Below are positions 1 through 43,628 of a DNA stretch of 43,628 nt, piece by piece. Within the stretch, counting starts at the first letter, position 1, and each line of letters starts with the position of its first letter. Position numbers and translations under genes: made by a program. Under the pieces are notes generated by a model. It did not search any database and was not told where the DNA came from. It was given only the letters and a program-made list of their open reading frames with translations. The stretch is from positions 1 through 43,628 of IMG/VR virus record IMGVR_UViG_3300028388_004827. One strand, given 5' to 3'. Source of the stretch: a virus.

Positions 1-11
1 CCGGAGTATTA

Positions 12-326
12 ATGATAACTTACAGTACTAACTGGATGGGACCTATCAGTTTAGATTGGTACCGAAAGAGAGGATTGTTGGAGGAAGGTAGTTCAGAACC
101 AACAACCTACTATTCAGGCGGTCGTATTGACATTTACGGCGTACCTGATGAACACTATCCTCTAGAATACGGTCTACCAGTGATGCACGGTGAAGACTGG
201 AATGCCCTCAGTGATTGGTTAGATGAGTTTAAATCGGAAGAACAAATGCCGTACGATGAACTGATTACGCTATTTGAAAAAGACTACGGCAAAAAGATTA
301 GGTGGGCAGATGACATTACCAATTGA
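12..326 (+). CDS. Conserved hypothetical phage protein, 104 aa
   Basis: I do not know a function for this small soluble protein. It starts at an ATG with a GGAG Shine-Dalgarno five bases upstream (3-6), so the start is well supported. The N-terminus has a Thr-Asn-Trp-Met-Gly-Pro motif near residues 6-11. The middle has a Gly-Arg-Ile-Asp-Ile stretch, and the second half has a Gly-Glu-Asp-Trp-Asn-x-Leu-Ser-Asp-Trp-Leu motif. From memory, small proteins with this N-terminal and DWNxLSDWL pattern occur in other T4-like phages and some bacteria without assigned function. It is acidic and has no signal peptide or membrane segment. The next gene begins 17 bases before its stop, implying translational coupling in an early operon. 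Confidence 0.75.
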   Translation: MITYSTNWMGPISLDWYRKRGLLEEGSSEPTTYYSGGRIDIYGVPDEHYPLEYGLPVMHGEDWNALSDWLDEFKSEEQMPYDELITLFEKDYGKKIRWADDITN

Positions 327-504
327 GAGAACGCAAGCGGTATTACGAACAGAACGATTTCTGATAGATCTGCGTGATCCCAAGAAATATCCTCGTGTGC
401 CCAAAGCAGTGCGCGAAGAAGCAAGTCGCTTGTTGAGGCACTATCCCTCACAGTACCATATGATGTACATTGACGAAAGTTTTGATCCTCTCAAGAAAAA
501 ATAA
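310..504 (+). CDS. BPSL0761-like small protein, 64 aa
   Basis: A short basic protein whose opening (Leu-Pro-x-Glu-Arg-Thr-x-Ala-Val-Leu-x-Thr) and later Val-Arg-x-Glu-Ala-x-x-Leu-Leu-Arg-His-Tyr-Pro match my memory of the bacterial BPSL0761 family, whose function is unknown. The frame is open further upstream to 274, but the ATG at 310 follows an AGGTGGG Shine-Dalgarno and gives the family-typical N-terminus, so I use it. It overlaps the preceding gene by 17 bases. The family is mostly cellular, in proteobacteria, which may hint at gene exchange with such a host. A sigma70-type promoter begins four bases after its stop, so it ends a transcription unit or is read through into the next one. Confidence 0.7.
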   Translation: MTLPIERTQAVLRTERFLIDLRDPKKYPRVPKAVREEASRLLRHYPSQYHMMYIDESFDPLKKK

Positions 505-507
505 TTC

Positions 508-536
508 TTGACATTTCTTCCTGAACCTTCTATAAT
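508..536 (+). promoter_or_regulatory. Sigma70-type promoter, consensus -35 and -10
   Basis: TTGACA at 508-513 and TATAAT at 531-536 are separated by exactly 17 bp, the ideal arrangement for the host housekeeping sigma factor. An A-rich stretch lies just upstream. Transcription should start near 543 and lead into the gene at 605. It looks like an immediate-early phage promoter. Confidence 0.85.
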
Positions 537-604
537 ATATACAAAATTAAATGGCAGCGCAACGACGGCGACCACGGAAACTTCTCGGAGATGGGAATTA
601 AGTG

Positions 605-862
605 ATGAAAAATAGATACGGCGATGAGTATCATTGGGAAAAACTCAATGACAAAGAATACAAGTTTGTGATGGAAGGCGAGTCGATGGATTACTGCCTT
701 TATGGTGCTAAGGAAGGGCAGCAAGAAATAGATATCAATGACCTTGGTATGTTCGACCCAAGCGGCGGACCGTATGTTGCGATTGGTTCTACAGTAGAAG
801 GTAAAGTCGTTGAACACATTCGTAGAACCGAAGAAGGTTTTGTTGTAAAGGTAAAATTATGA
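605..862 (+). CDS. Conserved hypothetical phage protein, 85 aa
   Basis: A small acidic protein of unknown function, first in the operon after the promoter at 508. I place the start at the ATG at 605, preceded by GGAGATGGG (588-596), rather than the adjacent GTG at 602. It opens with Lys-Asn-Arg-Tyr-Gly-Asp-Glu-Tyr. The centre has a Tyr-Gly-Ala-Lys-Glu-Gly-Gln-Gln stretch followed by Asp-Ile-Asn-Asp-Leu-Gly-Met-Phe-Asp-Pro-Ser-Gly-Gly-Pro, an unusually well-defined motif that I associate with small conserved proteins in other T4-like phages. There is no transmembrane segment. Its stop overlaps the next start as ATGA, so the two are translationally coupled. Confidence 0.75.
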   Translation: MKNRYGDEYHWEKLNDKEYKFVMEGESMDYCLYGAKEGQQEIDINDLGMFDPSGGPYVAIGSTVEGKVVEHIRRTEEGFVVKVKL

Positions 863-1080
863 GCATTAATCTAATCCAAGAGGCAGTTGACGATTACCTA
901 GAGCGTTTGACTCCTGCTCAAGTTGAAGGTATAATTGCTGAGTATCCGAATGATGATACGGCAAAGCAAATTATTGAAGCAGCATACTTGTTTATAAACG
1001 ATCGCAACATTGAGACTGCTAAGAAGATGCTGTATAATTCAGCAAAATTTCTGTTGGAAGAAAGTGATTATCCCCGATGA
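859..1080 (+). CDS. Hypothetical protein, 73 aa, helical
   Basis: Not recognised. The sequence is acidic and has the regular Leu/Ile/Ala spacing of an all-alpha protein with two or three helices. There are no cysteines and no membrane segment. The ATG overlaps the previous stop (ATGA at 859-862), an AAAGG Shine-Dalgarno precedes it, and its own stop overlaps the next start in the same way at 1077-1080. It is the middle gene of a three-gene, fully overlapping early operon that starts at the 508 promoter. Small overlapping early genes in T4-like phages often encode host-takeover factors, but nothing here shows that directly. Confidence 0.75.
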   Translation: MSINLIQEAVDDYLERLTPAQVEGIIAEYPNDDTAKQIIEAAYLFINDRNIETAKKMLYNSAKFLLEESDYPR

Positions 1081-1601
1081 ATATTTTTGGTATTGAGTAC
1101 GATCCCGAGGTAAAGAACTTCCCTGAAGCAGTTGAGTCTGCTGTTGCTCAGTGTGACAAGCATGTGGTGAAGATGCCTCTGGAGTCAGCACAGATGTTAT
1201 GCACTGCTCACCGTATTCTTGATGGAGATGAGGGGAATGAGGACTTGTACAAGAAAGTCCACCCAAAGCATCCCTCGACTCTCTGGACGATGGAGTCAGT
1301 GAACAACTACCACTGGCACTATGCCCACTGGATTGCTCTCTGCGAGGAGTATACGTATCGCTACGGCAAGGTGCATGTCACTGAAACGAAGTTCCGCGAC
1401 CGTCTTCGAAATCCCCCCAAGAACACTCCCTATGGCGGACTCACTCCTTTCCGCCTTGCATTCAAGGACTATCCTGAGTGTGTTGTTGAAGGAGACCCTG
1501 TTCAGTCATATCGCAATTTCTATATGACCAAACAAGAGCGATTCAAAATGGTCTGGACCAAACGTCCAGTTCCAGTGTGGTTTAGGAACAAAACTGCTTG
1601 A
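1077..1601 (+). CDS. Conserved phage protein with CDKHVVKM motif, 174 aa
   Basis: A recognisable phage protein: the segment Cys-Asp-Lys-His-Val-Val-Lys-Met-x-x-Glu-Ser-Ala-Gln-Met-Leu near residues 26-41 is its hallmark. It is followed by a His-Pro-Ser-Thr-Leu-Trp motif, a Tyr-His-Trp-x-Tyr-x-His-Trp stretch, a Pro-Tyr-Gly-Gly-Leu-Thr-Pro-Phe motif and a C-terminal Ser-Tyr-Arg-Asn-Phe-Tyr. Homologues are frequent in marine T4-like phages. Some annotators link this family to pyrimidine-dimer DNA glycosylases, but I cannot confirm that by sequence alone, so the function stays open (possibly DNA repair or modification). The conserved His, Cys, Lys and Glu residues would suit an enzyme. It is the last gene of the operon from 605, and a new promoter overlaps its stop codon. 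Confidence 0.75.
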   Translation: MNIFGIEYDPEVKNFPEAVESAVAQCDKHVVKMPLESAQMLCTAHRILDGDEGNEDLYKKVHPKHPSTLWTMESVNNYHWHYAHWIALCEEYTYRYGKVHVTETKFRDRLRNPPKNTPYGGLTPFRLAFKDYPECVVEGDPVQSYRNFYMTKQERFKMVWTKRPVPVWFRNKTA

Positions 1602-1626
1602 CTTTTCGATTTGCTCGTGTTATAAT
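1598..1626 (+). promoter_or_regulatory. Sigma70-type promoter with extended -10
   Basis: TTGACT at 1598-1603 and TATAAT at 1621-1626 have a 17-bp spacer. TG at 1618-1619 one base before the -10 makes an extended -10 element. The predicted start near 1633 lies just upstream of the gene at 1656. The -35 box overlaps the stop codon of the previous gene. Confidence 0.85.
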
Positions 1627-1655
1627 TTACCTTAAATTAATAAATAGGAAAACAA

Positions 1656-1874
1656 ATGGACAAGGCAAAACGTCTCAAACTGATTCGTAAAATTTCTCGT
1701 AAACTTAATCGGGAAAGGATTCGTCGTTATCATAAGAATCTTGCGATCATTCGCAAGGCAGAGGAAGGCGATGATCATAGCATGATTCACTGGAGCGATG
1801 CTTCAAGTTATGCAAAAGAGCACTATGGCGAAATTGCCAAAGAGACAACCCGTTTTGATGGAGAGTGGAACTAA
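1656..1874 (+). CDS. Hypothetical basic protein, 72 aa
   Basis: Not recognised. The first 35 residues are extremely basic (Lys/Arg-rich with regularly spaced Leu/Ile), suggesting an amphipathic helix that could bind nucleic acid or an acidic partner such as RNA polymerase. The C-terminal half is acidic and contains His-Trp-Ser-Asp-Ala. The ATG at 1656 has AGGA (1646-1649) upstream, and the promoter at 1598-1626 places it first in a new transcript. Its TAA overlaps the next ATG (TAATG), so translation is coupled to the following pair of paralogues. Confidence 0.7.
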   Translation: MDKAKRLKLIRKISRKLNRERIRRYHKNLAIIRKAEEGDDHSMIHWSDASSYAKEHYGEIAKETTRFDGEWN

Positions 1875-2191
1875 TGAACAGCGAGGAGTTTGAATCTGCT
1901 CGAGTGCAGATGGCAAAAGATCAAGCAGTTGCTCTGCTTGAAGAAAACATTGTAGAAATTTCTGTTTGGCGGAGAAAAAGGGAGGAAGTAGATACTTATC
2001 GTGGAACTCTGCAGGCAGACCTCTGTGGTGTTGTAGATCCCATGAATGAAGATTATCCATATGCTTATGATGGCGGACAAACCGAAGGTGACGGGTTGCT
2101 CTGGTTCTGGGATCTAGATGCCAACTATTGGCATCCTGTTGACTTTGGTAAATGCGTTGGGTTTGTAATTGATGGTGTGGAGTATACCTAA
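1874..2191 (+). CDS. DUF2693-like small protein, 105 aa
   Basis: Probably a divergent member of the small phage family I know as DUF2693 (SH3-like beta-barrel), because it aligns with the next gene, a clearer member. Shared features are Glu-x-Ile-Val-x-[Ile/Leu]-Ser near the N-terminus, Thr-Leu about 20 residues later, an Glu-Gly-[Asn/Asp]-Gly stretch, and Asp-Leu-Asp-x-Asn-x-Trp before the last strand. The frame extends to a GTG at 1865, but the ATG at 1874, overlapping the previous stop, fits the coupling seen throughout the region. Function is unknown; family members are small and typically encoded among early genes in T4-like phages. Confidence 0.65.
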   Translation: MNSEEFESARVQMAKDQAVALLEENIVEISVWRRKREEVDTYRGTLQADLCGVVDPMNEDYPYAYDGGQTEGDGLLWFWDLDANYWHPVDFGKCVGFVIDGVEYT

Positions 2192-2451
2192 TGTTAGACC
2201 GTGATTCTATTTTAGAACAACTTCGTGAAGGTATCGTGAACCTTTCCTTTACGAAAATTAAGGACGGTGCAGTGCGCAATATGACTGCGACGCTCAGGAC
2301 CGAAATGATTCCTGAAGACAAAATCCCCAAAAATGGAAAAATGGAAGGTAATGGGGAGTCTGCCGTCCGCTGTTTTGATCTTGATCTGAATGAATGGCGT
2401 TCATTTCGAATTGACACTCTCCTTACTTTTGAGAAAGCAAGTAATGCCTAA
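2191..2451 (+). CDS. DUF2693 family protein, 86 aa
   Basis: This resembles the DUF2693 family (predicted SH3-like beta-barrel) common in T4-like phages. It has an N-terminal helix, then Val-x-Leu-Ser-Phe-Thr-Lys-Ile-Lys-Asp-Gly, then Ala-Thr-Leu-Arg-Thr-Glu-Met-Ile-Pro near residues 32-40. Near the end, Asp-Leu-Asp-Leu-Asn-Glu-Trp-Arg-Ser-Phe-Arg matches the family's typical closing 'W-R-S-F-R' strand. The start overlaps the preceding TAA (TAATG at 2190), and the next gene starts eight bases before its stop. It looks like a tandem, diverged duplicate of the upstream gene. The molecular role is unknown; I infer an early regulatory or accessory protein from position only. Confidence 0.75.
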   Translation: MLDRDSILEQLREGIVNLSFTKIKDGAVRNMTATLRTEMIPEDKIPKNGKMEGNGESAVRCFDLDLNEWRSFRIDTLLTFEKASNA

Positions 2452-3091
2452 GACTCCTGGTCAGAAAGCAGCAGAGACTCGCCGAAAGAATCAACAAAAA
2501 ATGTTGAATGAGATGGGAGTCTCTGAGACACCTAAACGTAAAAAGGTTCGTCGACGCAAACCAATGACGGAGGAGCAGCGCCAGGCAGCAATAGAACGTC
2601 TTGCAAAAGCTCGTGCAAAGAGAGGTGCTACTGGCACTGCTTCCATTCACGATTCTCTTCTTGAAGTAGATCCTGACTCCAAAATTCACTGGACGAAGGT
2701 AAAGGAATGGATAAAAAGTTGTCAGGAAGAACTTCGTGGCATGAAGTCTTATAAAGATTCGAAAGAAGCAGCACATCGTCAAGAGTATCATTCGCTAGAG
2801 ACATACATTGATAACCTCAAGAAGTATCTCTCCACCGGAGTCTACCTTGACTATCGTTATGGAGAACGAAGAGAGGGTAGAATGCAGGAAGTCTGCTTAC
2901 ACCTCGCATATTATCCCGATGGCACCCCAAAGCGATCTGTTGGGGTTTACTATCCGGACATTAGTCAAATTTGGACAAAAGAAATGCAGGAGATGCTTTA
3001 TGGAGGAGGAGAACCAAAACGAGTCTATCCCAAACTTTATGACGAAGAAGAATTTCAGTCTGATGGTGGAGAACCTGGCGAGGGCGAATGA
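2444..3091 (+). CDS. Conserved hypothetical protein with basic N-terminus, 215 aa
   Basis: The first 80 residues are highly basic and Ala/Gln-rich (Lys-Arg-Lys-Lys-Val-Arg-Arg-Arg-Lys near residue 33), predicted helical or disordered and suited to nucleic-acid contact. The rest has a Trp-x-Lys-Val-Lys-Glu-Trp-Ile-Lys stretch, a long helix, Tyr-Leu-Ser-Thr-Gly-Val-Tyr-Leu-Asp-x-x-Tyr-Gly-Glu, and a C-terminal segment with Tyr-Tyr-Pro-Asp. I recall similar proteins (long Lys/Ala-rich N-terminus, then 'Y-x-x-[TS]-G-x-[WY]-x-D-x-x-[YF]-G') near the replication and transcription genes of marine T4-like phages, without a known function. The ATG at 2444 overlaps the previous gene; the frame is open upstream to 2390, but that part duplicates coding sequence. 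Gene 33 is nested into its 3' end by 92 bases. Confidence 0.75.
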   Translation: MPKTPGQKAAETRRKNQQKMLNEMGVSETPKRKKVRRRKPMTEEQRQAAIERLAKARAKRGATGTASIHDSLLEVDPDSKIHWTKVKEWIKSCQEELRGMKSYKDSKEAAHRQEYHSLETYIDNLKKYLSTGVYLDYRYGERREGRMQEVCLHLAYYPDGTPKRSVGVYYPDISQIWTKEMQEMLYGGGEPKRVYPKLYDEEEFQSDGGEPGEGE

Positions 3092-3254
3092 TCTTACTTA
3101 CATCGACTCGGTTGTTGAACTCTGCGAACGAGAGAATATTGATCCGGAAGATGTAAAGAAGTACCTCAGCGATTCAATCAAAGATCACATCGAATCCGAG
3201 GCAAGAGGATTAAACTATCTACCAAAACAAAACACACTTGACGTTTTACTATAG
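3000..3254 (+). CDS. 33: gp33, late-transcription co-activator, 84 aa
   Basis: T4 gp33 bridges host RNA polymerase (beta flap) and the sliding clamp gp45 to activate late promoters. The C-terminus, Asn-Thr-Leu-Asp-Val-Leu-Leu, is nearly identical to the clamp-binding tail of T4 gp33 (Asn-Thr-Leu-Asp-Phe-Leu-Leu). The preceding helices follow the gp33 pattern: a Tyr-Ile-Asp-Ser-Val-Val-Glu-Leu helix, an 'Asn-Ile-[Asp/Pro]' turn, then Lys-x-Tyr-x-x-x-x-Ile-Lys. The start at 3000 has GCAGGAG about ten bases upstream; starts at 3039 and 3063 are possible but lack good ribosome sites. At 84 aa it is shorter than T4's 112. It lies directly before gene 32, close to the T4 order 33-59-32, though no gene 59 is visible. 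The many TATAAATA promoters downstream are its expected targets. Confidence 0.88.
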   Translation: MEEENQNESIPNFMTKKNFSLMVENLARANDLTYIDSVVELCERENIDPEDVKKYLSDSIKDHIESEARGLNYLPKQNTLDVLL

Positions 3255-3266
3255 ATAGTTTATTAT
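3238..3266 (+). promoter_or_regulatory. Sigma70-type promoter for gene 32
   Basis: TTGACG at 3238-3243 and TATTAT at 3261-3266 are 17 bp apart. The -35 lies inside the 3' end of gene 33. The predicted start near 3273 would give gene 32 its own transcript with a leader of about 45 bases, in keeping with the high demand for this protein. Confidence 0.75.
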
Positions 3267-3318
3267 ATGATGGTGAAGTGGATAAACCGACACACAAAAA
3301 ATATACGAGGATACACAT

Positions 3319-4236
3319 ATGTCTTTTCAAAACCTTAAATCTCGCTCTATGGATGTTTCTAAACTCGCTGCTGCTGCTCAAGAAATGAACGGTGGCGGTG
3401 AGAAAAAATCTTATGGCGACGACCGTTTCTGGAAACCTTCCGTTGATGAAAACGGCAATGGTTATGCCGTGCTCCGATTCCTTCCGGCAGGTGAAGGACA
3501 AGATCTTCCCTGGGTTCGCTATTGGGATCACTTTTTCAAGGGTCCGGCTGGTCAGTGGTATATTGAGAAGTCTCTCACTACGATTGGTCAGAACGATCCT
3601 GTGAGCGAACTAAACTCTCGCCTCTGGAATAGTGGCATTGAAGACGACAAGGAAACTGCTCGCAAGCAGAAGCGTCGCCTTCACTATGTCTCAAATGTCC
3701 TGGTGGTTAGCGATCCTTCGAATCCTGCCAACGAAGGCAAAGTCTTTCTGTATGACTTTGGTAAGAAAATCTTTGACAAAATCATGGATGTCATGCAACC
3801 TCAGTTCCCTGGTGAAGAACCGATCAATCCTTTTGACTTCTGGAATGGTGCAGACTTCCAACTGAAGATTCGCAACGTTGCGGGTTATCGCAACTATGAC
3901 AAGTCCGAATTCAAGTCGCCTTCTCCGCTGTTCGCAGCAGATGAAGCGAAACTTGAGGCGACCTATAATCAGATGCATGATCTGAATGAGTTTGTCAGTC
4001 CTACGACTTTCAAGTCTTATGATGAACTCAAGGGTCGCTTACAGGTTGTCTTGGGTGAAGCTGTAGGCGCTAATGCTACGGCTCGCAACGAGTCCCTTTC
4101 GCAAACTGCGGAGCGAGTGGAACCCAAGACGGCATCGGAGCCTGAGATCGTGACTGCTCCGAACCCCTCTGTTGGCGTTGAGGATGATGAAGAAGACACT
4201 CTGTCCTACTTTGCCAAGATGGCAGCAGAGGATTAA
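3319..4236 (+). CDS. 32: gp32 single-stranded DNA-binding protein, 305 aa
   Basis: Coats single-stranded DNA during replication and recombination and organises the replisome. The N-terminal segment Lys-Ser-Arg-Ser-Met-x-x-x-x-Lys-Leu is the basic cooperativity ('LAST'-like) region. The core has Phe-Trp-Lys-Pro near residue 37, Tyr-Ala-Val-Leu-Arg-Phe-Leu-Pro, Pro-Val-Ser-Glu-Leu-Asn, Asn-Val-Leu-Val-Val-Ser-Asp-Pro, and Asn-Glu-Gly-Lys-Val-Phe-Leu-Tyr-Asp-Phe-Gly-Lys-Lys-Ile-Phe-Asp-Lys-Ile, all diagnostic for gp32. The C-terminus is acidic (Asp-Asp-Glu-Glu-Asp, then a final Phe-Ala-Lys-Met-containing tail), as needed for partner binding. The protein contains no cysteine, so the zinc ribbon of T4 gp32 is absent. 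The start has GAGGA at 3310-3314. It has its own promoter and is followed by a strong terminator. Confidence 0.97.
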   Translation: MSFQNLKSRSMDVSKLAAAAQEMNGGGEKKSYGDDRFWKPSVDENGNGYAVLRFLPAGEGQDLPWVRYWDHFFKGPAGQWYIEKSLTTIGQNDPVSELNSRLWNSGIEDDKETARKQKRRLHYVSNVLVVSDPSNPANEGKVFLYDFGKKIFDKIMDVMQPQFPGEEPINPFDFWNGADFQLKIRNVAGYRNYDKSEFKSPSPLFAADEAKLEATYNQMHDLNEFVSPTTFKSYDELKGRLQVVLGEAVGANATARNESLSQTAERVEPKTASEPEIVTAPNPSVGVEDDEEDTLSYFAKMAAED

Positions 4237-4280
4237 ACTACTGCAATGGTAGTTTGGGGGGACGCAATGTCCCCCTTTTT
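4235..4280 (+). terminator. Rho-independent terminator after gene 32
   Basis: Two hairpins follow the stop of gene 32. The first pairs AAACTAC (4235-4241) with GTAGTTT (4249-4255). The second is a GC-rich stem GGGGGAC (4257-4263) / GTCCCCC (4269-4275) with a five-base loop, followed by five T residues (4276-4280). It sits in the gap between convergent genes; the T-run favours the plus strand only. Confidence 0.9.
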
Positions 4281-6228
4281 ATGCCGGTGAAGCAACTCTA
4301 TCCAAAGAATCTATCGGTGAAACGTTTGGCGCCATAAAGGAATTGCTGCTGCTATTAATTCTTGTGCTGGCGTCAATTGTCTTGGCATCAATCGCCGCAA
4401 CAGACGCAGGAGAAGTTTTTTGTCTCATCTCTCTACTACTGCTATTCATAATGTTAGTGTTCATTTCTCGTTTTGGAATTTCGACCGGAGTAGGAGGACT
4501 GTCTCTTCGATCTATTTGCGTTGGTGGTGCAAACGTTTCTGGTTGTTCTTCTCCGAAGAAACTACCGGCAAGATTCTTCAACTTCTCTCCTGCTTCTGCG
4601 AGCGAGAAGTTAGACAAGTCTGGAATCTCAGGCAAGATTCCTTGAATTGATTTAATAATTCTCTGGAGGAACTCACTAACTTTATTCAAGACGAATGTAA
4701 AAGGATTGTATTCTTCAATCTTTTCTTCAATGAATTGTGAAGTATCGTTAACTGCCTTTGCTGCCTTCATTTGTAAAAACGTAAACAGAGAATCAACTGT
4801 ATTCATGACCATTAGATTTATCTTTTGGAATCCTGCTCCAATTTCCATCTCACCTGTCTCTGGATTTGTAAAGAATGCATTGATCTTATTTGTTATACCA
4901 TTAATCGTCTCTCTCAGAGTTGCTTTTACATCAAAAGCATCTAAATCATTTGCAAAACTTTCAAATCCGATCAATCTTGCGAATGCAGAGATTGAATTTT
5001 TAAATGCGGTTGTAATTCCAGAGAATGCGTCAACAAGAATGTTTGGCAGGAAAACGGTGAAGAAGTCACTTGCTGTTCTCGAGAGACCCTGCCCGACTTC
5101 GTTTAATCCTTCAAGACTGAAGAACTTTGGAACTGTATCGGTGAAGAAGTTACCAATTTTGGTAAGACCATCAAAGATTAATCCTTGGAATGAGAAACTG
5201 TCAAGTGCGCTTTCTATTTTACCTGCAGTATCATCGGCTTCCTTTGAGAAGAATCCGATCACAGAGGATGCTGCAAACTTGACTAGATCTAAAAGACCAC
5301 CAATAAAACCAGCAACAAAACCAGAAAATCCTCCGACAAAAACATCTGAGATTTTTCCCACTAACCCTTCGGTCTCTCTCTCCTGGACGTTTCTTACTGC
5401 ACCAAAAGCAGCATCAATTACACCAACAATAGGACCAAAGATTCTACCAACATTTCGGAAGAATCCAACAAATCCATCTTTAACTCGAGCAAAAAGAGAA
5501 AGTGTGTCCTCTACAAAACTGGCAATTCGAGATTCTCCGCCGCCAGCACCAGTACCAAATAGATCGGTCAGTGGTTTAAAGAACTCACCAATTGCTGTTG
5601 AGACATTTGAGAAGAATGTTCTGACTCCAGTTACAGCATTTCCTAAGAATTCGCGCACTCCCTGAATCATATCTGATATAAACAACTTTCCGCGATAAAG
5701 TCTCTTCACAAAATCGCTAGTGTTTACAACAGGTTTACCGTCAACTCCAAGACCAATTGCTCTGAATGCATTGACTCTTATTCCTCTTAGAAACTCCGTG
5801 ACTCTCTCCAATCCTCTATCGAAAAGGTTGGGAAGTTTTTCAAATCGAGTACGTATTGACTCTGGTGTGAATAATCTGAAAATTCTTGCCCCCAGGTCTC
5901 GAATCGAATCTACAATACCCTCAATAAAACCACGAACAGATCCAACAAGAATACCAAGACCGCCAACTATCCCGAGTCGACTCGAGTCAACCGACTCTGC
6001 AACGTTTTGAGAATTTTTTACGAGTTCCTTTGAAACTCTGCTTGCTTCTCTTCGGTTTTCTTCTTCTTCAAGAGCATTCTGTTTGTCTTTTAGCAAAAAA
6101 TCTTTCATAGTTTCGCCAAGAGATTTCACCTCAGAACTGGTGTCTCTGGTATTTCTTTCAACAGAATTTAACCTCAGTGCGTTTTCTTCGCGCAGTAGAG
6201 ATATGCTTCGTTCTAAAGAATCTGCCAT
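4279..6228 (-). CDS. Putative tail tape-measure / hub protein (gp29-like), 649 aa
   Basis: Probably the tail-length determinant, taking the place of T4 gp29, which threads the tail tube and joins the hub. The N-terminal 85 residues are charged and coiled-coil-like. From about residue 85 to 520 there are many repeated Gly/Phe/Val-rich amphipathic or hydrophobic segments (for example Gly-Ile-Val-Gly-Gly-Leu-Gly-Ile-Leu-Val-Gly, and several Ile-Gly-x-Phe-Phe repeats), the composition typical of tape measures. The C-terminal 100 residues are polar and Ser/Asn/Pro-rich. It sits downstream of the gp26 and gp51-like genes on the same strand, where marine T4-like phages encode their tape measure, and its length is near T4 gp29 (590 aa). 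I assign it by context and composition rather than by a motif. Confidence 0.65.
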   Translation of the reverse strand: MADSLERSISLLREENALRLNSVERNTRDTSSEVKSLGETMKDFLLKDKQNALEEEENRREASRVSKELVKNSQNVAESVDSSRLGIVGGLGILVGSVRGFIEGIVDSIRDLGARIFRLFTPESIRTRFEKLPNLFDRGLERVTEFLRGIRVNAFRAIGLGVDGKPVVNTSDFVKRLYRGKLFISDMIQGVREFLGNAVTGVRTFFSNVSTAIGEFFKPLTDLFGTGAGGGESRIASFVEDTLSLFARVKDGFVGFFRNVGRIFGPIVGVIDAAFGAVRNVQERETEGLVGKISDVFVGGFSGFVAGFIGGLLDLVKFAASSVIGFFSKEADDTAGKIESALDSFSFQGLIFDGLTKIGNFFTDTVPKFFSLEGLNEVGQGLSRTASDFFTVFLPNILVDAFSGITTAFKNSISAFARLIGFESFANDLDAFDVKATLRETINGITNKINAFFTNPETGEMEIGAGFQKINLMVMNTVDSLFTFLQMKAAKAVNDTSQFIEEKIEEYNPFTFVLNKVSEFLQRIIKSIQGILPEIPDLSNFSLAEAGEKLKNLAGSFFGEEQPETFAPPTQIDRRDSPPTPVEIPKREMNTNIMNSSSREMRQKTSPASVAAIDAKTIDASTRINSSSNSFMAPNVSPIDSLDRVASPA

Positions 6229-6229
6229 T

Positions 6230-6391
6230 TTATTTCCTGCTCTCGTTTTCTATTCGTTCGTTTTCTTCTTTGACATATTCAATCACCATTGCAACATAAA
6301 CTTCCCTCTCCCACGGTATCATCGAATCAATTTCTGTCAAACTATAGTTGTGTTGTAACATTAATGCTGAATTGGTTCGATAATAATTCAT
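6230..6391 (-). CDS. gp51-like baseplate hub assembly protein, 53 aa
   Basis: A very short protein with Met-Asn-Tyr-Tyr near its start and Tyr-Ser-Leu-Thr-Glu-Ile-Asp-Ser-Met-Ile-Pro-Trp-Glu-Arg-Glu-Val-Tyr in the centre, followed by an acidic helix. Short proteins of this form (…M-I-P-[WF]-E-R-E-[IV]-Y…) follow gene 26 in marine T4-like phages and are often labelled gp51, the hub assembly catalyst; that name is by context. The frame is open to 6466, but the upstream part overlaps gene 26, and the ATG at 6391, 20 bases after its stop, gives the conserved N-terminus. No clear Shine-Dalgarno precedes either start, so translation may be coupled to gene 26. The tape-measure gene starts one base after its stop. 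Confidence 0.6.
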   Translation of the reverse strand: MNYYRTNSALMLQHNYSLTEIDSMIPWEREVYVAMVIEYVKEENERIENESRK

Positions 6392-6411
6392 CAGATTGTC
6401 ATGGGAGAGGT

Positions 6412-7116
6412 TTATGACAAAAAATCGCTCATCCCTTTTAGCACTACCTGATTTTCTTCGCCGCAATGATTACAGACAAATTCAACTTCTTTTTTAAGGG
6501 AAGGAAGGTCTGAAAGATAGTCTGAGATTAACTTAAACTGAGACTGTGTCATGGACTCGACGAACTCTCGCACCTCTTCACGCGAAACATCAGAAGTCTC
6601 TATTCTCTCTTCTTCAGTATGAATTGCCTTGATACAATTCATTACCATCTCAAATCCCACTTCAAGTTCTTCTCCATCAAGATCCGTCTGTAACAAATTA
6701 CGATAAGAAGGATACTGCATCTCTACCAGAATCGAAGGAGTAATTTCGATTATGTTTTTAACGTCAGGAATATCAACAACTGCACTAGAAACATCAATCG
6801 TTACTTCATTCGCTTTTGAGCAACTTGAGCATTTAAGGTTGATTGTTGAAGATTCTCCAACCGACTTTGATCTGATTTGAGTGAACATATACTCAATGTC
6901 AAAGGTTGTAAGCGTGCTTGTGTCAATTTCTTCTTGAATGCATGCGGAAAGAGTATCGACAATAGCATTCAATGTCTGTCTTTGATCTCGCGATTCAAAT
7001 GCCATCATCAATACCTTTTCTTCTTTTACAAGGTATGGACGAAACTTGATCTTCTCTTTCGTAGAAGGAATCGTGAGAGAATACTTTGGTGTGTCATTCA
7101 GTTTTGGAAGTGCCAT
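6412..7116 (-). CDS. 26: gp26 baseplate hub subunit, 234 aa
   Basis: A baseplate hub assembly protein of the T4 gp26/gp51 family (Pfam 'T4 bacteriophage base plate protein'). The N-terminus Met-Ala-Leu-Pro-Lys-Leu-Asn, then Tyr-x-Leu-Thr-Ile-Pro-Ser-Thr, Phe-Arg-Pro-Tyr-Leu-Val-Lys-Glu-Glu-Lys-Val-Leu is diagnostic. The middle has Thr-x-Phe-Asp-Ile-Glu-Tyr-Met-Phe-x-Gln-Ile-Arg-x-Lys-Ser-Val-Gly. Two Cys-x-x-Cys pairs, at residues 96/99 and 215/218, probably bind one zinc ion together. The start has AGGAG a few bases upstream. It is flanked by the gp54-like gene upstream and the gp51-like gene downstream on the minus strand, forming a hub and tail-tube operon. Confidence 0.9.
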   Translation of the reverse strand: MALPKLNDTPKYSLTIPSTKEKIKFRPYLVKEEKVLMMAFESRDQRQTLNAIVDTLSACIQEEIDTSTLTTFDIEYMFTQIRSKSVGESSTINLKCSSCSKANEVTIDVSSAVVDIPDVKNIIEITPSILVEMQYPSYRNLLQTDLDGEELEVGFEMVMNCIKAIHTEEERIETSDVSREEVREFVESMTQSQFKLISDYLSDLPSLKKEVEFVCNHCGEENQVVLKGMSDFLS

Positions 7117-7135
7117 TTCAATCTCCTATGATATA

Positions 7136-7849
7136 TCAATCAAAAAAGTCTATAATTTTTCTAATACCAAACCCAAGAATTGAGTCTGCTAAATTGTCAT
7201 TTGGTTTTGCTCTACCGCTAATCCAATCTTTGTATGTCAACTGAACAGAAAGTTGCATTACACCGTCTTCAGCATCTCCAAGTTGAATAGCATTCATTGT
7301 TGTTGGATATGATTCCTGAAGAAGGCAAGTATAAACCGGAGTGTCATTTGATCCAATATCTAATTGAATTTCACCTTGAGAAAAATCAAATGGTCCGATG
7401 TCTGGAAGTCTCTCCAAGAGAAAATTTGGAATCCTGTCGACAAACCCGAGTTGTTTTCTTAAGATATTGTATGAAACTCCGCGTTGTAAATGTTGAATAA
7501 TTACTGGCTTGACATAGTTGTTATAATAATTCACTTCGTAAGTTTGTTGACTATGAACCAGTGACTGCCAGGTTTCAAAATAATTTTTAACTGCATGATC
7601 GTTCATGACATAGAAGTTAAGAGTGACATCGGTCGTGGCATATCCACTTGCATATCTTCTGTTAACCGTACCGATGGTTTGCTCGGTGCTCATGATCTGC
7701 CTACCAGGCAATTCTGCAGAGGTACAAAGCAGATTTAACGAAGAGGTTCCGTTTCCGAGACTCGGTAGAAAGACACGAAACATGTTCGGACGAGCAAGTC
7801 CGCCCGAACGAGAAACCAGAGATTTAAAATCGTCAATACGATACGCCAT
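7136..7849 (-). CDS. 54: Tail-tube-like baseplate protein, gp54-like, 237 aa
   Basis: Most likely the baseplate-to-tube initiator (T4 gp54), on which the tail tube polymerises. The N-terminus (Asp-Asp-Phe-Lys-Ser, then Gly-Gly-Leu-Ala-Arg-Pro-Asn-Met-Phe-Arg-Val) is typical of gp54/gp19-fold proteins of marine T4-like phages. It is followed by Cys-Thr-Ser-Ala-Glu-Leu-Pro-Gly-Arg, then Tyr-Ala-Ser-Gly-Tyr-Ala-Thr-Thr-Asp-Val-Thr-Leu-Asn-Phe-Tyr-Val, as in tube proteins. Near the C-terminus a Leu-Ser-Val-Gln-Leu-Thr-Tyr-Lys-Asp-Trp strand completes the tube fold. T4 gp54 is 320 aa; this version is shorter. A tail-tube paralogue is the main alternative. Its ATG touches the stop of the upstream gene (shared base at 7849), so the two are co-translated, and gene 26 follows. 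Confidence 0.7.
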   Translation of the reverse strand: MAYRIDDFKSLVSRSGGLARPNMFRVFLPSLGNGTSSLNLLCTSAELPGRQIMSTEQTIGTVNRRYASGYATTDVTLNFYVMNDHAVKNYFETWQSLVHSQQTYEVNYYNNYVKPVIIQHLQRGVSYNILRKQLGFVDRIPNFLLERLPDIGPFDFSQGEIQLDIGSNDTPVYTCLLQESYPTTMNAIQLGDAEDGVMQLSVQLTYKDWISGRAKPNDNLADSILGFGIRKIIDFFD

Positions 7850-8430
7850 TAGATCATCTGCCTTGAATCGTAGTATACTTTCTGTCGATTGGACTTACGC
7901 CAGTCTGCTGTTGGTAAAAATGTTGCGATTTCCCACTCGGGAGCAGGAACTTCAGCAAATCTACTCTTTACATGCTCATTGAGATAGTGCTTGAAACACG
8001 GTTTGAAGTATCGAAGTTTGCTGGACTTCTTCAGCATTCTATATGTAAGGTCAAACCTGGTATTGTCATCAACCTTCTTCCCGGCAATATCCATCAAAGC
8101 ATCTAGAAACTTTGCTCGAAGAATAGGCGGAAGGTAGTGTAGATTCAATCCATAGAATCCGCCTTCTGCAGGACCGACAACAATTACCAAAGGAAAGGTA
8201 TCGTAGTAGGGCAACTTATCCTTGGTCTTTGGATCGTAGAAGAACATCTGCATTGATCCAACGATCTGCTTGTTTCGACTACGAAGCGGATCTTCTTTCA
8301 TTAGTTCTCGGCGATTGATTGCTCGCAGGTTTGATGCCTTCTTGCGAAACCACTCACGAGACTCTTTCGTGCGAGGAGTGATCCCTGCACGAAATGCCTG
8401 AAGTTCTAATCTATTAAAAATATTGGACAC
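7849..8430 (-). CDS. Conserved T4-like structural-operon protein, 193 aa, GTG start
   Basis: A conserved protein of marine T4-like phages whose exact role I do not know. It opens with Ser-Asn-Ile-Phe-x-Arg-Leu-Glu, then Ala-Phe-Arg-Ala-Gly-Ile-Thr-Pro-Arg-Thr-Lys-Glu-Ser, Trp-Phe and Asn-Arg-Arg-Glu-Leu. It continues with Gly-Ser-Met-Gln-Met-Phe-Phe-Tyr-Asp-Pro-Lys-x-Lys-Asp-Lys-Leu-Pro-Tyr-Tyr-Asp-x-Phe-Pro-Leu and Gly-Phe-Tyr-Gly-Leu-Asn-Leu-His-Tyr-Leu-Pro-Pro. The frame opens with a TTG at 8457, but I place the start at GTG 8430. It has AGGTGGGG four bases upstream, and the minus-strand late promoter at 8461-8468 would start transcription near 8455, after the TTG. It heads the run of gp54-like, gp26, gp51-like and tape-measure genes, which suggests a tail or neck role. 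Confidence 0.75.
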   Translation of the reverse strand: MSNIFNRLELQAFRAGITPRTKESREWFRKKASNLRAINRRELMKEDPLRSRNKQIVGSMQMFFYDPKTKDKLPYYDTFPLVIVVGPAEGGFYGLNLHYLPPILRAKFLDALMDIAGKKVDDNTRFDLTYRMLKKSSKLRYFKPCFKHYLNEHVKSRFAEVPAPEWEIATFLPTADWRKSNRQKVYYDSRQMI

Positions 8431-8460
8431 AGTGCCCCACCTGTAAAAAGTTTTCAATCT

Positions 8461-8468
8461 TATTTATA
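8461..8468 (-). promoter_or_regulatory. T4-type late promoter, minus strand
   Basis: The complement reads TATAAATA, the exact T4 late promoter recognised by gp55 with gp33 and gp45. Transcription would start near 8455 and run through the tail-hub genes down to the tape measure at 4279. It lies in the short gap after the sulfotransferase-like gene. Confidence 0.85.
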
Positions 8469-8472
8469 AAGA

Positions 8473-9045
8473 TCAGCGAAGAGTTTTGTTACGAACTGTC
8501 CAAAACCGTTTATGTAAAGTATAGTCCTTGGATACATGCCGAATCAGTTTTTCTATAGGATCCTTTTCAATATCAAAGACCAGAAACTTTGGATTCCCCG
8601 AGAAGTATTCAGTCACCTGCTGATAATGTTTATGAAAGTCTTTTCTCCACTTCTCGGTCATATGGTTTTTATTGGTGATGTTTGTAAATCTCATATACCG
8701 TCCTAGATAATTTGCCTTGTGCTTCTTTCGACTCCGAATCCAGTTATCAACATCTCTTATTTGTAAAATGAAATAAGCATCTGGATATTCTTCATGCAGT
8801 TCTTTGAAATATCGACACCCCTCAATCAGTTCTGTTTTGGCATAGGTCATATCGCTGTAGGCATCAGCAATGTTATTATTTTCCAGGATAGGTTTCTCCT
8901 GTTTTAGGTTATCTCGCATTTCTTTTGCGAGCGGACCAGTCGCTCCCTTTAAATGAAAACTCTTATATCCTGACTGCTGAAATAAAACGTGCAGTGATGT
9001 TGTTCCGGTCTTATTAAAACCGATGAAAAAAACTTTCGGTCTCAT
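8473..9045 (-). CDS. Sulfotransferase-like protein, 190 aa
   Basis: Looks like a PAPS-dependent sulfotransferase, which moves sulfate from 3'-phosphoadenosine-5'-phosphosulfate to a hydroxyl or amine of a sugar, lipid or protein. The N-terminal strand-loop-helix Phe-Phe-Ile-Gly-Phe-Asn-Lys-Thr-Gly-Thr-Thr-Ser-Leu (residues 6-18) is the 5'-phosphosulfate-binding loop, with Lys12, Thr15, Thr16 and Ser17 as binding residues. Ile-Arg-Asp-Val-Asp-x-Trp-Ile-Arg-Ser near residues 96-105 matches the 3'-phosphate-binding arginine and serine motif. Length is at the short end of the family. The ATG overlaps the stop of gene 4 (ATGA at 9042-9045), so it is co-translated with a head-completion nuclease, odd company for a tailoring enzyme. 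The target is unknown; virion protein or host surface glycan are both possible. Confidence 0.8.
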   Translation of the reverse strand: MRPKVFFIGFNKTGTTSLHVLFQQSGYKSFHLKGATGPLAKEMRDNLKQEKPILENNNIADAYSDMTYAKTELIEGCRYFKELHEEYPDAYFILQIRDVDNWIRSRKKHKANYLGRYMRFTNITNKNHMTEKWRKDFHKHYQQVTEYFSGNPKFLVFDIEKDPIEKLIRHVSKDYTLHKRFWTVRNKTLR

Positions 9046-9518
9046 TTTTTCTTTCTTATGAACGGTTTTAATGGCTTGATAGATTTAGGTAGTATGCCTC
9101 TGGCATTCAATTCTTTCTCTGTCCATATCTCAAAATGCCAACCTCTATCCTTTGCGTATTCGTTTGCTGCTTCCCACTTATTCATGTTCTTAACGTATGT
9201 CAATCCTTCAGTGATGTACCTCCTTGTTCGCTTCGGTCCGGTCGGAGGACTTGTTTCTTTTTCTGGTTTAATCTCAATCAATACGGTTCTTCCGTCTTTA
9301 TACTGAACAATCAAATCCATGAAGTACCGATGATACTTTTTGTCCACCTCATATAGATAAGGGATAACAACTTCTTCGCTTCCCCATTTTTTGACATCGC
9401 TGGAGTTATCGCACCATTTAAATGCGTGCTTCTCCCAAAGAGAACGATAGACTATATTTTCTGGGTCACCCAAATACTTGTCTTTATTTTTTACTTTGTA
9501 CTTTCCGGAATATGCCAT
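9042..9518 (-). CDS. 4: gp4 head-completion protein, nuclease fold, 158 aa
   Basis: T4 gp4 (also called gp50) completes the filled head before tail joining and has a TnsA/restriction-endonuclease-like fold. Diagnostic segments are Lys-Tyr-x-Gly-Asp-Pro-x-Asn-Ile-Val-Tyr-Arg-Ser-x-Trp-Glu (residues 14-29), Trp-x-Ser-Glu-Glu-Val-Val-Ile-Pro-Tyr (45-54), His-Arg-Tyr-Phe-Met-Asp (63-68) and Ile-Glu-Ile-Lys-Pro (81-85). Glu29, Asp68, Glu82 and Lys84 make the expected nuclease site. Length is close to T4 gp4 (150 aa). It is divergent from gene 48, and the sulfotransferase-like gene overlaps its 3' end. A minus-strand late-like promoter (AATAAATA) at 9555-9562 could drive it. Confidence 0.95.
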   Translation of the reverse strand: MAYSGKYKVKNKDKYLGDPENIVYRSLWEKHAFKWCDNSSDVKKWGSEEVVIPYLYEVDKKYHRYFMDLIVQYKDGRTVLIEIKPEKETSPPTGPKRTRRYITEGLTYVKNMNKWEAANEYAKDRGWHFEIWTEKELNARGILPKSIKPLKPFIRKKK

Positions 9519-9526
9519 GATACCCT

Positions 9527-9534
9527 TATAAATA
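9527..9534 (+). promoter_or_regulatory. T4-type late promoter for gene 48 operon
   Basis: Perfect TATAAATA, 37 bases before the ATG of gene 48. Transcription should start near 9541 and could cover 48, 53, the hub gene and the spike genes, which all overlap or abut. Confidence 0.88.
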
Positions 9535-9554
9535 ATTGTTGTGTTTGTCTAACC

Positions 9555-9562
9555 TATTTATT
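9555..9562 (-). promoter_or_regulatory. Possible minus-strand late promoter for gene 4
   Basis: The complement reads AATAAATA, one base off the late consensus, placing a start near 9548 and a leader of about 30 bases before gene 4 (9518). That spacing matches the clear late promoters here. It would overlap head-on with the plus-strand promoter at 9527. Confidence 0.4.
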
Positions 9563-9571
9563 GGACCTCTA

Positions 9572-10519
9572 ATGGCAGAACGAAAAAAACTTCGATATCC
9601 TCTTCATAATGAAGACGAGTATAAGGCAAGAATCAAGTTTACTCTTGTCCAGGAAAAAGACGTCACATTAGAATCTCTTAATGACCTTATCCCTGGCGCC
9701 AACAGTGCTGCGAATTTGCTTCAGAACCTTCTACCAGGAATTAGTCGAGAAGAAGCTGAGAAGAGCATTGGAGAACACGAAGGTAGGTCGAATCAGAGTG
9801 CCTCTGCCAAAAAGATCCCTGTTCCCGATACCGTGGTTTCGCTTTATCTTCCAACAGCATTATCTTTTCGAGATAACGTTGCTTACGAAAACTTTGATTT
9901 GGGCGGTCTTGGTGCTATTTTTGAACAGGGTGGAAGTATTTTAAATACGTTCGCTGGTGGAGCTTCTTCTCTTACCGAATCATTAAAAGGCAATTCAACT
10001 GCTCCGACCAGTGATTTGGCAAAACTAGCAGCAACAAACCTTGCAGGAAAAACTTCTGTTGGTGATTTAGTTCTTGGTGCGGCTGAAGAAAGGGCGAGAG
10101 TTGCTCAAGGTGCATTGAGAGTCACTAACAATCCAAATACGCGGGTATTCTTTAAACAGGTAAACATTCGAGATTTTGCGTTTACATTTAAGTTCCTTCC
10201 AAGATCTCAAGAAGAAATGGCAGAAGTAAAAGAAATTATTCGGTTTTTTAGAACTGAACTTTATCCCGAAGAAATTCTGTTTGAGAACGTTTCTCTTGGT
10301 TACAAATTTCCCAATAAGTTTAGAATTGAATTCTATTATGGCAACAAAAAAATTGTTCACAAACTAAAGGACTGTTTTTTGAGAGATGTTTCAACAACCT
10401 ATAATCCCACAATGATGGCAATGCATCCGGATGGCGAATTTAACGAGATTGATATGTCTCTTTCCTTCCAGGAAGTTCGTGCTCTTTCCAGAAAAGATGT
10501 CGAAGAAGAAGGTTACTAA
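9572..10519 (+). CDS. 48: gp48 baseplate tail-tube cap, 315 aa
   Basis: gp48 binds the baseplate hub and, with gp54, starts the tail tube. The N-terminus (Tyr-Pro-Leu-His-Asn-Glu-Asp-Glu-Tyr-Lys-Ala-Arg-Ile-x-Phe) and the C-terminal half match gp48 of marine T4-like phages: Asn-Pro-Asn-Thr-Arg-Val-Phe-Phe-Lys, Arg-Asp-Phe-Ala-Phe-Thr-Phe-Lys-Phe-Leu-Pro-Arg-Ser, Ile-Ile-Arg-Phe-Phe-Arg, then Asn-Pro-Thr-Met-Met-Ala-Met-His-Pro-Asp-Gly. An Ala/Gly/Ser-rich region lies between (about residues 115-180). The frame is open to 9536, but the predicted transcript begins near 9541, so I use the ATG at 9572. The Shine-Dalgarno is weak (GGAC). T4 gp48 is 364 aa. The next gene overlaps by one base. Confidence 0.88.
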   Translation: MAERKKLRYPLHNEDEYKARIKFTLVQEKDVTLESLNDLIPGANSAANLLQNLLPGISREEAEKSIGEHEGRSNQSASAKKIPVPDTVVSLYLPTALSFRDNVAYENFDLGGLGAIFEQGGSILNTFAGGASSLTESLKGNSTAPTSDLAKLAATNLAGKTSVGDLVLGAAEERARVAQGALRVTNNPNTRVFFKQVNIRDFAFTFKFLPRSQEEMAEVKEIIRFFRTELYPEEILFENVSLGYKFPNKFRIEFYYGNKKIVHKLKDCFLRDVSTTYNPTMMAMHPDGEFNEIDMSLSFQEVRALSRKDVEEEGY

Positions 10520-11529
10520 TGTCAACAAAATACTTCAGTAGATTCCAGAAACTATTTTATCGCTTTGGCGACAATGAATCGCCAGCGATTTTTCAGAACA
10601 TTTCTCAATATGTTGACCTCATAGATCAAATTAAAAACAACATTGCTTTCTTTGAAGATTATACGATCACTTCTAGAGATCGTCCAGACACCGTCTCATT
10701 CCGCCTCTATGGTACACCTGAGTATTATTGGTCTTTCTTTTTTTTAAACGATAAGTTAAAAGAGTCTGGTTGGCCGCTGTCTAATGAAGATGTGAGGTAT
10801 GTTGCGCAATCTTACTATCCTCACAGAATCGTCACAACAAAAGAAGATATTGCAACCGAACCCTTTGACTTTCCTATCGGAAAAGTTGTGTTTGGTTCTG
10901 TATCGGGGACTGTTGGTACTATAATTAAAAGAAACTTAGATCTTGGGCAACTTATTATTGACACAACAAACACTGTAATTAGCGAAGAAAGAGAAATTTC
11001 TCTTTCGGTAAATACGAATGGATTTGCTGAGTTTGAATTGACTGACGATAGAGAGGCATTTCATAGTCCTTCACTCTGGGTTGTTTATCAAGACGGAAAT
11101 GCAATTAACGATGTTGATATCACACTCTCTCAATTAGATCAAAAATCAAATTTTGCTAACATTCCTTTCAATGAGAACTCAACTTATACTGCGGATGTTC
11201 TGGTTAATATCAGCAATCCTCTTGATAATAATTTCGGAGACACCGAATCAATCTTCTATGTTGACGAAGGAACTGGAATAACTATTGCTGTACAAATTTA
11301 TGAAGAAAGACCTCAATATCTCGGAGTCCATCATTACGAGGATGCCGATGGTAATTTGGTTGATATTGATCCATTTACTCAAGTAATCCCTGTTGGCGCA
11401 ACTGCAGTAACGTATCTTGATAGAATACAAAGAAAAAACGACGATCTAAAGCAGATAAAGGTTATTAAACCAGATGCGATCGAAACAGTTGCTGGCGAAT
11501 TTTATAAACTACTTGCTGAGACAGTATGA
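10519..11529 (+). CDS. 53: gp53 baseplate wedge protein, 336 aa
   Basis: gp53 is the last wedge component and joins wedges to the hub and to each other. The N-terminal third is conserved in the family: Lys-Tyr-Phe-x-x-Phe, then Thr-x-Arg-Asp-Arg-Pro-Asp-Thr-Val-Ser-Phe-Arg-Leu-Tyr-Gly-Thr-Pro-Glu-Tyr-Tyr-Trp (about residues 51-71), then Phe-Phe-Leu-Asn-Asp and Gly-Trp-Pro-Leu. The remainder is beta-rich with a C-terminal Asp-Asp-Leu-Lys-Gln-Ile-Lys-Val-Ile-Lys-Pro. It is longer than T4 gp53 (196 aa), as is common in marine relatives; the extra part (about residues 115-300) looks like inserted beta domains. AAGAAGG precedes the start, which overlaps the stop of gene 48; the next gene overlaps as ATGA. 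Confidence 0.88.
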   Translation: MSTKYFSRFQKLFYRFGDNESPAIFQNISQYVDLIDQIKNNIAFFEDYTITSRDRPDTVSFRLYGTPEYYWSFFFLNDKLKESGWPLSNEDVRYVAQSYYPHRIVTTKEDIATEPFDFPIGKVVFGSVSGTVGTIIKRNLDLGQLIIDTTNTVISEEREISLSVNTNGFAEFELTDDREAFHSPSLWVVYQDGNAINDVDITLSQLDQKSNFANIPFNENSTYTADVLVNISNPLDNNFGDTESIFYVDEGTGITIAVQIYEERPQYLGVHHYEDADGNLVDIDPFTQVIPVGATAVTYLDRIQRKNDDLKQIKVIKPDAIETVAGEFYKLLAETV

Positions 11530-12875
11530 CACTTTCTGTACAACAACAATATAAAATAATTGAAGCAACGATCTTTGCGGACAAACTTGGGTCTACAGAG
11601 ATTGATGTTCGTCCTTCAATTGCAGAACTTGTCTTATATGAGAATCTAGAGAAACCATATGTGACAGGGCAAATTACGATTGCGGACAACAATGGTATCT
11701 TTGACTCAATTTCTTTCAGTGGAACCGAGAGGATCCGAATTCACTTAGCATCTGAAGAAACTATCGCGCCTGCTACCATTCCAAGAACATTTGTTATGAC
11801 AAGCATAGAGAATGTGATTAAGTCTTCAGATGCAGGCAGTTCTTCGGTTTATGTTTTCACTCTGATTGATGAACATGCTATTTTGAGTAAAGCGAAGAAG
11901 ATAAGCAGAACTGTACAGAATAATCTTGAAACAGAAATTCAAAAGATTTGCACAACAGATCTAAAAAAGAACATAGACATCTCATACATGTTCCTTGCCG
12001 GAGATAGAAACCAAAAAGTTTCTTCGATTCAGAGCAACTTCAAAGGGATCATTCCGTACATGCATCCTCTTGATGCATGCGAATGGTTGAGAGATCGTGC
12101 TACCACACAAACCGGATCACCCTTCTTCCTTTATGCCTCTATTCACGATGAGAACTTAAGACTTGGTAATTTGGATGTTATGCTTCAAGAAGATCCTTTT
12201 AATCCAAAGAACCCTTACATTTATTCTCCGTCAAACGTTCAACGTTCAGAAGAGCGATCTCCGATTCAAAAAACTTTTCAGATTCAAAATATTCGTTCAG
12301 CAAAAATGCAAAACACTTTTCAGCAGATGACTGCTGGCGGAATTGGTTCGCTCTACAATAACACGAACCTTAATACTGGTAGAATTTCTTCTTCTCACTT
12401 TAGCATTCGAAATACTTTAAGAGATCTGAAGAATAACAATACGATTCCAAGCGAAAAAATCCAAAACGTTTTTGACGAGAACTATCTACTTGATGGAGAA
12501 GATCTCGACGAATATAACGCGAGAATTTTTCACTCAATCACATCAACAGGCACCTATGGATTCTTTAAAAGCATTCATGATGAAACTGACATAACTAAAT
12601 TTAAAAAGAAGATTGCCAATATTTCTATAAGAAATATGCTTTATAAAAATATGATGGAGGTTATTGTTCCGGGTGCAGGATTTTTAATCTCACAAGCAAG
12701 CGTTGGTGATATTATTCGAATCAACGTAATTTCGGATATTATTGATACCGAAACAGATTCTTTGAAACTTGACCTTCTTCGTAGCGGTGACTTCTTGATT
12801 TACAACGTAAGGCATAATTTTAGAGACACACGTCATGATGTTGCTATGACAGTCTGCAAGATTACGAGGGGATAA
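11526..12875 (+). CDS. 27: Baseplate hub protein, gp27-like, 449 aa
   Basis: Probably the trimeric hub ring that holds the spike (T4 gp27). It lies directly before the spike OB-fold gene, where gp27 and gp5 must interact. The N-terminal beta domain (Tyr-Lys-Ile-Ile-Glu-Ala-Thr-Ile-Phe, later Val-Thr-Gly-Gln-Ile-Thr-Ile-Ala-Asp-Asn) looks like the tube-like domain of phage hubs. A Tyr-Met-His-Pro-Leu-Asp-Ala-Cys-Glu-Trp-Leu-Arg-Asp-Arg-Ala motif sits near residue 175, and the end has Gly-Asp-Phe-Leu-Ile-Tyr-Asn-Val-Arg-His-Asn-Phe, like the closing strands of hub proteins. It is somewhat longer than T4 gp27 (391 aa), and direct sequence similarity to T4 is weak, so the name rests partly on position. 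It overlaps gene 53 by ATGA and abuts the spike gene. Confidence 0.72.
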   Translation: MTLSVQQQYKIIEATIFADKLGSTEIDVRPSIAELVLYENLEKPYVTGQITIADNNGIFDSISFSGTERIRIHLASEETIAPATIPRTFVMTSIENVIKSSDAGSSSVYVFTLIDEHAILSKAKKISRTVQNNLETEIQKICTTDLKKNIDISYMFLAGDRNQKVSSIQSNFKGIIPYMHPLDACEWLRDRATTQTGSPFFLYASIHDENLRLGNLDVMLQEDPFNPKNPYIYSPSNVQRSEERSPIQKTFQIQNIRSAKMQNTFQQMTAGGIGSLYNNTNLNTGRISSSHFSIRNTLRDLKNNNTIPSEKIQNVFDENYLLDGEDLDEYNARIFHSITSTGTYGFFKSIHDETDITKFKKKIANISIRNMLYKNMMEVIVPGAGFLISQASVGDIIRINVISDIIDTETDSLKLDLLRSGDFLIYNVRHNFRDTRHDVAMTVCKITRG

Positions 12876-13766
12876 ATGTACAGACCTCTTGAGACAGAAT
12901 ACTATGGTGACAAAACTCGCTGGTTTGTTGCTGACGTAATTGACTCTTCTCCACCTTATGGATTTGAGGGTCGAGTCCGTATACGTATACATGGTGTTCA
13001 TTCACCTTCAACAAAAGACATTAAACAATCAGACCTTCCATGGGCACAAACGGTCCTTCCAGTTACCGAAGGAGGAGTTAGCGGGTTAGGAAGGACTCCT
13101 AAACTTGAAGCAGGCGCATTGGTATTTGGGTTCTTTATGGACGGTCGTGCTTCTCAAGTTCCGATTGTAATCGGTTCTCTTCCTCGCATAGAGTTTCCTT
13201 CTCGTGTTCAGCGAGGCATTGAATTCGAAGATGTAGTAGACAGAATTTCTCAAGAAGAAGTGTTTTTTGAAAATGTAATTGCAGGAATTGACAGAGACTG
13301 GCCGTTAATTGATGACCAGAATACTGGAAATATTACCGTCTCTGTAAGAGAGTATCGTATTATAGAGACAGTCAAGTTTTTCTTAAGTAATGGATACACT
13401 CTAAACCAAGCAGTCGCTATCGCAGCAAATATTGATGTGACATCAAAAATGATTAGCGGAGAGGTATTATCCTCTGATGGGAAAATTGGTATTGCTGGTT
13501 GGAGAGAGCAAAGACTACAAAACTTGAAGAATTTTTCCAATGAATGGAAGAGGTTCAGCACTCAACTTGCATTTATTCTCTATGAACTAAATACTACGCA
13601 AACTGCTGCCAACATTAAATTACTTCAGGTAGACACAATAGATGTCGAGAAAGAAGAAAATTGTCAGCGCGTTTTTGCCAGAGATTACCTTCGGATTAGA
13701 AATGGCGATGAAATTCAAACGAGAGTTGAATCTGGCCTCCAACTTTATAGTAAACTGGTGGGATAA
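12876..13766 (+). CDS. 5: gp5-like spike N-terminal part: OB fold plus degenerate tail-lysozyme domain, 296 aa
   Basis: First of three genes that together correspond to the T4 spike gp5. Residues 12-110 match the gp5 OB-fold: Trp-Phe-Val-Ala-Asp-Val-Ile-Asp, Gly-Arg-Val-Arg-Ile-Arg-Ile-His-Gly-Val-His, Leu-Pro-Trp-Ala-Gln-Thr-Val-Leu-Pro-Val-Thr, Gly-Leu-Gly and Gly-Ala-Leu-Val-Phe-Gly-Phe-Phe-Met-Asp-Gly-Arg. Residues about 155-260 resemble the phage tail lysozyme family I know as Phage_lysozyme2 (helix with Phe-Phe-Leu-Ser-x-Gly, then Ala-Ala-Asn-Ile, Ile-Gly-Ile-Ala-Gly-Trp, Leu-Ala-Phe-Ile-Leu-Tyr-Glu-Leu-Asn-Thr-Thr). The Glu expected in the 'N-[LI]-x-x-E-S' motif is Thr189, so it may not cut. 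This lysozyme type differs from the T4-lysozyme domain of T4 gp5. The start has GAGGGGA upstream and abuts the hub gene. Confidence 0.8.
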   Translation: MYRPLETEYYGDKTRWFVADVIDSSPPYGFEGRVRIRIHGVHSPSTKDIKQSDLPWAQTVLPVTEGGVSGLGRTPKLEAGALVFGFFMDGRASQVPIVIGSLPRIEFPSRVQRGIEFEDVVDRISQEEVFFENVIAGIDRDWPLIDDQNTGNITVSVREYRIIETVKFFLSNGYTLNQAVAIAANIDVTSKMISGEVLSSDGKIGIAGWREQRLQNLKNFSNEWKRFSTQLAFILYELNTTQTAANIKLLQVDTIDVEKEENCQRVFARDYLRIRNGDEIQTRVESGLQLYSKLVG

Positions 13767-15710
13767 ATGACGACCATAAATCAAATCAACTCTCAATTAG
13801 ATGCAATCCAAAACAACAACACCTTTACTCCTCAGGTATTAGAAACTGCTCAGAGTGCAGTACAATCTTCTTATGTTAACAACGCGACTTTACTTGGTCA
13901 ACAAACCAATGAGATTGTTGGTGGTATAAAAAGTCTTGAAACAAAAATAGACGATCCAGGTTCAATTGTCGCGAAAGGAGACGCTGTTGTTGAATTGACT
14001 GAGGGTGTTCCGGGAACAGCAACACTTTTTGATCCAGAAAACAATTCAATGAATTTTGGTACACCAAGTATTAATCTTGGGTTTGATAGTGATACTCTTG
14101 CCGCACTAGACAGTTCCGGTGCGATTGATGGAATTTTTTCTGAGGTTGAGACGATTGGAGGGGATTTTGCAAATACAGTATCCACAATCATTTCCCTTAT
14201 TACTGGTCTTGCTCCTGTTGAAAAATTAACCAATTTGGCGAGTGGTGGATCTGCTCTCGAAGCAATCAAGGAAGGTAGTCAGAATATTGCATCCAAAGCA
14301 AACGACCTAACAAACACGGTAAAGAGTTCTGTCGAAAACGTTGCCTCTGTTGCGGAGGCATCAGAGTTAGCAGGTGCACTTAACTCTCTAAATCAGGCAG
14401 CAGCAGACATGGGAAGTGTTATTAAAATATCCTCTGCTGTCGCAACGCTAAATCCTGCTGTTATAGCAACAGTAGCAGTTAAAGAGTTTACCGGAAATCC
14501 AGGATTGATCGGCGATACAATTGAATTAATTAACGAAGTAGACAAATCAGTAAATCAGATTGAACGAGAACTGAATGCAGGTATTAACACACTTCTTTCT
14601 CCTATAGAAAACGCAACAAATCAACTCAACGAATTTATTAGCGGAACAGATATCGTTACAGGCGGTGGACTTCTACAAGACATCACAGAAAGTTTTACTC
14701 GCCAAGCATCTTCGCTCATCAATCAACTTGCCTTTGGTGCAGAGTTTTCAGATGCCAAGACATCAGAACTTCTTCAGCAAGCAATTAGTGGTGATCCTCA
14801 AGAGCAATCAAAGGCAGTAAAAGAAATTATTAAAAGCTCTACCTCGAACTCTCGAGAGATGCAAACAATTATTGATAATGTTATCGCTTCAAATCAAGCA
14901 AAGACCACAAACGAGTTTATTGCTGAGATAGAGGTAAAGGCAAGAGCAGCAGGTATTTCAGACAATGAGATCAGAAACACCTCTGGTAGAATTCAATTGA
15001 TTGAAACTGAATTGGTAAACCTATCAACTACCATCTCAGGATCTGTTGTAAAGACACCACTGGACTTCTACAAAGAGGATGTGAATCTCGAAGATGCTGT
15101 TCAAAAATTTGCTGGAGCAGCAACAGAATTTTCTGCATTCACCTACATTGATTCAAAAGAAGAACTTGGTGCAGAAATTAGAAAGATTGTGAGAGACGTT
15201 TCTGAAGTTGTTATTCATGCAACTGAGACATATACCAATGCAAATATTGGTTCGGAGGAGATTCACCTTTTCCATAACGAGAGAGGGTTTGATGGAATTC
15301 AGTACCATTACATAATTAGAAGAGATGGTAGAATTCAGAGAGGCAGACCACCAGATAAGGTTTCGGAAGCAAGCAACACAAAGGGTCATTCGCAGAGATG
15401 TATTGATCTTGTATTGGTTGGCGGACTCAACTGTCCTAGCGGGACGGAGAATCCTCTTGACTTCAGATCTGCTCAGTCCTTTACAAGAGCGCAGATGGAA
15501 AGTCTAGAAGACTTCCTTGAAGCATTCTATCGCCGCTATCCTGGTGGACAGGTATTTGGGCATAATGACATTCTTGAAAGTGTTGATGATCCTTATTTCG
15601 ACGTCCTTGCATATGTCAAAACACTGTTTAGGAAAAGTAGTGTTTATAAGGACTTGAACAACGATCAAGCATATAATCCTTCTGAATTGAATCAACAGAG
15701 ACCAGTATGA
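13767..15710 (+). CDS. Tail-associated N-acetylmuramoyl-L-alanine amidase, 647 aa
   Basis: The C-terminal 170 residues form an Amidase_2/PGRP-type domain, which cuts the bond between muramic acid and L-alanine in peptidoglycan. It aligns with T7 lysozyme: Val-Val-Ile-His484-Ala-Thr-Glu, His-Asn-Glu-Arg-Gly, Gln-Tyr513-His-Tyr-Ile-Ile-Arg-Arg-Asp-Gly, Leu-Val-Leu-Val-Gly-Gly, Phe-Thr-Arg-Ala-Gln, then Gly-His599 and Asp607. His484, His599 and Asp607 can bind zinc, with Asp in place of T7's Cys, as in AmpD. The lysine that assists catalysis in T7 lysozyme appears to be a Ser here. The first 480 residues are Asn/Ser/Ala-rich and helical or coiled-coil, without obvious membrane helices. It lies between the two halves of the spike, abutting one and overlapping the other, which points to a baseplate-borne wall enzyme. 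Confidence 0.85.
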   Translation: MTTINQINSQLDAIQNNNTFTPQVLETAQSAVQSSYVNNATLLGQQTNEIVGGIKSLETKIDDPGSIVAKGDAVVELTEGVPGTATLFDPENNSMNFGTPSINLGFDSDTLAALDSSGAIDGIFSEVETIGGDFANTVSTIISLITGLAPVEKLTNLASGGSALEAIKEGSQNIASKANDLTNTVKSSVENVASVAEASELAGALNSLNQAAADMGSVIKISSAVATLNPAVIATVAVKEFTGNPGLIGDTIELINEVDKSVNQIERELNAGINTLLSPIENATNQLNEFISGTDIVTGGGLLQDITESFTRQASSLINQLAFGAEFSDAKTSELLQQAISGDPQEQSKAVKEIIKSSTSNSREMQTIIDNVIASNQAKTTNEFIAEIEVKARAAGISDNEIRNTSGRIQLIETELVNLSTTISGSVVKTPLDFYKEDVNLEDAVQKFAGAATEFSAFTYIDSKEELGAEIRKIVRDVSEVVIHATETYTNANIGSEEIHLFHNERGFDGIQYHYIIRRDGRIQRGRPPDKVSEASNTKGHSQRCIDLVLVGGLNCPSGTENPLDFRSAQSFTRAQMESLEDFLEAFYRRYPGGQVFGHNDILESVDDPYFDVLAYVKTLFRKSSVYKDLNNDQAYNPSELNQQRPV

Positions 15711-17113
15711 CAACATCAAAAGACAGAAGAAAGATAGGACAAAATCCTTCTCGAGACGAGACCGAAGGAGTACCGCTAGATGGATTCCAGGATCCGACTG
15801 GCGAGTATCCTCGTAGCGAATACTTTTATGGTTCCTCTATCAATCGCGCTGCACGTGGATTGAAAATCAACAATCTATATGTTGGTGGTGGCGACTTTGG
15901 TATTTCTCTGAATATTGAACCGCAGGAACCTTCTCAATTTCCTTTTAATCAGGTTAATGAAACTCCCTCTGGACACGTAGTTGAATATGACGATACTCCT
16001 GGTGGAGAGCGCATATTAATTAAACATAGAACTGGTGCCGGTGTTGAGATGCGCGCAGATGGTTCTGTTATCGTTTCTTCGGTCAACAACAAAATTGAAG
16101 TAACAGGCGGCGACAACACTGTAATCGTAGAAGGCGAAGCAAATCTCATCTATAAAGGAAATCTCAACCTTCAGGTTACTGGAGATTATAATCTTGATGT
16201 TGGTGGAACATATAACGTCAATGTTGCGGGGCATAAGAAAGAAAATATCGCACTCAACCACAGAACAACTGTTAGCGGAAACAGTGAATACATTACCAAA
16301 AAATCTAAATCAACTAAAACTGTTGGAAGCAACCTTGATGTTGTTCTTGAAAACAATAAGCAAATTACTAAAGGGGATCTGAACACCGAAGTTGAAGGTG
16401 ATATCAATATGTTCTCTGACGCAAACATAATGGTCTCTGGTAAAGATCAATTCGTTGCCGTTTCAAAGACGGCAAATATCTCTGCCAATAAAGTTTCTGT
16501 TCTTGGGATTACCGGATCCATTGGTGGATCAGCAATTGATTTTACTGGTAAGGTATATCAAGGACCAGCAGGTCCGGTTCCATTTACTTCTGGTGCAGCA
16601 TTCTATGGTTCTTTCCTTGGACAGTCTCTAGAATCATTATTGTCTTCTTATTCTCATTCTTCATTTAAGTCTTTGACTGCAGGTTCTCTTGGTGCAGCAG
16701 GGATTGGTCCGCCAGCACCTCTACTTTCCAAAATTGTGCCAACTCCACCTTCAGCACCACCACCTGTTGCTCCTATTGTCGGAATTCACCTTGCTGGTGG
16801 TTCTTATGCGATACGGAATGTTACTGTAGATGCGGGTGATAAACTAAAAGACAGAATCCTGCTAAAAGACGATTATGAAGGATTGTTCGAAAAAATTCCT
16901 AGCATGCAGGAGATACGTTCAACCATTCGAGATCCTGCGAACAGAAGCAAACTCGCCAACAAATTAATCCGCGAAAGAAGGTTGAATCCAGAGTACAAAA
17001 AGACTGCTCCGCCAAAGATCGGAAGAACTTCCGGAAAAGCACCTTCTTCTAGGTTCGGTTATGTGCCGATTGGAAATGCGATCGCAAACAGAGGCAAAAG
17101 GTTTACGCCATGA
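15707..17113 (+). CDS. 5: gp5 C-terminal-like beta-helix needle protein, 468 aa
   Basis: Third spike gene. Residues 25-36 (Gly-Phe-Gln-Asp-Pro-Thr-Gly-Glu-Tyr-Pro-Arg) match the T4 gp5 segment just after its OB-fold. Pro-Ser-Gly-His-Val-Val-Glu-Tyr-Asp-Asp-Thr-Pro-Gly-Gly-Glu-Arg, near residue 85, matches the start of the T4 gp5 C-terminal region. Residues about 115-270 hold the repeating Val-x-Gly/Asn-x-x-x pattern of the triple-stranded beta-helix needle (for example Val-Glu-Gly-Glu-Ala-Asn-Leu and Leu-Gln-Val-Thr-Gly-Asp-Tyr). The following stretch is Gly/Ser/Pro-rich, and the C-terminal 100 residues are basic, which T4 gp5 does not have. It overlaps the amidase gene by ATGA and the next gene in the same way, so the three spike parts are made in step. 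Confidence 0.88.
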   Translation: MTTSKDRRKIGQNPSRDETEGVPLDGFQDPTGEYPRSEYFYGSSINRAARGLKINNLYVGGGDFGISLNIEPQEPSQFPFNQVNETPSGHVVEYDDTPGGERILIKHRTGAGVEMRADGSVIVSSVNNKIEVTGGDNTVIVEGEANLIYKGNLNLQVTGDYNLDVGGTYNVNVAGHKKENIALNHRTTVSGNSEYITKKSKSTKTVGSNLDVVLENNKQITKGDLNTEVEGDINMFSDANIMVSGKDQFVAVSKTANISANKVSVLGITGSIGGSAIDFTGKVYQGPAGPVPFTSGAAFYGSFLGQSLESLLSSYSHSSFKSLTAGSLGAAGIGPPAPLLSKIVPTPPSAPPPVAPIVGIHLAGGSYAIRNVTVDAGDKLKDRILLKDDYEGLFEKIPSMQEIRSTIRDPANRSKLANKLIRERRLNPEYKKTAPPKIGRTSGKAPSSRFGYVPIGNAIANRGKRFTP

Positions 17114-17706
17114 TTTTACTTGTTGATCCAGTATATAATCCTAATTTCTTAGATCCTTCTGAGATTTCTTCTGCAACCAAACTTGCTCCAGGAGTCACCA
17201 TTGCCAAATTTCTTGGAGCGTATGGAGACAGAACTCCATTTGGTTTTATTTCAGATGCAAATCAAAGACAACAAATTGCAAGGCAATTGTATCTTCATGC
17301 TGAACTCATTCGCACAATTAATGGGAACACCGACTTCTTTAACAATGTTCGACTGATTGTCTCTGAAGGACTGTATCGTGGTGGTCCTGAAGAAACTGTT
17401 GGGGGAGACAACCTTAAGAAGTCCGATGGTAGAACTGTTGTCTATCAGGTAATCGACCAAAAAGGAAAGATTGACCACGACGCAACATTCGATGTTGCTG
17501 AGTACTGGAAGGATTATGTATTTTTTGAGAAGATCACTCTCGACTACGATACCTATAATCCAGACGGAACATTAACTTCTCAAATTATGGTAGAAATGCC
17601 TACTGTTAATGAGACCTTTGACATTTCTTTCGGAATGAATGTTGAGACTTCTTTCAACGGGACAATAATCAGCAAAAATGAGTTGGTGGAAGTTAAGCTT
17701 AATTAA
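17110..17706 (+). CDS. Unknown baseplate-operon protein, 198 aa
   Basis: Not recognised. It begins with Ile-Leu-Leu-Val-Asp-Pro-Val-Tyr-Asn-Pro and contains Leu-Ile-Val-Ser-Glu-Gly-Leu-Tyr-Arg near residue 82, Gly-Arg-Thr-Val-Val-Tyr-Gln-Val-Ile-Asp-x-x-Gly-Lys-Ile-Asp (about 107-122) and Phe-Asp-Val-Ala-Glu-Tyr-Trp-Lys-Asp. The C-terminal third is beta-rich. It overlaps the spike needle gene (ATGA at 17110-17113), so it may attach to the needle or to the hub. In T4 a tip protein with a PAAR fold (gp5.4) caps the needle, but no PAAR-like pattern is visible here. The 'G-R-x-x-x-Y' block followed by Asp/Trp residues could suggest an enzyme active site, but I cannot assign one. The next late promoter begins immediately after its stop. 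Confidence 0.7.
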   Translation: MILLVDPVYNPNFLDPSEISSATKLAPGVTIAKFLGAYGDRTPFGFISDANQRQQIARQLYLHAELIRTINGNTDFFNNVRLIVSEGLYRGGPEETVGGDNLKKSDGRTVVYQVIDQKGKIDHDATFDVAEYWKDYVFFEKITLDYDTYNPDGTLTSQIMVEMPTVNETFDISFGMNVETSFNGTIISKNELVEVKLN

Positions 17707-17714
17707 TATAAATA
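17707..17714 (+). promoter_or_regulatory. T4-type late promoter for gene 25
   Basis: Perfect TATAAATA starting directly after the preceding stop codon, 26 bases before the gene 25 ATG. Transcription should start near 17721 and read into 25, 6 and 7. Confidence 0.88.
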
Positions 17715-17740
17715 AATTCATAAGAACTTAAGAGATTCTC

Positions 17741-18196
17741 ATGGCAACTAATCGTGCTCTCTCCATCGAAGACGGTAATCTAGGACAGGTTACACTAGCA
17801 ACAACTCGCAACCGTGAGTATGTTGACCTGGACCTTTCCTTTGATAAAAAACCAACGAGCGGAGAACTCTATAAAAAGAGGAATGCTGCTGCAGTAAAAC
17901 AAGCAGTAAAAAACCTTCTTTTGACAAACAGAAATGAAAAACCATTTCAACCATATTATGGCGGAAATCTCAATGATTTCCTGTTTGAACTTGCAGATAT
18001 AGATTCAGAAGACGAGATTGAACAGCAGATTCGAACTGCGATAGAAGTTTATGAACCAAGAGTTGATTTAAGATCACTCAATATCAACGTAAACACAGAA
18101 CCCGATAATAACGCACTCACGATTACTGTCGTTTTTAGAGTAATTAATACAAACGAAGTTGTAGAATTCACGACGACGCTGAACAGGTTACGATAA
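17741..18196 (+). CDS. 25: gp25 baseplate wedge protein, 151 aa
   Basis: gp25 is a small conserved wedge and sheath-initiating subunit with a fold shared by contractile injection systems (the TssE/gp25 family). The sequence shows the family layout: an N-terminal Tyr-Val-Asp-Leu-Asp-Leu-Ser-Phe-Asp-Lys-Lys-Pro-Thr-Ser-Gly-Glu-Leu, then Ala-Ala-Val-Lys-Gln-Ala-Val-Lys-Asn-Leu-Leu-Leu-Thr (about residues 48-60), and the hallmark Glu-Lys-Pro-Phe-Gln-Pro-Tyr-Tyr-Gly-Gly. It ends with Glu-Pro-Arg-Val, a beta-hairpin and a final Thr-Thr-Leu-Asn-Arg-Leu-Arg. T4 gp25 is 132 aa. AAGAGA lies upstream of the ATG, and gene 6 overlaps by one base, as expected for partners in the wedge core. Confidence 0.96.
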   Translation: MATNRALSIEDGNLGQVTLATTRNREYVDLDLSFDKKPTSGELYKKRNAAAVKQAVKNLLLTNRNEKPFQPYYGGNLNDFLFELADIDSEDEIEQQIRTAIEVYEPRVDLRSLNINVNTEPDNNALTITVVFRVINTNEVVEFTTTLNRLR

Positions 18197-20025
18197 TGGC
18201 AACAACCATACAATCATCCGCTCTAGATTTTCAGAATATCAAGAACAATCTGAAAACATACCTACAGCGACAAGAAGAGTTTGCTGATTATAATTTTGAA
18301 GCATCGGCAATGTCTAACATCCTGGACGTCCTTGCTTACAACACTCATATAAATGGTCTCATTGCTAACTTTGCGCTCAACGAATCTTTCCTGAGCACTG
18401 CACAACTTCGTTCATCTCTCGTTTCTCTTTCTGAAGGCATTGGATATATACCAGACTCGAAAACTTCTTCGGAAGCAAGGGTCCGTCTTTCTTTGAACCT
18501 TTCTTCTGTTACAGACAGAGAAAATACAATTACTGTTGCTTCTGGATATAAATTTACGACAACAGTAGACGAAGTGAATTACATATTTCAGACTCAAGAG
18601 ACGATTACAGCAACTGATGACGGGAATGGATTCTATCAATTCACTACCTTAGATGGAAACGAAGATATCTCTATCTTTGAAGGTGTTGAAAAAGTCAAGA
18701 CATTCATTGCAGGCAAGAATGACGAAGCGACCGTTTATATTATTCCTGACGAAAATATGGACATTGACACTGCAGTCGTTCGAGTTTTTGAGAGTCCAAC
18801 ATCAAATAGTTTTGTCACTTACATTGACATTCTTGATGCAACAACCATTAACGAAAACTCCACTCTCTATATCCTAAAAGAAACGCCCAATGGTTCTTTT
18901 GAATTGACCTTTGGTAATGGAACGACTCTTGGTAGAACTCCTGCTGCTGGCACTAAAATTACTGTTACTTATCTCTCGGTTAGTGGAGAACTCGCTGACA
19001 AAGCAACTATCTTCGAACCTTCTTCTCAAATTAACATTACTGATACAGTAAGTAAAACTCCGACTGTGACAACAACAGCGAGATCTGCTGGCGGTGGTGA
19101 AAAAGAATCAATAGAATCAATTCGTAAAAACGCACCGTTTCAGTATGCGGCACAAAACCGAATGGTAACTTTCGCAGATTATTCTTCTTTGGTTCTTAGA
19201 AATTTCTCCACACTCATTAGAGATATTGTTTCCTGGGGCGGAGAGGACAATATACAACCAGAGTTTGGAACTGTCTTTATGTCCATTCTCTTTAATGATG
19301 ATGTTACTGAAAATAGAAAGACGATCACCAAGAACGCAGTCACTGACCTTTCTGAACAATTATCGGTTGCAACATTTAAACTAAAATTTGCCGACCCAGT
19401 AACAACCTTTATTGAAGTTGAAGTTTTCTTCCAGTTTAATCCAAGGTTAACTACTCTTTCGCTCAACACTATTCAGGAAAATGTGAGAAGCACAATTCAA
19501 AATTATTTTAATGGTGCGGTTGGAAAATTTTCGCAGTCTTTCCGTAGATCAAACCTTCTCACATTGGTAGATGAGGTTAGTCCTGCTATTCTTTCTTCAA
19601 GAGCAGATGTAAAGATGCAGCAGAGATTCACTCCGACTCTGAATACTGAGCAAGACCACAACTTTAAGTTCCCGGTACCAATTGCTTCGCCTGATGATGT
19701 GAACGTTAGAGTTACTTCTTCAGTATTTACATTGAATAACGTCTCTTGTCAGATCCGCAATCAACTAAACAGCAATAAACTCCAGGTATTTAATTTGAGC
19801 GATAACAGTGTTTTGGTTGATAATGTCGGATCGTATGATGCTTCTGAGGGCACTGTAAGTATCGTAGGTCTTCAGGTTGACGACATTGCTGGCGGGACAG
19901 ACTTTATTAAACTTGCTGTTGTTCCGGCAAATCAAAGCGTAGTAACACCACAGAGAAACGATGTTCTTGAGTTTGATGAAGGTAGAACTATCGCTAGGGC
20001 AGTTACAGTATCTGCGACAAACTAA
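18196..20025 (+). CDS. 6: gp6 baseplate wedge protein, 609 aa
   Basis: gp6 forms the inner ring of the baseplate with gp25 and gp7, linking the wedges and driving the shape change on infection. The start is typical of marine T4-like gp6: Leu-Asp-Phe, then a Tyr-Leu-Gln-Arg-Gln-Glu-Glu-Phe-Ala-Asp-Tyr-Asn-Phe-Glu-Ala-Ser-Ala-Met-Ser-Asn-Ile-Leu-Asp-Val-type block near residues 24-47 and Tyr-Asn-Thr-His. The middle has Arg-Ser-Ala-Gly-Gly-Gly-Glu-Lys-Glu-Ser-Ile-Glu-Ser-Ile-Arg-Lys-Asn-Ala-Pro (about 295-312), the conserved baseplate J-like element, followed by Phe-Ala-Asp-Tyr. Length is near T4 gp6 (660 aa). Its ATG overlaps the stop of gene 25, and gp7 follows after eight bases. Confidence 0.95.
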   Translation: MATTIQSSALDFQNIKNNLKTYLQRQEEFADYNFEASAMSNILDVLAYNTHINGLIANFALNESFLSTAQLRSSLVSLSEGIGYIPDSKTSSEARVRLSLNLSSVTDRENTITVASGYKFTTTVDEVNYIFQTQETITATDDGNGFYQFTTLDGNEDISIFEGVEKVKTFIAGKNDEATVYIIPDENMDIDTAVVRVFESPTSNSFVTYIDILDATTINENSTLYILKETPNGSFELTFGNGTTLGRTPAAGTKITVTYLSVSGELADKATIFEPSSQINITDTVSKTPTVTTTARSAGGGEKESIESIRKNAPFQYAAQNRMVTFADYSSLVLRNFSTLIRDIVSWGGEDNIQPEFGTVFMSILFNDDVTENRKTITKNAVTDLSEQLSVATFKLKFADPVTTFIEVEVFFQFNPRLTTLSLNTIQENVRSTIQNYFNGAVGKFSQSFRRSNLLTLVDEVSPAILSSRADVKMQQRFTPTLNTEQDHNFKFPVPIASPDDVNVRVTSSVFTLNNVSCQIRNQLNSNKLQVFNLSDNSVLVDNVGSYDASEGTVSIVGLQVDDIAGGTDFIKLAVVPANQSVVTPQRNDVLEFDEGRTIARAVTVSATN

Positions 20026-20033
20026 GGTTTTAG

Positions 20034-21065
20034 ATGACTCACGTAGATAAAACATACAGGGATCTAGGTAGGAGAGAAATCAATCTGACTTCGTATCAGG
20101 TTGACGAAGTTCTATCTGACTACATTGTTCAAAATTTTCCTAAATTTATAAATTTTCTTAAAGCATATTATGAATTCGAACAGGGTGAAAATTATTCTGA
20201 ACCTTCGCCGAGTCGACTTTTAGATGAACTCTTTAAAGTAAGAGACATCACGCAAACAGATTTAACACTTTTATCGTTCCTTGAAGATGAACTCCTTCTG
20301 GGGCAGTCATATTTTTCAGGATTCCCAGACAAAAGAGAAGCAGCGAAATATTCAAATACGCTCTATCGTTCAAAGGGAACCAAATTTTCTATTCAGCAAT
20401 TTTTTAGAACTTTCTTTAACATAGATCCAGACATCGTCTACACAAAAGAAAATATATTTGTTGTTGGAGAGTCTGAGATCGGAGCACAGTCAGACCGATA
20501 TATAACTGACGACAAACTCTACCAACAATATGCCATCTTGATTAAAAGCGGATTGCCTCTAGAAACTTGGAGGCAAACATATAAACTCTTTGTTCATCCT
20601 GCCGGAATGTACTTGGGTGCTCAGGTTCAAATTGTTGGCGTTTTTGATCTAGACTTACAAAATCAACCAGATCCTGGTCTGCTCGACATTCCTGAGTTTG
20701 AGATCGAAGGTTCTGCAACAATTACCACAACTGCCGTGAATCAGATGACTGCGCTCTTTGACATGAGAACAGGAGATTCTGATGGAGATGTTGAATTGTT
20801 TAGAACTAACGTTGGTACCTCTGGAACATATCCAAACTTCCCAGGTAATGAACTAAACGATGCTAAAGACTTTACTATAAAGCAAATCGACGATCAATAT
20901 TCTTCTATCGGCGAATTCCTAGAACCTAACTCTCCGACATTCGACGACGACGATAGTGGCGACATTAACGGATTTGACATTAGCAGCACTGAGACAATTG
21001 ATCAAGAACAATTTGATTGGATTGATTCTAGCGATAATCTGATTAACCTTGACGAACTCTTATAA
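20034..21065 (+). CDS. 7: Short gp7-like baseplate wedge protein, 343 aa
   Basis: Residues 25-205 match the C-terminal third of T4 gp7, the wedge initiator. There is a Phe-x-x-Phe-Leu-x-x-Tyr-Tyr-Glu-Phe helix, a Lys-Arg-Glu-Ala-Ala-Lys-Tyr helix, then Tyr-Arg-Ser-Lys-Gly-Thr-Lys-x-Ser-Ile-Gln-Gln-Phe-Phe-Arg (T4: Tyr-Ser-Thr-Lys-Gly-Ile). It continues with Tyr-Ala-Ile-Leu-Ile-Lys-Ser-Gly-Leu-Pro, a Trp, and Leu-Phe-Val-His-Pro-Ala-Gly-Met (T4: Arg-Phe-Val-His-Pro-Val-Gly-Phe). T4 gp7 has 1032 residues, so two-thirds are missing here. The last 70 residues are very acidic (Asp-Asp-Asp-Asp-Ser-Gly-Asp) and polar. Position after gene 6 agrees. AAGG lies upstream of the ATG. The next late promoter overlaps its stop codon. 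Confidence 0.8.
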   Translation: MTHVDKTYRDLGRREINLTSYQVDEVLSDYIVQNFPKFINFLKAYYEFEQGENYSEPSPSRLLDELFKVRDITQTDLTLLSFLEDELLLGQSYFSGFPDKREAAKYSNTLYRSKGTKFSIQQFFRTFFNIDPDIVYTKENIFVVGESEIGAQSDRYITDDKLYQQYAILIKSGLPLETWRQTYKLFVHPAGMYLGAQVQIVGVFDLDLQNQPDPGLLDIPEFEIEGSATITTTAVNQMTALFDMRTGDSDGDVELFRTNVGTSGTYPNFPGNELNDAKDFTIKQIDDQYSSIGEFLEPNSPTFDDDDSGDINGFDISSTETIDQEQFDWIDSSDNLINLDELL

Positions 21066-21068
21066 ATA
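21061..21068 (+). promoter_or_regulatory. T4-type late promoter overlapping gene 7 stop
   Basis: Perfect TATAAATA, 27 bases before the ATG at 21096. The TAA inside the promoter is the stop codon of the gp7-like gene. Transcription should start near 21075. Confidence 0.87.
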
Positions 21069-21095
21069 AAAAGGCGATATTTTAGGATAATCTAA

Positions 21096-22097
21096 ATGAC
21101 CAGACAAACACTAAATCGAGGCACTATTGCAAATGACGGTACAGGCGATACCCTACGTCAAGCTGCACTCAAAATAGAGCAAAACTTTCAAGAGATTTAT
21201 TCCAAATTAGGCGGCGACAGCACTGTATTGATGCCTCTCATTTCATTTGATAGTGATGGTGTTATCTTCGAAGGTGCCTCAAATGATGACTTTGAGTCCA
21301 AACTTTTTGTCGAAGATCCTACTGCTGATCGTTTTCTAGAACTCCCTGATTATACGGGACAAATTGTAGTAGACTCTGCAACCCAGACGCTCTCCAATAA
21401 AACCCTGAATACTCCGGTTCTTATAACACCTCAGTTAAGAGACAGTTCTGGTTCTTATGAATATCTTCTGACGCCTGGTGGTCTTTCATCCGATCATATT
21501 CTAAGACTTCCTACGATTACTGATTCGGACGAGATTGCTTTTAATAAAGCAACACAAACTCTAGAAAACAAAACACTAAGTCAACCTCTTCTGAATAGTC
21601 CTAAGATTGGTTCTCTGTTGGCAGATAGCAACGGAAATGAGTTTTTTGAATTCAATTCAGTTTCTGGTGCAATCAATCACATTGCAGTTAGCAACAATAC
21701 TAATGGTAATACTCCGTCACTAACTGCTGCTGGCGGAGATACGAATATTGACCTTGGACTCTCCGGTAAAGGAACTGGTGGCGTAGAGGTTCAGAGTAAA
21801 CTGAAACTCTCTTTCCAAAACCTTACGGCAAACGGTGCAGTTGATCTAGAAAAACCACTGACATTTTTTAACTCAGGTTCTTCACTTGCTTCTACAATGG
21901 GAGATGGAACCGAAAAAGGTGAAACTAAATATCTCGTAAACCAAAATAGCGGTACTGCCACGATCACTCCATCTAATCTACAAAACTACTCAACAATCAC
22001 TCTTGATATCGATCAGACATGTACTCTGGTTTGGGGTGGAACTGCATGGGTGGTGTTGAATGTTGGTGGCGATTCTTCTGGCGGAATCTTAGCATAA
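21096..22097 (+). CDS. Baseplate/fibre structural protein with GTGDTLR-type N-terminus, 333 aa
   Basis: A virion protein of the fibre or fibre-connector kind. The N-terminus Gly-Thr-Ile-Ala-Asn-Asp-Gly-Thr-Gly-Asp-Thr-Leu-Arg, followed by Lys-Ile-Glu-Gln-Asn-Phe-Gln-Glu-Ile-Tyr (about residues 9-37), is a widespread attachment motif of marine phage fibre and baseplate proteins. Two Thr-Gln-Thr-Leu-[Ser/Glu]-Asn-Lys-Thr-Leu segments (near residues 96 and 153) are a repeat common in phage fibres. The end has a small beta domain with Cys-Thr-Leu-Val-Trp-Gly-Gly-Thr-Ala-Trp-Val-Val. Lying between 7 and 8, it might replace T4 gp9, the long-fibre socket, or a short fibre, but the sequence does not decide. 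AGGA precedes the ATG, and a late promoter lies just upstream. Confidence 0.75.
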   Translation: MTRQTLNRGTIANDGTGDTLRQAALKIEQNFQEIYSKLGGDSTVLMPLISFDSDGVIFEGASNDDFESKLFVEDPTADRFLELPDYTGQIVVDSATQTLSNKTLNTPVLITPQLRDSSGSYEYLLTPGGLSSDHILRLPTITDSDEIAFNKATQTLENKTLSQPLLNSPKIGSLLADSNGNEFFEFNSVSGAINHIAVSNNTNGNTPSLTAAGGDTNIDLGLSGKGTGGVEVQSKLKLSFQNLTANGAVDLEKPLTFFNSGSSLASTMGDGTEKGETKYLVNQNSGTATITPSNLQNYSTITLDIDQTCTLVWGGTAWVVLNVGGDSSGGILA

Positions 22098-22114
22098 AAT
22101 AGGACGACGAATCA

Positions 22115-23527
22115 ATGGCTGCTGTTGTTTTTGACAAATTAAAAAAGAACTTCCTTCTTGACTTCATTTCTGACGTTCAAGATTCGGACGGATCAGGCGA
22201 TCGTAATTATTACTATGCAGGTATCGGACGTTCTGAAGATTGGAACGATTCTGACGTCGCACCAACTCCCAGAAACAGTCTTAGAGAAGCAAGAAGTACA
22301 AGACTTGCAATTCAGTCTGTTAAAAATATCACGGATACAACCTTCGTTGTTCCTCGATATAATTGGACTTCTGGTGCTATTTACTCAGCATATGACGATG
22401 ATCAACAAGGTTATCCCACTAACCCATTTTATGTTATGAATAACAATCAGCAAGTTTACGTTTGCTTGCAACAAGGCAAAACTAATGCGAATCCGCCTCA
22501 AGTTGTTGCTTCAACTGTCCAACCTAGTGGTAATACCACAGGCACTCCATTCAGAACTGCGGATGGGTACATGTGGAAATTTCTTTATTCTATCGGTGCT
22601 CTAAAGGCATCGAAGTTTATTTCCTCAGCGTATATTCCTGTTGCTAGAGTACAAGACAGCGCCAACGATACCATTGAAGCAGGCGAACTTGCAGTTGACT
22701 CTGATTCTCCTGCAGAAGATGTCGAACAACAAAGTGTACAGAACAATGCAATTGCCGGTCAAATACTAGGATATGTCGTGACCAAGGTTGGAAGCGGTTA
22801 CACTTCTGTTCCTACTGTAACAATTATCGGAGATGGAACTGAAGCGAAAGCAGACGCAACGATTGCTGGCGGGGCAGTTGTAAAAATCACCGTAAGAGAC
22901 AGCTCCGACAGCACGATTGCTTTCGGTTCTGGGTATAACTATGCTCAAGTTAAGATCACTGGAGGTGGTGGTGACTCTGCTGAAGCAAGAGCAATTATCG
23001 GTCCGCCAGAAGGACTTGGAAACGACCCCAGAGATGATTTAAAGTCTGGTGCCCTCATGTTTAACACTAAACCCGCAGGGGCAGAGGAAGGCGACTTCGT
23101 GATCGGACAAGATTTTCGTCAAGTTTCTCTTCTTCGCAACATTAAGATTCAAGACAGTGAGGGATTATTCACCGAAGAAACTGGTCTTGGTCTTAAAAGA
23201 CTTCAACTTACCTCTATCTCGGACGGTCCTTTCGTAAACGATATTGTTGTTGAAGGTGCAACTTCTGGCGCAAGAGGTTTCGTTGACGATGTTGACTCTA
23301 ACTCTATTTACTATCATCAAAACGATAGTACTGGATTTGGAGTATTTGACTCTGGCGAAACCATTTCCATTGTTGTCGGCGGCGGATCAACTACAGCAAC
23401 TGTATCTAAAGTCCTCAAGGGCGTGTTTGATCCTTTGTCCGGAGAACTATTATATGTAGATAACAGAGCAGCAGTTTTCCGCTCTGCAGATCAGACTGAA
23501 GATATTAAGATCGTTGTACAACTTTAA
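22115..23527 (+). CDS. 8: gp8 baseplate wedge protein, 470 aa
   Basis: A structural wedge component that links the inner ring to the periphery. The N-terminus is characteristic of gp8 in marine T4-like phages: Phe-Asp-Lys-Leu-Lys-Lys-Asn-Phe-Leu-Leu-Asp, then Tyr-Tyr-Ala-Gly-Ile-Gly-Arg-Ser-Glu-x-Trp-Asn-Asp (about residues 33-45). It is followed by Phe-Val-Val-Pro-Arg-Tyr-Asn-Trp-Thr-Ser-Gly, Asn-Pro-Phe-Tyr-Val-Met-Asn, Val-Tyr-Val-Cys-Leu-Gln-Gln-Gly and Ala-Asp-Gly-Tyr-Met-Trp-Lys-Phe-Leu-Tyr. The second half contains a Gly-Ser-Gly-Tyr-Thr-Ser-Val-Pro-Thr-Val-Thr-Ile beta repeat (near residue 227). It is larger than T4 gp8 (334 aa) because of this added beta region. The next structural gene starts 13 bases downstream. 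Confidence 0.88.
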   Translation: MAAVVFDKLKKNFLLDFISDVQDSDGSGDRNYYYAGIGRSEDWNDSDVAPTPRNSLREARSTRLAIQSVKNITDTTFVVPRYNWTSGAIYSAYDDDQQGYPTNPFYVMNNNQQVYVCLQQGKTNANPPQVVASTVQPSGNTTGTPFRTADGYMWKFLYSIGALKASKFISSAYIPVARVQDSANDTIEAGELAVDSDSPAEDVEQQSVQNNAIAGQILGYVVTKVGSGYTSVPTVTIIGDGTEAKADATIAGGAVVKITVRDSSDSTIAFGSGYNYAQVKITGGGGDSAEARAIIGPPEGLGNDPRDDLKSGALMFNTKPAGAEEGDFVIGQDFRQVSLLRNIKIQDSEGLFTEETGLGLKRLQLTSISDGPFVNDIVVEGATSGARGFVDDVDSNSIYYHQNDSTGFGVFDSGETISIVVGGGSTTATVSKVLKGVFDPLSGELLYVDNRAAVFRSADQTEDIKIVVQL

Positions 23528-23540
23528 GGTTGATTAAAAA

Positions 23541-26500
23541 ATGACAAAAGCATTTACCGAACAAATTTTTCGCACTTCGTATAGAGACGATTTTGCCGAT
23601 AGTGATAATTACCACAGAATTCTATTTAATAGTGGTAGAGCACTTCAAGCAAGAGAACTTACTCAGCTACAGACGATTATTCAAAAAGAGATTGAAAGGT
23701 TCGGGTCGAATATCTTTACAGATGGTGCCGCTATGCAATCTGGTGGCGTCAAGATCAATAATGCTTATGAATTTATTAAGATTGCGTCAACCACATCTCT
23801 ACCTAGTGACCTAACAACACTTTCAAACGTAGTTTTTACTGGTCAAACATCAGGAATTAAAGTCAGAGTCCTAGAAGCAGTTGCAGCAGAAAGTGGCGAT
23901 CCTGACACATTATACGTTCAATACTTGGACCTTCCCTCTGGTTCTGCCGGAACAACTTCACCAAAAGTTACTCCGGGCGAAATTCTTTCAGGAACTGTTA
24001 GCGGTTCAACTCTGAACCTTCGCGTTCAAGTAACAGATACTGCCGCAAATCCAGCAACAGGATTTGGTTCCCAATTCAGTACAGGACCAGGAAGTTTCTT
24101 TGTTCAAGGACACTTTGTATTCGCTGTCCCGCAAAGCATTATTGTTTCAAAATACTCTAACAACTTTTCGGGGACTGTAGGATTTAAGATCATTCAGGAC
24201 ATCGTCACTTCTTCTGATGATGAAGATCTATTTGACAATCAAGGTGCTTCCCCTAATCGTTCTTCCCCTGGCGCAGACAGATACAGAATCCGCCTCGTTC
24301 TAATTAATAAAACAGAACTTGGCGCGGACGAAAATTTCGTTTATGTCGCTGAAATTTTTGCAGGCAATATTGTAGACAAACCTTCCTCAAGCGAAGGACT
24401 GAATTCTACCAAAGATCTTCTTGCAGTAAGAACATTTGAAGAATCTGGAAACTACATTAAAAAATACTTCAAATCGTTTTTGGAACCAAACGATGATGAT
24501 TCTTTCAAACTTCGGGTTGAACCCGGTATTGCTTATGTTAACGGTTATAGAGTAGCGAAGAAGTCGCCAACAAGTCTCTTCGTTCCAAAGGCACAAGACA
24601 CTTTCACTCAAGACAATGATGCAATTTCTGTTGATTATGGAAATTACTTCGAGTTTGACAGTGGAAAGGGGATGCTAAATTTTGACACTTGTGAGTTAGT
24701 TGACCTCATGAGTGGAACTGAATACAGCGGAGACTCTATTGGTACTGCAAGAGTCCGAGCAATCAGAGAAGGGACTGGTCTTAACTACAACCTTCACCTT
24801 TTCGATATTCGAAGAACTAACGATTCATATTCTCTCAGAGATGTTCGCTCAATCGGAACTGGATCTTCTACTTTCGTAGATCTGGTTCTCGACACCAGCA
24901 GCAACTCTATTCTTAAAGAACCTGATAAAAAAGGTCTTTTGTTCGACACTCCGATTCGCCGTCCAAAAGGGTTCACAAGCGTAAGTCTTTCTGTTGCAAG
25001 AAGATTTAGCGACACGACCGATGGATCCGGCGATGTTACGATTACTCTTTCTGCGGCGAATGAAAACTTCGAGAACACCGGAGACTGGATTATCTCAACT
25101 GCAGCAACTGCTATTGAAACAGGATACTCTATCTCTCTTGGATCTGGTGCCACTTCTGCAACAATCTCAGGACTTCCTTCCAGCACACCAGTTGAGATTC
25201 TAGCGTATGTAAAAAAAGGCACTGGTAAAATTCGTCAGAAAACTCTTACTGAAACTACTGTCACAGCAACTCTTGATTCTGATGGAGAAGGTCTAAAGTA
25301 CATTCCTCTTGGTCAGTCAGACATTTTCTCGGTAAATCGCGTTCGTAAAAATGATTCTGACGGTGCTTCTGTTTTTAATGCGTTCCAGTTAGACGCTGGG
25401 CAAAGAGACACTCACTATGCAGATGGACGTCTTATTTACAGTGGATCTGGACTAGACTCTGATGAACAGAATGTCTTTGTTCGATTCAAGTATTTTGCGC
25501 ACGGTACAGGCGATTTCTTTGCCGTTTCCTCTTATAACGGTCAAGTGGAATACCGAGATATTCCTGCGCACAGACTACAAAATGGCAACCTAGTATCACT
25601 CAGAGATGTTCTTGATTTCCGTCCTTCTACAAACGGTTCTGGAGCATTCGTTTCTTCAAGAGTTTCAGAACTACCACAACCCACCGACCTAGTTGAAGCA
25701 GATGCAGAGTACTATCTGCCTCGACTTGATAAATTGGTTCTTTCTGAAACCGGAGAACTTCGATATATCACAGGTACGTCTTCGCTTCAACCGAAGTTTC
25801 CTTCGACTCCGAAAGAATGCATTGACCTTTACAAGTTTGAACTCAATCCAAACACTCTTCACACGAAGGATCTAAAGAGCAGACTCCTTCCTCTGAAGGG
25901 ATACACAATGGAAGACATTGGTAAGATTGAGAAGAAACTTGAGAAAGTTGAAGAACTTGCTACTCTTACTCTCCTAGAACTCTCAACTACACAACTGAAG
26001 TCGCTTGATTCTAGTGGCGTTGACAGAGCAAAGTCTGGATTCTTTGTCGATAACTTTGCAAATCAGCGCTATTCTGATGTCAAAAACCCAGAGTATCGAG
26101 CAGCAATCGATCCGAGACAAAAGTTTGTTCGTCCTACATTTAAAGAGCATAGTATTGATCTTCACTATGATTCTTCTCATGTAGATCAACTTCGTGTTGT
26201 GAAATACGGTGACCTCATCATGCTAGATCATGATGAAATAACTTACAAGAATCAACCTTTTGCTTCGAAAACAGAAAATATCAACCCATTCTTCGTCGAA
26301 AGGATTCAGGGTGAACTTCTTCTTTCTCCTGCATCAGATAACTGGAAAGAATCAGAAGTTGCTGCGCCAAGAATTATTGATGGTGGTACCGAACTTGATA
26401 CTCGCCAAGCACTCCTTTGGAATGAGTGGGAGTGGAACTGGGGTGGTGTTGATGTTAACGATCTTCAAGTTGGCGCAACGTCAACTAATGTAACAGGCAC

Positions 26501-29252
26501 ATCCACTTCTCAAACAATCAATGTTTCAGAACCAAGACTTACCGGCACAAACGTTACTGAAACTGTTGGTGAATGGGTAGTAACAGGAACAACATCAACC
26601 ACTACAGAACTCGGTTCCCAAGAAACTATCGTTTCTCAAGAAACTGAAGAAGTTATTCGTCCGGTTATTGATAATTGGTTCCTTTCTGATGGCGCTAGAG
26701 ACGGATTTGGTGCCGGTGACTGGACTGAAGAAGTACCGGTTTGGGTTGAAGTTGCAACACCTACTACAACCGAAACAAGGACTGAATTCGAAACCGTTGA
26801 TACAACTACTCGCGAGCAGACTACTACAGTAACCACTGAAAATGAGTTTACTACTGATACTGAGTATGTAACAAACACTACTACGACGACTACGGTTAAT
26901 AGAATTGCAAGCGAAAGCACGGTTCGCGAAGTTGTTGATAATAGAATCGTTGATGTTGCTTTTATCCCATTCATGCGTTCTCGTAAAGTATCTTTCCGCG
27001 CAACGGGTCTTCGCCCAAATACTAGATTCTTCCCCTTCTTTGACGGGACTGATGTTGGTGCATTCTGCAGAAGCAAGACGTTTGTTCGTCACTCTGATAG
27101 ACCTTCTACAGAAGAAACTACAAACCTTGCTCCTTCTATCGAACATAGCGAAGGTTCCACAAGTCTTGTCTCGAACACTAACGGTGTTATTGAGGGTGAA
27201 TTTGAAATTCCAAATAATAGTGCCATGAGATTCCGAACTGGCAGAAGAGAATTTGCTCTTTATGACATTAGCGTCTATAACACGAAAGATGCACTTTGCA
27301 CTGCAACTGCTTACTATCATGCCGAAGGCGTACTTGAAACTTTCCAAGATACTGTCCTCTCGACTCGAATTCTAGAGATAGTTGGTTCTCAAGCAACAAC
27401 CTCTAATACTAATGTCAGAACTGAACAGAGTATCTCAACCGAGACTCTAGTTTCGTCAACAGTTGCTACTGATGTACAAGAAGAAAGAACTATCAGTGAA
27501 GTTGTAACAACTTCTCAAACCGGATCTACTGTTTCTGCGACTCAACCAGTAACTACGACAACTGTCCCGGTCGATCCAGAACCAACTCCGGAAGTTACGC
27601 CAGATACCTCGATTCGTCCGACGCCGTTGGATCTTTCTGAAATTGACTTTTCAATACTTGATTTTAGAGGACCTTCAATTTATTTCGATCCTCTGGCACA
27701 AACCTTCGACGTTCCAGATGTCAATGGCGTTTTCTTAACCCGTATTCGTATTTACTTCAAGTCAAAAGATACGAATAATATTCCGGTTAAACTTGAACTT
27801 CGTCCTGTTGTTGAGGGAAGACCAACCTCTGAAAGAATCCCTGGTTCTTTGGTTGTCAAGAATCCTTCTCAAGTTAATCTGGTTCCAAACGACACAATCG
27901 CAAGCATGGAAGCGAATGGAACTGACTTTGTATTCGACGAACCTGTTTTCCTTCCGGGCGGGCAAGAATACGCAATCGTTCTTCGTTCAGACTCAATGGA
28001 ATATCGCGTATACATTTCTGAGATCTACGATTTCGTCCTGGGTTCTACCGAGAAGAGAATTAGCAAGCAACCAACTCTTGGTTCGCTTTTTAAGTCTCAA
28101 AACTCCAGACTTTGGGAAGCAGATCAAAGACAAGACCTTGCTTTCAGAATGTACCGTGCAGATTTCGAGAACTCTGGTAATGTAATCCTTGAAAATGTTC
28201 AAGTGCCACCATCAATTCTTACTAAGAATCCTTTCTATATGGATAGCGGAAGCAGTGACGTTTTCGTAATCAATCGTGGACATGGACTTCGTCAAGGCGA
28301 CGTTACTACCATTACCGGACTTGACTCTTCAACTGTTTACGCAAGCGGCGTTAAAGGTTCTTCTCTGCTCGGACAAAGAACAGTGACTTCTGTTGATGGA
28401 ACTGGATATAAGTTTGAAGCAGACAGCGCAGCAACTTCCACCGGAAGGTTTGGAGGCGGTAGAGCGCGTGGTAGTCAGAATATGAACTTTGATCTATTGA
28501 GACTTGATGTTGACACTCTACAACCAGAGACAACCAATATTACTTTCTCTGGCAAATTTACTTCTGCTTCTTCTCTTGTAGATTCGGATCAAGGTAGATT
28601 TACTAAAGATACTTCTTATCGCCTAATCAAGAACAAGAACAACTTCGAATTTTCCAACCCAAAGGCAATCTACACTGAAGTTGAAGAGACAGCAGAACTT
28701 GTAAATGCTGGACTCGGTAAGTCTTCTACAATTCAATGTACGATGACCACAACTGACTCTCGAGTCAGTCCTGTTATTGACATGCAAAGAGCATCAATGG
28801 TTCTTGTTGGTAATCAGATCGATAAACAGGATTCTGCCGCAACTACTGGGTTCAACGTTCCGATTCGATTTGTTCCTGAGACTAACCCATTCCTTGGATC
28901 TTCTCTCGCGAAGCATATCACAAGTCCAACTGAACTTACCGAAGAGGCTGTTGGATTGAAGATTCTTCTGGCAGCAAATAAACCACCGGGATCTGATTTC
29001 CAGGTTTACTATCATGTTGCAGACGAAAGCGAGAATATTCGTAGAAAAAACTGGATTTTGGTTGAACCAGAACAAAATCTTCCTGCAGACAATAACAGAA
29101 AAGTCTTCAGGGAATATCGTTACATTGTTGGTGGAATTGGTGGGACAATGGATCCCTTTACTAAATTTCAAGTTAAAATCGTCTTTAGGTCCACTAACAG
29201 TGCTAAAGTCCCAGTAATTCGTGACCTAAGAGCAATCGCATTATCGGTGTAA
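23541..29252 (+). CDS. Giant DUF4815-type virion structural protein, 1903 aa
   Basis: The largest gene here. The N-terminal 400 residues match what I know as DUF4815: Arg-Asp-Asp-Phe-Ala-Asp-Ser-Asp-Asn-Tyr-His-Arg-Ile-Leu-Phe-Asn, Gly-Arg-Ala-Leu-Gln-Ala-Arg-Glu-Leu-Thr-Gln-Leu-Gln-Thr and, near residue 330, Val-Glu-Pro-Gly-Ile-Ala-Tyr-Val-Asn-Gly-Tyr. Such proteins are found in marine T4-like phages as baseplate-peripheral or fibre-linked components. A helical stretch lies at about residues 790-830. Two Thr/Ser-rich segments follow (coded at about 26461-26930 and 27390-27625), flanking a beta domain with Gly-Leu-Arg-Pro-Asn-Thr-Arg-Phe-Phe-Pro-Phe-Phe-Asp-Gly-Thr-Asp. The last 480 residues are beta-rich. 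It may replace T4 gp10/gp11 or other peripheral wedge parts, but that is inference. AAGG precedes the ATG. Confidence 0.8.
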   Translation: MTKAFTEQIFRTSYRDDFADSDNYHRILFNSGRALQARELTQLQTIIQKEIERFGSNIFTDGAAMQSGGVKINNAYEFIKIASTTSLPSDLTTLSNVVFTGQTSGIKVRVLEAVAAESGDPDTLYVQYLDLPSGSAGTTSPKVTPGEILSGTVSGSTLNLRVQVTDTAANPATGFGSQFSTGPGSFFVQGHFVFAVPQSIIVSKYSNNFSGTVGFKIIQDIVTSSDDEDLFDNQGASPNRSSPGADRYRIRLVLINKTELGADENFVYVAEIFAGNIVDKPSSSEGLNSTKDLLAVRTFEESGNYIKKYFKSFLEPNDDDSFKLRVEPGIAYVNGYRVAKKSPTSLFVPKAQDTFTQDNDAISVDYGNYFEFDSGKGMLNFDTCELVDLMSGTEYSGDSIGTARVRAIREGTGLNYNLHLFDIRRTNDSYSLRDVRSIGTGSSTFVDLVLDTSSNSILKEPDKKGLLFDTPIRRPKGFTSVSLSVARRFSDTTDGSGDVTITLSAANENFENTGDWIISTAATAIETGYSISLGSGATSATISGLPSSTPVEILAYVKKGTGKIRQKTLTETTVTATLDSDGEGLKYIPLGQSDIFSVNRVRKNDSDGASVFNAFQLDAGQRDTHYADGRLIYSGSGLDSDEQNVFVRFKYFAHGTGDFFAVSSYNGQVEYRDIPAHRLQNGNLVSLRDVLDFRPSTNGSGAFVSSRVSELPQPTDLVEADAEYYLPRLDKLVLSETGELRYITGTSSLQPKFPSTPKECIDLYKFELNPNTLHTKDLKSRLLPLKGYTMEDIGKIEKKLEKVEELATLTLLELSTTQLKSLDSSGVDRAKSGFFVDNFANQRYSDVKNPEYRAAIDPRQKFVRPTFKEHSIDLHYDSSHVDQLRVVKYGDLIMLDHDEITYKNQPFASKTENINPFFVERIQGELLLSPASDNWKESEVAAPRIIDGGTELDTRQALLWNEWEWNWGGVDVNDLQVGATSTNVTGTSTSQTINVSEPRLTGTNVTETVGEWVVTGTTSTTTELGSQETIVSQETEEVIRPVIDNWFLSDGARDGFGAGDWTEEVPVWVEVATPTTTETRTEFETVDTTTREQTTTVTTENEFTTDTEYVTNTTTTTTVNRIASESTVREVVDNRIVDVAFIPFMRSRKVSFRATGLRPNTRFFPFFDGTDVGAFCRSKTFVRHSDRPSTEETTNLAPSIEHSEGSTSLVSNTNGVIEGEFEIPNNSAMRFRTGRREFALYDISVYNTKDALCTATAYYHAEGVLETFQDTVLSTRILEIVGSQATTSNTNVRTEQSISTETLVSSTVATDVQEERTISEVVTTSQTGSTVSATQPVTTTTVPVDPEPTPEVTPDTSIRPTPLDLSEIDFSILDFRGPSIYFDPLAQTFDVPDVNGVFLTRIRIYFKSKDTNNIPVKLELRPVVEGRPTSERIPGSLVVKNPSQVNLVPNDTIASMEANGTDFVFDEPVFLPGGQEYAIVLRSDSMEYRVYISEIYDFVLGSTEKRISKQPTLGSLFKSQNSRLWEADQRQDLAFRMYRADFENSGNVILENVQVPPSILTKNPFYMDSGSSDVFVINRGHGLRQGDVTTITGLDSSTVYASGVKGSSLLGQRTVTSVDGTGYKFEADSAATSTGRFGGGRARGSQNMNFDLLRLDVDTLQPETTNITFSGKFTSASSLVDSDQGRFTKDTSYRLIKNKNNFEFSNPKAIYTEVEETAELVNAGLGKSSTIQCTMTTTDSRVSPVIDMQRASMVLVGNQIDKQDSAATTGFNVPIRFVPETNPFLGSSLAKHITSPTELTEEAVGLKILLAANKPPGSDFQVYYHVADESENIRRKNWILVEPEQNLPADNNRKVFREYRYIVGGIGGTMDPFTKFQVKIVFRSTNSAKVPVIRDLRAIALSV

Positions 29253-29257
29253 AAATT

Positions 29258-29491
29258 ATGGATAAAACTGACTTGATTCCCGTAGAGGGTTATGAGAATC
29301 TCGCTCGTGACCCAAAATCGGGTGCCATTCTTAATATAAATAAACTTGAGATTGAAAATGCCCGTGTTCAAAAAGAGATTCGCAAGAAGCGACTTGAAGA
29401 ACAAGAGAAACTGAAAGAGACCGTTAGTCAATTAGAAACAGATGTTAAGGAGATTAAGAGTCTTCTTTCACAGATAGCAGAGAAACTTTAA
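29258..29491 (+). CDS. Small coiled-coil virion-region protein, 77 aa
   Basis: The first 30 residues contain Ala-Arg-Asp-Pro-Lys-Ser-Gly-Ala-Ile-Leu-Asn, a motif I recall from short proteins in many marine phages. The rest is a charged heptad-like helix (Gln-Lys-Glu-Ile-Arg-Lys-Lys-Arg-Leu-Glu-Glu…Leu-Glu-Thr-Asp-Val-Lys-Glu-Ile-Lys-Ser-Leu-Leu), a predicted coiled coil. It lies five bases after the giant structural gene and ends directly before the next fibre gene. It could be an assembly factor or a trimerising piece for a neighbouring fibre; this is inference from position and structure. The sequence for Asn-Ile-Asn-Lys also makes a perfect late promoter at 29335. Confidence 0.75.
   Translation: MDKTDLIPVEGYENLARDPKSGAILNINKLEIENARVQKEIRKKRLEEQEKLKETVSQLETDVKEIKSLLSQIAEKL
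29335..29342 (+). promoter_or_regulatory. Possible internal T4-type late promoter
   Basis: Perfect TATAAATA within the coding sequence of the 77-aa protein, about 150 bases before the fibre gene at 29492. It might give extra transcription of the fibre and repeat-protein genes, but the leader would be much longer than the 26-40 bases between promoter and start seen at other late promoters here, so it may be a coincidence of the codons. Confidence 0.45.
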
Positions 29492-31723
29492 ATGGCGCGT
29501 CCGATTACACTTATAACAGATTCGTTTAAAATCTTCAAGGACAATGTTAACACAGTTTCTGTTAACGTTGGTGATCCAGATTTACTGACGACCACAACGA
29601 GAGCAGGACAGAGATCCGATTCTTCTGATATTGTAAGTGCAATCAATGAACTTGATTCCGATCTCCACGGATCTGGTGGTGGTGATGTAAAGAATGATCT
29701 CAACTATCTTTCTTATGCTATTAATACTGTCCGCGATAGTGGCATGGTTGGCGCAATTAACGCAATTGACGCACTGATTGGCGGCGATTCTGATGTTCTT
29801 CCTACTTCAGCAAAAACTCTCATTTTTGCGATTAAAGAATTAGACTCTGACCTTCATGGAGTTGGTGGTGGTAATGCAAAAGCAGACCTAACTACTTCTG
29901 CCAAAACAATTGTTGATGCAATCAATGAGATCGAGGCAGTATTCGATGCCTCTGCAACAGAAATCAACTCTCCCTCTTCTTTTGAAGCCTATGTTACCGG
30001 TGATTTCACGATAGATGCATCAGGAGACATTATCCTTGATGCAGATGGTGCTAATGTTACTTTGAAAGACGGCGGAGTAACTAGAATTGACCACCAGTTA
30101 GGATCAACCAACATCGTTGCAGTTACCGGAAATTATACATTAGATGTTTCTGGTAACATCGTTTTAGATGCCGACAATGGAAACATCGACATCAAAGATG
30201 GTGGCGTTACTCGATTTGCTTATGGTCTCGGTGCTACAAACACCCTTGATATCACCGGAAATATCGTAACCAATGTCTCTGGTAGTATTACTGACTCTGC
30301 CGGCACATCAATCACACAAAAGTCAGGAACCACGTTCTCACAAATTTCTGGTGGCAATTTCACCACTACGGTGACAGGAAACTACTCTGTTGATGCGTCT
30401 GGTAATGTCATTCTTGATGCTGATGCCGGAGACGTTCTTCTGAGAGATGGCGGATCTCAATACGGTTCGCTAACAAATAACAGCGGACATCTTGTAATTA
30501 AGACTGGTACCGATAGTGCATTGACGTTTGATGCAACAAATGCTACTTTCAACAAGACTCTCTATACTGACTCTGCACTGGATACGAATGCAAAGAGTGT
30601 TGCTGGCGGAATCAATGAACTAGAGACTGCAGCACGAGGCGCGAACACAGACTACTCACTGTCAACTACTGCGCAAAACTTTAGAGATGCAATCCGAGAG
30701 CATGAGACCGATATTGGTAACATGGTCTTTACTGGTCTTTCTGCGACAAATATCTCTGCTGCTCTCCGAGAACTTCGAGCAGAACTTGGTGACCACACTG
30801 CTCTTGTAACAGAAACCGACTCAAACGCTGTTGCTGCTATCAACGAACTTCATTCAGATATTGGTGACATTGCTCTTCTTAGTGTCAACGACTCAGAAGG
30901 TTCTGGCACTACTGCAACTAATCTTGTTACTGCACTAAACTTCTTAGATTATCGTCTTGACTCCGTCGAGACATTACTTGATCAAGCAGTAAAAACGACA
31001 TCAGATGTTCTGTTTAATTCTGTTGAAACGCCACTCGTTAAAAGAACTGGCAACTTTACACTCGATGTTTCTGCAGATATTATTCTTGATGCAGGCGGTG
31101 CTGATGTTCTTCTAAAAGATGACGGAACGCAATACGGCGCATTAACAAATACTTCCGGTAATCTGATTATTAAATCCGGAACAACGACTGCAGCAACCTT
31201 CAATGGCGCTAACGTCACTTTTGCAGGAACTATAGCACAGGGAACAAGTCTTAATACTTCAGCAAGCACTCTTGGTTCTGCTATAAACGAGATTCATGAC
31301 GAGTTAGACTCTGCTTCGGGAGAGATCTCTTCTCATGCTTCAAGACTCAATGATCTTGAGTCTGATAATAGTGTGCTGAATACTTTTGTTGAACCAACAC
31401 AATCACTCTCAACGAATGCGACAACTCTTGCGGATGCTGTTAATGAATTAGACAGCGACATTGGGAATCTTGATCTACTTGAGGATTCTGTTTACGCTGG
31501 TTCTAAGAATAATGTTGTGACAGCATTAAATGCTGCGGCAGCATTGTTGCTTCAACTGGATTCTAATAGTGGATTCCTGGACAATGCTATTGGTAGTCTA
31601 AATAATCTAGCAGCGTTCTTTGATAGCGCAGGAGCAACATCGAGCGTAGTGAATGCTCTGAATCATTTAGCTAGTAGAGTGGTTGATGTCTATGACGAGA
31701 CTGGCACTCTGCTAAACACCTAA
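29492..31723 (+). CDS. Repetitive beta-rich tail-fibre protein, 743 aa
   Basis: A fibrous virion protein. Two repeat types alternate. The first is Ala-Ile-Asn-Glu-Leu-[Asp/Glu]-x-Asp-[Leu/Ile], occurring about ten times as short helical connectors. The second is Gly-[Asn/Asp]-[Phe/Tyr]-[Thr/Ser]-x-Asp-[Ala/Val]-Ser-[Gly/Ala]-[Asp/Asn]-[Ile/Val]-[Ile/Val]-Leu-Asp-Ala with a following [Lys/Arg]-Asp-[Gly/Asp]-Gly, present four times (coded near 29998, 30128, 30378 and 31048). The second type gives parallel beta stacking, as in phage fibre shafts. The N-terminus Ala-Arg-Pro-Ile-Thr-Leu-Ile-Thr-Asp-Ser-Phe may be the attachment end. The gene directly abuts the coiled-coil gene, with only a weak ribosome site. 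Fibre family is clear; position on the virion is not. Confidence 0.78.
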   Translation: MARPITLITDSFKIFKDNVNTVSVNVGDPDLLTTTTRAGQRSDSSDIVSAINELDSDLHGSGGGDVKNDLNYLSYAINTVRDSGMVGAINAIDALIGGDSDVLPTSAKTLIFAIKELDSDLHGVGGGNAKADLTTSAKTIVDAINEIEAVFDASATEINSPSSFEAYVTGDFTIDASGDIILDADGANVTLKDGGVTRIDHQLGSTNIVAVTGNYTLDVSGNIVLDADNGNIDIKDGGVTRFAYGLGATNTLDITGNIVTNVSGSITDSAGTSITQKSGTTFSQISGGNFTTTVTGNYSVDASGNVILDADAGDVLLRDGGSQYGSLTNNSGHLVIKTGTDSALTFDATNATFNKTLYTDSALDTNAKSVAGGINELETAARGANTDYSLSTTAQNFRDAIREHETDIGNMVFTGLSATNISAALRELRAELGDHTALVTETDSNAVAAINELHSDIGDIALLSVNDSEGSGTTATNLVTALNFLDYRLDSVETLLDQAVKTTSDVLFNSVETPLVKRTGNFTLDVSADIILDAGGADVLLKDDGTQYGALTNTSGNLIIKSGTTTAATFNGANVTFAGTIAQGTSLNTSASTLGSAINEIHDELDSASGEISSHASRLNDLESDNSVLNTFVEPTQSLSTNATTLADAVNELDSDIGNLDLLEDSVYAGSKNNVVTALNAAAALLLQLDSNSGFLDNAIGSLNNLAAFFDSAGATSSVVNALNHLASRVVDVYDETGTLLNT

Positions 31724-31738
31724 CATTAGGATTGCAGT

Positions 31739-34258
31739 ATGTCAATTGACAAACCTCTAAAATTAGATGGGTCAGAAGGTAATTTAAAAAGATTTACTTC
31801 TACAGAAGAAAATTATCTTGCCTACAGAACAGGTTTAAACCTTGCATCCTCTGCTGGAACTGAAGTTGGAGACCTCACTCTAACCTCGTCTGGTAACACA
31901 AATATTGGTTCATTCGTAGACACATTTTTCAATCAGGCAGTTGGAACTCATCCTGGATCTTCAATCACGTCAGGGTCTACAACAACGACTCTTTATCAGA
32001 TCGCAGGAACTGCATCAGAAGCAGATTCGGATTTTAGAAAACCTGTTGGTTATCTAGATGCTTCACCAGAAGGCATCTATGAGATGGCAGATTCTGATTT
32101 TAATATTCTTGTCGACAGAATCAACGGAAGAATCGCAACATCAGATTATCCCGGAATTTTTAAGTTGGGTTCATCCTCTCCTGGCGGGGATTACAGCACA
32201 TTCATTTCTAATGTATTCAGTGACACTCAAACAGACGGAACTACTGTAAATTACAACATCTATCGCCGCGATACGATGTCTGCTCCAACAACGACTAAAT
32301 CTGTTGCTATAAAAAGAAGTGGGGGAAAAACTGGAGATTTCCAGGGTCTTCAACAGATGACCGATAACCAGATTTCCACTACATTTGGACAAAGAGCAAA
32401 AACAAGAAAGGCAGCTGCGGGCAATATTGGTTCTTATCAATTACGTTCTTCTTCACAAGGCGCACCAACCGATCCAGGGACTTGGAGATCAGTTGGTGTC
32501 GCAACTGACACAAAAAAAGACGCAATTAGTGTCAACTATACTAGAAATCGCAACTCGGCATATACTCGAGATAGAAGTAGCGCATATACTAGAACTTCAG
32601 TAAGAACAAGTTCCAGAAACTTTGCTGGAGATTACGTTCAAGAGTATACAAGAACGTTTTCGGGAAATTATACAAGAACTTTCATCGGTAATTACGCAGG
32701 AAACTATTCTCGCAATTTTACTCGTAGTAGAATAACAACTTCTACAAGAAACTTCACTCGAACTTCTACAAGAACGTTTACCGGCAACTACGCTCGAAAT
32801 TTCGCCGGAAATTACACCGGAAACTTCACTCGTACGTTTATCGGAAATTATTCTAGAAATTTCAATAGATCGTTTACCGGAAACTACACTCAAGAGTATT
32901 CGAGAGCATTTACTCGAAATAGATCTTCTTCTTATAATAGATCATTTACCGGAAACTACACTCAAGAGTATGCGAGAGCATTTACTAGAACACGAGTCAC
33001 AAACTTCACTCAAGAATATGCCGGTAACTTCACGGGAGATTATACTCGAGACAGAAGCAGCGCATATACTAGAGATTCTACCAGAACTTCTACTCGCACT
33101 TCTACCCGCACTTCTCTAGCTCCGGGTACAACAACGCTGCACACATCTTATAATCCATCATCAGCACCAAGTAACGGAGACACTGTTATTACAGTTCGTG
33201 ATGGAAACAATATTTTTAGTCATACGTCCAATCACGAAAACATTGACACCGTAGACGGCAGGGCAGGGAGTGTCGGTAGAAACGTAGTCGTGACTTTTCA
33301 ATTTGTCGATAATGATGGTAGTGGAGGTCTTGACTTTATTGTTATTAGACCTCAAGGCGCTGACATTACAATCAATAATATGGCAGTCGTTGAAACAGGA
33401 TTAAACATTTCTCCGTTTACCGGAACGATTGCTGCAGGGAGCATTGGATATGTAGAAGTCACTGGATTTCCAGATCCAGGCGATCGCGGACAGATTTCCT
33501 TTACATTCACATATCCTTCAGGTCTTACTCGACTTGATGTGTTTTATCGCGACGATCCTGATGATGACGATAGAACTACCGGTGTTCTTATGAACATGCC
33601 TAACAGATCATATACTGGAAACTTTGGCGGAAACTTTGCTGGTAACTTCACTGGTAACTATGCTAGAACCTTTGTTGGTAATTATACTCGCATAAGTACT
33701 AGAACTTCTACTCGAAATTTCGCTGGCAATTTTGTTGGAAACTATAGTCGAAACTTCACAAGAAACTTTACAAGAAATAGAACTTCTTCGTACAGTAGAA
33801 ATTTTGTTGGTAATTATTCTAGGAATTTCACTAGGAATTTCACAAGGACCAGAATTGAATCTTATTCAAGAAACTTTACTAGAGATAGAGTTTCTGCTTA
33901 TTCGAGAATTTTCGCTAGAACTCGAGTCTCAAACTATACAAGAAATCGCATAAGCACTTATGCCGGTAACTTCACTCAAGAGTACACTAGAACATTTATT
34001 GGAAATTACTCAAGAAATTTTGTTGGGAACTATACTAGAGATAGAGTTTCGGCATATACTAGAAATAGAACTTCGGCGTTCACCAGAGTTTTTGTAGGAA
34101 ATTATAGTCGAGACTTTGCGGGAAATTTCACAGGCAACTATTCTAGGATCTTTATCGGAAATTATTCTAGGACATTCACTGGAAATTATTCTGGTCTTAC
34201 GATTCAACCAACATCAAGCACAGTCCAAACATATACGCTGTATGTAAGATCTTCATAG
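31739..34258 (+). CDS. Tetrapeptide-repeat fibre-like protein A, 839 aa
   Basis: First of two tandem paralogues. Residues 1-266 are a unique head domain (Asp-Lys-Pro-Leu-Lys-Leu-Asp-Gly at the start, Phe-Phe-Asn-Gln-Ala-Val-Gly-Thr-His-Pro-Gly near 63, Ser-Asp-Tyr-Pro-Gly-Ile near 135, Gly-Ser-Tyr-Gln-Leu-Arg-Ser-Ser near 231). Residues 267-458 are 48 consecutive tetrapeptides. Residues 459-624 form a central beta domain with Arg-Asn-Val-Val-Val-Thr-Phe-Gln-Phe and Asp-Arg-Gly-Gln-Ile-Ser-Phe. Residues 625-820 are 49 more tetrapeptides, and the end is Thr-Tyr-Thr-Leu-Tyr-Val-Arg-Ser-Ser. The repeats are [Tyr/Phe/Ser/Arg]-[Thr/Ser/Ala/Val/Ile]-[Arg/Gly]-[Asn/Thr/Asp]. There is no signal or membrane segment. 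Position among fibre genes suggests a long, very basic virion filament. AGGA lies upstream of the ATG. Confidence 0.8.
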   Translation: MSIDKPLKLDGSEGNLKRFTSTEENYLAYRTGLNLASSAGTEVGDLTLTSSGNTNIGSFVDTFFNQAVGTHPGSSITSGSTTTTLYQIAGTASEADSDFRKPVGYLDASPEGIYEMADSDFNILVDRINGRIATSDYPGIFKLGSSSPGGDYSTFISNVFSDTQTDGTTVNYNIYRRDTMSAPTTTKSVAIKRSGGKTGDFQGLQQMTDNQISTTFGQRAKTRKAAAGNIGSYQLRSSSQGAPTDPGTWRSVGVATDTKKDAISVNYTRNRNSAYTRDRSSAYTRTSVRTSSRNFAGDYVQEYTRTFSGNYTRTFIGNYAGNYSRNFTRSRITTSTRNFTRTSTRTFTGNYARNFAGNYTGNFTRTFIGNYSRNFNRSFTGNYTQEYSRAFTRNRSSSYNRSFTGNYTQEYARAFTRTRVTNFTQEYAGNFTGDYTRDRSSAYTRDSTRTSTRTSTRTSLAPGTTTLHTSYNPSSAPSNGDTVITVRDGNNIFSHTSNHENIDTVDGRAGSVGRNVVVTFQFVDNDGSGGLDFIVIRPQGADITINNMAVVETGLNISPFTGTIAAGSIGYVEVTGFPDPGDRGQISFTFTYPSGLTRLDVFYRDDPDDDDRTTGVLMNMPNRSYTGNFGGNFAGNFTGNYARTFVGNYTRISTRTSTRNFAGNFVGNYSRNFTRNFTRNRTSSYSRNFVGNYSRNFTRNFTRTRIESYSRNFTRDRVSAYSRIFARTRVSNYTRNRISTYAGNFTQEYTRTFIGNYSRNFVGNYTRDRVSAYTRNRTSAFTRVFVGNYSRDFAGNFTGNYSRIFIGNYSRTFTGNYSGLTIQPTSSTVQTYTLYVRSS
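32537..33112 (+). repeat. Tetrapeptide (12-nt) repeat array 1, 48 units
   Basis: Codes for 48 tetrapeptides with no slip of register. Frequent units are Phe-Thr-Gly-Asn, Tyr-Ala-Gly-Asn, Tyr-Ser-Arg-Asn, Ser-Thr-Arg-Thr, Tyr-Thr-Gln-Glu and Arg-Ser-Ser-Ala. A longer block beginning near 32873 recurs 72 bases (six units) later with few changes. Confidence 0.92.
33611..34198 (+). repeat. Tetrapeptide (12-nt) repeat array 2, 49 units
   Basis: Codes for 49 tetrapeptides in perfect register at the C-terminal half of repeat protein A, with the same unit classes as array 1 and the aromatic residue at position 1 in most units. Confidence 0.92.
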
Positions 34259-34274
34259 TCCCCGAGGTTTATAA

Positions 34275-37103
34275 ATGACATCTAATGTACCATTAAAATT
34301 AGAAGGAACCCTCGGCGACCTTAAAGAGATGTCTTCTCTTGAGGAGAACTATATTGCCTACCAAGCAGGACTTCAACTTGCTGCTTCAACAGGAAATGAA
34401 GTTGGAGACATCACTCTTACTGCTGCTGGCAATCAGCTTGCCGGAAGTTTTACTGACACGTTCTTCAACCAACCAGTAGGAACCCATCCTGGAACTTCCA
34501 TAACTTCTGGTACAACGACAACCAACATATATCAAATCTCAGGAACTGCTGACGAGTCTGATTCTGATTTTAGAAGACCGATTGGATTTACAAGTCCAAA
34601 TAATATCTATGAGATGAATGACTCTGATCTCGATTCTCTTGTAACCAGAATTTCTTCTCGTATTGCAACTTCTGATTATCCTGGGATTCTGAAACTTGCT
34701 TCTTCTTCTCCGGGCGCTGACTATTCTTTGCTTGTCTCTAACATTTTCAGTGATACTCAAACTGACGGAACCACTGTAAATTATAACATTTATAAAAGAG
34801 AGACAATGTCAGCACCGACAACGGCAAGACCGATGTCGATTCGTCTCTCGAATGGAGACTCCGGAGACTTCGAAGGATTGCAAGAGATGACTGATCGTCA
34901 GATCAGTTATTCTTTTGGACAAAGAGTTAAAACGAAAAGAGCAGTTTCAGGTAATATTGGTTCTTATCAACTTAGATCTTCATCTCAAGGAACTCCTACC
35001 GATCCAGGGACTTGGAGATCTGTGGGAACCGCAACAAACACCAAGAAAACAACAGCAGATGTAAACTATACGAGAAATCGTGATTCTGCATACACTCGAG
35101 ATAGAGCATCGGTATTCAACAGAAATTCATTAAGAACAAGAATCTCAAATTATGCCGGTGAATTCACGGGAAACTATACGAGAAACTTCGTTGGAGATTA
35201 TACAAGAAATTTCATTGGCAACTATATCGGTGACTTTACCGGTAATTACGTAAGGAACAGATCCTCTGCTTACACTCGCGATAGAGTGACTAATTTTGCT
35301 GGCGATTTCACAGGCAACTATGCTAGAAACTTTGTTGGTAATTACAGTAGAGCATTTGTTGGTAACTACACTCGAGCATTTGCCGGAAATTTTGTTGGGA
35401 ACTATACGAGAAACAGCACAAGAACTTCGATAAGAACAAGAGTAAGTTCATATGCAAGAACTCGCGTTACAAACTTTGCTGGTAACTTTACTCGCATCAG
35501 CACAAGAACTTCCAATAGAAATTTCACTCGCATTAGCACAAGAACTTCGATAAGAACAAGAGTAAGTGCATATGCAAGAACTCGCGTTACAAACTTTGCT
35601 GGTAACTTTACTCGCATCAGCACAAGAACTTCTCTTAGAACTTTCCTAGGCAACTACTCTAGAAACTATGCCGGTAACTTCACAGGTAACTATGCAAGAA
35701 ACTTTGCTGGTAACTTCACTGGTAACTATGCAAGAAACTATGCCGGCAACTTTACTGGTAACTATTCAAGAAATTATGCTGGTAACTTCACAGGTAATTA
35801 TGCCAGAATCAGTACAAGAACTTCTACCAGAACTTCTACTCGTATTTCTACCCGAACTTCTCTTGCTGCTGGAACGACTACACTAGACACGTCATATAAC
35901 CCCTCAACTGCTCCCGGAAACGGTCTTTCTCACATTAGAATCTATGATGGGAGAAATACGTTTCAACAGTCGACGCCGGCTGATGATGATAGATATCAGG
36001 CGTTTTCGACCGCAGGAAGTGCCGGAAGAAATGTAGTAATCACATTTCAGTTTCAAGACATTGACTTTAGTGGCGGCGAAGACTTTATCGCGTTTCGTAC
36101 TTATGGTGCAGCAATTACAATTGGTGCTATGGCTAAAGTACAGACTGGTCTATTCATAAATACCTTTACTGGAACTATAGCCGCAAACACGCTTAGGCTC
36201 CTATCCGTAACAGGGAATCCCGATAGAGGAGACAGAGGGCAGATTTCATTTTGGTTCACCCTTCCAGCTGGTCTTACTAGATTGGACGTTTGGTATATCG
36301 ACGACCCTGACGATGACTCTAGAGATACTGGATTCGAGATATTTTTTCCGTTTAACACATATACTGGTAACTTCACCGGGAACTTTGTAGGCAATTTCGG
36401 CGGTAACTTCACAGGTAATTATGCCAGAATCAGCACAAGAACTTCCAATAGAGCTTTCACTCGAATCAGTACAAGAACTTCCAATAGAGCTTTCACTCGA
36501 ATCAGTACAAGAACTTCTGCTCGCAACTTCACTCGAATCAGTACAAGAACTTCCAACAGAGCTTTTGTAGGTAATTACGTTCAAGAATATGCTGGTAACT
36601 TCACGGGTAACTATGCAAGAAACTTTGCCGGTAACTTCGTAGGAAACTACTCTAGGAATTTCGTTGGGAACTATGGAGGCGACTTCATAGGTAATTATAC
36701 TCGAACATCAACAAGGTCTCGAATCAGTGCATACTCGCGAACAAGAAATTCAACATATACCAGAACAAGAACTTCTTCATACAGTCGAAACCGAGTCACA
36801 AACTTTGCCGGTAATTTCATTGGCAATTATTCGAGACTCTTTACGGGAGAATACACTCGAAACTCTACATCAGAATTTACTCGCGGCCGAACAAGTGCAT
36901 TTACCAGAACAAGGAATTCTGCATACACGAGAGTCTCCTCCAGAACCAGCACGAGAGATTTTGCAGGAAATTATACCGGAGACTTCGTTTCTAATTTCAC
37001 AGGAAACTACACCAGACAATTTATTGGTAATTATGCGGGAGAGACAATTCAATCGTCTTCTGAAGTAATTGAAACATACACTCTTTATGTAAGAGCAAGT
37101 TAA
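34275..37103 (+). CDS. Tetrapeptide-repeat fibre-like protein B, 942 aa
   Basis: Paralogue of the gene 16 bases upstream with the same plan. Residues 1-264 match the head domain of protein A over their whole length (for example Phe-Phe-Asn-Gln-Pro-Val-Gly-Thr-His-Pro-Gly and Ser-Asp-Tyr-Pro-Gly-Ile). Residues 265-528 are 66 tetrapeptides, 529-695 the central beta domain (Arg-Asn-Val-Val-Ile-Thr-Phe-Gln-Phe, Asp-Arg-Gly-Gln-Ile-Ser-Phe), and 696-923 another 57 tetrapeptides. The end is Thr-Tyr-Thr-Leu-Tyr-Val-Arg-Ala-Ser. It differs from A mainly in repeat number, which implies duplication followed by array growth or loss. The GAGG upstream supports the ATG at 34275; a one-base-off late promoter sequence there (TATAAATG) overlaps the start and is unlikely to serve this gene. 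Confidence 0.8.
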   Translation: MTSNVPLKLEGTLGDLKEMSSLEENYIAYQAGLQLAASTGNEVGDITLTAAGNQLAGSFTDTFFNQPVGTHPGTSITSGTTTTNIYQISGTADESDSDFRRPIGFTSPNNIYEMNDSDLDSLVTRISSRIATSDYPGILKLASSSPGADYSLLVSNIFSDTQTDGTTVNYNIYKRETMSAPTTARPMSIRLSNGDSGDFEGLQEMTDRQISYSFGQRVKTKRAVSGNIGSYQLRSSSQGTPTDPGTWRSVGTATNTKKTTADVNYTRNRDSAYTRDRASVFNRNSLRTRISNYAGEFTGNYTRNFVGDYTRNFIGNYIGDFTGNYVRNRSSAYTRDRVTNFAGDFTGNYARNFVGNYSRAFVGNYTRAFAGNFVGNYTRNSTRTSIRTRVSSYARTRVTNFAGNFTRISTRTSNRNFTRISTRTSIRTRVSAYARTRVTNFAGNFTRISTRTSLRTFLGNYSRNYAGNFTGNYARNFAGNFTGNYARNYAGNFTGNYSRNYAGNFTGNYARISTRTSTRTSTRISTRTSLAAGTTTLDTSYNPSTAPGNGLSHIRIYDGRNTFQQSTPADDDRYQAFSTAGSAGRNVVITFQFQDIDFSGGEDFIAFRTYGAAITIGAMAKVQTGLFINTFTGTIAANTLRLLSVTGNPDRGDRGQISFWFTLPAGLTRLDVWYIDDPDDDSRDTGFEIFFPFNTYTGNFTGNFVGNFGGNFTGNYARISTRTSNRAFTRISTRTSNRAFTRISTRTSARNFTRISTRTSNRAFVGNYVQEYAGNFTGNYARNFAGNFVGNYSRNFVGNYGGDFIGNYTRTSTRSRISAYSRTRNSTYTRTRTSSYSRNRVTNFAGNFIGNYSRLFTGEYTRNSTSEFTRGRTSAFTRTRNSAYTRVSSRTSTRDFAGNYTGDFVSNFTGNYTRQFIGNYAGETIQSSSEVIETYTLYVRAS
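35067..35858 (+). repeat. Tetrapeptide (12-nt) repeat array 3, 66 units
   Basis: Longest array, 66 units in unbroken register. Near-identical stretches of about 97 bases at 35415 and 35535 are offset by 120 bases (ten units), a sign of recent in-register duplication. The end is a run of alternating Phe-Thr-Gly-Asn, Tyr-Ala-Arg-Asn and Tyr-Ala-Gly-Asn units. Confidence 0.92.
36360..37043 (+). repeat. Tetrapeptide (12-nt) repeat array 4, 57 units
   Basis: 57 units in register. Between about 36430 and 36560 a 36-base block (three units, Phe-Thr-Arg-Ile / Ser-Thr-Arg-Thr / Ser-Asn-Arg-Ala) is repeated in tandem almost unchanged, for instance at 36453 and 36489. Confidence 0.92.
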
Positions 37104-37145
37104 TGCATATATACTGAACTCTTTAGAATTTTGGAGCAAACCCTT

Positions 37146-37619
37146 ATGAGTAGAAGAACATGGCTTGATAATGCTTTTTGGGAAACATCGGAAAAGCAGA
37201 TGATTAACTGCATCTTAGAACTTGAAGATGATGTTGGTCGAGTGACTCGACAGGTGATGAAAATCAACAGATACGATAAAGAAGGCAATGAAAACCCTGA
37301 CTTTATTGAAGTTGTTGATTCTGTGACCGAAGAAGTGGTAAACAAAAATACCGAAGATCGAAGAATCCGAAAAAAAGCAGAAGCAGAAGAGCAGAAACAA
37401 CGCGAAATTGAACATGCAAAGGCAAGGAAATTAGAAAAACTCTTTGAATATAAACTAGAGACTTTTGAAGTCGAAGAAATCAAAAATTCAAAAAACAGAC
37501 CTCTCAAATCTAAGCTTCGTCGCGCAAAGAGCAAAGTTGAAGTTGACCTATATGCTATGATGATTCTTGCCGAAGAACTGAAGAAAAAAGAAGAGGAAGA
37601 GGCAAATGGAAAAGAGTAA
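37146..37619 (+). CDS. Charged coiled-coil protein, 157 aa
   Basis: Function unknown. Residues 1-35 hold a conserved-looking Arg-Arg-Thr-Trp-Leu-Asp-Asn-Ala-Phe-Trp-Glu-Thr-Ser segment. The middle (about 75-110) is a long, highly charged Lys/Glu/Arg-rich helix, and the C-terminus ends in Lys-Lys-Lys-Glu-Glu-Glu-Glu. It resembles small assembly or chaperone-like proteins encoded next to fibre genes, but I see no direct match. The frame extends to a TTG at 37131, but the ATG at 37146 has GGAG at 37133-37136 at good spacing. It overlaps the glycosyltransferase gene by 14 bases. Confidence 0.75.
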   Translation: MSRRTWLDNAFWETSEKQMINCILELEDDVGRVTRQVMKINRYDKEGNENPDFIEVVDSVTEEVVNKNTEDRRIRKKAEAEEQKQREIEHAKARKLEKLFEYKLETFEVEEIKNSKNRPLKSKLRRAKSKVEVDLYAMMILAEELKKKEEEEANGKE

Positions 37620-38331
37620 AGGATATCTTGTAGTTGCTTCCAAAAGGATTAATTTCTACAAGTATGCGCTCAACTTAATCGATTCTATTCGTGACTTCAA
37701 CGAAGACGCAAAAATTTGCCTTGTTACCGAGGATCATTTCCTAGATCAAAAAGGAAGAGATTTAGCAGACGACATTATCATCTGCGACGATCACTATCGA
37801 GCAAAACTCTGGGGAATGGCAAAAAGTCCATATGATTTGACAATGTATATTGATGCTGACATGGAATGCGAGCACGAAGATATTGCAAATGTCTTTGATG
37901 AACTTGGTGATAATGACATCATGTTTAGCGCGTTGACCGATGATCGCTCTTATGTTTATGCAGAAAGAGATTTTGATACGCCCGAAGGAAAAACAAAGTT
38001 TACTCTCTGTGGTGGAGTCTGTCTTTATGACATGACCAAACCTATTGTTCGTTCTTTTATGAGCGACTGGTGGGAACTAACTCGAAGACAGATGAATGAT
38101 GAGTGGTGGCCAAGAGGATATTCGGATAGTCTAAAATCCTGGGATCAATTTTCTCTTTGGTGGTTGACCGAAAAAGAACCAAAGTATCATGACCTCAAGG
38201 TTGAGATTTTTAAAGATGATTTAAGATGGAATTATTATAATGCTTTCAATTGGGCAATCACTCGTCCAGAAAAAGAAGTTGTCTTGAGGCATTATTCTTG
38301 CGGTCTTGATAAGGACGGTGTTTTGGTATGA
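37606..38331 (+). CDS. Putative GT-A glycosyltransferase, 241 aa
   Basis: Probably transfers a sugar from a nucleotide-sugar donor. The N-terminal Tyr-Leu-Val-Val-Ala-Ser, then Tyr-Ala-Leu-Asn-Leu-Ile-Asp-Ser-Ile, is the nucleotide-binding strand and helix. Lys-Leu-Trp-Gly-Met-Ala-Lys-Ser-Pro-Tyr-Asp precedes Met-Tyr-Ile-Asp83-Ala-Asp85, the metal-binding DxD motif. Thr-Leu-Cys-Gly-Gly-Val-Cys-Leu-Tyr looks like the acceptor-side 'G-G' loop, and Asp-Gln-Phe-Ser-Leu is a typical late motif. The C-terminus has Leu-Arg-His-Tyr-Ser-Cys-Gly. The layout is like GT8-type enzymes. It overlaps the genes on both sides (14 bases, then ATGA), so it is made together with the coiled-coil and oxygenase-like proteins, directly after the Asn/Thr/Ser/Tyr-rich repeat proteins. 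The acceptor is unknown. Confidence 0.8.
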   Translation: MEKSKGYLVVASKRINFYKYALNLIDSIRDFNEDAKICLVTEDHFLDQKGRDLADDIIICDDHYRAKLWGMAKSPYDLTMYIDADMECEHEDIANVFDELGDNDIMFSALTDDRSYVYAERDFDTPEGKTKFTLCGGVCLYDMTKPIVRSFMSDWWELTRRQMNDEWWPRGYSDSLKSWDQFSLWWLTEKEPKYHDLKVEIFKDDLRWNYYNAFNWAITRPEKEVVLRHYSCGLDKDGVLV

Positions 38332-39017
38332 CAGGAAATATGATTCACATTCCAGTAAAAAATAAAGAATTGATCTCAATACTGGATCAATATCCTGCTT
38401 TAATTCAACTTGAAGATTTTGAAAAAAATCTTCACTTGACAGCAAGAGAGCACCAAAGAAAAAGACATTATTATGTCGGTGAAAATCACATGAACGAAAT
38501 CGTTGGAATGGGAACGAATCATGATGGGTTTCCAGATCAATTGGTCGGATATGATTTAAAAACAAATTCCTTAGAGCATGTTTACTTTGAAGGCGAGGTT
38601 GACTCTCAGTGGAGATTAGATTTTACAAAAAAACTCGGGTATCTTAACACCGAAATGATGTCCTTCCTTGGCACTAAAAATAATGCATTGACCTGCATTT
38701 ATCCTCCTGGCGGATTTATTTCTTGGCACAACAATGCAAACGCTGCCGCATATAATTTGATTTTCACCTGGAGTGAAAACGGCAATGGTTGGTTTAAATA
38801 CATTGATCCCGATACAAAACGTGTTGTTACAGTAAAAGACGAACCGGGTTGGCAGTGTAAAGCAGCGTATTTTGGACATTATGGTGAACCAGATCGCCTA
38901 ATGTATCATGCTGCATCTACTGATTGTTGGAGATGCACTGTTTCTTATACCTTTAGCATTGCCGAAGCATCAAGAGAATTTAGAGAAGAAGTCCTTGAAG
39001 ATATCTCGTCAGAGTAG
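38328..39017 (+). CDS. Putative 2OG-Fe(II) oxygenase-like protein, 229 aa
   Basis: Resembles the iron- and 2-oxoglutarate-dependent hydroxylase-like proteins often encoded by T4-like marine phages. The core has Ile-Tyr-Pro-Pro-Gly-Gly-Phe-Ile-Ser-Trp-His134-Asn-Asn136 and then Tyr-Asn-Leu-Ile-Phe-Thr-Trp-Ser. It continues with Gly-Asn-Gly-Trp-Phe-Lys-Tyr, Val-Lys-Asp-Glu-Pro-Gly-Trp-Gln-Cys-Lys and Met-Tyr-His194-Ala…Arg202, followed by Val-Ser-Tyr-Thr-Phe. His134, His194 and Arg202 fit the iron and 2-oxoglutarate sites, but the usual Asp of the HxD motif is Asn136, so activity is uncertain. The start overlaps the glycosyltransferase stop (ATGA). Substrate unknown; a prolyl, asparaginyl or lysyl residue on a virion protein is one possibility. 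Confidence 0.65.
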   Translation: MTGNMIHIPVKNKELISILDQYPALIQLEDFEKNLHLTAREHQRKRHYYVGENHMNEIVGMGTNHDGFPDQLVGYDLKTNSLEHVYFEGEVDSQWRLDFTKKLGYLNTEMMSFLGTKNNALTCIYPPGGFISWHNNANAAAYNLIFTWSENGNGWFKYIDPDTKRVVTVKDEPGWQCKAAYFGHYGEPDRLMYHAASTDCWRCTVSYTFSIAEASREFREEVLEDISSE

Positions 39018-39023
39018 AAAAAA

Positions 39024-39031
39024 TATAAATA
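39024..39031 (+). promoter_or_regulatory. T4-type late promoter for downstream fibre genes
   Basis: Perfect TATAAATA, 30 bases before the ATG at 39062. Transcription should start near 39038 and cover the three overlapping or adjacent genes up to 41193. Confidence 0.88.
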
Positions 39032-39061
39032 AAGGAAACTGATCTTTCTGCAGGAAATAAA

Positions 39062-39418
39062 ATGGCAGACTACGAAGAAATTACTATTGATCAAGGAGCA
39101 GATGTTGCAATCGAACTGCACCTTGTTGAACAGGATGGATCTAAAAAAGACCTGACCGATTATTCTGCAAATGCGAAAATGAAGAGAAACTATAACAGCG
39201 ACAGCGCGGACACAGTAGATTTTACAACTATTATTCCTTCTCCTTCTTCTGATGGTGTTGTTGTCATTTCTCTGACGAACGAGCAGACTGATGCCCTAAA
39301 TACAAGGGGAAGATATGTTTATGACGTTGAGATTTCTTTCGATGATAGCGACGGGAACACTATCATTGAGAGAGTCCTTGAAGGAAAAATAAAAGTAACA
39401 CCTTCGGTTACAAGGTAA
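39062..39418 (+). CDS. Small beta-rich virion protein, 118 aa
   Basis: A compact beta-sandwich-like protein: Ile-Thr-Ile-Asp-Gln-Gly-Ala-Asp-Val-Ala-Ile-Glu-Leu, Asp-Leu-Thr-Asp-Tyr-Ser-Ala-x-Ala-Lys-Met-Lys-Arg (about residues 30-42) and Gly-Arg-Tyr-Val-Tyr-Asp-Val-Glu-Ile. This layout is like the BppU/Ig-like N-terminal domains that attach receptor-binding parts to baseplates in other phages, and similar small proteins sit near fibre genes in marine T4-like phages. The exact function is not known. AGGA precedes the ATG, and a late promoter lies just upstream; the next gene starts nine bases after its stop. Confidence 0.72.
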   Translation: MADYEEITIDQGADVAIELHLVEQDGSKKDLTDYSANAKMKRNYNSDSADTVDFTTIIPSPSSDGVVVISLTNEQTDALNTRGRYVYDVEISFDDSDGNTIIERVLEGKIKVTPSVTR

Positions 39419-39427
39419 AGTAGTAAA

Positions 39428-39652
39428 ATGGCAATTAGGGTATCCTCTAGAGGAACAACACAGGTTAAGCGCGTTACGGTCGGGAGACCTGTTCGAAGAG
39501 TTGCTGAACAACTTATTGCGTTATCTGCAATCGAAGGAATTGATATCACTAATTCGGCGAGCGGAAGCGTTTTAGTTTACAATACTTCCACAACAAATTA
39601 TGAGGCGACTACTGAACTAGACGAACAAACAATTAATGGAGGCCAGTACTGA
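39428..39652 (+). CDS. Small virion-region protein, 74 aa
   Basis: Not recognised beyond context. The first half is basic (Val-Ser-Ser-Arg-Gly-Thr-Thr-Gln-Val-Lys-Arg-Val-Thr-Val-Gly-Arg-Pro); the second has Ser-Gly-Ser-Val-Leu-Val-Tyr-Asn-Thr-Ser-Thr-Thr-Asn-Tyr-Glu-Ala-Thr, a beta-hairpin typical of fibre-associated proteins ('L-V-Y-[ND]…Y-x-A-T'). It sits between a small beta protein and a fibre, overlapping the latter by one base (TGATG at 39650-39654), so it is likely to be a partner or adaptor of that fibre. Confidence 0.7.
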   Translation: MAIRVSSRGTTQVKRVTVGRPVRRVAEQLIALSAIEGIDITNSASGSVLVYNTSTTNYEATTELDEQTINGGQY

Positions 39653-41193
39653 TGGCATCAACAATTAGAATAAAAAGATCCGGAGTATCTGGTAATCCCT
39701 CTACACTCGCTCAGGGTGAACTTGCATACTCATACTTAACGGACAATGGTGCGAATGGCGGTGATCGTCTTTATGTCGGCACTGGTACCGAGACTGGCGG
39801 TGATGCAGCAAACCACGTGGTTATTGGCGGTAAATACTTTACCGACATGCTCGATCACACCAAAGGTACGCTAACCGCCAGCAGCGCAATTATCGTTGAC
39901 GAAAATAGTAAAATCGATGTTTTAAATGTCGATAACATTACACTCAACGGTAATAGTATCACAACCTCTTCTGGTGATTTAACACTTAATCCGACCGGCG
40001 ACGTTGATGTTAATGGTAACACCATTATAAACGTCCCAACCCCGACACAAGATTCTGATGCGGCGAACAAGAAATACGTCGACGACGAAATCGCTGATAT
40101 CACATTTACGATTAGCGATTCAAGTTCTACTGATGTCTTTAGTGCATCTTCCGGAACACTGACTATTGCGGGCGGAACTGGGATTACTTCTGCGGTAACT
40201 GACGATAGAGTCGAACTCTCGATTACCGACACTGGTGTTGTTGCTGCGACATATGGTTCTACCACTCAGATCCCTGTTCTTACTATTAATGCACAGGGAC
40301 AGGTGGATAGCGCAGGAACTGTTGACGTTGCAACAACGTTGACGATTAATAATGATGGAATTTCTATTCTTGATTCGGATCTGACTTTCGCTGCTGGCGA
40401 AGGATTAGATGTTGCTTACGATAGTGATACAAACACCGTAACTTTCTCTGGCGAAGACGCAAGCACTACCAATAAAGGTGTTGCTTCTTTTGACACCAAC
40501 GATTTTACTGTTACCAGCGGTGCCGTTTCTATCAAAGATTCTGGTGTTGGCAACTCTCAACTTGAGAACAGTTATTTAATTATCGGTACTGATGCGGTTC
40601 AACTTGGCGACACCATTACTGATATTAATGGACTGACTGAACTCGATGTTGATAATATCAAACTTGACGGTAACACCATCAGCACAGTTTCTGGCGGAAA
40701 CCTAATTGTCGACCCGAATCCGGTTGGCGATTCTGGTGACCTAATTGTTCTTGGTAACCTGATTGTTCAAGGTACCACGACTACAATCAACTCCACAGAA
40801 CTGACGATTAATGATCTGGCGATTGTTCTAGCTGATTCGGCAGGTTCGGCAGCTGAAGCAGATGGCGCTGGTCTTATTGTCAATGGTGCGAATGCGAACT
40901 TTTTGTACTCTGTCTCGGGTGATAAATGGACCTTAAATAAGGACCTCGATATCGCAGGTCAACTTTTTCTTAATGGCGTTGGATTTGAGCAACTTGTAGA
41001 TAGCGAAGTTGCCAATCTTCTGACTGCCGGTGAGGGAATTGACCTTACTTACAACGATGGTGCGAACGAACTCACAATTGCTGCAGAACTCGCAACCATC
41101 ACCAATCCTGGTGTCGCGTCCTTTGACTCTGACCAATTTACGGTCACATCAGGTGCTGTTACCATCTATCAATTGGATGGTGGCACTTACTAA
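39652..41193 (+). CDS. Tail-fibre protein, 513 aa
   Basis: A fibre of marine-phage type. The N-terminus Thr-Ile-Arg-Ile-Lys-Arg-Ser, then Thr-Leu-Ala-Gln-Gly-Glu-Leu-Ala-Tyr-Ser, and Arg-Leu-Tyr-Val-Gly, is the common baseplate-binding start of these fibres. Further on come Pro-Thr-Pro-Thr-Gln-Asp-Ser-Asp-Ala-Ala-Asn-Lys-Lys-Tyr-Val-Asp (about residues 127-142), beta-rich repeats with Ala-Gly-Gly-Thr-Gly-Ile and Ala-Gly-Glu-Gly-[Leu/Ile]-Asp, two Gly-Val-Ala-Ser-Phe-Asp motifs, and the module Gly-Thr-Thr-Thr-Thr-Ile-Asn-Ser-Thr near residue 374. The last residues (Tyr-Gln-Leu-Asp-Gly-Gly-Thr-Tyr) end abruptly after a beta repeat, so a separate tip protein may complete it. GGAGG precedes the start. 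Confidence 0.82.
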   Translation: MASTIRIKRSGVSGNPSTLAQGELAYSYLTDNGANGGDRLYVGTGTETGGDAANHVVIGGKYFTDMLDHTKGTLTASSAIIVDENSKIDVLNVDNITLNGNSITTSSGDLTLNPTGDVDVNGNTIINVPTPTQDSDAANKKYVDDEIADITFTISDSSSTDVFSASSGTLTIAGGTGITSAVTDDRVELSITDTGVVAATYGSTTQIPVLTINAQGQVDSAGTVDVATTLTINNDGISILDSDLTFAAGEGLDVAYDSDTNTVTFSGEDASTTNKGVASFDTNDFTVTSGAVSIKDSGVGNSQLENSYLIIGTDAVQLGDTITDINGLTELDVDNIKLDGNTISTVSGGNLIVDPNPVGDSGDLIVLGNLIVQGTTTTINSTELTINDLAIVLADSAGSAAEADGAGLIVNGANANFLYSVSGDKWTLNKDLDIAGQLFLNGVGFEQLVDSEVANLLTAGEGIDLTYNDGANELTIAAELATITNPGVASFDSDQFTVTSGAVTIYQLDGGTY

Positions 41194-41205
41194 AAGAAGT
41201 TGATG

Positions 41206-41223
41206 CCCTCTTAAATAAGAGGG
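41206..41223 (+). terminator. Hairpin after fibre gene, weak terminator candidate
   Basis: CCCTCTT (41206-41212) pairs with AAGAGGG (41217-41223) around a four-base loop, followed by TTTG, so only a weak rho-independent signal. The loop region reads TTAAATAA, reminiscent of a degraded late promoter, and its distance to the next start (32 bases) is like that of the true late promoters. Confidence 0.4.
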
Positions 41224-41254
41224 TTTGTGCCAATATTGGACTTGGGGATGACGA

Positions 41255-42256
41255 ATGTCTACGACCACGTTTCGTCTGAAACGTAGTTCGGTACCAGATA
41301 AGGTACCAACTACCGAACAATTAGAACTCGGCGAAGTTGCCATCAACACATATGATGGTAAAGTATACATTAAAAAAGACAATGGTACTGCCGCAGTTGT
41401 TGAAGTTGGCGGAACCAGTGTCAATGGTTCTTGGAAAGAATATCAGTATTCTGCCGATAGCGGACAGACTGTTTTCACAGGTTCTGATGCTGATTCGCAA
41501 ACTCTCCGATACCTTATCGGATATGTTCAAGTATTCTTGAATGGTGTTCTTCTTGATCCTAATGTTGACTATACTGCCAACAATGGATCTTCAATTGTAC
41601 TTACAACTGCCGCAGACTCTGGAGATAATCTTCAGGTTGCAACATTCTCTCAGATTCTGGGTGTTGGCGACAACCTTGTAGATAACTTTACAGGCGATGC
41701 TCTTACTACTGATTTTACTCTTTTACAAGATCCTCTTGAAGAAAATAACATCAACGTCTTTATTGATGGTGTTTATCAGCAAAAGAATTCTTTCTCAGTC
41801 TCTGGTACAACACTCTCGTTAAGCGAAGCACCTGATAGTAATGCCTCTATCGAAGTAATGACTTCCAGTCGGAACGTCTCCTTAAACGAACTTGAGGATC
41901 TGACACTTTCTGGCGAGATACTTCTTAATTCAAATGCCGAGGGTGTTGTCGAAGCAACTTTCGCAACTGTAAGTGCGACCACAGTCTCAACAATCAGTTC
42001 TTCTCTCTATCGTTCTGTCAATTATCAAATTCAGGTAAAAGACTCGGCAGCAAATGAGTTTATGTCAACACAGATTAATCTGATTCATGATGATTCGGAT
42101 GTCTTTATCACTCAGTATGGTACACTATTTACAGGTGACTCTGCACTTGGTACATTTGATGCTTTGCTTTCTAACGATAATATCCTCCTTCAGATTACTC
42201 CTGCCTCAACCAACACAATGAAGTCCAAGATTAAGTATAGCGCGATGCCTGTATAA
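41255..42256 (+). CDS. Tail-fibre-like protein, 333 aa
   Basis: N-terminus Thr-Thr-Phe-Arg-Leu-Lys-Arg-Ser-Ser-Val-Pro-Asp-Lys-Val-Pro-Thr, then Leu-Glu-Leu-Gly-Glu-Val-Ala-Ile-Asn-Thr-Tyr-Asp-Gly-Lys-Val-Tyr-Ile-Lys (about residues 22-40), the standard opening of marine phage fibres. It is followed by two copies of a domain with [Val-Gln-Val/Ile-Asn-Val]-Phe-[Leu-Asn/Ile-Asp]-Gly-Val-[Leu-Leu/Tyr-Gln] (near residues 91 and 168), which many phages use as an extended binding or linker module. The C-terminal part is a beta domain with Tyr-Gln-Ile-Gln-Val-Lys-Asp and Tyr-Gly-Thr-Leu. GGGGA precedes the ATG. The next late promoter overlaps its stop codon. Confidence 0.82.
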   Translation: MSTTTFRLKRSSVPDKVPTTEQLELGEVAINTYDGKVYIKKDNGTAAVVEVGGTSVNGSWKEYQYSADSGQTVFTGSDADSQTLRYLIGYVQVFLNGVLLDPNVDYTANNGSSIVLTTAADSGDNLQVATFSQILGVGDNLVDNFTGDALTTDFTLLQDPLEENNINVFIDGVYQQKNSFSVSGTTLSLSEAPDSNASIEVMTSSRNVSLNELEDLTLSGEILLNSNAEGVVEATFATVSATTVSTISSSLYRSVNYQIQVKDSAANEFMSTQINLIHDDSDVFITQYGTLFTGDSALGTFDALLSNDNILLQITPASTNTMKSKIKYSAMPV

Positions 42257-42259
42257 ATA
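42252..42259 (+). promoter_or_regulatory. T4-type late promoter for the last fibre gene
   Basis: Perfect TATAAATA overlapping the stop codon (TAA 42254-42256) of the previous fibre gene. Transcription should start near 42266. Confidence 0.85.
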
Positions 42260-42299
42260 GAATAAAATCATCTTACGTTGGAGAGTAAAGAAAGGACTC

Positions 42300-43628
42300 A
42301 TTGTCGGTGATGTCGAGGTATTTGACTCATCGGGCAGTCTACAAGCAAGTTCTCTAGGAAGCATCTCCAGTACAGATGTGACCGAGGGAACCAATCTCTA
42401 TTATACCACTGTTCGTGCAGATTCTGATTTTGATGTTCGTCTGACTACTAAAAGTACTGATGATTTATCAGAAGGTAGCAATCTTTACTATACTACAGTT
42501 AGAGCAGATTCTGATTTTGATACGAGACTTACCACAAAATCAACAGATGATCTATCAGAAGGTTCTAATCTTTACTATACCACAACACGTGCTGACAGTG
42601 ACATCGCAGACTATCTAACAGGCAGTATCAGCACGGGTAACATCACCACGACAGGATATATTCGCGGACCGAGTACGTTTACGATTGACCCTGCGGTTCA
42701 CGGCGACTCTTCTGGTACTCTTGTCATTCTCGGTAATCTTCAAGTTGATGGGACTACCACTACAATTAATTCAACGACCGTTGAGGTTGATGATAAGAAT
42801 CTAACTCTTGCCAGCGGAGCAGTCAATGCTGCTTCAGCAGATGGCGCTGGTATTACGATTGATGGTGCTTCTGCTACGCTGACTTATAACAGCACTCCGG
42901 ATGCCTGGTCGTTTAATAAGAATGTTGGGATCGGGACGGATTCGCCTACAACCAGATTAAACATTGCAAATACAGTTGGTATATCTGGATCGGGGAATGA
43001 TACTTACGGGCAGATTGATTTAGTCAACACTGAGACAGGCGTTAGCGGAGATGAAATAGGACCATTTATTACCTTTAGAGGTAGACGGGGAGCAACAGAC
43101 AGTGTGATAGCTGCTTATGGGTCTATTGGGGCTGTAAACACAGGCACCTCTGGTAACTCTGAAGGTGCGATAGTCTTCCGTGTTAAAAATGCAACAGGTG
43201 CTTCTCAAATCTTAGTTGAGCAAATGAGAATCACAACTGGCGGCAACGTCGGGATTGGTACGGATAGTCCTAGCACCATTTTAAGTGTTCAAGGCGGGTC
43301 AGCTAACGGCATTGAATTAGATCAAGACGGAGATTTATCCACGGATAGCAACCGTTTGTTTTTTACAACAAGCGGCGGATCAAATGCGATTTATAGTAGT
43401 AGTGGCGCGCTTCGCTTTACGACGGGTGCTACAGCCGGTACTTCTAGTGGTACAGAAGTCATGCGCATCGCCTCCTCGGGCAACATCGGGATAGGAACAG
43501 ATGATCCAATAAGAAAACTGACAGTATATGGCGGAAGTAGCGGAGAAACAGGAACAGTTGACTCAAATAGTTTGTTCTTTATTGAAAATAATGCTAATGC
43601 GTTTATCGAAACAAGAGTTCCTAACACG
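42300..43628 (+). CDS. Tail-fibre protein, N-terminal part, runs off the window
   Basis: The frame stays open from 42261 to the window end. No ATG, GTG or TTG opens it before clear fibre sequence (Gly-Leu-Ile-Val-Gly-Asp-Val-Glu-Val-Phe-Asp-Ser-Ser-Gly). I set the start provisionally at ATT 42300, about 34 bases after the predicted transcript start; codons at 42267-42299 (…Arg-Val-Lys-Lys-Gly-Leu) may also belong to it. It then has three 29-residue repeats (Leu-Tyr-Tyr-Thr-Thr-x-Arg-Ala-Asp-Ser-Asp), the Gly-Thr-Thr-Thr-Thr-Ile-Asn-Ser-Thr module shared with the fibre at 39652, and three Gly-[Ile]-Gly-Thr-Asp motifs (near 42928, 43250 and 43486) typical of the shaft before a C-terminal chaperone or tip domain outside the window. 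It is at least 443 residues long. Confidence 0.75.
   Translation, partial: MVGDVEVFDSSGSLQASSLGSISSTDVTEGTNLYYTTVRADSDFDVRLTTKSTDDLSEGSNLYYTTVRADSDFDTRLTTKSTDDLSEGSNLYYTTTRADSDIADYLTGSISTGNITTTGYIRGPSTFTIDPAVHGDSSGTLVILGNLQVDGTTTTINSTTVEVDDKNLTLASGAVNAASADGAGITIDGASATLTYNSTPDAWSFNKNVGIGTDSPTTRLNIANTVGISGSGNDTYGQIDLVNTETGVSGDEIGPFITFRGRRGATDSVIAAYGSIGAVNTGTSGNSEGAIVFRVKNATGASQILVEQMRITTGGNVGIGTDSPSTILSVQGGSANGIELDQDGDLSTDSNRLFFTTSGGSNAIYSSSGALRFTTGATAGTSSGTEVMRIASSGNIGIGTDDPIRKLTVYGGSSGETGTVDSNSLFFIENNANAFIETRVPNT
42372..42602 (+). repeat. 87-bp tandem repeats in fibre gene (about 2.7 copies)
   Basis: Units begin at 42396, 42483 and 42570 and code for 29 residues each (Leu-Tyr-Tyr-Thr-Thr…Ser-Thr-Asp-Asp-Leu-Ser-Glu-Gly). 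The protein copies are almost identical, with changes mainly at third codon positions. They form the first shaft segment of the fibre. Confidence 0.88.

Follow-up and report, generated by a model that had tools for sequence, protein, structure and literature searches.

We establish here, for two adjacent genes of a marine phage, A and B, that they encode strict tetrapeptide repeats arranged in matched arms, with antiparallel residue complementarity between the arms and a defined register at their base. A and B are likely to be paralogous tail-fibre (adhesin) proteins of out-and-back topology, whose arms are zipped together in antiparallel fashion and whose tip lies at the far end. From this we infer a giant antiparallel β-ribbon stalk bearing an adhesin-like tip and held together by a sequence-coded zipper.

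The A/B locus and its tetrapeptide arrays

The window, i.e., the whole stretch of DNA that was analysed, is a 43.6-kb record of a marine phage whose tail and baseplate genes are those of a T4-like myovirus. Upstream of A and B are genes for the baseplate and one that is tail-fibre-like; downstream is a four-gene cassette. Its products are, in order, a 160-aa protein, a GT-A glycosyltransferase-like (GT) protein, an oxygenase-like protein and a protein homologous to L-shaped tail fibre assembly proteins. The structural tail-gene context originally proposed for them is borne out by the baseplate and tail genes and the fibre-assembly homologue nearby, and the locus is of the baseplate/fibre type with an assembly factor that is expected of tail fibres. 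A 743-aa tail-fibre-like protein encoded upstream (29492-31723) gives tail fibre PHROG matches and a weak Gp5_C octapeptide match (E 0.0024), and an 87-bp tandem repeat (2.2 copies) is found at 42390-42584, 3' of the last fibre-like gene. Both A and B consist of a head (~262 aa), array 1, a tip domain, array 2 and a C-terminal strand; the features are as follows (all on the + strand; arm and tip are named by the proposed topology).

31739-34258, +: gene A, array tail protein of 839 aa (ORF and arrays)
31739-32524, +: A head (base) domain, anchor Trp249; 68% identical to the B head, whose pLDDT is mostly >90
32537-33112, +: A array 1, outgoing arm, 48 units, residues 267-458 (unit count)
33113-33598, +: A tip domain, non-array; centre at 0.501 of the Trp-to-TYTLY distance; 58% identical to the B tip
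33599-34186, +: A array 2, return arm, 49 units, residues 621-816 (unit count and register test)
34187-34255, +: A C-terminal strand, TYTLY motif (T831), conserved across the family
34275-37103, +: gene B, array tail protein of 942 aa (ORF and arrays)
34275-35066, +: B head (base) domain, anchor Trp247; AlphaFold pLDDT mostly >90; 53% identical to the C48C1 protein
35067-35858, +: B array 1, outgoing arm, 66 units, residues 265-528 (unit count)
35415-35632, +: near-perfect 120-bp (10-unit) duplication in B array 1; 98% match, register +40 residues beyond it
35859-36359, +: B tip domain, predicted β-sandwich; pLDDT 52-83, weak Foldseek match to FmlH/FimH lectin domains (E 9e-4)
36360-37043, +: B array 2, return arm, 57 units, residues 696-923 (unit count)
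37044-37100, +: B C-terminal strand, TYTLY motif (T934); strand predicted at 908-940, with a terminal pLDDT of 85-96
37131-37619, +: 160-aa cassette protein, adjoining the GT gene in 80 of 80 GT loci
37606-38331, +: GT-A glycosyltransferase-like protein, invariant DxD (motif and profile matches)
38328-39017, +: tentative 2OG-Fe(II) oxygenase-like protein, invariant HxN...H...R (motifs)
39062-39418, +: L-shaped tail fibre assembly protein homologue (phrog_3304, E 4e-17; phrog_1084, E 1e-21; in 77 of 80 GT loci)

The original prediction counted four arrays of 48, 49, 66 and 57 units, 220 in all, running in register without slip; these counts and their coordinates are confirmed, with the reservation that the first unit of the 49-unit array of A is degenerate (PNRS). 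The units have the form Y/F/S/R-x-R/G/S-x, with Y or F confined to position 1 (67 to 80% of the units per array versus 0% at positions 2 to 4), and the consecutive runs in 300 shuffled versions of protein B reach at most 8 units. The proposed linkage between positions also holds, with the main classes being F with G (57), Y with R (56), S with R (33) and R with S/T (27); the mutual information between positions 1 and 3 is 0.785 bits versus 0.061 shuffled (z 43), and that between positions 3 and 4 is 0.676 bits (z 23). The arrays are highly basic, as had been noted (net charge +23 to +36 per array), and hold a single Pro, no Cys and no Trp across the 220 units; His is likewise absent from the position tallies of these units. 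At the DNA level, they are made up of imperfect 12/24/36-bp repeats, save for one 98% identical 120-bp duplication, and because the DNA repeats are imperfect, the regularity resides in the protein and is not simple DNA slippage.

Searches with A and B against Pfam, PHROGs and PDB sequences retrieved no convincing match, in agreement with the earlier view that the arrays belong to no described repeat family; a viral fold library search gave no meaningful match, and a literature search for such repeats found nothing relevant. Assignment to the pentapeptide repeat proteins was rejected, given the four-residue register throughout and the lack of a Pfam match. A helical periodicity of 2.77 units, which is strong when all arrays are included, is not significant after related arrays are collapsed; in the largest cluster of related arrays, lag correlations that fall close to multiples of 2.77 units are likewise not significant after clustering.

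Antiparallel complementarity between the arms

In the AlphaFold monomer of B, the head is confident and the tip moderately so, and long strands are predicted at residues 247-277, leaving the head, and 908-940, at the C terminus, which suggested a return of the chain. The arrays themselves are at a pLDDT of ~27, both in B and in its short, 576-aa relative L030. The L030 model has the same two end strands, with residue sums that match the same register (+4 to +6, see below) as in B, and is not fully independent of the covariation analysis, as AlphaFold also reads covariation.

A pattern scan of IMG/VR recovered relatives in at least 120 stretches, with at least 129 array ORFs in at least 91 sources, and 78 non-redundant relatives formed the sample for arm pairing. 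The centre of the tip, as a fraction of the distance from the anchor Trp to TYTLY, is at 0.501 in A, 0.499 in L062, 0.501 in L207, 0.499 in L051 and 0.498 in L158, even as this distance ranges from 588 to 1815 among these five; 32 of 69 proteins fall within 0.47-0.53. Arm lengths are correspondingly close (A 209/206, L062 301/298, L208 293/290, L112 233/230, L011 287/284) and equal when expressed in units. In B (281/238), the outgoing arm is in excess by exactly the 40 residues of the duplication. When the arm lengths of 29 proteins are simply correlated, no relation is seen (r = -0.14), because multidomain paralogues were included; the case for matched arms is built instead on the midpoint, the exact arm matches and the covariation. 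Against the model, in some relatives, e.g., paralogues in L021, L063, L123, L134, L136 and L137, the tip is off the midpoint and there are several insertions.

Array 1 and array 2 covary in antiparallel fashion only near i + j = W + T + 4 to 6, where W is the Trp and T the TYTLY motif, with z values of 19.5 and 26.2 that are inflated by related sequences, a bias addressed by the leave-cluster-out and swap tests and only partly by the ortholog-compensation test; beyond ~6 residues on either side of this register, the covariation is near zero. The residue pairs across the arms are highly selective. At position 1, we counted Y-Y 343, F-R 136 and R-F 148 times, and R-R, S-S and R-S 0 times; at position 3, the counts were R-G 235, G-R 228, R-S 129, S-R 155 and R-R 24. 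Pairing rules learned with the cluster in question left out choose the W + T + 4 to 6 register in 211 of 351 windows (60%; chance, ~2%), and in the swap control a protein's own C-terminal arm gives this register in 60.8% of cases, versus 5.9% for a C-terminal arm from another cluster. The signal holds up to 500 residues from the head. The predicted structure covers the register at the base, and further out the pairing is read solely from covariation.

Both window proteins follow these rules. In A, which was held out, 83% of the position-3 rungs have exactly one Arg, whereas 30 other registers give a mean of 49% and a maximum of 62%. In B, 86% of the position-3 rungs obey the code up to residue W+174, before the duplication; beyond it, the best register is shifted by +40 residues, with weaker evidence (18 rungs, 72%). 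As this shift corresponds exactly to the 120-nt insert, the duplication acts as a natural experiment: a recent event for which the return arm does not yet have a counterpart. As a point against the model, only 17% of the changes at position 3 in ortholog pairs have a compensating change exactly opposite, versus 0.4% in the same direction, and a few other offsets are also raised in this test.

Proposed fold and competing explanations

We propose that the head domain would anchor the protein at the base, from which array 1 would run outward as a single very long β-strand to a β-sandwich domain at the far tip; array 2 would then lead back to the base alongside array 1 in antiparallel orientation, with the TYTLY strand at the C terminus closing onto the head. 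Each tetrapeptide would form a rung of the ribbon, with the position 1 and 3 side chains of both arms facing each other. The position-3 code would allow one Arg per rung, facing Gly or Ser, and under the position-1 code Tyr would face Tyr, or Phe would face Arg or Ser, Arg/Ser against Arg/Ser being nearly missing. Such complementarity of volume and charge would set the register in an otherwise monotonous sequence. Each chain might contribute an extended two-stranded ribbon, and a needle of ~65-75 nm here, at an assumed 0.33 nm per residue, could arise by the packing of several such chains, their number most likely being three by analogy with T4 gp37. The adhesin-like tip may bind the host surface, folding may be aided by the fibre-assembly homologue, and the stalk may be modified by the glycosyltransferase-like and oxygenase-like enzymes encoded nearby.

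The covariation would be alike for pairing within a chain and for pairing between chains of an oligomer. An arrangement in which the arms are antiparallel but paired between different chains, as in a domain-swapped or interlaced oligomer, is a less probable but serious alternative: it would yield the same covariation, phage fibres are usually trimers, and in T4 gp37 G921 touches F970 of another subunit (PMC6957217). The AlphaFold monomers, which put both end strands on one head, point away from it without being decisive. The original prediction had instead suggested that the arrays could be a β-solenoid or a trimeric filament. That each array alone folds as a narrow β-solenoid or trimeric filament of self-stacking tetrapeptide units now appears improbable; it is compatible with the strict period, the linked positions and the lag correlations at 2, 3, 6 and 11 units, but leaves the antiparallel covariation between arrays, the midpoint tips and the matched arm lengths unexplained. 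Moreover, the AlphaFold models contain no coil, the 2.77-unit periodicity loses significance once related arrays are collapsed, and neither a confident coil model nor self-stacking at a fixed lag was found for the arrays.

We consider a state resembling the TLP-4 glycofibril, in which the arrays would be extended polypeptide with a glycan coat produced by the GT-like and oxygenase-like enzymes encoded next to them, just as improbable. A solved tetrapeptide-repeat chain is known (9ikm), and all 80 GT loci carry the cassette, 73 of them with an array gene directly upstream; however, there is only one Pro in the 220 units, the oxygenase assignment comes from motifs only, and the side-chain complementarity at positions 1 and 3 requires paired arms. 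A disordered basic spacer or electrostatic adhesive, with which the net charge and the low pLDDT would agree, is the most improbable of all, as disorder does not give register-specific covariation over hundreds of residues.

For the zipped out-and-back fibre, a stronger formulation is that it constitutes a sequence-coded protein duplex, in which return-strand units complement the opposite outgoing units in a small alphabet over up to ~500 residues; we regard the case for and against this as evenly balanced. If true, register and fibre length would be written in the sequence, akin to nucleic acid pairing, which for viral fibres would amount to a new principle of folding. More generally, if the way in which a repetitive protein finds its register can be read as a code, the sequence would suffice to predict topology, fibre length and the position of the tip, and to locate the likely receptor-binding tip in phages with unknown hosts. 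This is of relevance to a large family, mostly from uncultured viruses, whose fibre genes lack annotation; a self-complementary β-ribbon is also a possible material.

Relatives, the downstream cassette and known systems

Across the family, it is the head and the TYTLY strand at the C terminus that are conserved. The segment separating the arrays had been described as a conserved β domain: the arrays do flank it, but its conservation is limited to A, B and the near relative L065, and elsewhere it is the variable part. The sole annotated phage relative of the head is CDS0201 of C48C1 (OQ984149, Kyanoviridae), a hypothetical protein of 3348 aa. It shares with A and B a homologous head (53% identity with B), tetrapeptide arrays, the C-terminal motif and the same downstream cassette, but is set apart by its >450 units and the insertion of several domains, and its function is not annotated; the 3348-aa protein (L001, 11992-22035) has about six inserted domains, possibly several tips. 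No relatives were found when species genomes of bacteria and archaea were scanned with the alignment of the family. The first arrays of a 2266-aa relative (L010, 1572-8369) consist of 12-residue QVPEQYVGAYTG units (three tetrapeptides), and its later arrays of YARNFAGQ-type units. In many long relatives (L024, L058, L061, L074, L078, L092, L116 and others), the first array has exactly 128 units, hinting at a fixed length or common descent. A divergent set (L113, L056, L053, L114, L055 and L115) has Arg-poor [YF]-x-G-x arrays and the same cassette, with a C-terminal LW(V/I)(K/R)TA-type end instead of LYVRTA.

To assess the cassette, we took the best 80 of 480 GT relatives, which are the closest ones rather than an unbiased sample of all 480. 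In these loci, for which the GT was the sole criterion, the genes for the 160-aa protein and the oxygenase-like protein are kept in all 80, an array gene is directly upstream in 73 (2 of the other 7 end too early to tell), and the tail fibre assembly homologue is present in 77. The DxD motif of the GT-A-like protein is invariant in 35 sequences, of which 22 match Pfam GT2 at E ≤ 1 (best, 4e-4), with GT8 at best 9e-4 and the window copy below the cut-off. The protein encoded by 38328-39017 is tentatively oxygenase-like by its motifs: the HxD/E...H facial triad of 2OG-Fe(II) oxygenases was not found, as all 39 aligned sequences have HxN instead of HxD, the later H and R are in place, and hhalign was not significant. 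Together, these proteins form a conserved set of putative enzymes, which may modify phage fibres.

The original prediction knew of no described fold with a strict four-residue repeat of this sort, but the PDB does contain a strict tetrapeptide repeat, TLP-4 (9ikm, SXTA repeats), which we take to be the freshwater glycofibril of the CryoSeek II paper, whose title is cited in PMC12689565. It shares the strict four-residue repeat with A and B but differs in composition, being without their aromatic/Arg code. T4 gp5 has a repeat every eight residues that forms a triple-stranded β-helix, and a structural protein of S-RIM2 carries (V/L)TGN tetrapeptides; such VTGN repeats match gp5 weakly in a PDB search. 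Like the A/B units, the gp5 octapeptides and the cyanophage VTGN-type repeats have a Gly-Asn ending a short strand, but they lack the aromatic/Arg complementarity.

The closest parallel is the C-terminal needle (D10-D11) of T4 gp37, an elongated, six-stranded antiparallel structure of out-and-back strands with a receptor-binding tip (PMC7291167), whose base domain D10 comprises residues 811-881 and 1010-1026, i.e., is completed by C-terminal residues (PMC6957217). The needle resembles A and B in its returning chain and in the completion of the base by C-terminal residues, the predicted B strands 247-277 and 908-940 sharing the +4 to +6 register; Gly opposite Phe in the gp37 stem is a further likeness. 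In contrast, gp37 has no strict tetrapeptide code, the arms of the A/B family reach ~200-800 residues, and the His-coordinated iron sites of the needle have no equivalent in the His-free A/B arrays. No sequence or fold match between A/B and gp37 was found, and a PDB fold search with L030, which has the same head, gave no match at E<1 and did not recover the gp12/gp10/gp11 collar fold. By analogy, A and B might work like the T4 gp37 needle, while membership in that family is not supported; they are probably a very long, unusually coded version of the phage tail-fibre needle.
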